A model generated the notes under the pieces. That model worked only from the letters and a program-made list of their open reading frames with translations, made no database searches and was not told the DNA's origin. A stretch of 64,000 nt of DNA from contig NC_087075.1 in assembly GCF_026151205.1 (NCBI RefSeq), forward strand, positions 5,820,858 through 5,884,857, read 5' to 3'. Source of the stretch: Bolinopsis microptera (taxonomy: Eukaryota > Ctenophora > Tentaculata > Lobata > Bolinopsidae). The position numbers and the translations under genes are program-made. Of this stretch, positions 1-64,000 are shown in pieces; position 1 is the first letter of the stretch; every line of letters starts with the position of its first letter.

Positions 1-864
1 TCCCTGCAGGGATTCTTATGCAAAAGGAGGGATATAACCTAAACAATCTTGATAAAAGGATTAAAAAATGACTATGATACTTGATGCGTCCCATATCATA
101 AATAATTTGGGATCCATCAGTTTCGGTTCGGTTTATAGATCGTTTCTTAGTAAAGTGGGAGCAAGCGGAGCATTCGTCTATTTTCAAAATGTAATAATTG
201 CGATATTACTCGTCAGCCAGCGCAGGCCAGCGCAATATAGTTGCGATATTGTTCGTCAGCTACTGCTAGTGCCGGCTACTGCTAGCGCTGGCTAGCGCCA
301 TGTATAGAAATCGGCTCTAACTAATTCGCTCGCCCAAATTTTCACGTGCCGTTTTTATGGTTTTGCAGCCAAACAAAACGGTTTTACAGACACCCTAATC
401 CCAACCTTAACCCTAACCCCGAAGCTATTCATAACCCTAACCACAACCGTGGTCACTATTAACCAATGTCTCTATTAACCAATGTAAACAGTTCTGCGTG
501 AGAAATTCGAGCTAGCTTGCTCAGGCTAAATTGGCCAAATAAGCTCAGTGAAGCTAGCACTCACACAACACTTGCCACAAAGGTTTAGCTACCTGTTATT
601 AACACTAGCAGGAACCCATTAACCCTAAAGTGGTGTCAAGACTTTAGGAGGCCGGATCAGTTTCCTGCCGCAAAGTCTCCCAGTGAAAATTATTATTACC
701 TATTTAATTCACGTTTTTGACACCACTTGGAAGTCCGAATTTTGGGCACTAAAATTCTTATTTCTTGGCCAATTTTTTTCCCTGCTCTTGCCGAAGGCAA
801 AAAGATCGTAGGGATCGGAATAAGTAATCGGGTTTGGATATATGAGGTGAAAAAATGATCCTAC

Positions 865-1070
865 GTCTATGACAAAAGTCTGCGCCTTCACAATATAGAC
901 CACTCTGCATAAATTGGGGGTAACTTATGACATGACAACAAAATAATGCAATATCCTATTTTTTTTGACTCAATAAGATTAAACTTTTCATTGCAAACAT
1001 TAACGGTTTGAGCAGGGAAAATTGATCGTGCGTGGTGTGACCGCGGCGAAATTCTTGCTTATTTTTTTAT
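865..1070. repeat. Dispersed repeat, copy 1
   Basis: This segment shares two blocks with 5230-5610, in the same order: a block around 'aatatagaccactc' and a block 'aaattgatcgtgcgtggt' followed by 'ggcgaaattcttg'. The two copies differ in the length of what lies between the blocks. No coding potential was seen. It is a dispersed repeat of unknown class. The rest of 1-1340 holds short GC-rich direct repeats near 200-300 and a few CCCTAA-like units near 400-440, with no gene recognised. Confidence 0.5.
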
Positions 1071-1340
1071 GTTGATTTGAAGGCCATTAAGGCATTTGAC
1101 CCAGTCATAACAAATTTGAGTATTATATCTTTTACGGTTTTTGCGGAACGTCGTGTTAAAGTTGATGCCCTGGTGTCAGTAAAATGGTAGCAAATATATA
1201 TAATATAAATAATTATAGTGTCCTCATGAAATAAAACAATTAATCTGGTTAGTTTGCAAAATTATGATATATCTACGACTTCATTAAATGCAATACAACA
1301 TCAATTATATATTTTAGATAATCATTAAACTTCCCATTAT

Positions 1341-2072
1341 TCAACCAAAGGTTCTTTTCATGAGCTCAGGAATCTCAAAGTTAAAACTCTTACGAACAGA
1401 AACATCAGAACGTGTAAGATTAAATCTCTTCAACCACATAAATTCACAGAGTGCCAAGTCCATTGCAGCTGAATCAGTCCTGGTTCGTCCGTGCCCCCCT
1501 CTCATGTGACGCTTAGCGTGGTACCACATACCTTCACAGGTATTTGTATGCACGCCCGTTGCAGGGTCGATGAATCCACGTCGATGATTCACGGTGAGGT
1601 GGATATATCCATGGCGATTCAGGTGTGTGTAGCCTTTCCAGCGGTCTGATAGGATTGTAGTGCCAGGGTTGATGTAACGCTTTATCAGAGAGAGGAGGGT
1701 GTGATGGTTCCTTCTGTTATCAGGGCACTCCACCAAGAAACATTCTCCAGTAGTTCGACTGACACCTCCAAGCAACCACTTTCCAACAACACGTCTGCCA
1801 GAGTTATATTTCCGTTTCCCGAACTTGCTTTCGTCGACCTCGACGATGTGACCATCACCTCCTATTTTTCCTCCCGCCCCATTCTGGATCAGGTCTTCTG
1901 TCATACACTGACGTAGGGTTTTGAAGTGTGATCTGACATGTTTAGGGGGCATTGAGACGATTCGAGCAGCATCACAGGCGGTCGAGCGGTTGCAGAATAA
2001 CCACAGAAGATGGAGGAAGTTGATGAGTGAGATCTTTCGCTTGTGATCTAGCGCTGGATGACACTGTCGCAC
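1341..2072 (-). CDS. Merlin/ISXO2-like DDE transposase
   Basis: This 243-aa ORF resembles the ISXO2-like (IS1595/Merlin) transposase domain. An N-terminal helical segment (about 1-65) is followed by the catalytic domain. Visible motifs are VEVDES (first Asp, about residue 98), then KWLLGGV, then SDRWKGY (second Asp, about 140), then NTCEGMWYHAKR (third acidic residue, Glu, about 180), so the DDE triad looks present. Such enzymes cut and paste Merlin-superfamily DNA transposons with 8-9 bp target duplications. No convincing terminal inverted repeats were found around the ORF. Three tandem units of GACAATTGACCCC lie just upstream at about 2106-2152. It could be an intact but orphaned transposase or a 5'-shortened copy. 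Confidence 0.8.
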   Translation of the reverse strand: MRQCHPALDHKRKISLINFLHLLWLFCNRSTACDAARIVSMPPKHVRSHFKTLRQCMTEDLIQNGAGGKIGGDGHIVEVDESKFGKRKYNSGRRVVGKWLLGGVSRTTGECFLVECPDNRRNHHTLLSLIKRYINPGTTILSDRWKGYTHLNRHGYIHLTVNHRRGFIDPATGVHTNTCEGMWYHAKRHMRGGHGRTRTDSAAMDLALCEFMWLKRFNLTRSDVSVRKSFNFEIPELMKRTFG

Positions 2073-2374
2073 ACGCTGGCCAAATGCCAGTGCTTATAGC
2101 AATGCGACAATTGACCCCCCCGACAATTGACCCCCCGACAATTGACCCCACGATATTTCATCATTATACTTTAGTACTAAATATCTTATTTAAAATTCAG
2201 AGAATTATATTTGTTAGGTAAAAAACGGAATTTGTATAGTAACCATGGTAACGATGATTACTACATGAACTTGCACGTGCAAAGATTTGCGAGCATCATT
2301 TTGATTGATTATGTGGTATTTACATTTACGTTGTGCTTTACATTTACAATTTGTTTCAAATAACAAGTTTCAAA

Positions 2375-3249
2375 TAGTAGCCGGTTAGTAGCCGGCTAGT
2401 GACCGCTTTTCAAGTGTCGGCTAGTAGCCGGTTTGGAACTAGAAGGTCCGCTTTAGAGCCGGCTAGTGACCGGTTAGTAGCCACTTGGTGGTTACTAGCC
2501 GGTTAGTAGCCGGTTAGTAGCCGGCTAGCGACCGCTTTTCGAGTGCCGGCTAGTAGGTCCGCTTAAGAGCCGGCTAGTGACCGGTTAGTAGCCACTTGGT
2601 GGTTACTAGCCGGTTAGTAGCCGGTTAGTAGCCGGCTAGTGACCGCTTTCTAAGTGCCGGCTAGTAGCCGGTTTGGAACCGGCTACTAGTAGGTCTGCTT
2701 TAGAGCTCGGCTAATAGCCGGCTAGTGACCGGTTAGTAGCCGGTTAGTAGCCACTTGGTGGTTACTAGCCGGTTAGTAGCCGGTTAGTAGCCGGCGAGTG
2801 ACCGCTTTTCAAGTGCCGGCTAGTAGCCGGTTTAGAACCGGCTACTAATAGGTCTGCTTTAGAGCCGGCTAGTGACCGGTTAGTAGCCGGTTAGTAGCCA
2901 CTTGGTGGTTACTAGCCGGTTAGTAGCCGGTTAGTAGCCGGCTAGTGACCGCTTTCTAAGTGCCGGCTAGTAGCCGGTTTGGAACCGGCTACTAGTAGGT
3001 CTGCTTTAGAGCTCGGCTAATAGCCGGCTAGTGACCGCTTAGTAGCCGGTTAGTAGCCACTTTGTGGTCACTAGCCGGCTAGTAGCCGGTTAGTAGCCGG
3101 CTAGTGACCGCTTTTCAAGTGCCGGCTAGTAGCCGGTTTAGAACCGGCTACTAATAGGTCTGCTTTAGAGCCGGCTAGTGACCGGTTAGTAGCCGGTTAG
3201 TAGCCACTTTGTGGTCACTAGCCGGCTAGTAGCCGGCTAGTAGCCGGTG
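2375..3249. repeat. TAGTAGCCGG minisatellite with higher-order units
   Basis: The segment is built from variants of the 10-mer TAGTAGCCGG, with TAGTGACCGG and 'ccacttggtggttac' blocks, arranged in larger units of roughly 170-190 bp that also carry 'gaccgcttttcaagtgccgg'. It is clearly GC-richer than its surroundings. No protein is expected. Confidence 0.9.
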
Positions 3250-3428
3250 TTCATATGGTACTGTGCAGGGACGTTGCATAGACGTTGCATAGACGTTGCA
3301 TAGACGTTGCATAGACTGACCGTGCAGGGAGTGTGCATAGAGTGTTCATTGTGCAGGGACGTTGCATAGACGTTGCATAGACGGTTCTTTTGTTGTTGCA
3401 CGGACGTTGCATAGACGTTGCATAGACT
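3250..3428. repeat. ACGTTGCATAG minisatellite
   Basis: About a dozen units of the 11-mer ACGTTGCATAG, interrupted by 'actgaccgtgcagggagtg'-type spacers. It ends at the remnant intron of the broken jelly-roll gene copy, so it may have replaced that gene's 5' end. Confidence 0.85.
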
Positions 3429-3527
3429 GTCCGGAGGTAAACGACCAAGTTGCCCATAGTAGTCTGATCGTTTTCTTTCCTCTTGATAAATACTATTATC
3501 TTATTGACAAGGGTGTGTTTTCCACAG

Positions 3528-4626
3528 CGATCGAACTAGCCGGAAGAACCGGAAAAGGCCTGAAGTTCTGCAAAGAACAAACATGCTACATTCAATATCA
3601 GCCGGATATGGGACCGTTCACAGAGGCAATATCAATTTGTTCCTGGATCAAAAAGTTGCAGACTGGACATGACACCGTTTGGTTTGGATATTGCACGGCT
3701 CAAGGTGATATACTGATAACAGATAGCGGCCGATATAACCGGTGTTACACAGCTTCCGCCCCTGGCTTGACGAATTCGGATCCGTGCCAATAGGAGTATG
3801 GTATCATCTATGCTCAACTTGGAGTCGATCACTAAACACAATGAGCATCTACAAGGATGGCAACCTCTTAAAAACTGATTCAAAAGATTCCACCGGAGAC
3901 CCGATTCCTCTGAATGGCCAGCTCCTCATCGGGAATGCTTGCAATGGTGTCAGTGGAAGCCTCAGTGGACGGGCTGCAGGATACCAATTTGGAGGAGAGA
4001 TCACGAAACTCAACGCCTTTTCCAAAGAACTCAGCGCCGCCGAAATAAAAGCGATGTCAGATGCAGGGATAAAATCGAACATAGAGGAGACATACGGGGA
4101 ACAAAGACACATCAGATGGGAGGATATCTTGCTAAAGCCAAGATCAGGGAATGTAGCAGAGATAGTGATAGACACAGGAGATGCTAACGTTCTAGGTAAC
4201 AATTCACGATCCCATCCAAAGCCTATTAACTCCGTAACCTTAATCCAAACCCTAATCCCAACCCTGATCCCAACCCTAAACCCAACTCTAATTCCAACCC
4301 TAATCCCAACCCTAACCCTAAACCCAACCCTAATTCCAACCCTAATCCCAACCCTAACCCTAAACCCAACCCTAATTCCAACCCTAATCCCAACCCTAAA
4401 CCCAACCCTAATCCCAACCCTAATCCCAACCCTAAACCCAACCCTAATTCGAACCCTAATCCCAACCCTAACCTTTGCCCTAAAATACTTAATCAAGATA
4501 TCAAACCAACAGAGAACTGGAAATGAGCAGGGACTCGTACTACAGGAAGGGAATATTAATGTCACGATGTGCGACATTAACCTGCCCTACCTGCAGTTAT
4601 ATAATATCATCAGCTTTTATATGTAA
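3528..4626 (+). pseudogene. Broken jelly-roll/LamG-like secreted protein gene copy
   Basis: This is a paralogue of the gene at 8955-9851. It begins at the same splice acceptor (ttttccacag, ending at 3527), and the preceding intron sequence also resembles that gene's intron. No signal-peptide exon was found; the minisatellite at 3250-3428 stands in its place. Shared motifs are GKGLKF, MGPFTEA, CSWIKKL, YHLCSTW, GEQRHI and WEDILLKP. Compared with the paralogue it lacks one base near 3740-3765, which shifts the frame before the YHLCSTW block. The second frame stays open through the old stop region and runs into telomere-like CCCTAA repeats, which would encode a TLIPTLNP-type tail. Downstream 'atcaagatatcaaa' again matches the paralogue's 3' flank. 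Confidence 0.7.
4228..4482. repeat. Degenerate telomere-like CCCTAA repeats
   Basis: Units of CCCTAA with variants (CCCTAATCCCAA, CCCTAAACCCAA, CCCTAATTCCAA) occupy about 250 bp inside the 3' end of the broken jelly-roll copy. The paralogue has a short 'ataaccttaaccaagatatc' at the corresponding place, so a local expansion from such a seed, or insertion of telomeric DNA, is possible. Confidence 0.85.
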
Positions 4627-5229
4627 TCAGCTGATATCTGGCCCCGGACAGTCTGAACGTTACTGCTGAATTTTTACCGGGGCCGAGATTCCCAAAATGG
4701 GCCGATATTGACCGGGGCCGGGATTAAGCCGGGATTGCGGTCGAGACTTGTAACCCGGCCACAAATTTCTGGTTAAATTCGTTAAAAGAACCGCTTTAAA
4801 TAAAATAACTCATAAATCTTGAACTGAAACTAGAAAAAAGAAGGTTCGAATTTCGAAAGATCGGTTTACCAATTGAAGAAAGATATTTGAGTTCGATTAT
4901 TCGATATTATACTGTATTTCGTTTTTCTCGTGTACCAGAATTTTAGAGCATTTTTTAAACAATTTTGTTTTAGTCCGATTGCACAAAAGTAAAAACTCGT
5001 TTTTCTAGATACTTCCAAAAATATTCTTGAAACTATCCTGGCAGTGCTTATTAAGCGTTTAAACATTTTCATCCCGACAAGGAAGCAATTAAAGTACATG
5101 GGTCACCAACTGGTAGGCCCCTAATCTAGTACTACTAGTACTACTTACTAGTTACTAGTTACAACCTAATTACTAATTACTAATTGCTAATTATCAATTA
5201 CTAATTACTAATCCAGTAGATGGTAATTA

Positions 5230-5610
5230 CTCTGACAAAAGTCTCAAGTCTGCTCCTTCAAAATATAGACCACTCCCCTTTAATCATGTGTATAATAGGA
5301 GACGTCTATATAAATATTGCTGGGCGCGACACCTGTCATGAGTTTATTAATTACACCGATTGATTTATTGTTGGTGCGCGGCGCTACATTGGTCAAATGA
5401 ATCGTAAATTTTACCATGCACTCATTAATGGAAAACATAGTTCTATGAAAATATTTTGCACTTTTAAAAAAGTTAATCGTCTCGCCTAAATGAAAACACT
5501 ATTGCCCGGTGCGCAACACTTTTCACTTCAAATAATTATTGGCACAACTACATTGTAAGAAAAATTGATCGTGCGTGGTATAACCGGGGCGAAATTCTTG
5601 TTAAATCAAT
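5230..5610. repeat. Dispersed repeat, copy 2
   Basis: Second copy of the repeat at 865-1070. It shares 'aatatagaccactc' near 5260 and 'attgatcgtgcgtggt' near 5570. Between 4627 and 5230 no gene is recognised; there is a stretch of 'taattactaattac' simple sequence near 5145-5220. Confidence 0.5.
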
Positions 5611-5832
5611 TTTCATGCAGTAAACAAGAAAAGCAGTCTTTTTGAGCAGTAAAAATGTTGAAATATATGTATATATCTACAGGACTAGATTAGATATAAC
5701 CGTCAGCCACATTCCTCTAGAGATATCCCGGTTTGTATTCTATTTCATCGAGATGGGTGGTATGGTAGAAGGTTAAAATGAACCACCAGTCGCCTATACA
5801 AAGTGGGGGGCTAAAGATAAAGCTCATGTATC

Positions 5833-6034
5833 CAGTGGCGTAACTTAGGGCCCCGCAGACCTGTGCGGGGGGGGGGGGGGCGCCGTATAAGGGGGGCGCA
5901 ATTTTCCTGAATTTTAGGCCCTTTCACTGAAAAAACGCCTTATTTGTGTATTTTCCTGTCCAATTTAGCGTTCGGTGGACGCGAACAAAATATTTGGGGT
6001 ACCTTTTTTGCTTCAGGGGGGCGCAAAAAGCTGT

Positions 6035-6065
<31 letters not shown>

Positions 6066-6190
6066 GAGAAAAAAAGTACCCGACCTTTTTTTTTTTTCCT
6101 TTTTTTTAGGGACACAAAACATTTTAGGGGGGGGGGGGGCACTTTTCGTCACTGAGCGGGGGGGCGCCAACAGGCAAAGTTACGCCACTG
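5833..6190. mobile_element. hAT-type MITE with long poly-G tracts
   Basis: A 358-bp non-autonomous element. Its ends are inverted repeats, CAGTGGCGTAACTT at the left and AAGTTACGCCACTG at the right. It is flanked by a perfect 8-bp target duplication CATGTATC (5825-5832 and 6191-6198), as made by hAT transposases. The interior is dominated by G runs of up to more than 20 and an A/T-rich block. The frames open across it encode only homopolymers and are not genes. Confidence 0.9.
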
Positions 6191-6198
6191 CATGTATC

Positions 6199-8220
6199 AT
6201 GTAAAATGAGCTTAAACCAGATTCGGTAGATCATTGATAGATTAATTTAATGGGCGGTAAATATATGAGTTATTCTTTTCTCTAAGGTTTTGGTTTTTAA
6301 GAAAAAAAGTTACACCATAATTTTCAATTCTCATTTTTACTTATATAATAAAATTATATTGTTATTTACCATATGATTTTTGTAAACATTTGGCCGGTGT
6401 ACCAAAAGCCGGTCCCCAAACTACCATACGTCAAAAACAGACGATCTGAAAACATACTTAGACTTAAAGTAGTACAGTGAAAGCAGGATTAATGAACGAA
6501 TAGTGTGACATTATGTTCTCAACCATGCAAATTTAGAAGTCCCTACATGCTGTTCTTTCTGGCTCCATGTGCTAGTTAGGGGTCTGAGGTATCCGAAAAA
6601 TCATGTTTTGAGTACCCAAAGTGTTCTGGGTGCCAGGAATGAGGTTATTAAAGCGGCGAAAATGACCGATTTTGGACTATTTATGAGCTTTTTTGCCCAT
6701 TTTCATGAGATAAAGAATCAGGAAAGCTGCTCTAGATGATTGAAATGGTTGATACCAATGAGGATACACCCAACACACATAAATAATCGTGATATATGTG
6801 ATTTTAATGAGAAAAATATGATCTCAGGGCCCATTTTATACCAAAATTTGCCAAAACCACTCGCACTTGTCAAAGCTTCCTCATTTTAGACACATTTAAT
6901 GATTATTATGGTATCTAACTTATGGTGGATCTGATAGGAGTATGTCTTAGCTTCATTTTAAGCCATCAATGAGCATGCTGGTGTGTATGAAAGTACTTTA
7001 ATCCTCCCGTCCATTGATATAGTCTGGGCAGTGGGCCATGCGCGCGCGCGTTTACAAACATGAATTTTCTCCCTCAGTATCTATCTAAAGCTTTTAAAGA
7101 CATGATTTGAATGCTATCCTACTCAGCACATGAGTGCTACAGGATGGTGAAAGAATTTCTATAAAAAATCATTAAATGTGGAAGATATGAGGTCATTATA
7201 TGTGTGTGCGCGCGCGCGCGCGCACGTTTACAAACTTGATATCCTCAGTCCTTCCACATATACTGAGATTTTGTTTCAAACTTAATTGACTCTGAACCGA
7301 AATTGCCAGAGGAAACAGATAGTGTAACTCAGAAAGACCACAAATGGATAGTTTGTGAGATATTGAGGTTATACTCCAAAAAATTTACAATCATGTCACA
7401 CCAGAAAACCCCTATTTTTGGTATATTTAACCTCATATCTCAAACGCGCAGTACTGGATTGAGCTAAACTTGGTCAGGTTTTGTAGCCCTGACTATCCTC
7501 GATCATATGGAACAGGAATAAAACTGTTTAGATGTTATATCTTAATTGTATTAGGCACTTAGTTCTGAAAAGTGAGAATGTCATTAATACTGCTTTCACT
7601 GAGTACTATTCCATGCGGAATGCGGATACAATGTTCATGTCAGAGAGCAGTGCTGGTTTCTCTTAATAAATAATATTGTTTGTTTCGTAAAGAATAATAG
7701 TTAGTACTCCGTAGTAATATTATTCATTGTTTAATGAGCTGACGTGTCAAGGCAGGTCACAAACCTGTCAGTTTTCTCGATAGTTCGTATAGGCGTAAAA
7801 TATTTAGCTTAAATTAGAGTATACTTATACAGTTACAATATCGAATTCTATGTATGCTACGGTTTATTTTATTTGTTGTGTAATCTAAAAAAATATGTTG
7901 CTTGTTGCTCGTATTAACTATAAAACTGTGCTCAACAGAACCTTACCCTTAAAAGTAAACAAATTGCCTCACTTCTGTCTATTGCTGAACACTAACAGAA
8001 CCTTACTAATAAAGTAAGCAAATGTACCTCACTTCCACACGAGAATCAACATCTATGAAAAGTGACATCAATCTTACTATTCTGGAGTCACACCCCTGTC
8101 ACAGTGTGTGTAAAACCATCTCAAAGAATTATCTAGATTTGTACAGCAGGGGCCCCGGTGAGACTAAATCCACCAATGTCATGGTTTTAATCGTTTTAGA
8201 CAATAGCTCGGACAGTTAGA
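6199..8220. other. Non-coding stretch with alternating GC tracts
   Basis: No gene is recognised. Two (GC)n tracts, near 7039-7050 and 7207-7222, are each followed by 'gtttacaaac', which suggests an old local duplication. A phrase around 'acagaaccttac' occurs twice, near 7937 and 7995. Confidence 0.5.
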
Positions 8221-8221
8221 G

Positions 8222-8600
8222 AGCCAGGTTGTCCGGGGCACGATTAGAGAACAAGGGAAAACACGCTCTCTCGGCCTGGCAGGACCTATTTTATGATGCT
8301 TCGTCTCCCCGGATTTACATACCCAAGATAAACGTTATAATCTTTCTAAAACAATAGCTCAGATTGTCCCGGGCACGATTAGAGAACAAGGGAAAATATG
8401 CTCTCTCGGCCTGATGCTTCGTTCGCCACCCGTTCGCCAGCTACACCAAGAAGCTACGGTAGGCAGGGGCAGCAGCGGTCCCCGGATTTACATACCCAAG
8501 ATAAACGTTATAATCATTCTAAAACAATAGCTCAGATTGTCCCGGGCACGATTAGAGAACAAGGGAAAATATGCTCTCTCAGCAAGCTCGCTTAGTGCAG
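8222..8600. repeat. Tandem duplication, about 150-bp units
   Basis: Three copies of a block containing 'ggcacgattagagaacaagg' and 'tgctctctc', at about 8232, 8370 and 8545. The blocks are linked by a second shared phrase, 'ggatttacatacccaagata'. No protein is supported. Confidence 0.7.
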
Positions 8601-8954
8601 CTCTTCTTCACATATATGTTTTGTCCCATTTAATGACGCTTCGTCCGCCTCCTACACCAACTGAAGCTATCGCAAAGAAGCTAGTGCGGTATACGTTGTG
8701 TAGGTGCAGTGGTATAATTTTGAGAATACTCATTTATGTAATCGAGCATTTCCTGGTTTAAAATCATTTGTCGATTGTAATTATATCCGTTGATACTTGT
8801 TATTAGTCTGCTTTAAAATTAGCGTTTTTAATTTGTCGTGGTAGAACTTATCGATAAATATTAACAGTACCATATTACATAAGCGACGTTAAAGTGAAAC
8901 TAGAAATCAGTCTAGGTCAAATAACTCTCAAGAACGAGACAAGACTTCGACATA

Positions 8955-9851
8955 ATGAAGAATTGCTTCACTTTATTGATAATACTATCAATACTCGGAC
9001 TAACTTCTCAAGGTAAGACATGTGATATGATATGAAATTATGTTTTAATTAAGCATTGATCTCTCGACTCCTTTTGTCATAAGATACCTATCATATTAGT
9101 CAGATCATTTTCTTTCCTCTTGTTAAATTTTATAACATAACTTATTAACGAGAATGTACTTTCCACAGCGATCGAACTAACCGGAAGAAACGGAAAAGGT
9201 CTGAAGTTCGGCGACGATGGAATTAGCTACATTGAATATCAGCCGGACATGGGACCTTTCACAGAGGCCATGTCAGTATGTTCCTGGATCAAAAAGTTGC
9301 GGTCTGAACATAACACCATTTGGTTCGGATACTGCATGGGAGGTGAAATAGTCATATCAGATAGTGGAGGATGGAACTATTGGTTCGGATTTGGCCCCAC
9401 TTGGCTTGACCAATTCGGATCCGTGCCAATAGGAGAATGGTATCATTTATGCTCAACTTGGAGTCGATCACTAAACACAGTGAGCATGTACTATGGTGGC
9501 GATCTCTTAAAAACTAGTTCAAAAGGTTCCACCGGAGTCCCAATTCCTCTGAATGGCTTTCTTGTCATAGGGGATGATTGCAATGGTGATGATGGAAACA
9601 AAGGTGCAGCTGGAGGATTCCCCTTTGGAGGAGAAATGGTGAAACTCAACGTGTTTTCCAAAGAACTCAGCGCGGCCGAAGTAAAAGCGATGTCAGATGC
9701 AGGGATAGGATCGAACATAGAGGAGACATACGGGGAACAAAGACACATAAAATGGGAGGATATCTTGCTAAAGCCAAGAATAGGAAATGTAGCAGAGATA
9801 AAGGTTTCAGCCGGTCCAGTTCTAGGTAACTTGACAAATAAACCGCGATAA
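8955..9851 (+). CDS. Secreted jelly-roll (LamG/pentraxin-like) protein, two exons
   Basis: Exon 1 (8955-9012) encodes a start Met and a hydrophobic signal peptide (MKNCFTLLIILSILGLTSQ), then a GTAAGA donor. Exon 2 starts at 9169 after ttccacag; the phase-1 join gives Ala-Ile-Glu-Leu and an open frame to TAA at 9851, 246 aa in all. The mature part looks like one concanavalin/LamG-like jelly roll: WIKKLR near 55-60, WYHLCSTWSRS near 110-120, a 'GD-CNG' loop near 145-150, and a 'KLNVFSKELSAAEVKAMSD' end strand-helix typical of Laminin_G_3 domains. Four Cys lie in the domain (CSW, GYC, HLC, DDC). It is probably an extracellular carbohydrate- or ligand-binding protein; the ligand is unknown. A broken paralogue lies at 3528-4626. 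Confidence 0.75.
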
Positions 9852-10501
9852 AATCACAACCAAGAGATCTAAACTCTCTTAGGTTCCCTTAACGCAAAAA
9901 CGCGAGGAATAGCGCAGAGCAAGCATAAGAGCAGTGGTTCTTGGCTCCTGAATTGAGACGATACAGGCTAACCGCGTAAACCATATAGCATAACCTTAAC
10001 CAAGATATCAAAGCACATAATCGATAGTAGGATTAACTAAATCACTTAACATGGTAAATGTCTCTGAAACTAAGAATCCTGAATTGAGCAGAGACTCGGA
10101 TTATTAGGATATATATATTATTAGTCAACCACAACTATCAGTAAAACAACGCCTTGACTTCAAATGTCGGTAAAATGTACCTTTACAGTCATCCTCAAAT
10201 TATTTGTTATATAGTAGTGTTGAAAGTATTAATAAATATTTCGTTGCTGTACTCCTACACATTAAAAGTCGGTGTTGATTAGATCTTCGAAATTCTTTGC
10301 ATCATTTATTAAACATCGTTATCTCAAATTATTTGTTATATAGTAGTGTTGTATATATATTATATCCCTCAGAATTGACAAGTTTATATATATATATATA
10401 TATATTATATCTTTGTTTTCAGTGGCGCGGCGTCGAGCTAGTAATCGCAAGGTTGCTGGATCGATACCCGCCATCGGCAAAACCAACCCTGATGATTTGA
10501 G

Positions 10502-10544
10502 CCATACTGATGAGTCCTAATAGGACGAAACACTGTGTCTATGG
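10502..10544 (+). ncRNA. Hammerhead ribozyme, copy 1
   Basis: A minimal type I hammerhead. Stem I is CCATA pairing with TATGG. Core CTGATGA is followed by stem II GTCC/GGAC with loop TAAT, then core GAAA. Stem III is very short (A15.1-U16.1 plus two pairs, loop CTG). Predicted cleavage follows the C of GTC at 10539. All invariant core bases are present. Confidence 0.9.
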
Positions 10545-10778
10545 ATAAATATGCTCGCCTAGTTTACTAAGCTTGAACACTCTAGGGAATGAATAGATCT
10601 ACCGCTCAGCTTAAATGCAAAGCTCCTAACTTGTAATGAGTTTGTAGAGCAGTCTGGTACCTATGTAATTCCCTCATCATTAAGGGCTTGGTGGCCCAGT
10701 GGCGCGGCGTCGAGCTAGTAATCGCAAGGTTGCTGCATCGATACCCGCCATCGGCAAAACCAACCCTGATGATTTGAG

Positions 10779-10821
10779 CCATACTGATGAGTCCTAATAG
10801 GACGAAACACTGTGTCTATGG
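10779..10821 (+). ncRNA. Hammerhead ribozyme, copy 2
   Basis: Identical over 43 nt to the copy at 10502-10544 and exactly 277 bp downstream. Predicted cleavage is after C10816. The target duplication of the host element begins right after its last base. Confidence 0.9.
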
Positions 10822-11143
10822 ATATATTATATCTTTATATATATAGTACAGATAAAAGTGACCATGATCGTCGTGTCAACTTGAACGATGAAACGAAAAT
10901 TTCAACATTAATTAAGAACGCGCTCAAAATCACAGACACGAAAATTTAACTGACTCTTAATTAATCTTGAGATGAAATGAAAAGGAGGCCGATGCCAAAA
11001 ATCATCGATGTAACGATATATCTGAGCTAAAATATATGTGTTTTATTATTTTAGAATTCTCGTTTTTCTCACGCACTAAAATTTGTTAAACCTCCAACAT
11101 TCCAACGCGAAGGTTTGAATAAGCATGATCTGAGTTCACTTAC

Positions 11144-14100
11144 CATCATAGATAACATATGCCTTATCGGAGCAGTTGAGATCTTGCCCGAACTTGTCAA
11201 TTCTGAGGGACTGTGTATCCACCACGTGTATCTCTAAAAGTAAACAAGTTAGGAGTATTTAGGAGTTATTAGAAGTATATTTAACATTGTGTGAAGACGT
11301 TCAGTCATTTTACTCAGGGCTGGTGACCGGGATTGTGAGTACAGAGTGCTGAAAATAGCACTCTGTGCTCTAAACAGCATTTAAAGTACATTAATATAAT
11401 TATACTGGAGTCTGGACACAAACTACCGTGCAACTGACCTGTAGCAAAGTGTTGAGCTAGAGCTGCTAACTCAATACCCCCGCCCCATATTTGTGGGTTC
11501 TGTATCCACGTGACATATTCCTCCCTTTTCTTGCCTGGAAAAACATGAATTTAGGCGAGAAGTGCCCAGTCTCATATTAAACCGCGATCTTTCAAGTTTT
11601 ATATTAACTCAAATTAACTGGTGATTCGTGACTTTATAAAATCAGCGTATTCCTAAAAAGAACCTCTCCTAAAAACAAATAACCGTGTCCAAAGAGACAC
11701 ATATAAAAACGAATCTTTGAGTTTGACACAAACATCTCTTAAAATTAAATAATCCTTGAGTTTATAAAAACAAATCCTAAAGTAAGTTAAAAGATAACGA
11801 ACCAAGCAGAACGTCAGGGAACTGGTCAGGACAGCTGAGGACGGTATCACCTACAACGCAACGCAGTGCCGTGGATATTGACTTTCCAGTATCACCTGTA
11901 CACAACATTTCAACATTTCAACATTTCAACATTTCAACATTTCAACATTTCAACATTTCAACATTTCAACATTTCAACATTTCTAATTAATATTCCAAGG
12001 CTTTCGTATGATATTTAGTAGAATGCGCTCATAACAGCGCCGTTATGTTTAATTAAACAATCGTACTGTTAAGATAATTTCACACATATTATTAATAATA
12101 TGTATAGTATATATACTACAGATATCATTCAGAACAAAGAAAATCAATATAAATTTCAAAGATATAATAAGAGTAAAATTAAACCTTGAAATACAAATCC
12201 GATACTGGCAAAGAGACAACTGTTATCTGCCGGAACTACCCTGAAATTAGTAGTCAATTATCAGTCATATAAGTTATAAGATCACGTATCAAAACAGCTG
12301 ATATCGATACAGAAAAAATATTGAAAAAACACACGTGATTTGAAGAACATTATCAATTATATAATTAATAATAATAATAATTTGTATTATAATAATTAAT
12401 AATAATAATAATTTGTAGTAGTGTAGGATTGTTTGAATTTCTTTTTGCTAGGTTTTATAATATTTATTTGTATAATTTGTGATTGTTCTCCCGGTTTTCT
12501 TCCCTTGCGTAGCAAGCCCTGTCTCTTGTAAAAACAACCTCGAAAGATTTGTAGATACACATAGTCTCTACACCTTTACCCTCTGGTCCCTAGGGTCAGC
12601 TGATCCCGGGCCAGAGGAAAACTACCGACTGCCAAGGTTTGACGCCTATGCAGTCGAGACCTCTTATTGAGACCCTTTATAATAATAATAATTATATGAT
12701 ATTATTGAGAGTATAATACACTGTAGATACTCTATATTTAGTTTATTATTCACTGGATACTGTAATAAACACTTTTTACCTGGTCCTCTTATATCTCTTC
12801 CCTTGCTATGCAAGCCCTGTTTCTTGTTTATACAATTTTTAACCCGTATATTGGGTAGACTGTGTATTTGTTATGTATTTTATATTATACAGTTTTGTGT
12901 ACAAGTAATTATTGTTATTTACTGGACTAAGGGGTATACATGTGTTGGAGTTTTTCTCTTATTTTTCTTCTCTTGCTCTGCATGCCCTGATTCTTGTATA
13001 AACATGATGTTTGTTTAAATATTGTATATTCTTGTATTGATTGTGGTATTTGTGGGTCAGATTCAGCAATACCCAATGGGTACTTGCTGAATCACTGTTT
13101 TATACACTCAGTAGCCAGTCCCTGTGTTCCGTCCCTTGCCCTGCAAGCCCTGTTTCTTGATTATACAGCATTTATTTATCGTGTATTACATTGTAGTATG
13201 TAATAAACATTTGTAGTAGTGTAGGATTGTTTGAATTTCTTTTTGCTAGGTTTTATAATATTTATTTGTATAATTTGTGATTGTTTCTCCCGGTTTTCTT
13301 CCCTTGCGTAGCAAGCCCTGTCTCTTGTAAAAACAACCTCGAAAGATTTGTAGATACACATAGTCTCTACACCTTTACCCTCTGGTCCCTAGGGTCAGCT
13401 GATCCCGGGCCAGAGGAAAACTACCGACTGCCAAGGTTTGACGCCTAGGCAGTCGAGACCTCTTATTGAGACCCTTTATAATAATAACGCTTTATTTGTA
13501 TACCGCTTAGGCCGTATAAGCGACCAAAGTCCAAAAAATGGAGTTGATACTGGCCAACAAAGCGGTGCAGATAAATTTACCTTAGTAGTCCCTTTTCTAA
13601 TCAAAAATTCAAATTTATAAATTGTAGATTGATCTTAAAGTCCTGCGTCCATGACTACTGAATCACCAAAAATACTGTTCGCACATACAGGATAGGCTTG
13701 ATGAAATAGATGGGTCTTGAGAGCCTTCTTGAAAACATCTAGTCGAGAGATGGAGCGTAGTGAGTAGGGAAGTGTATTCCAGATTTTAGGAGCAGTGTGA
13801 GAGAAAGCACCAGCTGTAGCCCTCAGCCTTGATAAAGGAGGGCGTTCCAGTAGGAAGAAGTCATGGTCCATTCTGACATGATGTTTACTAGTGTCCCTAA
13901 TTTTGACCATTGTCCTTAGATATTCAGGAGCACAATCGTTTAGGCACTTGAAAACCAGTAACGCTATCTTGAATTTGATTCGCATTGCTACAGGTAAGAA
14001 GTGTAATTCAATCATATAGGGTGTGATGGGCTCCTGTCTCAACTTCCCGTGAAGTCCGAATATGAATCTCACAGCAGTATTCTGCACTTTTTGAAGTTTC

Positions 14101-16318
14101 TGGAGAAGTCTTTCAGAAAGGGCACCATAAGTAGCATTTCCATTGTCCAGAATGGAATGAATTGAAGCGTGTACCATTTGGATTTTGAGCTCCTTACTCA
14201 GTTTGGAACCTATTCTGCCAAGATTTCGCTGATTTACATAGCAAACTCTGACAACGTTGTTGATCTGTGCCTCTAAATTGAGATGGTTGTCAAAAATGAA
14301 TCCCAGATTCTTTGCTGACTTGGTAGGTTTAATGGAGCATATGTTGTCAAGATTGAATTCAACTTGTTTTGGGGCTTTGGAGTTTGTAGAGATCTCGATT
14401 ATCTCACTTTTATTGTCGTTGAGTTTCAGGTAGTTCTCACTCATCCATGATTTGATGTGCTCGAAACATTCTTTCAATTTGCTCTTCATAGATTCAATGG
14501 CCATGTCTTTTTTAGGATCAAATGAGAAGTATATCTGAGTATCATCAGCATATAGATGGATTTGGAGACCATGCATACTTGCAATATCTTGTAGCTGTTT
14601 AGTGTAAAGGATGAAAAATATAGGACCAAGAATTGAGCCCTGAGGAACTCCAATCTCGAGGTCACAGAGAGAGGAATATTCACCCTTAACACCAACGATA
14701 AAGGATCGATTTGACAGGTAGCTTGCAACCCATTGAAGAATAATACCACTAAATCCATAGCTATGTTCGAGTCGTCTCAAAAGTCTTTTGTGATTGATGG
14801 TATCAAATGCAGCTGACAAGTCAAGAAGAAGAAGAACAGTATGACTCTTCTTGTCAACTTGGAGGAGTATATCATTATGTACCTTGAGCACTGCAGTTTC
14901 ACAGCTCATGTTTTTCCGGTAACCTGATTGATTTGCTGCGAAAAGATTGTTCTTATTTAGGTACTCGGAAAACTGTGAGTGGGCACACTTTTCTATAACC
15001 TTGGAAATAAAACTGAGGTTACTCACAGGTCTATAGCTTTTCAAGTCGTCTGCATCTAGAGAGGCTTTCTTTAGGACTGGTCGTACTATAGCAGACTTCA
15101 GAGCATGTGGAAAATAGCCCTCTTGGAGGGATAGGTTAACTATGAGGTTGATATGAGGGAGCAATTCATCGAGACAGTGCTTGAGGAGCCATGTTGGAAG
15201 AGGATCGAGTTCACACGACTTATTATTCATCGTCTTAGTAATCAGGGAAAGAACCTCTGATCGAGTAACTAATCTGAAAGCTGTAGCAGAGCATGGTAGA
15301 GAACTATGTGTATCATTAGGCATCTCTAACTCTTTTACAAAAGGTTTGTCTTCAGATTGACTATCAGCACTGGACAGGTTTTCCTCTGAGATAGAGTATA
15401 GACCCATAAATCTTCTTTACTTTATCGTCAAAGTAGTTTTTGAGACTTTTAATAACTAATTAATAACATAATTGTAAGATAATTGTACTCACTTTCTTAC
15501 GATTGATCTGGATACAGCCCTCGGGGCTGGTTCACCTATACAAGAGAAAACGTCAAAAGGGCAATTTGGTTAATATTTTATTTATGTTTATAAACATGCA
15601 GCTCGAAACGCAGGTTAGAGTTTGGTCGATACTCCAGATATCTATGAGTGAAAACAATCTAAAACTTGAAATGTGCTTACTGGCTGGCTGGTTTGTTAAG
15701 GGAACATGGTTTGATGAAGGAGCAGATGAACCGTTTGATGAAGGAGCACCTTTCTCAACGTGTACTGCATCACCAGATCTTATTCCCAGGTTAGATAACA
15801 ACGCTGACTTTTCCTCTGTGTCTATAAGTTTCGGGGGAAATCCACTTTTCACTGAAAAGCGATTAAATTAGAAATAACCTAAATACAATGAACTATTAAA
15901 AAATCATCATATCATGAGAAAATGAAAGCAATCGAAAACAATCTTATACAACTTAAATAAAAATGAACTTTTAATTGACAATCCATACATTTCTGAGAAT
16001 TCATTTCAATCTGCGTGATGTTCTGAACAGCTGTTTGCAGGTCGCTGAGGGTACTCTCGGTGGTCAAATCCCTCAGGACCGAGCTGCCTCCGCTGTGTGT
16101 ACATTTCAATATCTGAGAGAGATGTTTTTAGACAGAGTGGCAAATTATGATGTATTTTATATTTTGTTGAAAATCACGGCACGAATAAAATTATTGAGTT
16201 GTGTCAAGTATGGTTAATGGCTCAACTAGACTCACTTTACATAAAAATCATATTTTATAGACTACATTGTAAATGTAATTAAAACTTTGGATAATTATCT
16301 ACTTACAATGTTAGGCAT
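11144..16318 (-). CDS. YOD1: YOD1/OTU1 deubiquitinase, eight exons, C-terminus not found
   Basis: Exons, in transcript order: 16318-16307, 16112-15989, 15851-15681, 15535-15493, 12240-12185, 11895-11803, 11534-11439, 11233-11144. All have GT..AG borders and phases that join. The product starts MPNIILKCTHSGG with the UBX-like N-terminal domain (about 1-80, including SGFPPKLID and RSGDAVHVEKG). The OTU domain follows: VVPADNSCLF with the catalytic Cys, FPDVLLGK, EYVTWIQNPQIWGGGIEL, and IHVVDTQSLRIDKFGQD, ending at VIYDG. YOD1 trims ubiquitin chains with p97/VCP in ER-associated degradation. The catalytic His segment (normally GIHYD) and the C-terminal C2H2 finger should follow, but no exon for them was recognised below 11144. 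An L2 element sits in the intron between 12241 and 15492. Either the 3' exons lie farther away or the gene is truncated. Confidence 0.85.
11905..11982. repeat. (CAACATTT)n microsatellite
   Basis: About nine perfect units of the 8-mer CAACATTT, in a YOD1 intron immediately 5' (in the gene's sense) of the exon at 11803-11895. Confidence 0.95.
12418..13490. repeat. 795-bp-period duplication in a YOD1 intron
   Basis: The block 12418-12690 recurs almost exactly at 13213-13485 (phrases 'gtagtgtaggattgtttg', 'ggtccctagggtcagctgat'). In between, a 'cccttgc..gcaagccctg' motif recurs about every 165 bp (near 12500, 12800, 12970, 13135 and 13305), so the interval is an old tandem array. The second copy abuts the 3' tail of the L2 element. 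Confidence 0.8.
13485..15410 (-). mobile_element. L2-clade non-LTR retrotransposon, 5'-truncated
   Basis: The element reads on the minus strand. It has a reverse-transcriptase ORF (13635-15407), a 3' UTR, and a tail of (ATT)n-type repeats at about 13485-13495, as in L2/CR1 elements. No endonuclease domain is present, so the copy is 5'-truncated. It lies in a YOD1 intron in the gene's own orientation. A fragment of its 3' end is found at 46932-47013. Confidence 0.85.
13635..15407 (-). CDS. L2-type reverse transcriptase, 590 aa, uninterrupted
   Basis: Reverse transcriptase of a non-LTR retrotransposon. Motifs in order: YRPVSNLSFISKVIEK (about 125), LLLDLSAAFDTINH (about 195, the L2-clade form), GVPQGSILGP (about 255), LYADDTQIY (about 290, catalytic YADD). 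A C-terminal region follows with 'RFIFGLHGKL' and an 'IWNTLPYSLRSI' motif. The frame has no stop or shift over 590 codons, suggesting recent insertion. The apurinic endonuclease usual upstream of the RT is missing, so the copy cannot be autonomous as seen. Confidence 0.9.
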   Translation of the reverse strand: MGLYSISEENLSSADSQSEDKPFVKELEMPNDTHSSLPCSATAFRLVTRSEVLSLITKTMNNKSCELDPLPTWLLKHCLDELLPHINLIVNLSLQEGYFPHALKSAIVRPVLKKASLDADDLKSYRPVSNLSFISKVIEKCAHSQFSEYLNKNNLFAANQSGYRKNMSCETAVLKVHNDILLQVDKKSHTVLLLLDLSAAFDTINHKRLLRRLEHSYGFSGIILQWVASYLSNRSFIVGVKGEYSSLCDLEIGVPQGSILGPIFFILYTKQLQDIASMHGLQIHLYADDTQIYFSFDPKKDMAIESMKSKLKECFEHIKSWMSENYLKLNDNKSEIIEISTNSKAPKQVEFNLDNICSIKPTKSAKNLGFIFDNHLNLEAQINNVVRVCYVNQRNLGRIGSKLSKELKIQMVHASIHSILDNGNATYGALSERLLQKLQKVQNTAVRFIFGLHGKLRQEPITPYMIELHFLPVAMRIKFKIALLVFKCLNDCAPEYLRTMVKIRDTSKHHVRMDHDFFLLERPPLSRLRATAGAFSHTAPKIWNTLPYSLRSISRLDVFKKALKTHLFHQAYPVCANSIFGDSVVMDAGL

Positions 16319-17695
16319 AGCCAGTATTTAAGAGGTAGGTCCAAGGTTGCTAAACAGAGAGAAACTAGTTGAACTCGAGAAGTAAAGTTATCATAGAACA
16401 AACATTCCTAGAACAGTCTGACAGAAGTATTAGTTTCGATCATTTCAAATTTAAAAGACAATCTTTGAGCATTAAATTCGAAATCACTTAAAGGATCGTA
16501 CAATGCAATTTGATCATTCGATTTATCAGAATCTAAATTTATATGATTTTTTGTTCAGTAACAGGCGTTCATTAAATGTCAACAAGTTTTATAATCAAAA
16601 CAATATAATCAAAAACAATATAATCAAAACAGATATAAAATGACCAAAACATGCGATCGAAAGAATCAAAGTATGTTATCTTATATGATAAACATACTGA
16701 GGAAGAAAAATCTGATAAAATTTAGTTCATTAACACAATCAAGATTTTTACATAGTTCAAAAATTGCTACAAAAATAAGAAACCTATAAACACAATGTCT
16801 TCGATAATACCCACGATTAAAATGACAGATGGAACAGTAAATTTAATCAATTCTAATAAAAGGTCGTTCACATATTACGAAATCACTTTTGGCCTAATTT
16901 TAACCCCCCCCCCCCCCCCCCCCTCCCTTCCATAATCACTTTTTCGCATAGCTATTGTGTTAAAATTACACTAACGAGATCATTTAGAAACTCCCTCCAT
17001 TCCCTTACTTACCAGTGATTACGTATTATGTGAAGGACCCCCAATTCCCCCTTGGCAATATTTGCCCTCTGGAATCCTGGATTCGTACAAAATCAGACTA
17101 TTAACACAATTACACCCAATTAAATTAACCATCCAATTAATTCGTATTTCTAGACAAAATATACGAAAACTCGTCTAGACATAAAGATGTGTGATAATCA
17201 AATAATAAATAAATGTTAGAACCGAAGTAGTCACTATAATTTTCAACATAACATCAACATGTAGCTCATAACGAAGTATCTTTAGGTTTATCATTTAAAC
17301 GTGATGATAATCACCAAATCAAACCAATGGTACTGGTTATATCCATTTAAAACAACTCGCATGATAAATGATTATCTCGGGATAATCGCGTGATAGTCAT
17401 TTATCACGCTCAAAATACGTCGTGTTAAATCTTCCCAGTCTGTACCATTTGATTAACACATCTATGATAAAACTGATAAATCAAATAAAAGAAGAGCGTC
17501 CCAGCCATTCATCCAGAAAAGTCTTGTACTTGATAATGAACATACAGGAACATATCTTCGTCATGGTGCTCCTGACAATACACTAGAGTCAGCAATATAT
17601 TTACAGGACAGAAAAATATGACATTTTCATCTAGATACATGCTCCGATGTTAAAAACAATGTTAAAAACAATGTTAAAAACAATGTTAAAAACTG
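16319..17695. other. Intergenic stretch
   Basis: No gene is recognised. It holds a poly-C run at about 16903-16923 and a few copies of 'aatgttaaaaac' near 17650-17690. Confidence 0.5.
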
Positions 17696-18290
17696 TTAAT
17701 TTATTACAAGGCTCACATGATAAAGATCTCCCAATGTAGTGGACGGTAAAGGAGAAGTTCCTGATTCCCCAAGATGTACAGTTATACTCTCACTTTCCGT
17801 TAATGTACTTTCATCAAACATGCTCTTTATTCGATCCACCAGATTTACAACTGCAAAAAGGTTAAATTCGTGAAGAATGTAAGGTTCATGAAAGTTTTTA
17901 TATCTAGAAAAAATCAACTCACTTAACGTTATAAAATTGTGACATTCCCCAAATTTAAGAAAAAGCTCACCTTTCCATTCCATAGGAACTGCTATTTTAT
18001 GATTTTTTATCTTAACAATCCTCTTGCCAGTCTCGACCGGTTCCACTATAAGCTGGAAAGTCAGAAAGTGCAAATAAAGGATTGTGATAATCGAGGGGAT
18101 ATTTGTACAATACAATCGAGTACGTTTCGTAAATTTTTACCGTGGAAAAATGAGAATATTTTGGAAAAAATGAAGGTGAATAAAATGACTTTAAATGTAA
18201 AGCTCTTGGAATTTTAATCTCCTTACTGGTATGAAGCTCGGTCGAGCACGCCTGACTGATTCAGCTGACGATTTTCTATATTCAAATGGT
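17696..18290 (-). CDS. 3' exons of an unidentified gene
   Basis: Two exons join in frame: 18290-18227 (64 nt, acceptor ctccag, donor GTAAGG) and 18052-17696 (acceptor tttccag, stop TAA). Together they give 140 residues ending DLYHVSLVIN. A further possible 34-nt exon at 18812-18779 fits the phase. The segment KIAVPMEWKGELFLK is faintly like the core strand of CABIT domains (THEMIS/GAREM adaptors), but this is weak, and the 5' part was not found. The gene lies between YOD1 and the ATG8 gene, all on the minus strand. Confidence 0.4.
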
Positions 18291-19472
18291 CTGGAGTTTT
18301 TATAGCGAGATGAGTAATGTTTCTTTGTTAACCATACCATGCTGTTACTGGATATAAAATGTGTTAAAATTTGACATTTCTTAAGAATATTCAATGATTT
18401 TATTCATTAAAACTATTAGTTACTGTGTCAAACCTGAAACAGAATAATTTATTTTCTGTCAGAGACACAGCACCATATCAAATAGGAAAAGATCGAACTG
18501 AACTGTCAGCTTTAAAAACTTGTTTATTATCAGTTTAATACTGTTACAGTGTGTAAAATTCTCACAGAACGGTACAACTTTTGTGTACCATTCTGAAGGA
18601 ATGAGTACCATTATATGAATAGTTTCATTCCTTAAGCAGTAAAATAACACAAACGTATTAAAGGATCAATGAATTAAACAGAAAATTAATCAAAACTATC
18701 ATACAACAACAACGTCTGACGAGATTTACAACTGGTCGATAAAAAGCCAGATAAACAGTTATCATTTTAAAATATTACCCTTGAACTGACATGAACTCAA
18801 TACGGCAAAGTTCTGACATTAAAGAAATAATAAGAAAGTTTACTTTTCGTATACTTTAACTACAGGGATCATAATTTTTAATACAAACAACATACATAAC
18901 CCCAATCATGCTCTATCGCCAAAAACAAAAAATCTGTTTTAGCCAACTTAACCCAAGGTTATATTATTATTATGCTCACTTAGCTTGTTAATTTAAAATG
19001 TGAAATCGTCATGCAATTATACGAAATCTTTATACGAAAGATCTGAAAAAAAGAAAAGATAGTCAGCGTAGTGAATCTAACAAATACATACATCGTTTTT
19101 TGTCTTCCTAGGAGGCAATAAAAAATTAATTGAACCTGACCAGGGGGTGGCCAATAAAAATATTTTCATATTACTGCTAAAATTACTAAAACCTTAATTT
19201 TAATTAGTCATCGAGGTATCAGTTGTCGAATCCGCGGACAACTTTTAAAAACTGTGTATTTCTCTCTTGAAAAATTACGGGAAGTTTGGGTAAACACTCA
19301 GTCTGAATCAAACATATAAACAAGGAAAAGAGCGATCACGTGATATCAGATAGAGGGCTGAGGCGCATGTTACATACCAGCTAATTTAGCTGAGGCAGTA
19401 TTGAAAAGGAGAATACATTGTCAAGTATCATTGTGTAAAGTCGGTATTTCAGGATAATGGTGCAGGTTTCAT

Positions 19473-24710
<5,238 letters not shown>

Positions 24711-24855
24711 TTAAGATCATTTTATTTTATAGATGAGGTGAAATGCTAACGAAGCCGGATGAAGCTGTAGAGTTTAAAACCAATTAGTTTGACAAGATCT
24801 CATTTCAACATATCATTTTTGTACAATTTACATTAACATCGTTTCAGTAGTGTAA

Positions 24856-25264
24856 ATTGAACACTAGGCAACAGGAACGCATCCACCTTGCTTCTAGGAC
24901 TGCCAAGGAAATTTTATGGAAAAGAATAGCATAAACTATTTTTAATCCAAAACTTGATATACGAGGCCAACACACTGTAAACAATGTTGCTTTTTACAAT
25001 TTACATTTAGACGGCCCCAACGTTAATGTGGCTCTTGCTATGTGTTGGTTCAGCCGAATTAATTATTATGTAATCAAGTTTATTTTTCTCTTTTAGTTAG
25101 TTGTCATCCGGCCAAACATTAAGCAACTTATATTGCAGTACCATTTATCAATTAGTTCTTTAGTTTATCAAAATATGTCATTGTAATTTTGCATGGCTGA
25201 AATGTAACGCTTGATTTATATATATAATAATTAATTGAATTTTCAAATAAAAAAAATTAGTAGT
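24856..25264 (+). mobile_element. Retroposon with poly-A tail and 15-bp TSD
   Basis: A 409-bp insertion flanked by a perfect 15-bp duplication GTTTCAGTAGTGTAA (24841-24855 and 25265-25279), ending in an A-rich tail near 25245-25260. Its 5' part recurs at 31576-31672, lacking about 45 bp internally. Its 3' part, from AGACGGCCCCAACG, recurs at 38651-38890, also with a poly-A end. It behaves like a SINE or a small LINE-mobilised transcript. No tRNA-like promoter was recognised. Confidence 0.75.
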
Positions 25265-25758
25265 GTTTCAGTAGTGTAACGAAATTAAGCCACTTTATTC
25301 TGCCCTGTTGACTGAGGGATTGTTCACAACTCACATGATACGTTAGTTAACATATGGTTGAGGCAACATGTAAGTGCGGTGGGTGCGTTAATTATTGTTA
25401 AATGTTATTATCAGCTGATGGCAAGTTGAAAACACGAGGGTGAATCTTGGCAAATGAATAATTCATCAAGCTGGAATGTAATCCATGGGCTCAACATATT
25501 GATATTTAGTCACTTTAGTCACGAATAGTTATTATATATATATATATAATTATATATATTACAGACCAGTCTCAAACCTTACATTCCTGGGAAAACTTAT
25601 TGAAAGGGTAGTATTAAGAAGACTTAACGAGCACACCTTAGTCGGAATAACCTGCATTGTCAGGAACAGTTTGCTTACAAAAAACAGCACAGCACTGAAA
25701 CACTCTTGATTAAAATTGTCAACGATGTCTTGATAGCAGCTGATGAAAAACTGCTACT

Positions 25759-26859
25759 GTGGTGATGCTCTTGGACTTGAGTGCAGCCTTTGATACTGTG
25801 GATCATAATTTGTTACTCCGTATCTTGAGGCAAGAAATAGGAATCAGAGGAACTGCTCTTAGCTGGTTCACCAGCTTCCTTAAAGGACGAAGTCAGCGTA
25901 TTAGACTCGGCAAATCCGTCTCAGAAACAATAACTATCCGATTTGGAGTACCTCAGGGCTCTGTTTTAGGCCCAGTACTCTTTAACATCTATATCAGATC
26001 GTTATACAGATGTGTCAAAAAATCCGGTTTCTCCATTATTGGTTATGCAGATGATCATCAAATCATGAAATCTTTCAAACCCTCTGATCAGGTCAAAATC
26101 TTATCCAACAAACTGAGAAATTGCTTCTTGAGGATAAAGAATTGGATGTCTCAGTACTACCTGCAATTAAATGATTCTAAAACACAACTCATAGTTTTTG
26201 GACCTAAGAAAGTGCTCAACGAGATAGAACTTCATGGGGTTGAGATAGCTCCTAACACTTTGGTAATGTTTGTGCCTACTGTTAAGAACCTTGGATTAGT
26301 TATGGACAATCGGCTGGTATTTGATAAACAGATCGTAAATCTCAAGAAGAAATGTTTTCATACATTACGTAATATCAGAAAGATCAGATTTATACTGAGT
26401 CCCAATCAGATTAAGATCATCGTTAACAGTCTAGTAGTGTCATGTCTAGATTACTGTAACGGTTTGTACTTTGGTATTGGCGAGAAGCTTCTGCATCAGC
26501 TCCAGTTACTTCAGAATGCTGCTGCAAAAGCTGTCACTGGTAAATATAAACATGACCATCTTGATGATGACCTGATAAAGCTTCACTGGTTAGATGTAAA
26601 GAAAAGAATTGTCTTCAAAATCTTACTACTGTCTCACAAGTCACTGTTAGGATTGGCACCAAATTATCTACAAGATATGTTCAAGTATGCTCATCATGGT
26701 CACTCATTGAAGCTTATTGTTCCTTCTTGTAATTCAAAGTTTGGTGAGCGTAGCTTCTCTGTAGTGGCTCCAAAGATCTACAATCGCCTGCCTGTTACCA
26801 TCCAGGCATGGATCCAGGGGGGGTGTGAAGGGGGTGATCACCCCCCCAGAATTTTCTAA
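25759..26859 (+). pseudogene. L2-type reverse transcriptase fragment
   Basis: An open frame with L2-clade RT motifs: MLLDLSAAFDTVDHNLLL, GVPQGSVLGPVLFNIY, and GYADDHQI (YADD, catalytic). Its last dozen codons come from the inserted hAT element (from 26803). After removal of that insertion and one target copy, the RT frame resumes as 'TSAQSLECFKAFLKTYLF' to a stop at 28066. The upstream part (25562-25758) is frameshifted, so the copy is dead. Confidence 0.85.
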
Positions 26860-27965
26860 AAACTAAATTGAGAAAAGTATTTTAGAGCATTTTAGAGCAT
26901 TTTAGAGCATGTTTTCTCTGAGGGGGGGGGGGGGTAAAGTATTTATTCATCATGTGCTTACTAGAGGCGTTAAGTAAGATGTTGCAGAGCAGCACCATAA
27001 ACTGGCACCAGGTCTGTGGCGAGGTTAGGACACTGCAAAAGATTATTGAGGGTCTGTGTGAGTCAAAGCATAAGCAGTACATTGACTCTTGTACAAAGGT
27101 AATAGAAATGATTGCAGAAGACTGCGCCATTCCTGTCAACAATGCTGACCCAATTCACAGGACTCGGATCACTGACTTCTGTGCAAAATTAACTGCTGAC
27201 TCAGAGACAACCCAAACTAGGATTAAGAAGAAGACAAAGCAGGTGTGCGGGATCGTGGGCAGATACCTCTCCGAGAGGTTCAGTGCTAGCAACATGGAGT
27301 TATTGAAAGGACTGAGCGGACTTGACCCTTCTTCATCTGATTGGCTCAATAGTCAATTTTGACATCTTGAATGCCTTGATTGAGCACTATAGTGTTCTAG
27401 GGATCAGGCCCTCGATACTTAGGGCTGAGTGCTTGAAGATGCAAATGGCAGACATTCCACCAAATCCTGCCAGCACCCCTAACATCATGAAGCTTATGGA
27501 TCTGAAGAGAACCATTGCCCCCACGAGCTGCGAAGCTGAGAGGTCTTTCAGCACTATGAATAGAGTGAAGACAGCTAAGAGATCCAAACTCTCAGATGGT
27601 AGAACAAGTGACCTGGTCCTACTTAGCCATGAAAAGGTTTTGACGAAGGCAATAGACATTAGTAAAGTTATAGACAAATTTGCAGAAAAACCCAGAAGAG
27701 TGGTTTTGAAATAATTTAACTGTTTTTTTTTTGTAACCCTACATTCTAAAATGGTTGAGATTGAACTGTTAATTAACATTGTTGTTTTACTCTAGAAACA
27801 GATTACAGAAGAAATCCCTTAATGGAAACAGCAATCGACATATATAGCGCGCGAAAAACCCCAAAAATTTTCGGGGGCTGCGCCCCCGAACCCATGCCAT
27901 GGCTGATTCGGTGGCGCTTCGCGCCACCTCACCCCCCCAAAATTTCTCAGCTGGATCCATGCCTG
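26803..27965 (+). mobile_element. hAT transposon, internally deleted
   Basis: A 1163-bp element with perfect 15-bp terminal inverted repeats (CAGGCATGGATCCAG and CTGGATCCATGCCTG) and a perfect 8-bp target duplication TTACCATC (26795-26802 and 27966-27973). GC-rich palindromes sit near the right end ('gggggctgcgccccc', 'ggtggcgcttcgcgccacc'). It carries only the C-terminal part of a transposase. Confidence 0.93.
26952..27714 (+). pseudogene. hAT transposase C-terminal remnant
   Basis: Two overlapping frames (26952-27362 and 27322-27714) encode the end of a hAT transposase. The second contains TSCEAERSFSTMNRVKT and RTSDLVLLSHEK, the signature of the hAT C-terminal dimerisation domain. A frame change near 27340-27360 and loss of the N-terminal BED and most catalytic parts show it is inactive. 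Confidence 0.8.
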
Positions 27966-28631
27966 TTACCATCACCTCAGCTCAATCTTTGGAATGTTTT
28001 AAAGCTTTTCTTAAAACGTACCTTTTCAAACTGTCCCCAGATGAACTTGAAAAACTTTATCGATAACTATTCTGGTCATACTTTATATTCGGTCTTTGCA
28101 TAATAAATTTAATTACCATTTTCGGGCTTTAGTATTGACGTTATATTTTCAAGCATAAGTTATCTTTTAGCTCAGTATTCATGATATTTTCTGGGATGAT
28201 TAGTTCAAACACTGCTGAGTGTAAGTTTTATCTTAAAAGCGGTGTTATTAAATTTCAATTTATTATTATTATTATAGTTATAGTTAGATCATGATATTAT
28301 ATTTTGCAGTAATTTTAGCTTATACACACAATGTTGTGAATTCTAATGTTGTAAAGTTACAATATTGAATACTCTTAGACACAGTGAAAGAACGAAATTT
28401 TGAAATAAATAGATCATCAATAAAATCCACATTTCAAAATTTGATGATAAATATAAACAAATAATGTATGTAATATACTCTCAACACTGCACCAGAAACA
28501 AAAAGTTTTCAAGTAAAAACCAAACATTTTATCTAGATAATAGACGGATTGGCAACATCATATCTGAACAACCTGTTTCACAAGCAATGAGAAATGTGTT
28601 TAATAAGTACTGTACCATATCACCATATCTC

Positions 28632-29235
28632 TGATTGAAGTGTGGTAAACTTACTTTGTATGCCACTGTCTAAGAATTGTGTAATTTTGTATTTTCAAAT
28701 GCAATATACCATATCGTTGTGCCGGAACTTTTATAAGTACTGTACCATATCACCATGTCAGAGCTTAGTTTGATATGCAACACCAGCAGCACGACATAAC
28801 TTTTATAAGTACTGTACCATATCACCATGTCAGAGTTTGGTTTGATATGCAACACCAGCAGCACGACATAACTTTTATAAGTACTGTACCATATCACCAT
28901 GTCAGAGTTTAGTTTGATATTCAACACCAGCAGCACGACATAACTTTTATAAGTACTGTACCATATCACCATGTCAGAGTTTAGTTTGATATGCAACACC
29001 AGCAGCACGACATAACTTTTATAAGTACTGTACCATATCACCATGTCAGAGTTTAGTTTGATATGCAACACCAGCAGCACGACATAACTTTTATAAGTAC
29101 TGTACCATATCATTATGTCAGAGTTTAGTTTGATATGCAACACCAGCAGCACGACATAACTTTTATAAGTACTGTACCATATCACCATGTCAGAGTTTAG
29201 TTTGATATGCAACACCAGCAGCACGACATAACTTT
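28632..29235. repeat. Second 72-bp tandem array with flanking duplication
   Basis: From about 28728 to 29235, about seven units of 72 bp ('ttttataagtactgtaccat' to 'gcagcacgacataac'). Because 72 is a multiple of 3, one minus-strand frame is open for 189 codons of a 24-residue repeat; this is not good evidence for a protein. The block 28632-28775 that leads into the array recurs at 30858-30995. The unit sequence is unrelated to the 72-bp satellite at 22-24 kb. Confidence 0.85.
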
Positions 29236-29674
29236 TCAAAGCTAGATAGTTTGTAAGTTAAAGTGGCGATGTCGTACACCGTTGAACAATATGTCTAATA
29301 GTTTGGACTCTGTCCTTCCTCTGGAACAAACGTTTTGTCTTTGATCCGTTCTCAGAACGTTTATTTGGGCTGTAGCAGTTGACGGTAAGGGGATGTAGTG
29401 CTCCTCCACTAATAACAGGCAAGTACTGTACTATATCCCCATATCTGAAGAATTGCTTTTGGGTATGCTGATCAATATTATGTATGCATCAGTTGTGATG
29501 ATACGTTCTTTGTTCAAGTAAAACCTGAAGCACTTTATCGCCGACACCTGTACGTTTGGACTGTCTTGTTTGCGTTTTAGAATTATATGTCGAGTTTGAA
29601 ACCTTGACTAGCGAAAGTAACCCCTTTTCAGTGAACACTTCCACAAGAGTTGATGGAAACTCCTTTACGTAAAC

Positions 29675-30394
29675 TCAGATCAGCCGCTTCATCTTTCTCT
29701 GGTAGTCGTCTGCCGACTTTTGTGTTAGAGCCCGATCATTTATCAAATAAGTACAGAAATCGGTTAAAAGTTTCAACACATTTTCCGGATCCCAACCCAA
29801 ATCCCTTATCATCATCTGGATGGTCGGGTTAGTGGCTGTTGAAGGCGATTCCATTCTTTGATCCGTTCTCAGAACGTTTATTTGGGCTGTAGCAGTTGAC
29901 GGTAAGGGGATGTAGTGATCCTCCACGTATGTGGCTGCAGATAACGTTAAACTATTATTATTATCATTATTAGAGCATACTACTCTAGTAGCAGAGAGTA
30001 GTTGAGTGTGCACTTCAATGTCCACAATTTTTGACCACACAGGGTCTTTCATTAGGTCATTCCAAACCAAAATCATCTAGGTACCCATTTTGTATCGCTA
30101 GTCCCAGTCCTCAAGTGCCTAGTTTTAAAGATATTCACGAAAAACTGTTTTTTGGCTCATCGCAGCCGGAATTACCGTATCTCGAGCTAGAAAGGTCTTC
30201 TTCATAAAACACCATGTAAAGATAGTGTTTTGTACCGTAGAAACATTCCAGTCCACAACAAGTTTAGATGCTCATATCAACAGCAAACAGGAGAACGACG
30301 AGGAAAATTAAGCTGACTTTCAGGGCTGCTGCATCAGAGTAGTTCTGGTTGTCTCCCTGTTTACTTCCATCTTCTTCTTCACTTGTATCTTCTT
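29675..30394 (-). CDS. Exons of an unidentified minus-strand gene or gene relics
   Basis: Two coding-like pieces. First, 30394-30264 follows a 'ttccccttcag' acceptor and encodes an acidic stretch (DTSEEEDGSKQGDNQNYSDA), then a hydrophobic segment LKVSLIFLVVLLFAVDMSI and a stop, like a membrane or GPI-anchor tail. Second, 30076-29675 is open for 133 codons and contains EDHYIPLPSTATAQINV; a near copy of that block is encoded at about 29405-29340. They need not belong to one transcript, since the first ends in a stop. No family is recognised. Confidence 0.3.
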
Positions 30395-31747
30395 CTGAAG
30401 GGGAAATTTAATTTAGTAAAAGATACCTTCATTCTGGAAAGATATCGGCATGATCTATTTTATATGGCTTTGACTAATTATTGCAAGACCACGAACAGAC
30501 ACAAATCTCATATTTATATCTAGGAACTATAAACAAGTAATTACAACTATTCGATTATCCTAGTTCGCTTGAATCCCGTACGTTAAACTGTTCATTTGTC
30601 TTTCAATGTTAAAAATTTAATTAAATGGGTAAGATAAAATCGAGTGCAACCGTCAAAATACTGGCACTGAAAAATTATTCATCATCCTGATGGACGATTC
30701 TCTATTTATAGGTGGAGCCTGGTATATAATAAAGTTTTTAGGACACATACAGTGCAAATAAAATATATCGTGGTAAAAACATCGAGGCAACTACTGAAAT
30801 TAAATCGATCAAGCATAATTTTATATTACGTAGATTGTTAGTTCAAAATTCTATCCTTGAAGTGTGGTAAACTTACTTTGAACACCACTGTCTAAGAATT
30901 GTGTAATTCTGTATTTTCAAATGCAATATACCATATCGTTGTGCCAGAACTTTTATAAGTACTGTACTATATCGCCATGTCAGAGCTTAGTTCGATACGT
31001 CAATTTTGTCGAACCATATTGTCCTTTCAGTAGAGTGAAAAGTTGAAGCAGACATCATGAGCGTACACCATATAGCTAATAACAGCCAAGTACTGTATTA
31101 TATCACCAAGTTTCTGCTTATCATATCATTCTGCTAAAAATATAAATTTAGGCAGTAGAACACACAATTATCTCAAGAAATTGGTATAAACAATTCGGTA
31201 TTTTATAAAATTAAATGTTTTGAACTAGAATGTGTCGACAATATTAAGCTTCATTATATAGACTGAAGTGGTATCCAAGGAAGTTTCTTGAACTTTTAAC
31301 AGGTACCCCTCCTCATTTAACCCTCAATTAAGTTTCCTATCATTCGGCTGAGTCGACCAAGGAGATCACATAGCTGATAGATCCAATGGATCCTTAGCTA
31401 CTCCCTAGACTGATTTGAACCCTGAACCTCCTGCGCAGAAGGTGGATGCTGTAACTACTTTTTTTTGAAATAAATTACTAGGCCACCTAGTCCATATCAA
31501 ATCAATACTATAAATCAATTACGAGGTTACCATAACAACAATATAGATCCCCTGAGTAAAAGAATTGGTTATTGAACACTAGGCAGCAGGAACGCATCCA
31601 CCATAAACTATTTTTAATCCAAAACTTGATATACGAGGCCAACACACTGTAAACAGTGTTGCTTTTTACAAATATTTAAAAGAGGTTTAAAAGGTTTTCC
31701 TAAAAGCAACTTGTTCTCACAAATGATTCCTTGAATAATCATCTTAA

Positions 31748-33815
31748 AGGACCAGTTAACTCAAAAAAAAGTTATCCTCATATTTTGACAGATTGTGACA
31801 AATAGCAAACTGAGCAACGAGTCGAAATTCCTAAATCTCTAACTGCTCTCTAACGCGTGTAATTAGCGTTTGTATTATTTTGGCGATGACGTCATAAAGT
31901 CCCTTGCGCGCACAGAAGAGCTCGTGAGACTGTATTTTACAGGTAAAAATGGACATAATACAATGTTTCTCCCCTAAATAACTCGAAAAATAAGTGTTTT
32001 AGGGTACATGTTGCTTCATAAGTTGTATATAAACATGGCCATTCTGCACAATTTGCAATCATTCAAAAATCTGTAGGGCCTTCATAGCCCAATTTACAAG
32101 ATACCCATGATACTTTTGCATGATTTCTGGAACCGGAAATCAGTTTTTCGCCAATAACTGAAAAAGTAAGCACTTTAAGGCATCTGTTTCTTCGTAAGTC
32201 ATATATAAATATGCTAATTGCGGTTCTTTTGCACCCTGTCTAAAGACTCTATCACGATCCTATCGAAAATGGGCTCAGCACCACGCCCAAAATGGTTTTT
32301 GGCAAATTTCTCGAAGAGTAAGGATTTTAGGCCATGTGTTGCTCAGTAACTCCTATATAAACATGCATATGCCGCTTCGTTTAAGCCTATTTAGAAGTCT
32401 ACGACCTTCAGAAGCAAAGGGTCGGTTACGTTATTGGGTCAATATCGGCGTGGTCAATATGTCTCCAACCGAAAATCGTTTATTCATACTTTTGAGAAGG
32501 TCTTTGCAAAATTTCGTGAGTATACGAAAATTTGCAGGTTCAATTCCATAAATGTCCTTAAATGACTGGACTACACTAGTTTAGAGTTAACTTTAGAGAA
32601 ACTCATAAATCATTATTATCTAAAATTAAGCTGTCAGTGTCCATGATCAACCTATGGCTACAATGTTTTACATGAAAATTGAAATGTAAAAATCAGGAGT
32701 AATATAATAAGTGTATTTCTAGATTAAAGTGCTATCTCATAGTTTAAGAATTGTATAGATTAACGTATGTTGTTTAGCCATCTAAGAATCGATCGTGCCG
32801 CAATATATATGGCCAAAGAATAATAGGGTCTTGGAAATTCTATATTTGTTCAGTGGGTCGATTGACTGAACACGTTTGCACTTGGTATTTAATTTTACCA
32901 GTAGTTTATTTATGTTATGTACCTACCGATGATCATACAAGTAGGACGATAACTAGGTAAGTCACATTCAAAACACACCGCTCACCGTACACTCCGATCA
33001 GTATTACGTATACCGGGTATTTTTCAGTTCCCACGGCACCGTTCTGATAGGAGCTACTTCTACTAATGGTCCGATGGGAACGGCCGTAAAATAGCCAGAC
33101 TTCATGTCTCCTGTACTGTCTGGCACGTGTGGATTAAAGTAAGAAATTTCGCTATGCTAGAAATATAATTGCTCTCGGAACTATGTCTTTTAGGATAGCG
33201 AACCATTTGACTGCTCGCATTCTTCCGAACAACTGTAATATTATATTACAGAGTTACACTCTGATCAGCTATATTTAATATATAGCACATTATTTTGTGT
33301 ATTAGTTTCATGGACTGGGGAAAAATAATCGGTACAGTCTCCCTTCGTTTTAATGAAGCAATGAAAACAATCCAAAATTATCACATATGACATAACTTGT
33401 AATAGCAGAAACTTTCTAACCGTACATTCACCCGCCACTGTTCAAGAACTTATGTCACTGTTTAAAATCCTGACGTGAGCACTGTACATCCAATCAGCTA
33501 TTCATATAGTTAGGGTGATAGCCAAAACTATAAGGATTTTGGAGAACTAGGGAAATAGTCATAACTCTAAAATTTGAGTGAGTTACACGTGTTTTATTGA
33601 CGATGATAAACATTTGTGCATTGTATTACGCTATGCCAGCGCGCACTGAGGGACTTTATGACGTCACGCGGCCACAGCTTATTATTGCAATAACACGCGT
33701 TACACGTAAGCTAGAGAGTTGGTTCTTTCGGCGATACAAATTTTTACGAGTTTGTCACAGCTGATTTAAATCTTAGCCAAATTGGAGACTACAAATTTTT
33801 CAGTTAACTGGTCCT
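31748..33815. mobile_element. TTAA-flanked DNA transposon, non-autonomous, 2.07 kb
   Basis: The ends are inverted repeats AGGACCAGTTAACT and AGTTAACTGGTCCT, flanked on both sides by TTAA (31744-31747 and 33816-33819). Similarity between the ends extends inward about 190 bp (shared 'aacgcgtgt', then TGACGTCATAAAGTCCCT on the opposite strand, then GCGCGC). TTAA duplications are made by piggyBac and Kolobok transposases; termini beginning AG favour Kolobok. The left interior holds three diverged copies of a roughly 165-bp unit around 'ttcataagttgtatataaac'. No transposase ORF was found. Confidence 0.75.
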
Positions 33816-34068
33816 TTAATAATAATTTGAAAGCTGCAAACCACATTTGTAATAGGAACATCAAATTTTTGATGTATTTCCTGTAATAACTATAGCAGTT
33901 TGTTTCCACACTCTAAGCCAATTCAAAAGAGACAAATTTGTTAATGAATCAATCTGTTACAAATCCATCCATATTTATAGCAACTGACACAGTTTTAGGG
34001 ACTACATATATCTTTACAGTTTCAAGCTAGTGAGGTGAAAAGGAAAAATCCTTCAATGCACATACATT

Positions 34069-37000
34069 ATGATACAAGGATTTTATTCGTTTAAAAACAA
34101 TTCTGTTAATAATATACTTATAAGTTTTATGGGAATATCAGCTCAACAACACCGTGTTGCAACTGGTATGTTTTCTAGGTATGTTATCATCAGTAAAAGT
34201 AATAGAGGTAACGGGGAAAATTTTTTGTCCTGTCTTCTGTCTCGTCATATGTTATGTGCTCTATTGGGTCTATTTTATTTTTATGTTATTTTGTATATAT
34301 TTTCTTTGACTATCGATGCTAATATACTCCCTAGTGCTCCCCTCCAACCTAAAATACACTCTGTACCATGTTTGAGGTCATCCATAAATCTTTACTTTAT
34401 GGTAATATTTTGTACCATTTTTCTCAGACACTTTAAACTTGTGTATAGGGGGGAGAGGGGCATTGGGACAGCCTTAGCTGCAATTTCTGTAAAATTGCTA
34501 TCTACCACAAAAACCGAACTGTCACCTACCATGTCACCGAAACAGACTGTTAAGTTACTTTTCGGTATTACCAGCAGCTGGCTTGGGGTCATGTCTAGGT
34601 GCGGTCTGGTTTTTCTATCTCTCCTTAATATTTCCCTGATAGTAATTTGTAATTGTTCCTTACTGAACCCTGGACCAAATTTATCCGTTGTTTACAATAA
34701 TATCCATGGTTTCCTAAATACCTGTGATCTAGCATCAGGAACACCACCACTAAATTTGACCAAGATACATGAATTCCATGGTTATATCTACAAACATAAG
34801 CCTCACATCATTATTCTAAACGAGACATGGCTGAAAAATTCCATTCTCAGTAATGAAGTGCTCCCTGACAAATACAAAGTATTTAGGCTTGATCGATCCT
34901 TAAGATCGCATCCAGTGGATGCAACCCAGCCCAAGAAATTCAGAAAAAACGGTGGTGGTGTTCTGATTGCCCATAGAACAGACATTGATATCTCGAGTCT
35001 AAAGTTCTCAAAGGTTAGTGTTCAAGCTGAATTATTATCCGTCATAATTAAGACTCAGTGTGGAAGAAACTTTTGCATATCTACATTCTATAGAGTAGGA
35101 ACGCTTGGCTTAGATAATTTTGAATCTTTCAAGAAACATTTTGTTACTTTAGCATCTGCCAGAAAGTTGCAAAGACACATTCTGGTAGGAGACTTTAATT
35201 TAGCTTCGATTTCCTGGCCAGATGGTCAGTCATCTTGCCAGCTACATTCTAGCTTTGTAAATTTTCTCACTGATGACCTCGGACATACACAACTTATTAG
35301 CTCCCCTACTCACAAGTCAGGCAACACCTTAGATCTTGTGTTCACTAACATTCAGAACCTTATTAAGAATGTTAAAGTTTTAGATCAAAACGAAATGTGT
35401 ATGTCCGACCACTTTTGTATAACATTTGACATTGATGTTAAGACCAAGTATATTAAGCAGCCTAAAAGAAAGATCTTTAATTATAGTAAAGGTAATTTTA
35501 GGGGCCTGAATTCTGAGTTATTTGGCATCGATTGGGATAGTATATTTGAGTGTAATGATCCTTATCTTGCCTGGAGTCGATTCAGAGGAGTTCTTGATGC
35601 AGCCTGTGACCGATGGATCCCTAAAAAGACCATTAAGTCTCAGTTCCAGCCTCCATGGTATGACTCCGAATGTGATCGTCTCCTACGAAATAAGGAGAAA
35701 TGGAGAATAAGGCATAAGGGGAGCAACTCTGAGTCTCATAAACAAAAGTTTCGTGCATTTCGAACAAAATTTAAAAATATGATGGACGAAAAAATGAGAC
35801 TCAGTGTTGAGGATGACTCCGATGATGCTCTTATCTCCAAGAAATTCTGGACCTACGTTAAGTCTAAATCAAAGTCAACCAGGATCCCTGAAACTGTTAA
35901 ATATCATAATCGCTTTCGAAACAATCCATCTGATCAAGCTGCCCTTTTTAACGAATATTTTTATGAGCAGTTTTCTCAAGAGAGCGATTATGGCATTGAT
36001 ATAGATTTTCGTGATGATTGTTTTTCCAGTCTTGTGTTTAATAGAGAAGATGTTCTGTTGATTCTTAAAAAGTTAAATCCTAACAAGGCCCCTGGCCCTG
36101 ATGGGATTCATGGGAAAGTCCTCAAAAACTGTGCCCAAAGCCTTGCATACCCACTTAGTGTTTTATTTAACCTGTCTTTCTCAAGCGGATGCATACCCCC
36201 TGATTGGAAGCTGGCACTTGTAGTACCAGTGCACAAAAAGGGTGATAAGTCTTCGGTTGAGAACTACAGGCCTATCTCGTTAACATCTCTTGTAATGAAA
36301 GTCTTTGAAAGGTGCATAAAGACTGCATTATACGCTGCATGTTCTGATCTGTTGGATGACCGACAACACGGTTTTGTTAATGAACGTTCATGCACAACCC
36401 AAATGATACCTTTCACGGACAATCTTGCACTTGCACTGAACAACAGGTCCAGGACTGATATAATATATTTTGATTTTGCGAAAGCTTTTGATAGCGTTTC
36501 GCATGACCTCATTTTAAGTAAATTAAAGAATATTTTTAAAGTCGATGGACTAATGCTTAAATTTATCAAGTCCTATCTTGAGGGGCGACAACAACAAGTA
36601 GTGATAGGAGGCCAAACGTCTTCCTCTCTACCAGTTCGGTCTGGTGTCCCTCAAGGTTCTATACTTGGCCCTCTATTGTTTGTAATATTTATAAATGACA
36701 TGTTCTCCTGTGTCTCTGAAGGCACCAATATTGCCCTTTATGCAGATGACACTAAAATTTGGAGGGAGATTCTTGGTTACCCTGACCATCACATAATCCA
36801 AAATGACATCAATAGATTGTATGATTGGTCAGTGAGAAATCGAATGAAGTTCCATCCACAAAAGTGCAAAGCCCTCTCTGTGTCCCTGCAAAGAAACGTG
36901 CTGGATAACTTGCCATTCAATACCTTCTTCTATAAACTTTCTGGAAGTGATATTGACTTTGTGCCCTCTCAGTCAGATTTAGGAGTCGCAATAAACTCCA

Positions 37001-37635
37001 GGTTTAACTGGGGTGCACAATGTAAAGCGCTTGTTTCCAAAGCTAACTCCAGACTTGGACTACTTAAGAGAACATGTCATTTCACTATTGATAAAAGGCA
37101 GAAAAGATCGTTCTATTTGGCGTTAATTAGGTCTATATTTGAACATTGTTCTGTTATATGGTCCCCTCAATCTGCAACTCATCTTCAACAGTTTGTTGCT
37201 ATCCAAAAGAGGGCTATTAAATGGATCAATGGTGAACCCTACTCCAGTTATAATGACGATAAACTTGCTACAGAGCAAAAGAAGCTAAATATTCTCCCTG
37301 TCATGCAGAAGTTTATTTATAACGATCTTATGACCTTCTATAAAATAGTGAATAGCATAATCCCAGTTTCGCTTCCTACCTATATAGTCCTATGCCGTCC
37401 AGAGGGCACCCGATACACTAGGCACAATGCTCAAATAATTGATAGGTCGGATACTTCAACTTACATGAGTACCACTGTGCCCTGCTCGGATGCCTTCCGA
37501 AATAGCTTCTTTCATAGATCTATGCTGAAATGGAATAGTCTACCAGTATGTATCCGGCAGTCAGAGCGGATTTCTACTTTTAAGGCCAATCTGATCAAGT
37601 ACCTCTGGGCTGCCGATACAGTCTGGCCAGACTAG
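34069..37635 (+). CDS. CR1-type retrotransposon polyprotein (endonuclease + RT), 1188 aa
   Basis: An uninterrupted ORF. Residues about 1-205 are unusual, with three hydrophobic stretches (near 60-85, 105-125 and 180-200) ending in LLNPGP. The apurinic-type endonuclease follows: NETW (about 251), GGGVLI, VGDFNLAS (about 373), and MSDHFC (about 447). The reverse transcriptase runs from about 640: NPNKAPGPDGIHGKVLKN, NYRPISLTS, FDFAKAFDSVSHDL, SGVPQGSILGPLLF, and ALYADDTKIW (catalytic YADD). A C-terminal CR1-like region (WSPQSATHLQQ, KWNSLPVCIR) ends it. The ORF is intact and may be recent or active. No separate ORF1 was found upstream. Confidence 0.93.
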   Translation: MIQGFYSFKNNSVNNILISFMGISAQQHRVATGMFSRYVIISKSNRGNGENFLSCLLSRHMLCALLGLFYFYVILYIFSLTIDANILPSAPLQPKIHSVPCLRSSINLYFMVIFCTIFLRHFKLVYRGERGIGTALAAISVKLLSTTKTELSPTMSPKQTVKLLFGITSSWLGVMSRCGLVFLSLLNISLIVICNCSLLNPGPNLSVVYNNIHGFLNTCDLASGTPPLNLTKIHEFHGYIYKHKPHIIILNETWLKNSILSNEVLPDKYKVFRLDRSLRSHPVDATQPKKFRKNGGGVLIAHRTDIDISSLKFSKVSVQAELLSVIIKTQCGRNFCISTFYRVGTLGLDNFESFKKHFVTLASARKLQRHILVGDFNLASISWPDGQSSCQLHSSFVNFLTDDLGHTQLISSPTHKSGNTLDLVFTNIQNLIKNVKVLDQNEMCMSDHFCITFDIDVKTKYIKQPKRKIFNYSKGNFRGLNSELFGIDWDSIFECNDPYLAWSRFRGVLDAACDRWIPKKTIKSQFQPPWYDSECDRLLRNKEKWRIRHKGSNSESHKQKFRAFRTKFKNMMDEKMRLSVEDDSDDALISKKFWTYVKSKSKSTRIPETVKYHNRFRNNPSDQAALFNEYFYEQFSQESDYGIDIDFRDDCFSSLVFNREDVLLILKKLNPNKAPGPDGIHGKVLKNCAQSLAYPLSVLFNLSFSSGCIPPDWKLALVVPVHKKGDKSSVENYRPISLTSLVMKVFERCIKTALYAACSDLLDDRQHGFVNERSCTTQMIPFTDNLALALNNRSRTDIIYFDFAKAFDSVSHDLILSKLKNIFKVDGLMLKFIKSYLEGRQQQVVIGGQTSSSLPVRSGVPQGSILGPLLFVIFINDMFSCVSEGTNIALYADDTKIWREILGYPDHHIIQNDINRLYDWSVRNRMKFHPQKCKALSVSLQRNVLDNLPFNTFFYKLSGSDIDFVPSQSDLGVAINSRFNWGAQCKALVSKANSRLGLLKRTCHFTIDKRQKRSFYLALIRSIFEHCSVIWSPQSATHLQQFVAIQKRAIKWINGEPYSSYNDDKLATEQKKLNILPVMQKFIYNDLMTFYKIVNSIIPVSLPTYIVLCRPEGTRYTRHNAQIIDRSDTSTYMSTTVPCSDAFRNSFFHRSMLKWNSLPVCIRQSERISTFKANLIKYLWAADTVWPD

Positions 37636-40112
37636 CTCATCAGTCTTATGATTCTCAGAAATGTGTTCTTGTTGGTTACAATTCTGCCGTCCAATTTCCT
37701 ATCCGCTTGACCTATTCTTTTTTCTTCTATCAGTTGTGACGGAATTGTAATGAACAAAATCCATATATAATTATTAATGATATGTTTGATTTTTTCCTTT
37801 TCACCCTTTTGAAAAAAGGCAATAGTGAAAGGTTACGAATGGAGGTTTTTGCAGAAAAACGTGGATTTTGGAGAACGAGATAGGTGGGTTTAAATATGTC
37901 GTGTGTTCGTTCGTTACCATGCAACGAAAAAGTTGGGCGCGCGCGAGGATTGCTTGCGGAGATGTGATGTATAGATAGCCTGTGATCTATGAATGCGCGG
38001 CGCGACTGTGTATATGATGCATGTAATGTATAATATTACTATTAGGTAATACACCCAATTTGTACGTGGCACGCGTAGTGTATTGATGTGTACACGAGTA
38101 TATATAATTGATTCACGATGTCAATCCTTCGCAGCTCGGTGAGGCACAGTGGTGCATTGACCATTGTTAATGATCTGGCCCGGCGCGCGCTACTTCGTAG
38201 CACTTGCCGTCGGGCCATTTCGAGAAGAAAGCGGCGCGCGCTACTTCGAAGAAATTTAGACGAGTAACATCCGTCAAAGTGGTGCATCTCGCCGATCTAC
38301 CGAAGGTAGAGAAGCGTTGGTTGCGAGAAGCGTTGGTTGCGAGAAGCATTATTTGATGCGCGCGCGACCCAGTAGTGCATCGCGCTACAAATATATAATA
38401 GTTTACCTTTGCTGATAATTTCTTGAATTACAGATACAAGTTAAGTTCTACGGCAATTGAACTGAATTTCAAGTGTTTCCCGTATTTTATGCATAATTGA
38501 TCAATATTATTATCATGAAGATTGAAGTGAGCTGATTGGAGCTTATAGTTATATTTAAATTTATAGTAAATGTGAAATGGAAATCTAGCGTCCGCCAAAA
38601 CGAAACAACGGGCGCAATTCTTGTTTGTTATTGTATGTCATTCAAATTTGGTAGACGGCCCCAACGTTAATGTGGCTCTTGCTATGTGTTGGTTCAGCCG
38701 AATTAATTATTATGTAATCAAGTTTATTTTTCTCTTTTAGTTAGTTGTCATCCGGCCAAACATTAAGCAACTTATATTGCAGTTCCATTTATCAATTAGT
38801 ATATCAAAATATGTCATTGTAATTTTGCATGGCTGAAATGTAACGCTTGATTTATATATATATAATAATTAATTGAATTTTCAAAAAAAAAAATTTATCA
38901 TGATGTGAATATATTCCAATATGTGCTAAAGAGTATCTTTATATTAATTGTTATTATTATTATAAAACAGGTTCTTACCGTCAAAAATGATTCATTTCTT
39001 GTATGCAGCTATATTTTTGATTTCGTAACATAAATTTGATATGTTAATTATTAGCAGCCTTGCAAGTAGCGTATAAAAGCATTTAGTTTAGCGCTCGATT
39101 TTCATACCACTGTGTAGATTAGGAAAGTAATATGCGCGGCGTACCTAAAAACGTACCTTTTTTATATTAAGGAGATTGTGCTCATTAATTATACATGGTG
39201 TATTAATGAAATGATAACAAATTACTGAAATTGAAGTGCACATGCTAAAAAAGTTAAATTTCGACCATTATGATTCGTGATTTTAACTGAACTGAAGAAA
39301 TTCTAAATAATCATTTTAATACCAAATTTATAATTGTTAGTTGTTAGTGGATTTTAAAATTAAAACTTGCTTAGATAATTGTTGTATCACGTGGTGACCC
39401 CCACGGTCGCTTCACTATAGCGTCTGTATAGTATATACGTCACTATAGCGTCTGTATAGCGTCTGTAGCGTCTTCGACGCTACAGGGGGAGCCGCGCACT
39501 TCGTGCGCGGCGGGTCATACAACGTATGACAAGATAATTGCATGTATTATATTTAATGTTTTTAGGCTAAGTGTACCGAGCAAAAATAACGTAACATTAT
39601 ATTATTTGATTTGGAATATGTCGCCTCTTCGATGCGCCGCGCACATTATCATTTGAGTTTTAACAAATCTAGACGAGGAGTATTATTCGTCAAATTAAAC
39701 AATAAACTTTTGGTCATAACAATTACCGATCATTAAGCTGAATCGAACTTGAATTAATTTGTTTACTTTTTGATAAATGTCCAAGTTTATGTGAGAGTAT
39801 CTTTTTGCATATACATTACTTGGAGGACTTCGTCGCTTCGACGCGCCGCGCAAACTATCATTCTTTTTTCGCTCTGTTAATTCTCAGATAGATTAGATTA
39901 GATTAGATTAAGAATAATGACATAAACATCATCACTAGTTTTAAACATTCTTTCTGATTTCCTCATTATCAGAACTGTGAACATTTCACAGCCTTCGTCA
40001 TTAAAAAACAAACAAATTCTATAACTAACATAATTGTCATAATTTATTTACATATACAAAAGTTTAAAAAGTTAAAAACCGTTAATTTAAAAATAAATAA
40101 ATAAAAACAAAT
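37636..40112. other. Repeat-rich non-coding stretch
   Basis: It contains the probable 3' UTR of the CR1 element, the 3' part of the retroposon seen at 24856 (38651-38890, poly-A end), and GC-rich patches at 38140-38390, 39400-39520, 39625-39650 and 39830-39860. The patches include perfect hairpins with a TTC loop, for example 39463-39485 and 39492-39510. No gene is recognised. Confidence 0.6.
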
Positions 40113-41165
40113 TCATGAAATATTTATTCCCTTTCTCTTGGCAACACGAGGATTTTTATATAAATATTGGACTTGTTGCTTCTTCTTTTCGATACGATTT
40201 ACACCCTCTATTTTTGCTAAAACTATATTTGACACTTCCCAAAAGTTGCCTGTGTCTACTAAATTATTAGTCTTTTTAAATTCTTCTAGATTAATTTTAA
40301 AATCAATAACAGACACTGAATTTCTAACAAAAGATGGCAATTTATTCCAAAAGCTGATAACACGCTCTGATAAAAAATTATTAGACAAGGTTTTAATATT
40401 TCTATCAATATTGTTAGATTTAGTGCTAACAATTTTATTTCCCGATCTACTTAAATTGAAAATATCTTTTCCATACTCAACCAATCCATTTACAATTTTG
40501 TAGGCTTCAATCAAATCTCCTCTAACCCGTCTCTCTGCGAGTGTTGTAATCTGTAAGGCATCCAACCTTTCACTGTGAGGAAGTGTTCCAATATCATCAA
40601 TAAGGCGTGTGAACCTTCTCTGGACATTTTCCAGTTCAATGATAGTAGCCCAATTCCCATGGCAGGCTGGTGGAGACCACAACTGAGCACAATACTCCAA
40701 GTGGGGTCTTATTATAGTTTTATAAACATTTCTCATAACATTAATTTCTCTTATAATGAGATTCCTTGTAACCCATGCAATCATACTGTTTGCTTTACTA
40801 ATACAACTTTTAATATGTTTCGACCATTTCAAATCTGAAGAAGTTAAAACTCCAAGATCTTTCTCTGCTTCAATACATTCAAGTGTAACACCACTAAATA
40901 CATATTCTTGAAGAGGATTCTCATTAAATGGAACATGCATTATTTTGCATTTGCTAGGATTAAACTTTAACAGCCACACATTCTGCCAGTTTTGCAAGCT
41001 TTCTAACATATTGAAAGTGCTTTCAGTGTCATTGGCATCCATAATAACTTTAAGATCATCTGCAAACAGTTTTGATATACCATTAATACAATCAGGCAAG
41101 TCATTGATAAAAATGACAAACAATAAAGGACCTGAGCAACGATCTGGAAGGGTTGACATCGTCAA
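40085..41165 (-). pseudogene. CR1-type retrotransposon 3' fragment
   Basis: A 350-codon frame holds the 3' part of a CR1-like RT: GPLLFVIFINDLPDCI, FADDLKVIMD (FADD in place of YADD), KFNPSKCKIMHV, DLGVLTSSDLKWS, and FWNKLPSFVRNSV. The copy is cut off just before the catalytic motif, at about 41150, so it is a 5'-truncated insertion. A short AAATA-type tail follows the stop at about 40085-40110. Confidence 0.88.
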
Positions 41166-41849
41166 TCAAATACAGTACACATTATATACAATATACATTG
41201 AAGGGTTTTCGGTCACTTAAAAGTCCTCGATCGAGTATAATACCAACGCCAAAATCGAAAAGCAGCTAAGATTTCAGAAATCAATGGAAAAAGTGTCAAA
41301 CAGTATTATATATACAATAAAGTAATTCAAGTGTTGCAATTGGCAGAGCACAATACAGAGGTAACGGAAATTTTCCACTGTAACCAATATTATATAATAT
41401 TAAATATCAACAATCAGATATATACACATCTACTCCATCATAGGGGCAGGGATGAGGTTATAAGAGACTTCTGATTTTTTTCCTCTGTACCCTCGAAGAG
41501 CTGTGAGTGTGGTTCTTAACATATCGAATCTTATTCTTGTCCTTACATGTCTTACCACATCGCAATACCTCTCTTTTCTTTTCCTGGCGATGAGGTCTGC
41601 CACTCTATTTAGAAACCGCTTACATTCTTTCAGAAATACAAAGGGAGGGTTGTGTTAATTCATTGAACCATACTATTAAGACTGAATTACTATTATCTCA
41701 TTTTGAATTCGATCCCTTTAATATTTTACCATAATGATGTATTACTAATACTTGATATCACGCCTGCATAATTACATAAATATTTCGGGCATGACTGAAG
41801 GTACTTATTTAGAGTTCTAAAAATTTGAAAAGAACTATGTGAAACTATT

Positions 41850-42776
41850 ATGAATGAGGTATCCCCATCCACACAAAGGCAAATAGAACTCCTCAGCGAA
41901 AAAGGAGCATCCATTTGGTTATCCACACTCCCTCTAAAAGCATGTGGGTATGTCCTCAACAAACAAGAGTTCTTTGATGCCCTCTCACTCAGATATAATC
42001 TTACACTGTCTACAGCTAACAGAAGTCCCCTATGTGTATGTGGAAAACAAAACCATATCAACCATACTTTAACCTGAAAAATCGGAGGCTACGTTTCACT
42101 TAGACACAATTCACTCAGAGATACAATAGCTGAACTCCTAACCACTGTTTGCAAAGACGTTGAAACAGAACCTCAGCTTCTCTCCGTTCCTCCCACACTT
42201 AAACTATCAAATGGAACAAATAGACAAGATGGTGCAAGACTGGACATCAGTGCGAGATCGTTCTGGTCGCCACTGGACAGGGCATTCACAGATGTAAGGG
42301 TACTTCACCCTCAAGCCCAGTCCAACAGTGACAAGAGCATCTCGCAGATGTACCAATCTCACGAGAATAACAAAAAACGTGAGTACAATGACAGAGTCCT
42401 CAATGTAGAAAAGGCTACCTTCACACCACTGGTGTTCAGTACGTTAAATATCAAATTGATTTATTGTAAACTTGTTTAATCTGTAATAAATGGCATAAAA
42501 TTGAAATTTTTGTTTAACTGAAATTTTTGTTTAACTGAGTACTACAGGAGGAATGGCAGTTGAGGCTTCTCAGTTCCTAAAACATCTTGCTGAAAAGATC
42601 AGCCTTAAGAAAGGCCAACGGTATTGTGATGTGATTTCATTTGTCAGACGCAGACTGCGCTTTGATCTACTCAGAACCTGTATAATATCTATCAGGGGAT
42701 ACAGAGGTACCAGAACTCTTCCACCCACGGCAATACGTGATTTGGACCTTAACCTGATCAACACTCCTAAACCCTA
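41850..42776 (+). pseudogene. C-terminal relic of a retroelement polyprotein
   Basis: Reading through breaks, the segment encodes EKGASIWLSTLPL, LCVCGKQNHINHTL, GGYVSLRHNSLRDTIAELL, DGARLDISARSFW, FTPLVFST and RRRLRFDLLR. I recall this domain at the C-terminal end of RT polyproteins that are very common in invertebrate genomes. A TGA at 42075-42077 replaces a zinc-knuckle Cys codon, and a 95-bp insertion (42443-42537) flanked by AGTAC interrupts the frame. The element class was not resolved. Confidence 0.6.
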
Positions 42777-43880
42777 AAAGGTCATGGAGTGCTTGTTAGA
42801 TGGGGGTCTAAACTGCTTTTTGTTGTGATGTGAATTTGTTATATATTATTGCAAAGGGTTTTTATTTTTACCTCAGTTTTTAAAATTTGTACCATTTTTA
42901 AAGAATTTTTATATAGGGTCATTGCTATATTATGTGTATATTGTTTGAATAACTTATGTTTACTATTTGTATTCTTAACAAGGTCTTTCACATATCACGT
43001 GAGCATAATTTGTCAAATTGTAGCCCCTCCCCCTCTGTTATCAGTTTTACACACAGCTATTTTGTTTTATTTTTATTAATATGTGAACTACACCTAAGAA
43101 TTATTATATTGAAAATTGCAGCTGTCATTTTAATGAAAGCTGCAACCCTATTCCATCATGTTAATCTTATGATTGTTGACATTATTCATGGCATACTGCA
43201 CCTACAGTGCTTGGGTATTTCGAGCAGAAATTGATATTTTTTTCGGAACATTGTTAATATTTCAAATAATATTGGTTGAAATGGACCACTTCCACTACCT
43301 TTAAAAAATCATAAATCAAATCAAATAATAAGGCCACAAACATCACCACACGTCACCCAAAATAGTTCTACAAAGATTTATAAATTGCTTTGACAATTGC
43401 AATACCTGATTTGATTGAATATGTATATTGTTTGAATGGCCTTTTCCTGCATTTAATTGGAAGTATAGTTAAGAACAGAATTGTAATTCCTGATATTCAA
43501 ATACGGATTATCTTACAACTCTTGTACAAATATCAATATGGCTACAATATAAATGTTTGCTTTAACAAGGCTAAAGTTGAAGGCGTTCTAAGGAACATTG
43601 GCCATTTTTATGGATCTACCTATTTTGTATTAATTTACAGATGCCACGGAGAAGCTGAACCTGTTCTCAGCATAATAAATTAACAATTGATTATTACATA
43701 CGATTTTCATGAGTTGTTTTGTCTAAAATGCTGCTTTTGATTTAGAGCTGCCTTGCAATGTATGCAAGTAACTTGATTTTGCTGGTAGCTGCGTTGTATT
43801 ATTTAGAAATTTGGTTATTAATTGCCATGCTTCAGGCCAATCTGTGATGTGAGATGTAACCCCAAATACTTTTAGGTAAT
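42777..43880. other. Intergenic stretch upstream of SDAD1
   Basis: AT-rich, with no gene recognised. Frames open over 43390-43683 show no known motif. Confidence 0.5.
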
Positions 43881-46800
43881 ATGACATCAAGTTTACCGAC
43901 TCTACAAAATCTCATCCGCAGAGATGCTGAATCGTATAAAGACGATTTTGCAGTTCAGTATGAGTACCTCAAATCAAAGATCACCCTCTTTTTTGTGTCA
44001 CCATCATCTGAGCTCAATGATGAAATATCAGAGCTGATCATGTTTGTTTCACACTGTTTGAAATGTTACCCCATCTATCACGAGGAGTTTCCCAAGATGT
44101 TGGAGGACCTTATCAGGAAACATAACAGTATCCTGCCTTCTGAGTTAAGATTGGTCATTTGCAAATCTCTGATTATACTGAGAAACAGAGATTTATACCA
44201 ACCTGTGCAATTGATGAAACTATTCTTTGAACTTTTGGGTTGTCCAGATAAAATACTGCGTGAAATGTTGAAACTCCATATTATAACAGATATACGAAAT
44301 ATCAATCTTAAGAACAGTAATAATAAGATGAATAGAGCAATCCAGGCTTTCATTCATACTATGTTGTTTAAAGCCTCTCCAGTCGCTGCTAAAATCGCAA
44401 TCCAAATAATGATTGAGCTCTACAAAAAACATGTTTGGAATGACGCCAAAACAGTCAACATAATTGCAGGTTTGTCATTCATAACATTTTTTGATTTTTA
44501 AAATTTCAATTACCAATTTCGAAATTGAACACAATATTTTGATAAGGAAAGTTGTAACTAATCTTAATTGTCCTCAGATGGGTGTCTTTCGACCAACAAC
44601 AAGATAATGGTTGCAGCTCTCTCCTTTTTCCTGTCAAATGACCCTAAGAACAACGAAGACGACGGTAATTCTTCAGAGGAGGAGAACAAGAAAGAGAAGT
44701 CTAAGAAAATCAGCACTATGGTCCGAGCTGCTGGGGTATGTTGTGCTTCTTTATGAGATGTGGAATTTTATAGAATTGTTGAGCTAAATCGCTTCACAAT
44801 ATTTAACTGCCATTGAAAAAAGTGCAAACTGCAAACTGCAGAGTGCAGTGAAGTAAAATTGATATTGTGACCTTCAAATATAATAACGATATTCAACAAT
44901 TAATTTCTTAACCTTTGTAATAAATTTTAATTTAATTTTGTTTTGTTAGATAACAAAGAAGGCTAAAAATAAGATGAAGAAGCTTGAAAGGGCACGTTTA
45001 ATTCTTAGAAAGGAAGTTAAAAAGAAGAGAGCACCAGAGGGATCATTCCTAGCTATTCATCTTCTTAATGATGCTCAGGTTTGTGTGCTGTTTTTAATAT
45101 TTAGTTGTAGGAGTACCAAGGTGCGTCTGATCTGTTAATTGGCAGTTAATTGACAGCTAATTGATCTGTTAATTGGCAGCTAATTGACATGGACATTTGT
45201 GTTCAGGTGCATTATAAATAAATCTACTCAGTCTTTAACCTTAATTTTAGTGTTATTTTTGGCCAGACATTTTCCGAGAAACTCTTTTACCTTAATGTTA
45301 ATATAATTTTTTCCAGACGTTTTCCGAGAAAAATGTTTACCTTAATGTTAATGTTACTTTTGCCAGACGTTTTCCGAGAAACTCTACAAATAGCTAGGGC
45401 GTCTAAACGACAAGTTTGAGATAAAGCTCTTTTACCTTAATGTTAATGTTATTTTTGCCAGACGTTTTCCGAGAAACTCTACAAAGAGCTAGGGCGTCTA
45501 AACGACAAGTTCGAGATAAAGCTGATGGTGATGCAGCTTATAGCTAGAGTTGTGGGAATCCATCAACTTTTCTTGTTCAACTTCTACCCCTATCTACAGA
45601 AGTGAGTTGTCATTGTTACCTATCAAATTACTGCCGTTGTTGACATTAGTGACTGAATATCAGTCAGGGTAGAAAAGATTCAAATTAAAATATTCAAATT
45701 AAAATATTCAAATTAAAATATTCAAATTAAAATATTCAAATTAAAATATTCAAATTAAAATATTCAAATTAAAATATTCAAATTAAAATATTCAAATTAA
45801 AATATTCAAATTAAATATTCGCTTTAATTCACAATTTACCAGGTATCTGAGTCACTCCCAAGTGCACTGCACTAAGATCCTGGCTGCTGCTGCCCAAGCT
45901 TCTCATGCATTGTGCCCCCCTGATGTCATCGAGCCGCTCTTAAAACACATAGCTAATACTTTCATATCAGGTGAGGAATTTAATTCTCCCTTTGAATCAA
46001 TCAAGCTAGATGATTTGTTGCAAATACTGAGATCAATTTACAGGCTATCGTCAAACATGTTGCAAGGCGTCATCTTCAGTGACATAAGCCTCAAATTATT
46101 CGTTATATAGTAGTGTTGAAAGTATTAAAACTTTCATATCAGGTACTTGATTTCTTGGTGTAGCTAACACCTTTACACCTTATTGATGTAGCTAACACCT
46201 TTAATGTTTATATTACATATCAAATACACTTCTCAATTATTAAATCAATACCTGCCAAATATGCTTCTATGGTTTTGGATCTGTAGTCTATTCTCAACTT
46301 CACAAAGATGAATATTCCACCGATTTCGAATCTCTCAAAAAACTGCATCAAATCACTAAGTTAAATATTAGCGACAAGAGAAACGCCATTGTAGGACGTG
46401 AGAAGAGTGAGGGCTCCTCAAACTACATTAAATTAATTCCTTCTGTAACGTCCTCAATAAATGTAATAGATTTGTAGTATTGTAATTTTAAAACCTTTCA
46501 GACCATCAGACAAACGAGGTGATGGCAGTGGGGATAAACTCAGTCAGGGAGATATGTTTCAGATGTCCTCTTGCTATGGAGAAGGACTTACTTCAGGTTA
46601 GGATGGCCCTAAGTCATCTTCATCAGCTTTCAAATTTTCAGGCAGTATAACGATGTTACCACTTTACTGATTCATCTTCATAATTATCAACAATGTTAGC
46701 AATGTTAACAATGTTAACAATGTTAACAATGTTAGCAATGTTAACAATGTTAACAATGTTAACAATGTTAGCAATGTTAACAATGTTTCAAGTTATCACA

Positions 46801-49800
46801 TGGCCTGTCCTCAGGATTTAGCTCAATACAAGAAGCACACGGATAAGGGTGTCAGTATGGCTGCAAGATCTCTTATCTCACTTTTCAGGACCATCAACAG
46901 AACAATGCTTACTAAAGTTGATCAGGTTAATAATAATAATAACGCTTTATTTGTATACCGCTTAGGCCGTATAAGCGACCAAAGTTCAAAAAATGGGGTT
47001 GATACTGGCCAGGTTGGTGAATGGTTATTATTATAGTTTCGTCGTTTTCCAACAATTTGAATAGTCAGTGTTTCTTTTATAATGTGATACATGACTAAAT
47101 GTTATTTATTAGCCTTGAACAACAATTATTGTTGATTATTGTTAATTATTGTTAATTATTGTTAATTATTGTTAATTATTGTTAAGTATTGTTAATTATT
47201 GTTAATTATTGTTAATTGCATGTTTCTGTAAACCTCCACATTACAGGGTAAGCCCGGAGAGAACTGGGTAGAAGATGGACCATCAAACTATGGAGCCTCT
47301 AAAGCCCTCGAGGCTATTCCTGGTTAGATAATGCTGAATTTCCTCTTATCTTTCTTGAATTTCTTATGGGGGGTATGCAACGACCATTAATGTCAGTAGA
47401 TGGAATTTTGTCAAAACTGACATTGTCATTAATGGTCATTAATGGTCATTAATGGTCATTAATGGTCATTAAATAATTGAAATTCTGAACTATCTTGGAA
47501 GCAACATGTCCAAGAAATTTACAATTATGATCACTTTGTATCACTTCTATAAAGTTTCTCACAGCCCCCTACATCGATTGCCAGAGTCTCGTTTGAGAAA
47601 ACGAATTAATATTCGCCTAATAGAGGCTCGGACCTCGGTTTCGTAATGAGTGCCAAGCACCATTCTGTTATACGTTGGTAACTTGGCTTGTTTGCATTTG
47701 ACTTAGTATAAATGCTTGTTTGCAGTTGACTTAGTATAAATGCTTGTTTACAGTTGACTTAGTATAAATGCTTGTTTGCAGTTGACTTAGTATACATGCT
47801 TGTTTGCAGTTTGCGTGGATTTGAATTGTATTGATTTCCTTTATTTGTGTTGATTGCTTTTGATAATTTGGATTTTCAATACCTCCTCACAGTACCTTCT
47901 ATGCCATCGTAAGACGATATTTGGAAATAAAAGTCGGAGATCGAAATTTTTTGGTACCGGCTGTTTCGAGGGTTCTGTGCCATACCAACCGGGCTGCAAA
48001 AATTCTTCTAAGCCCTGTCAACGTCGAACAATTCGAAAGGGTCATTAAGTGCTACCTTTGTTCCAAAAAATGCTAAACGTCCCCTTCGTTGCCTCGGTAC
48101 CATCTTATCAATGAGTGTCTCTGCTTCAAAAAAGGGCAACTGCAGATCTAGACGAATTCCTGCCGCATCAATTTGTCCCTATCACGATGACAGTGCTCGA
48201 TTTTGGGTCAAAACTTTAAACTGCCAAAGGCAGAGTATTGAACTGTAAACGAATTGTTCTATCTAATCCTAGGAAAAGATCAGCTTTTTTGTTGTCCGAT
48301 TCAGACTGATGACGATGTATTTCATGAAGTGCTAAAGTTGAATAAGTTCATCTACTGTGTAATTACTATATAATCGACTAGCATAATGATTTGGCTAAAA
48401 TATAAATCTTGATATGATATAAGAACGGGAACGAAGTATTTAATTTTAATACCCGTGTTATTATTATTTTATTATTGATTGTTATTTTACTATTGATACG
48501 ATCTGATACTCCTAAATTGCCCTTTGAATTATTATTATTGATAACTATAAGTCACCAACTGTTATCTGGTTTAAATCCCGTGGCCGCAAAATTTGTTCTT
48601 CATTACATTCGAACTTAATAAATGTAATCCCTAACTCACTCTGGAATCCACTCAAGTGATATTCTGGAAGGTCTGCCTAACCACGGAAGATTCTATTCTA
48701 AGTTTTCTCTTTCGAATCTCTAATTGTAAATGTAAAATAATAACATATACTTGTAGTTAGTTAACTTAAGGTAGGGTCTAAGTGATGCAGGCGTCCGTCC
48801 TTTTCGCTCTAAGAAGTGCCGGAAAAAACATGACCATTAATGTCAGTAGATGAAATTTTGACAAAACTGACATTGTCATTAATGGTCATTAATGGTCATT
48901 AATGGTCATTAATGGTCATTAATGGTCATTAATAGTCGTTGCATACCCCCCTTTCTTATCGAGTCATGGACTTAGTCGATAGCTTGATTAATGTACGATA
49001 TGACTATAAAAGTTGTAGATTCATTCACTGCCACAATCTTGGTTAGGCGACCACCGTTGTACTATGATTTTAAAATAATACATTACTTCAAAATCGAGCG
49101 TTAATGTTTGTTGTCACTAATTCCCATCTTTATTTGTCAGGAATTGAGTTCCTCAACTCCTCGTCCGACGAAGAAGGAGAAGAAGAAGAAGGAGAAGAAA
49201 CCGCAGAACCTGGAGAAAAACGGAAACGTCTCTCCTCCACCTCCTCCAACAATGCCAAGAAGAGGCGGCGAACTGCTTCAGAGAATAATGGTGTTGCTCG
49301 CAAGCGTCAACGTACAAACTCTTCCTCTCGAGGACGAAGAAACTCTACCTCTAGGGGCAGAACTCTCTCTGAAACTTCTATAACCAGTAGCAAGGTTAAT
49401 AACTTGCACTTTATACTATTTAAATCTGTAATGGATGTTCAACTCATCGTTACTAGTTCTTATTTTAACAATATTTTGCGATAGAAGAGTAGAGGAGTCT
49501 GGCATGTTGGTTTCTCCGGTTATAAAAAATCCGGAAAAGCTCTCCGCCGGTAATAGTACCTTTTGGAATGTTTTCCTACTAGCCTAAATTATTTAATTAT
49601 CATTTATTTAAGGTTAAATGATGATACCTTGTTTCAGATAAAGAGAACAGCTCAAGAATGGATGACAGAGAAGATCCTGACAGACGAGGATTACCAGAGA
49701 ATAGAGGAGAAGAGATTAGCTTGGCTGATGCAAGGTTAGTACGCCGTGTGTACGTTATCATTAAGGAGTCATGAATAAAACTGAACCAATGTTTTCAGAA

Positions 49801-50336
49801 CCATCAAATGTTTGCAAAAAAATGACAAAATGTGAAACATTTTCACACATTGAAATCGAGTGACAAATTGAGCAAGGTTCACCGTTCAATGTTCTAACTT
49901 CTGTTCTATATTTGGGTCAATTGCCAATAATCAACAGTTATGAATTATGATGTTACACATATCAAACAAACTTCTCAAATGTACAAATGATCAGGTAAAC
50001 AACCTGCGAAAAGGAAAACGACAGGCTTCTCCAGAACGAGCTGAAGACGGAGAAATCTTGAATCCCTCCAACATCGAACACATCAACAAACACATGAAGC
50101 AAACCAAGGAAGAGCGACTTCAACAGGTTAGAGAAGGTAGACCTGACAAGAAGAAGTTTGGAGTGAAGAAAGCGAAGATGGATGAACACGCTAGTACCAC
50201 CAATGCTGATAAGAGGAAGATGAAGCCGTTTATGATGGTGGTTCATAAGAGGAGTGTTAGGGAGAGGACCAGGAAAGGTTTTGCTGAGAAACAGAGGGAT
50301 TTGAGGAAAAAAGCTGCTGAGGGCTGGACGGTATAA
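43881..50336 (+). CDS. SDAD1: SDAD1 / SDA1 homologue, ribosome biogenesis, 11 exons
   Basis: SDA1 acts in the nucleolus/nucleoplasm in 60S pre-ribosome maturation and export. Exons: 43881-44469 ([16 protein letters not shown].., DAKTVNIIA), 44578-44735, 44950-45078, 45462-45601 ([11 protein letters not shown]), 45843-45970 ([17 protein letters not shown]), 46502-46596, 46815-46925 ([19 protein letters not shown]), 47247-47322, 49141-49394 (acidic then Lys/Arg-rich), 49638-49734, and a last exon ending at 50336. Length is about 690 aa, close to human SDAD1 (687). Phases join except into the last exon: acceptor 49993 gives GKQPAKRK in one frame, while the rest ([14 protein letters not shown]..) is in another. 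So either acceptor 'cttctccag' (50029) is used or there is an indel. Several junctions are affected by repeats. Confidence 0.93.
45256..45475 (+). repeat. Tandem copies of SDAD1 exon-4 acceptor
   Basis: The block 'ccag|acgttttccgagaaa' plus the preceding 'taccttaatgttaatgtt' pyrimidine-rich intron end occurs four times, with AG at 45265-45266, 45315-45316, 45365-45366 and the real one at 45460-45461. The third copy includes about 60 bp of exon with an in-frame TAG (AAATAGCTAGGG in place of AAAGAGCTAGGG). Confidence 0.9.
45674..45819. repeat. (ATTCAAATTAAAAT)n minisatellite
   Basis: About ten perfect units of a 14-mer, 25 bp before the acceptor of SDAD1 exon 5. Confidence 0.95.
45973..46129 (+). 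mobile_element. Short retroposon at the SDAD1 exon-5 donor
   Basis: A 157-bp insertion flanked by a perfect 15-bp duplication ACTTTCATATCAGGT (45958-45972 and 46130-46144). The duplicated target contains the exon-5 splice donor CAG|GT. The insert ends with a motif (TTATATAGTAGTGTTGAAAG then TATTAAA) that also occurs near 10200, 10330 (partial) and 58480, so this is the 3' end of a dispersed retroelement family. Confidence 0.8.
46690..46790. repeat. (AACAATGTT)n simple repeat
   Basis: About eleven 9-bp units of AACAATGTT/AGCAATGTT just before SDAD1 exon 7. A similar (GTTAATTATT)n array of 10-bp units lies at about 47130-47215, before exon 8. Confidence 0.9.
46926..47013 (-). mobile_element. 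L2 3'-end fragment at the SDAD1 exon-7 donor
   Basis: About 80 bp nearly identical to the 3' end of the L2 element at 13485-13570 ('gctttatttgtataccgctt', 'ggccgtataagcgaccaaag'), with (AAT)n at its left. CAGGTT is found on both sides (46923-46928 and 47010-47015), so the insertion appears to have duplicated the exon-7 splice donor. Confidence 0.8.
47368..48941. mobile_element. DNA transposon with GGGGGG-starting TIRs and 8-bp TSD
   Basis: A 1574-bp element in SDAD1 intron 8. Left end GGGGGGTATGCAACGACC, right end its complement with one change (GTCGTTGCATACCCCCC). The target duplication TTTCTTAT is perfect (47360-47367 and 48942-48949). Both ends carry a 'ttttgacaaaactgacattg' block followed by several TCATTAATGG units. 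No transposase ORF is visible. The 8-bp duplication and G-rich termini would fit Merlin or hAT. Confidence 0.88.
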
Positions 50337-50821
50337 TCACTAAAAAAATGTTAACATTTTTAGTGATTTGAAGTTTCTGTGTGTAGGTTTAGTACTTAAA
50401 GTATACTGACTAAGTTAAGTTATCAATGATCGGGATTCTGTTTTGAATGTAATTTTATCTTTTACTTTAACTTATTCAAACTTTTATCAAGTTAACAATT
50501 TGTGTTTTATTACCTAGTTTACAACAAATTCTCCCAAATTTCTTCCTGGTACAATGTACATTGTACATTCATCAATCATAAACATGGATGTCAGACCCTG
50601 AAAAGTAATTTGATATTATATGTTTATGAAATACACAGTACTGATCATCTGGAATATTATTTAAAATGTCAAATTTCGAATGATTTTACGTTTTCGCAGT
50701 CTTGGCCATTTATTTTTTAGAATTTTGATCCTCTCGAGTGTTACGTATTTATACTTTCAAAATTAATTAATTAATTAAATCAAATTAATTGATTAACGTA
50801 TAATTTGCAGATAAGTGGTTC

Positions 50822-51571
50822 ATGTCAAGACGGAGTTTAAGATCCCGAGCAGTTCCTGATAAAGTAAACAATTATGTCTTTGGTAGTTTGAAGCCAATTA
50901 AAAAGGAGATAAAGGCAGAGTTTTCCGAAGAGTTGACAAAAACCGCTGATGGTTTTGTTTGTCCACCTTGTGAAGCCTATTTTTTGTGCGAGGATTCATT
51001 TTTAGAACACATTACAGAAAATCACACTGTCATGCCCCCTCAAAATCATAATTCTGATCAACCCTTGAGTTCCTCTAAATTGGAAGAAACGGGAAGTTCC
51101 CCAGAAACAACTCCCAAAGAGAAAAGTTTTCAATGTCAAGTATGCTTAATCTCATTTAATGAACAATCTCAACTTACAAAACATCAGTGGACCCACACCA
51201 CGCCCACAGATAAACCATTTAAGTGTGAGCAGTGCAATTCTGTCTTCTCCTTCGGATACAACCTTGTTAGACATCAGCGGCTCCACTCGGGTAAGAAACA
51301 TTACAAGTGTAAAGAATGCCCTTCAGCTTTCGTTAGGAAAACTAGTCTGAAAGAACACGAGAGAACTCACACGGGAGAGAGACCCTACAAATGTGAATTA
51401 TGTTCTTATGCCTCGTCTCAAAGTGGAAGTTTGGTCAGACATATGCGTCTTCATAGTGGTGAGAAACCCTTTAAATGTGAGAACTGCGCGTATGCTTCAC
51501 GTTCTAATTCTAACTTGAGAAGACATCAGCATACTCATTCTCACGAGAATGTGAAGAATCCTGATAGATAA
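50822..51571 (+). CDS. C2H2 zinc-finger protein, 249 aa
   Basis: A single open exon preceded by an acceptor-like ttgcag at 50810, so a 5' non-coding exon is possible. A basic N-terminus (MSRRSLRSRAV) is followed by one atypical finger (C47, C50, H63, H68). Five classical fingers follow at about 105-125, 135-155, 163-183, 191-211 and 219-239, several joined by TGERPY/SGEKPF linkers. Such arrays bind DNA, so it is probably a transcription factor. The specific orthologue is not recognised. It lies 485 bp downstream of the SDAD1 stop in the same orientation. Confidence 0.9.
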   Translation: MSRRSLRSRAVPDKVNNYVFGSLKPIKKEIKAEFSEELTKTADGFVCPPCEAYFLCEDSFLEHITENHTVMPPQNHNSDQPLSSSKLEETGSSPETTPKEKSFQCQVCLISFNEQSQLTKHQWTHTTPTDKPFKCEQCNSVFSFGYNLVRHQRLHSGKKHYKCKECPSAFVRKTSLKEHERTHTGERPYKCELCSYASSQSGSLVRHMRLHSGEKPFKCENCAYASRSNSNLRRHQHTHSHENVKNPDR

Positions 51572-51929
51572 AAGCGTGTTTTCATCATTTCGAGGGAGTA
51601 AATTTAGAATTTCAATCAGAGCAGCATTTTTATAATATTTAATTCATAAGACAAGTTTTACCAATTCCGTGAAAATACTGACTATAGATTTTATCAGTTG
51701 TTGAAATCTTTCGATCGGTTCTATCATGTATCGTAAAACAATCATTTTTCATCAACCAAAAGCAATCTTGAATCATTTTAGGAGCATGTTTGTACAGAGT
51801 TAGTACAGAGTTTGTACAGAGTAGCCGATATTTTGACCTCTATTTTAGGATAACTATTTTAGTCTTATCTGGTGTTTAATCTTTGCATATTATGTTTATC
51901 GTCAATTACTAAAGTAGTTTTCTGGCTTT

Positions 51930-52080
51930 AGTATTGAGTATTGACGATATATTTTCAAGCATAAGTTACTTTTCTTAACTTAGTATTCATGTTATTTTCT
52001 GGGATGACTAGTTTAAACACTGCTGAGTATAAGTTTTATCTTAATAGCGGTGTTATTAAATTTCAATTTATTATTATTAG
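51930..52080 (+). mobile_element. L2 3' UTR fragment
   Basis: About 150 bp matches 28120-28276, the 3' UTR of the L2 element there ('ttttcaagcataagtta', 'gcggtgttattaaatttc'), ending in (TTA)n. It is a very short 5'-truncated insertion. Confidence 0.8.
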
Positions 52081-52379
52081 GATCTAATGTTCACGTTCAG
52101 ACTCTTGATAATGAACTAATTTTGTAATGATTTTTGACTCACGTTTTTCGATTTAATGATGTAAATTAATGATTTAAATTTTTTACATTTTCAATTTTTG
52201 ATTGAAATCTTTTTAGAACGAGAGTATGATGTAGTTACAGTTACCTGAAATAAGCAGTTTCCTTTGGTTGTATTTACAGTTCTAATTATTAAAAGTTTGA
52301 ACACTTAGCATCTATGTTAGGACCTCTTGCGCTCTATTATGACTCTGTAATAAATCATATAAATCCTTCCTTATAGCTG

Positions 52380-55300
52380 ATGACAGTAGCTGATCCAGAG
52401 CCTGTCGGCCCAGACTTTAAAGAAACGGTACAACTGCAGTTAGACTCGTTCAAGGAAAACACTGACGATGAGGTGAACACGAGAAACATAATTTTCTCGT
52501 TTATTAGTGCTGTCTACAATCTTGTATCATCTTTGAATTCAAATTTCGTCAAAAACCTTTTCATATATTAGGACGCAATGAAACTACCGGACCACGATGT
52601 ATGGGGACTTGCCACCCCATGGCAACATTAAAATATATCGACTCCCCATATCCAAAAAATTTTTAATTTCCTACATTCTCAATTTTTTCGTTTTCTGTGG
52701 CCCACTCGCTTCGCTCGCATAAAAAGTCTTTGTATTCGCGCGGTTCAAAGATTTTTCATGGCGGATTCCAGATTCTCAATTTTACTTTTTTAGGGCCCGG
52801 AATTCTTTTTAATAGATAGTCCTAGGTTACTTTTGGGGGCGAAGCCCCCGAAAATTTTGGAAATTTAAACTAGATTTGGCCTCCTGGAACGAATCTGACA
52901 ATGGAGAACGATTTTAGCATACTTTTTTCTGATTTCAATTTTTATTGGGATAAATTGTCTGGATTCTAGAATCCCTAAACACTTGGCTTAACTAAAGCAC
53001 GAAATAGGAGACAGCATGAAGTATCAAGAGTTTATAATTTTGGCAAAAATGTTTTCTCATCTACTACCATCACTTTCTGCTTTCAAGCTATAAACTAATC
53101 AGGGACGTAGCCAGGATTTTTCTTTGAGGGGGGCTGTCGGCGAGCGAAGCGAGCCGACGCGTCCAAACCAGCTTCGCAGCGAGCGAAGCGAGCAAGCTGT
53201 GGCAGGGGTCTGGGGGCGCAGCCCCCAGCGGGGTCCAGGGGCGGAGCCCCCCGGAAATTTTTTGCGAAACAGGGTGTTTAAGACGACATTTGGCATTAAA
53301 GAAATTTGTAGGACAGCAATAAACTGGGATTGAAAAGAATCAAGTACTCACGTAAATATGGTAACTTCACAACAGCAATCTGCATTCTCCAATCAGAATT
53401 TACGACTTACTCAGGCCTCATCGTCTTAAGATTTTTACATTTCCTACGGTCTAGGGGACACTATTGACTATTTATAGAAGTCTTCTAGAATGTTTGCTTG
53501 GATTTTATGACAGATATTTACTAATCCACAGTTCAAATCTTTGACTGACTGCAGTCATAAACACAGCCCAGTTACCAGGCGACCATGGGGACTAGGGGGC
53601 TTATCTTTTTTCTGGGGTTCGATTTTTTCCGGGGGGGCTGCCGCCCCCCTTGCCCCCCCCCCCCCCCCTGTCTATGTGCCTGAAACTAATACAGGGTTAA
53701 GGGAATTTGGAGAAGGAAGCAAGTATGAGACCAAATATTCAAGAAGTGGTTAGTGGTTACTTGATGCTTAGTGGTTACTTGATGCACAGATTTTGTAGCT
53801 AATAGCAACAAACTTTGGTCTGTGAAACGAAATTTGATAGACTGGATCAGTGGATCCCTGACTGAGGACATTTAAATAACGGACCAGCAACTTTTAGTCT
53901 GCTCTTTCACTTAAATTCCTACTGAAATATTATCGAAAATTCTCAGAGTTGGCTCTCGAATTTCCTACTTTTTGTCAAAAATTTCCTACTTTTAAAAATT
54001 TCCTACATTCTTAGAATGCGAGAATGCGGGTTTTTGGATATGGGATCGACTCTGTTACATCGTTTCCTGTTAATATAAAACTCCGTTACAAAATGAACTG
54101 GGACATAATATGCGGTTGCAGAGTTCTAAGACGAAAATTTCAATGTTGGATGTTACCATGACGACGGTTATCATGACGACGGTTACCATGACCACAACTA
54201 CCCACAGGTACTCCGATTTCCCAGCTGTTTTGAAGCTCACGAACAGAGTTACATTATTGAGGAGGCAAAGAAAATGGGACTGAACGGAAAAAGTATTGGG
54301 AAGAGCTGCAACAAACACGTGTCAATTACCCGACCTGTATCTTACACTGAGGTTATTTTACATTTTGTTATTTCTTAGTTATTTACCAGATCTGAAATAA
54401 TGCGATCTAAAGTTAGAGTCAGTTAGTAAGAATTATTAAAATGGTGCCCATTTATTCCCCATTTTTTGGTCAAATGGACAACGATGGTTTTAACAAAATT
54501 CATATAAAGTTCAATGAATTATGATATCAAATGTTTTATAAAATTCTGGGAGACTACTCTTAATCAAGTGCAATAAAAGCTTCTGAACTGTGTTATTCCA
54601 TAACTAACGTCACTAGTTAATACATTTCAGTGCGACTCACATAACATGAAGTTACGAGATTCAAGTGTCAGCCAGATCCACATGTTATTACGAGACCTTC
54701 CTGTCAAACCTACTGAGCTTACTGATTTACAGGTTAGTTAATTGTTTAATGAGTTAATTGTTTAATTAGTTAATTATTTAAAAGTTAAAATTAGCGTTTG
54801 TCAATCAATGAGTCAAATCAGCGGTTTGATTAGTCGTTGTTTTTTATTTATTATGACAGTATCAACCAATTAGGTGATTTAAAAGTTCCTTACTTGTTAC
54901 TTGTTTATTCAGACATCTTTGCCAATATAAACTTCTAATGAAAAGGAAACTCAGTCTAACTTGTATCATTATAAAATAGATGGCAACGTTATCCTTGTTA
55001 CAGTTACAGTTATCCTTGTTTTACTACGGTGTATGTGGAAATAAAGAAGTCTTAATGAATCGGGGTTTTGTGTGTTCACATAATGTATCTAAAGGCTTAT
55101 TTGGAGAAAGGAAATGACTGTGCTGAATCGGGGTTTTACTGTACATGGTTACGTTTGTGATGAGGGCAGATTAATAAACTGATCAATTATGTATTTAATT
55201 GAATTTATAATTAATTAATCACAGGCACAGGTAGAATATCCAGCGGGGACACAGCAACTTACAAACGCCTCCAACGAGCAAAAGTAAGCTTTGCGGTAAA

Positions 55301-56791
55301 ATACCATTTAAATCAAAATTTGGAAACGTTTTGTACACATTTATTTTTATTTTTAAAAGAGTCCTCTTATTCTAAGAATATATTGTTATTAGAAGCGTGG
55401 CGTGAAGTAAGGAATAGTAAAGAAGTCCCCTTTCACGACAAATAAAATTAAATTGACATAAATATTAAATTAATGATCGTATTTCAATTTAATTTCTTGA
55501 CCACTAAGTTTCCCGTTGTATTGACGATTATCGATTTTGGCAGTCAAAGCAAATTCTTGGTGAAACTAATTATTATCCTGCCAGTTATTTGCAGCTATAT
55601 ATATTTGCATGGCTGCCAAAGGATTATAATGCGTCACAAAATAAGTTATTTTGATTTAATTTGAAAATTGTTTAGCCCCTCAAGCCACAACTCTTTGTTA
55701 CGTAGACCACATGGTAATTTAATGCGCGGCTCGCGCGAGCTTTAGTAAGTGATCACAACACCCAGGTTTTTTGCGATACTCCTTGTTAAAAGTCCATCTT
55801 TTCATCACTTCGATATTAGCGTGTTATGCCGCGCGAAAGGTGAGTCGCACACCTTAACACATTTCTTGGTCCAGATGTGGTGACATCACTCAGCTATGGG
55901 CGAACCCTAAATAGATGATACCTAGTTTGATGATTAAAGTTTTTAAACATTCCTCTCTGCATTCATCTTACAGATTAACCAAGTGATTAATCAAATCTCC
56001 CCCATGCCCAGATTTAAAGATATGAACAGGAGGCAAATGGGGAAACTGTTCAACGCAAATACCATGACTATTCCTAGCAGACCACAAACAACCGATGTCA
56101 ACTACTTAGAAGGTATGTATTGATATATTATAGGTAGTTTCTCAAGCCATTGATCAAATTGCTCGGAGGGGGAAGCCTCTCTCTAGATTCTAGATGTTCG
56201 GCTTCATTACAACCGTGTCCACATTTGATTTAACTCCATAAATAAGGTGTACACAACTAACACAATGTTTGTTTGTAGCTCGACAGAGATTAATGATATG
56301 TCAGAAGAGAGATGTTATCCTGCAGACGGTGATGGAGAACCAAGTGGTGATAATATCGGGGGATACAGGATGTGGTAAAACCACCCAGGTGAGACAAACA
56401 CTGATTTTATCGTTTTTTTTTCTGGCTTACAGTTCTCAAGTAACGGGAGTAACAGATCAGTGAGACATCTCGTAACCTTCTGATGGATTATCAGACGTAC
56501 GTACCTAGAAATGTGGAGAGGCATTTGGACGAAAACTATTTTGAGTTGGCTCACTCGATTTTCTCCACCCAAGAAGTGATCGTTGAAATAGCAGAGATAA
56601 GTTTTACTCCCCCCCCCCCCATCTCCATCCTGTTACACTCTTCCACCACACTACCACTACTAACCACTCTTCCACCACAGGTACCACAATACATCCTAGA
56701 AGAAGCTACAGCAAACCAGTCTCACTGCTTCATGTATGTGACTCAGCCACGTCGTATTGCTGCTATAGCTGCTGCTGAACGGGTCTCACAG
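52380..56791 (+). CDS. YTHDC2: YTHDC2-like R3H/DExH RNA helicase, N-terminal exons only
   Basis: Exons: 52380-52472 (MTVADPEPV.., LQLDSFKENTDDE), 54208-54352 (VLRFPSCFEAHEQSYIIEEA.., the R3H core), 54631-54732, 55225-55283, 55974-56112, 56279-56388 (Walker A GDTGCGKTTQ), 56681-56791 (VPQYILEEAT.., motif Ia TQPRRIAAIAAAERVS). R3H followed by a DExH ATPase is the YTHDC2 arrangement; YTHDC2 is a 3'-5' RNA helicase of meiotic germ cells. The DEAH box and everything after it (ankyrin, HA2, YTH) were not found in the window. Two breaks: four Gs at 54298-54301 put the end of the R3H exon out of frame by one, and exons 4 and 5 do not join in phase. Either assembly indels or decay could explain this. 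Confidence 0.7.
52645..54044. mobile_element. DNA transposon with CCCATATCC TIRs, hosting a nested element
   Basis: Ends CCCATATCCAAAAA and TTTTTGGATATGGG, flanked by a perfect 8-bp duplication ATCGACTC (52637-52644 and 54045-54052). Both subterminal regions contain 'atttcctacattct' in opposite orientation. It sits in the first intron of the YTHDC2-like gene. The inner region 53100-53682 is a second, younger element. No transposase ORF. Confidence 0.85.
53100..53682. mobile_element. hAT-type MITE nested in another transposon
   Basis: A 583-bp element with diverged inverted ends CAGGGACGTAGCCAGG and CCTGTCTATGTGCCTG and a perfect 8-bp duplication AAACTAAT (53092-53099 and 53683-53690). The interior has GC-rich palindromic pieces ('gggggcgcagccccc', 'ggggcggagcccc') and a poly-C tract near 53650-53669. 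Frames open across it are not genes. Confidence 0.87.
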
Positions 56792-56977
56792 GTACTTACT
56801 TGTTACTGTAGATAAGTGCTTTAAATTTAGAGTCTACTTTGATCATATGAGATCATAACATAATTTTAAACTAATTACAACACTACAAATCTATTACATT
56901 TATTGAGTATTATGTAACGTGATGGAAACGTTTTAAACGGGTAAAAGCCGATCCAAACCCTGGCTCCATAACATTAA

Positions 56978-57210
56978 CCCATTAGGGACGATAGGGTCGT
57001 TTTTATGACCCACCTTTTCTAGACGAAAAACCAAATTACTAAACGCTATAACGAATCTATAGCATATATACTCAAAATTTATTGGGCTTCATTATATGTA
57101 GCCCAATAAATTTTGAGCATATATGCTATAGATTCGTTATAGCGTTTAGTAATTTGGTTTTTCGTCTAGAAAAGGTGGGTCATAAAAACGACCCTATCGT
57201 CCCTAATGGG
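56978..57210. mobile_element. Palindromic TTAA MITE (piggyBac-like)
   Basis: The 233-bp element is almost entirely one inverted repeat, starting CCCATTAGGGACGATAGG and ending with its complement, around a short centre near 'cttcattatatgtag'. TTAA flanks both ends (56974-56977 and 57211-57214). Termini CCC..GGG with TTAA are characteristic of piggyBac-family elements. Confidence 0.88.
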
Positions 57211-57214
57211 TTAA

Positions 57215-60130
57215 CATGAACGTCTCCTTTAAATATGTATTGAAAAGCTCTAATAGTACAGTGCAGTGGTGCGAGAAAAACTAATTCCATTGTTCGACTA
57301 AATGGATTATTTTCACTAAATACTTAAATAAAATTGTATATTGCAAATATAGTAAAAACATTCAGTTTTAAACTTTTAAAAGCTTTTCCTGGTATACCGT
57401 GCCAACAAGGAACTCGCCCCTTCTTAAACCCTTAGTAGACTTTCCGGATATATTACATCTGTCCTTTTAAGACATTTTGTTGGACTTTATACCTAGTGCT
57501 GAAACCTTTTTGCTTGATGTTGATATTCATACGTGGCTATTTTTGGTAGGGGCGCCATTTAAGGGCGAATTCTCGGTACGTGCCTGAGTATTGCAATTCA
57601 GGAGGCGCCCGATTGTTCGTGCTATTGTATTTAACATGAACTTCATAAGTGTTGGTAGAACATTATTTTATGTTATCAAGTTATATGAAACAATAAAATT
57701 TCAGAGTTCTTTAGATTTTTCTGGAATTATGGTCTATAACAAGGATTCCATTACCTTCATACTTTCCTGTCTCATTACTATGTTAAATGTCTTAAAGTAT
57801 TTTACAAGCTTTATAATTAATATGTTAAATGTTTTTAAGTATCATGTAAGGTTTGTTATGTTAAATGTTTTAAAACTTATCATATAAGGTTTGAAGGGGT
57901 AAGGTTTTGAAGGCGTTGAGACTCGACCATGTGCATTGCTCATGTTTACCTCGCACAGTTTTGTGTTTTTCGCTCCAATTTTGCTTACCCTGACCCTTAA
58001 CGATTAGGGATGCTGTCCCGCACCCTTATCACTGAATTTATTCTGACACTCCATATTTTTTCAATGTCCTATTTTATAAACGTCCGATAGCTGTTCTAAA
58101 ATGAACGCAGTTAGAAAATCAGTACTTATTTAAAATTTTTCAATGCAGGACATTTCGGCCCGTTTTGAATATGCAAGGCATAATTTTATCACAAGAGAAT
58201 TAGAGATCAATTACAGATGGATAACTCATCACGTGGGGACTATATGACAAAAGGAATGTAATCATCAGGTATCTCGCACCTAACAATTGGTTTACTTGTT
58301 TGAACATTTGACGCATTAAAAATCGCTGAAAAAAGCTGGTCTGGAAATATTTTTGAATGTGGAATGTTAAACTGATAGTTGGATAATATCCGGTTGGAAG
58401 AGACAAGGACAAATGAAACAGGAAGTTAGGAATGTAGGCACATTTTCGGGGTCAACGCCATCTTCAGGCTCAAATTATTTGTTATATATAGTAGTGTTGA
58501 AAGTATTAAAAGTATTATCCAACTATGAGTATTTCAATCATGAGACTAATAAACAGCGAACTACTCCATCATTTGGAATGTTAAAGTTAAACGTTTAGTT
58601 TCTTCCACCTTTGGTGAAACGTCAAGTCACCATTCCCTTCTTTTCTCAGTTGCTCTTCTCCCTTGATCGCCTACCATGACCATGACAAAATTTCTATTAA
58701 GCAATCCAATTCTAACAGGAACACCAAAGTATTTGGACCTGTTGAAGCTAACCAATTACCAAAGGTATGTTCAGTTCTGCATACTTAACTGTAAAACTAG
58801 GCTCATCGGATTAAGATTTACCATGCTATATGAATCAACATTCAAGTAGGATACTTCAGCAGCTATGTTGAAAATGCAATTTTAAAGAATCCCCCACGCC
58901 CATCACTTTTATTCTGAGCGACTTTTTGAATTGACCACTTATTTGTTGGCCACAAACTGGATAAGTAATTTAATTTAAATTAAACTGCCGTTTAAAACGA
59001 ATGCTTTTACGTCGCTTTTTTATTGAAACAATTAATGCTTGTTACTAGATCATATTAATGAACGTCTCGTCTCCTTAATTGATTACAATTTGCTCGAAAT
59101 AGAGACACTGATCTAAGTTCGCTTAAATAGCTATAATTCTTCCTAATGTTCTGAATCAACGATTAAAGTGGTCGTGGTTACGTTTTGTTGGAACATAGCT
59201 GGTAAATATCCTGAAGTAAGCGAAATCATTGATTAGCACTCATTAGGCTTTATTAATCTAATGAATGAAAATACCCAACCCTGTACTGTCAAAATCCTCT
59301 TTTAAACGTAGATTAAGAAATTTTGTAATGCGTTTCAATTTAATCCGGTGTTTTTCTGAAGTCTTTCAATTTGAGGTTCCAAGGGTTCGCGAAGCCCTCT
59401 CTGCATACCTTGACAGTTAGCATATGTGCCTTAATTTGGATAGAATTTCTACAATTTGTGATTTTTTATCAGACTCGAGGGTTAACTGTGGGCCAGCCTC
59501 TATTAAACTGGCATCCCCCTATTAAAATTATTCCTCTATATCGGATGTCGGCAAAGTTTTAAAACCGACTAACACTGTAACTGCAGTGTTATTTATCAGT
59601 TATTTATCATTTGACCAACCTTTGGTATTCTATCGGCACAATCGTTGAGTAGTGTACTAGCTGAATCGTGGTTTCACTCCTTCAACAGATATAATATACG
59701 TTCACTGTCAACAGATAACTGACGGTCAGTACTTTGATTATAAAGGCGTATGTTTGCGCAGATTGTCTTCATATTGAAGTAGGCACGCACGCGCCACGCA
59801 GCACGCACGATAGGTCACCCGTATTTAGTATGTCATGCTTTCAGTCAGTCATTAATCCTTACAATTAATTATTGTTACTTTTGGTAACATGTCGTGGGAC
59901 GTGAAAAAAATGTGTGTCAATCTTTGAAGCCTGGAAATCATAATTCACTGACAAACGTGTCACTTGTCAGCAATGCCTTATTTGGTAACGTGTGAACGAT
60001 CCTCAATGAGTTTCAATTATTATTACGTTACGAAATTCAACGCATACACAGTATCGCTTCAGAATTAAAATATTAACTATAACGACTCCTGTCATAATTA
60101 GGTGCAAGGTCATATATATATTATATATTG
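57215..60130. other. Stretch without a recognised gene
   Basis: No further helicase exon was recognised. A copy of the short retroelement 3' tail (AGTAGTGTTGAAAGTATTAA) lies near 58490. The piece 58650-58764 has exon-like borders (ttttctcag, AAAG|GTATGT) but does not fit the helicase's phase or sequence. Confidence 0.5.
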
Positions 60131-60143
60131 AGTTTAAACTCAC

Positions 60144-63100
60144 GGACACGTTCATTGAAGTTTGAGGAAATTGGTAAATTTCTAAAACAGCGTTTTTGAC
60201 GATAGTGGTTTACTTTTAACAATTATTAATCTAGCGTGTTCATAAGTTCTGAACATTAGCCACGTGACCCATACTCCCATATGCACTGCTCAAAAATAAA
60301 ATGTATTGCTTTTAGGCACTATTATGTAAAAAATGTCACATTTTTGTGACATTGTTTACCATAGCTGCCCAATTAGCATTTTTTGGTCTAAAATATAGTA
60401 GATTAGGTCAATCTAACAATTATGATACAATGTAGGCCTAAAGGGCAGTGATCGAACGGCTTTAAGGCAACATTTCGTAAACTTTGTCACACTCAGAATA
60501 CGGGACCTCTTTTCTACTGTGAGGTGTCCTCAAAACCCTTTCAACTCATTATTTGATAGTTCTTCTGCCAATCATAGCCCTAAAATATGTTGTTTTGGAA
60601 AATTAACAAATACATGCACTTGGCTATTGGGAAATGATGTAAATTCTGTCACATTATATGGAATTTGAAATTCTGGGTGAATTTCCGAAATCATTTATAT
60701 CTGATTTTGGTTTGGAAGGCGGGAAAACTCTATATGAGGACGATACACGGATACAGTTGATTGAAGTATAGGGCAGTTGATGTAAACATCGTCACAAAAT
60801 GATACGAAATCGTAAATGGACACGTTCATGTTGAAGTTTAAGGATATTGGTAAACCAAAAAAAATAACGTGTTCAGAAGTTCTGGACATTAGCCACGTGA
60901 CCCATACTTCCATATGCACTGCTCAGAAATAAAATTTATTGTTTTTAGGCACTATAATGTAAAAAATGTCACATTTTTGTGACTGTGTTAACCATAGCTG
61001 CCCAATTAGCATTTTTTTGGTTTAAAATATAGTAGATTAGGTCATTCTAACAATTGTGATACAACATTTGGCTAAAGGGCAGGGATCGAACGGTTTTAAG
61101 GCAATATTTCGTAAACTTTGTCACACTCAGAATACGATACCTCTTTTCTACTGTGAGGTGTCCTCAAAACCCTTTCAACACATTATTTGATGGTTCTTCT
61201 ACCAATCATAGCCCTAAAATATGTTGTTTTGAAAAGTTAGCAAATACATGCACTTATTGGGAAATGATGTAAATTCTGTCACATTATATGGAATTTAAAA
61301 TTTTGGGTAAATTGCCGAAATCATTTATATCTGATTTTGGTTTGGAAGGCGGGAAAACTGTATATAAGGACGATGCACGGATAGAACTGATTCAAGTATA
61401 GGGCAGTTGATGTAAAAATTGTCACAATAATAATAAGGGCAGTTGATATGAAAGAAAATCTATCTAACTAATGCAATGGCTGATGTGACGAAATTTACAT
61501 TTTTTTGAACTTATTTTGAAGAAACATGCCTCGATTAGAATTCAATATTCTTCCAGGAATTATTAGTAGGTTATTATTCAGCAAATCAGAACTCAAGTTT
61601 AACAATTCTGAGTTTAATTTTACTAAGTTACCGAAATGTGACGAAATTCACTTTTCCTGCCCCAACAGTATAATTTCAATGTGATGAAAAATGGGCATGG
61701 GTTTCTATATTTCCTTATCTCTGAATTAATCATTTCAAACTATAATTAGGACTGTTGATGTGAAAGAAAGTGTATCTAAATTTTACAATGACGTATTTGA
61801 CAAAATTTACATTTCTTGACCCTATTTTGAAGAACCATACCCCGATTAGAATTCAATATTCTTCCAGGAATTATTAGTAGGTTATTATTCAGCAGATCAT
61901 CAGAACTCAAGTTTGACAATTCTGAGTTTAATTATACTAAGTTACCGAAATGTGACGAAATTCACTTTTCCTGCCCCAAAAGTATAATTTCAATGTGATG
62001 TAAAATGGGCATGGGTTTCTATATTTCTTTTATCTCCGAATTAATCATTTCAAACTATAATTAGGACTGTTGATGTGAAAGAAAATGTATCTAAATTTTA
62101 CAATGACGTATGTGACGAAATTTACATTTCTTGACCCTATTTTGAAGAACCATACCCCGATTAGAATTCAATATTCTTCCAGGAATTATTGGTAGGTTAT
62201 TTTTCAGCAAATCAGAACTCAAGTTTAACAATGCTGAGTTTGATATCACTAATTTACCGAAATGTGACGAAATTTACTTTTCCTGCCCCAACAGTATAAT
62301 TTCAATGTGATGAAAAATGGGCATGGGTTTCTATATTTCCTGTATAAATCCATTCCAACTATAATAAGGGCAGTTGATATGAAAGAAAATCTATCTAACT
62401 AATGCAATGGCTGATGTGACGAAATTTACATTTCTTGCCCCTATTTTGAAGAATCATACCTCAATTAGTATATAATGTTACTTTATCACCATCACTATGT
62501 CGATAAATTAGTTATTTTGCCAACACGGAGCAAATAAAGTTATTATTTTTTTTTGTGACGAAATTTACAAATTTTTACCCTGTTCAGGTGTTGAAATTTA
62601 TCCAATGTTAACATATCACATTATCACTGCCATATAATAATTTATATGACCGGCGTATGGTTGAAATATTGTTAATTGACCCATAGTACGTAATATAGGG
62701 TGTTTAAGTTGGTATACTAATATTTACTCAATTTCACACATGTTGAGATATCATACAAATTTATGTGACTAAATTTACCTATTTCTGCCTTCTGTATTTG
62801 TATTTGCCTATAACAATGAAATATGTGAACAATTCCAAACACATTCAGCTCACAAAATAATGCTAGACTGTTCGGCATTTCTTGTCAGGATGTCATAAAC
62901 ATCCCTCATATAAATTTCTTAAATGTGTGACAGAGTTTACATGGAGCTACCATTTAAGGAAAAAAGTCGCTAAATATGTAGATAATAGTCATATACAGCT
63001 ATTCTATGAATTGGAAATTCGAAAATTTGGTCAAACACGGCAACAAGGGGTCCATATAAACTCCGTCACGTTTTTATAGTGTGACAAAGTTTACAACTCA

Positions 63101-63298
63101 CTGCCGGCCGCATTTAAGCGATATCTTATCGTCTGATATAGATATCGTTATGCGACAAAGTTTATCTAGAGGATGAAACGATTATCTTAGGGTAAGAGGG
63201 TTTATATAGTTTCATAGTGTGACACATTTTACATCATCGTGCCGTTCAGTAGGGTCACTAATATTTACCAATATCCTCAAACTTCAATGAACGTGTCC
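60144..63298. mobile_element. 3.15-kb TIR element made of TGTGACGAAATTTACA-like repeats
   Basis: The ends are inverted repeats: GGACACGTTCATTGAAGTTT at the left, its complement at the right, with similarity for about 38 bp. TTAA follows the right end (63299-63302) and lies 6 bp outside the left end (60134-60137). The left half is two tandem units with a 674-bp period (60144 and 60818). The right half has four units of about 310 bp (starting near 61437, 61749, 62065 and 62367). Throughout, a motif TGTGAC(G/A)AA(A/G)TTTACA occurs 20 or more times. It reads as its complement in the left half and directly in the right half. No transposase is visible; it is likely a non-autonomous DNA element. Confidence 0.7.
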
Positions 63299-63540
63299 TT
63301 AAGTATTTTGATCCTACTCGATGCATCGGCACATTTTTTATGTTAAATTCCGTTAAGTGACAATTATTGTTATTAATTTTAATGCTATTCTTACTGACCT
63401 ACTCTAATTCTTAGCGCTTTTCAATATTATTTCAACCATTTCTAACTAACCTTGCTCATTGACGTTTGTGCCCAAAACCTATCGTTTTTAGTATAATCTA
63501 CATCAAAATAAAGATAATCATTTTAGCACTGAAACCGACA

Positions 63541-63963
63541 ATGTCAGAATCCACCTTGAATGCAGGTTACTCCGTAACAAAGAAGACCCTAACAATAGAC
63601 CCCAACACGGGCGACCTAACCATAGAGACATCCATGAGCCCCACATCTGACGGTTCAACCTCACGACGTTTCTCCGCAAGCAGCTTCACCAGGATGTCCT
63701 CCGCTACGTCCCAGGACTTGGAATCTGTGTTTAACAGAGGTATGGTTCCGAGGGTTTACAGGAGACCCAGCAGCTCCTCTACAGCTCGCCGTGTTTCCAG
63801 CTCCAGTGAGTCGTCCTCGTCTAATGGTTCCAATGGTTCTTCTTCTTTTCGTAAGTTTACGATTAAAGGAGGGTCTCCGGACACCCAGTTCCAACTTCTG
63901 AAGAAATTACTGCCGCAGCTGCAGCAACTCCACGACCGCACCCAAAGTCATTTTGAGCTTTGA
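63541..63963 (+). CDS. Ser-rich protein of unknown function
   Basis: The open frame begins at ATG 63541 (the frame is also open upstream to 63466) and ends at TGA 63963, giving 140 aa. It is dominated by Ser/Arg/Thr (VYRRPSSSSTARRVSSSSES), with a short C-terminal segment, QFQLLKKLLPQLQQLHDR, that could form an amphipathic helix. No family is recognised. The coding composition differs clearly from the AT-rich surroundings, which supports a real exon. It may be a complete small protein or a last exon. Confidence 0.55.
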   Translation: MSESTLNAGYSVTKKTLTIDPNTGDLTIETSMSPTSDGSTSRRFSASSFTRMSSATSQDLESVFNRGMVPRVYRRPSSSSTARRVSSSSESSSSNGSNGSSSFRKFTIKGGSPDTQFQLLKKLLPQLQQLHDRTQSHFEL

Positions 63964-64000
63964 ATCGAACAAACATGACGCGATGTATGAACGATAATCG

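Follow-up and report, generated by a model that had tools for sequence, protein, structure and literature searches.

A type I hammerhead retrozyme in the ctenophore Bolinopsis microptera with a uniform 3' junction, (TA)n-like targets and a candidate Penelope-like mobiliser

A stretch of 64,000 nt from contig NC_087075.1 of Bolinopsis microptera, referred to here as the window, was searched with Rfam. Two type I hammerhead ribozymes were found on the + strand, each matching RF00163 with 35.9 bits (gathering score 34; E = 2.6e-5 over the window). The motifs are identical, lie exactly 277 bp apart and are contained in a 131-bp direct repeat of 98% identity. Both have the core CTGATGA..GAAA, the stem I halves CCATA/TATGG and the GTC site; the predicted cleavage positions lie 3' of C10539 and C10816. 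The original prediction, made from the letters alone, was confirmed in ribozyme type, spacing, core, stem I and GTC site. The features of the locus are as follows.

10400..10414, no strand: left copy of the target site duplication (TSD), ATATATTATATCTTT, exact 15-bp direct repeat
10415..10419, +: GTTTT, probable filler, absent from the unit
10420..10544, +: unit 1, 5'-truncated (unit positions 153-277); identity with unit 2, 98%
10459..10467, +: unit 1, B-box-like GATCGATAC, consensus match GWTCRANNC
10500..10546, +: hammerhead ribozyme 1, type I, RF00163 35.9 bits, predicted cleavage after C10539
10545..10821, +: unit 2, full 277 bp in the rotation as inserted, GC 46%
10692..10702, +: A-box-like TGGCCCAGTGG of unit 2, consensus match TRGYNNARNNG
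10736..10744, +: unit 2, damaged B box CATCGATAC; the family consensus has GATCGATAC
10777..10823, +: hammerhead ribozyme 2, type I, RF00163 35.9 bits, predicted cleavage after C10816
10817..10821, +: TATGG, at which 42/48 insertions of the family end, 5 nt beyond the cleavage site
10822..10836, no strand: right copy of the TSD, ATATATTATATCTTT, exact direct repeat

The retrozyme insertion spans 10420-10821 and is flanked by the 15-bp duplication; when the AT-rich flanks were shuffled 5000 times, no shuffle reached it. The right copy directly adjoins the TATGG of ribozyme 2, as had been proposed. On the left, five nucleotides, GTTTT, separate the duplication from the element, and its start was therefore placed at 10420. 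GTTTT lies outside the unit, since at the corresponding place unit 2 has TGGCC ahead of CAGTGGCGC, and it is probably filler from the 5' junction. The insertion had been described as complete, a loose term. It does carry two ribozymes and a TSD, but it is 5'-truncated and comprises 1.46 units.

The GC content of the unit is below 50%. Its longest stop-free run is 45 codons on the ribozyme strand and 69 on the other, leaving it without coding capacity. There is no LTR, and the ends are asymmetric and truncated. The monomer RNA is predicted to be highly self-paired, with a circular fold of -84.6 kcal/mol compared with -66.3 ± 4.4 kcal/mol for 200 shuffles. Other Rfam matches in the flanks and at the Penelope-like loci described below (miscellaneous miRNA, FasX) were all below their gathering scores and were disregarded. 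Near the retrozyme, the related open frames at 9141-9851 and 3341-4626 are apparently duplicated; the former was assigned to Laminin_G_3 by its score and also matches Pentaxin weakly.

The genome was searched for further copies (265 Mb, nearly all of it in 13 large contigs, corresponding to 13 chromosomes). Its ctenophore origin is supported by an ionotropic glutamate receptor, which scores 407 bits with PDB entry 4yki (ML032222a, a Mnemiopsis leidyi protein) and 243 bits with the best-matching vertebrate receptor. At least 77 BLAST matches to the 277-bp unit and at least 69 matches to the hammerhead model were obtained, which bears out the expectation that further tandem copies exist. Flank comparison of the 55 loci that were read showed some to be segmental duplicates and left 48 independent insertions; all copy counts are lower bounds. 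Insertion length ranged from 0.18 to 6.5 units, exceeding one unit in 18 of the 48, and single partial units were present at many sites. The full hammerhead core pattern is kept in 68 of 82 units. A hammerhead-specific conservation was considered and dropped (1.8% versus 2.7% for positions 1-128; p = 0.056 by Fisher's test, the units being non-independent). When a second hammerhead family was sought by a fixed-spacing pattern, the matches were only two members of the retrozyme family.

The two ends of the insertions behave differently. In 42 of the 48 the 3' end lies precisely at TATGG (...GUC^UAUGG), five nucleotides beyond the predicted cleavage site; unlike this fixed end, the 5' ends vary. 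Such asymmetry, with a single 3' end and diverse 5' ends, characterises target-primed reverse transcription in non-LTR elements and points to this mode of insertion for the retrozyme. TSDs begin directly after TATGG and could be resolved at many loci, with lengths of about 11-17 bp outside the window copy. The duplication and the 3' end at the ribozyme are shared by nearly all copies, and the retrozyme class that had been assigned to the window copy is upheld. The targets are (TA)n-like: at least 12 A/T were counted among the 14 nt after TATGG in 35 of 42 insertions, as against 9% of random 14-mers from the window. The base after TATGG is usually A, but three loci (L055, L059 and L063) have G, which indicates that the 3' end is not made by target homology to the next unit bases, AUAAAU.

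Metazoan non-LTR retrozymes are an established kind, known from Acropora, Mytilus, Ambystoma and Nematostella (PMC7229834, PMC4918200), and the Bolinopsis element belongs to them. It has in common with them a type I hammerhead, tandem units of 150-450 bp with two or more ribozymes, a GC content below 50%, the lack of LTRs, TSDs of about 15 bp (15 bp was reported for Nematostella; PMC4918200), dispersed copies and a highly self-paired monomer RNA. It differs in unit sequence, in its ctenophore host and in its low copy number (~50 loci), and it adds A- and B-box matches, a mapped uniform 3' junction and (TA)n targets. Plant LTR retrozymes likewise have two hammerheads able to release circularisable RNA; they differ in having type III ribozymes inside LTRs, PBS/PPT and 4-bp TSDs (PMC4918200).

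The A- and B-box-like sequences had been taken to suggest Pol III transcription, a suggestion that holds better for the family than for the window copy. In the family consensus the A box TGGCCCAGTGG lies at unit positions 148-158 and the B box GATCGATAC at 192-200, a pattern that arises in 0.1% of shuffled consensus sequences, and both boxes are kept in 37 of 54 units. They sit where the unit is most divergent, and the unit has no TTTT terminator. In the window copy, unit 1 has lost its A box to the truncation and only unit 2 has an intact one; the B box, undamaged in unit 1, carries G>C in unit 2, so that no single unit has an intact pair. Pol III transcription is thus plausible for the family consensus and weak for the window copy. 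The description of the stretch as tRNA-like was not borne out, as neither ARAGORN (default settings) nor Rfam up to E 5 called a tRNA. An independent SINE with the same head was rejected: in a search with the 88-bp A/B-box region, all 40 matches scored (40 of 66 candidates) lay at retrozyme loci. The parallel that had been drawn with schistosomes is apt, since hammerhead repeats there carry a tRNA-Gln module (PMC4918200, PMC2770079). The SINE-like Sm-alpha and Sj-alpha elements resemble the Bolinopsis element in joining a hammerhead to a tRNA-like or Pol III-type module (PMC2770079, PMC8490949, PMC4918200). Their tRNA-Gln module is seen by tRNA finders, whereas the Bolinopsis element has A and B boxes only.

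The position of the 3' end also bears on the template. Because it lies past the cleavage site, the copied RNA should not have been open there, which leaves two forms, a ligated circle and an uncut multimer. The mean difference between units is 1.15% when they belong to one array and 4.05% when they come from different loci (p = 5e-4 by permutation). In the array L013, four private variants occur in 5/5 units and one variant in a single unit; in L028, 14 private variants are found in all units covering them (3/3) and one insertion is unshared. Most arrays are thus of a single haplotype, as is expected from several copies of one monomeric circle. This sharing within arrays gives better support to the 277-nt circle that the original prediction had proposed, and a 277-nt circular template is favoured. 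Five 5' ends lie near unit positions 270-1, around the 5' end that the ribozyme would make (p = 0.02, a cluster picked post hoc and no more than a hint). Alternatively, unequal crossing-over could make the units of an array alike.

A different account dispenses with the circle: reverse transcription would start internally at UAUGG of uncut, linear multimeric transcripts, and the 5' ends would be run-offs or aborted cDNAs. The same 3' end is expected from such a template, and a purified Penelope-like element (PLE) of Anolis acts on unprocessed RNA and needs no hammerhead cleavage, its ribozyme mutants inserting equally well (PMC11167929). Array L010 (G000:C6:1742031-1743535, 5.5 units) mixes two haplotypes in blocks AAA-BB-A, a mosaic that could come from template switching between circles or from a mixed multimer. 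Furthermore, five of the 48 5' ends fall at unit positions 131-137 (p = 0.007, a cluster picked after seeing the data), which hints at the site of a Pol III start, expected 11-17 nt before the A box. However, the single haplotype throughout most arrays, including L013 and L028, is what one circle would give, and arrays of 6.5 units would require long multimeric transcripts. The linear template is considered rather unlikely.

To look for a candidate mobiliser, the genome was searched for the GIY-YIG domain. Among the 147 matches, most belong to one family with a C-terminal GIY-YIG endonuclease (PF01541, 31 bits, residues 501-547 of 628), which was named PLE-A (e.g. L087). Reverse transcriptase-type motifs (DISNMFTNIP, GAAMGPKNS and LRDDI) were read by eye in its translation, and only by these motifs is PLE-A a putative Penelope-like reverse transcriptase family; the region had no match in Pfam, NCBIfam or PDB sequences, nor in an hhalign comparison with the reverse transcriptases of the LINEs in the window. 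No hammerhead was found inside PLE-A by Rfam (E up to 1) or by the core pattern on the coding strand. Two further families (L110, L111, L114) carry GIY-YIG close to the N-terminus, ahead of a long coding region whose motifs look, by eye, like those of a reverse transcriptase. They may be Penelope-like elements whose endonuclease comes first; in the pieces scanned, Pfam found no reverse transcriptase.

The 3' junctions of PLE-A are of the same type as those of the retrozyme. In all 20 of the 3' ends compared, CCATGAA is followed by (AT)n; L118 and L122 start inside the motif yet show ATGAAATATAT, and L115 reads ATACATATAT. TA-rich sequence is present on the 5' side of 5'-truncated copies too, and the TA stretch is therefore at least partly target. 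At L021 and L032 a truncated PLE-A stands directly behind a retrozyme within one TA run. PLE-A sequence occurs within 300 bp of 8/48 retrozymes, compared with 1/213 window tiles, that one being the tile that adjoins the window retrozyme. Some flanking repeats are common to both, e.g. TTCAGGGATAGACGCTTTGCCA in L115, L118 and L051. No obvious 3' sequence is shared by the retrozyme and PLE-A. The Anolis PLE, when purified, initiates reverse transcription internally, at sites without homology to the target, and prefers and cuts AT-rich DNA (PMC11167929), a behaviour that agrees with the retrozyme junctions. Insertions of this Poseidon PLE, which carries a hammerhead, likewise end internally downstream of the ribozyme, lie in AT-rich targets and are often tandem (PMC11167929); in comparison, the retrozyme is non-coding and ends 5 nt past the cleavage site, and no hammerhead was detected in PLE-A.

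Mobilisation by a LINE was weighed against PLE-A. TSDs of about 15 bp together with 5' truncation are LINE-like, the 15-bp TSDs of Nematostella repeats have been compared with LINEs (PMC4918200), and LINEs with Exo_endo_phos and RVT_1 are abundant. The one LINE family that was checked, represented in the window by a single open frame of 1198 aa with both domains (34039-37635), nevertheless has an A-rich 3' tail and lacks a TA run, and the retrozyme has no A tail. Since PLE-A shares the (TA)n targets and the checked LINE does not, PLE-A is the best candidate mobiliser; a LINE in this role is judged unlikely. An insert of about 830 bp was observed in the 3' region of the same LINE. Finally, it is highly improbable that a satellite-like tandem repeat, carrying the ribozymes as passengers, was spread by DNA-level recombination of TA microsatellites with each other, since the tandem arrays, TA-rich flanks and segmental duplicates that fit this origin are outweighed by the asymmetry of a fixed 3' and variable 5' ends, by TSDs of irregular, non-microsatellite sequence and by the single partial units at many sites.

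The best explanation, to which a probability of about 0.65 is given, is a non-autonomous metazoan retrozyme that is circle-templated, (TA)n-targeted and likely mobilised by PLE-A. Multi-unit transcripts would arise from the internal Pol III-like boxes or by read-through, the hammerheads would cut them into 277-nt monomers, and a host ligase would circularise these. A reverse transcriptase, most likely that of PLE-A with its GIY-YIG endonuclease, would then nick a (TA)n-like target and begin the cDNA at one fixed internal site, opposite UAUGG and 5 nt past the cleavage (now ligation) site. Copying of 0.2 to 6.5 turns of the circle would follow, leaving a duplication of ~11-17 bp. A wider reading is offered tentatively, with rather less than even confidence: Penelope-type machinery may copy animal retrozymes in general, by rolling-circle, target-primed reverse transcription of the ribozyme-made circle. 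Synthesis would begin at a fixed point, 5 nt beyond the ligation junction, and the ribozyme would thus mark the 3' end of every new copy.

Literature searches returned no earlier report of a ctenophore retrozyme. As far as they show, the host, the uniform 3' junction over ~50 insertions, the (TA)n preference and the targets shared with a Penelope-like family are new. According to a 2020 review, metazoan retrozymes are seemingly without promoters and no conserved motif betrays the mobilising retrotransposon (PMC7761336). With the 3' junction uniform, a preferred target known and a single enzyme family as candidate, the question of the mobiliser becomes testable. The ctenophore host extends the known range of metazoan retrozymes to one of the earliest animal branches, and the uniform 3' end, together with the targets shared with PLE-A, points to the copying mode of such elements.

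The window holds further repeats and a DNA transposon. Two tandem arrays with a 72-bp unit, differing in sequence, lie at 22030-24304 (31 copies) and 28726-29236 (7 copies). A AACCCTAATCCC-like repeat array at 4236-4473 is telomere-like and chromosome-internal. On the - strand, 1341-2093 encodes an ISXO2-like DDE transposase (PF12762, 56.5 bits).
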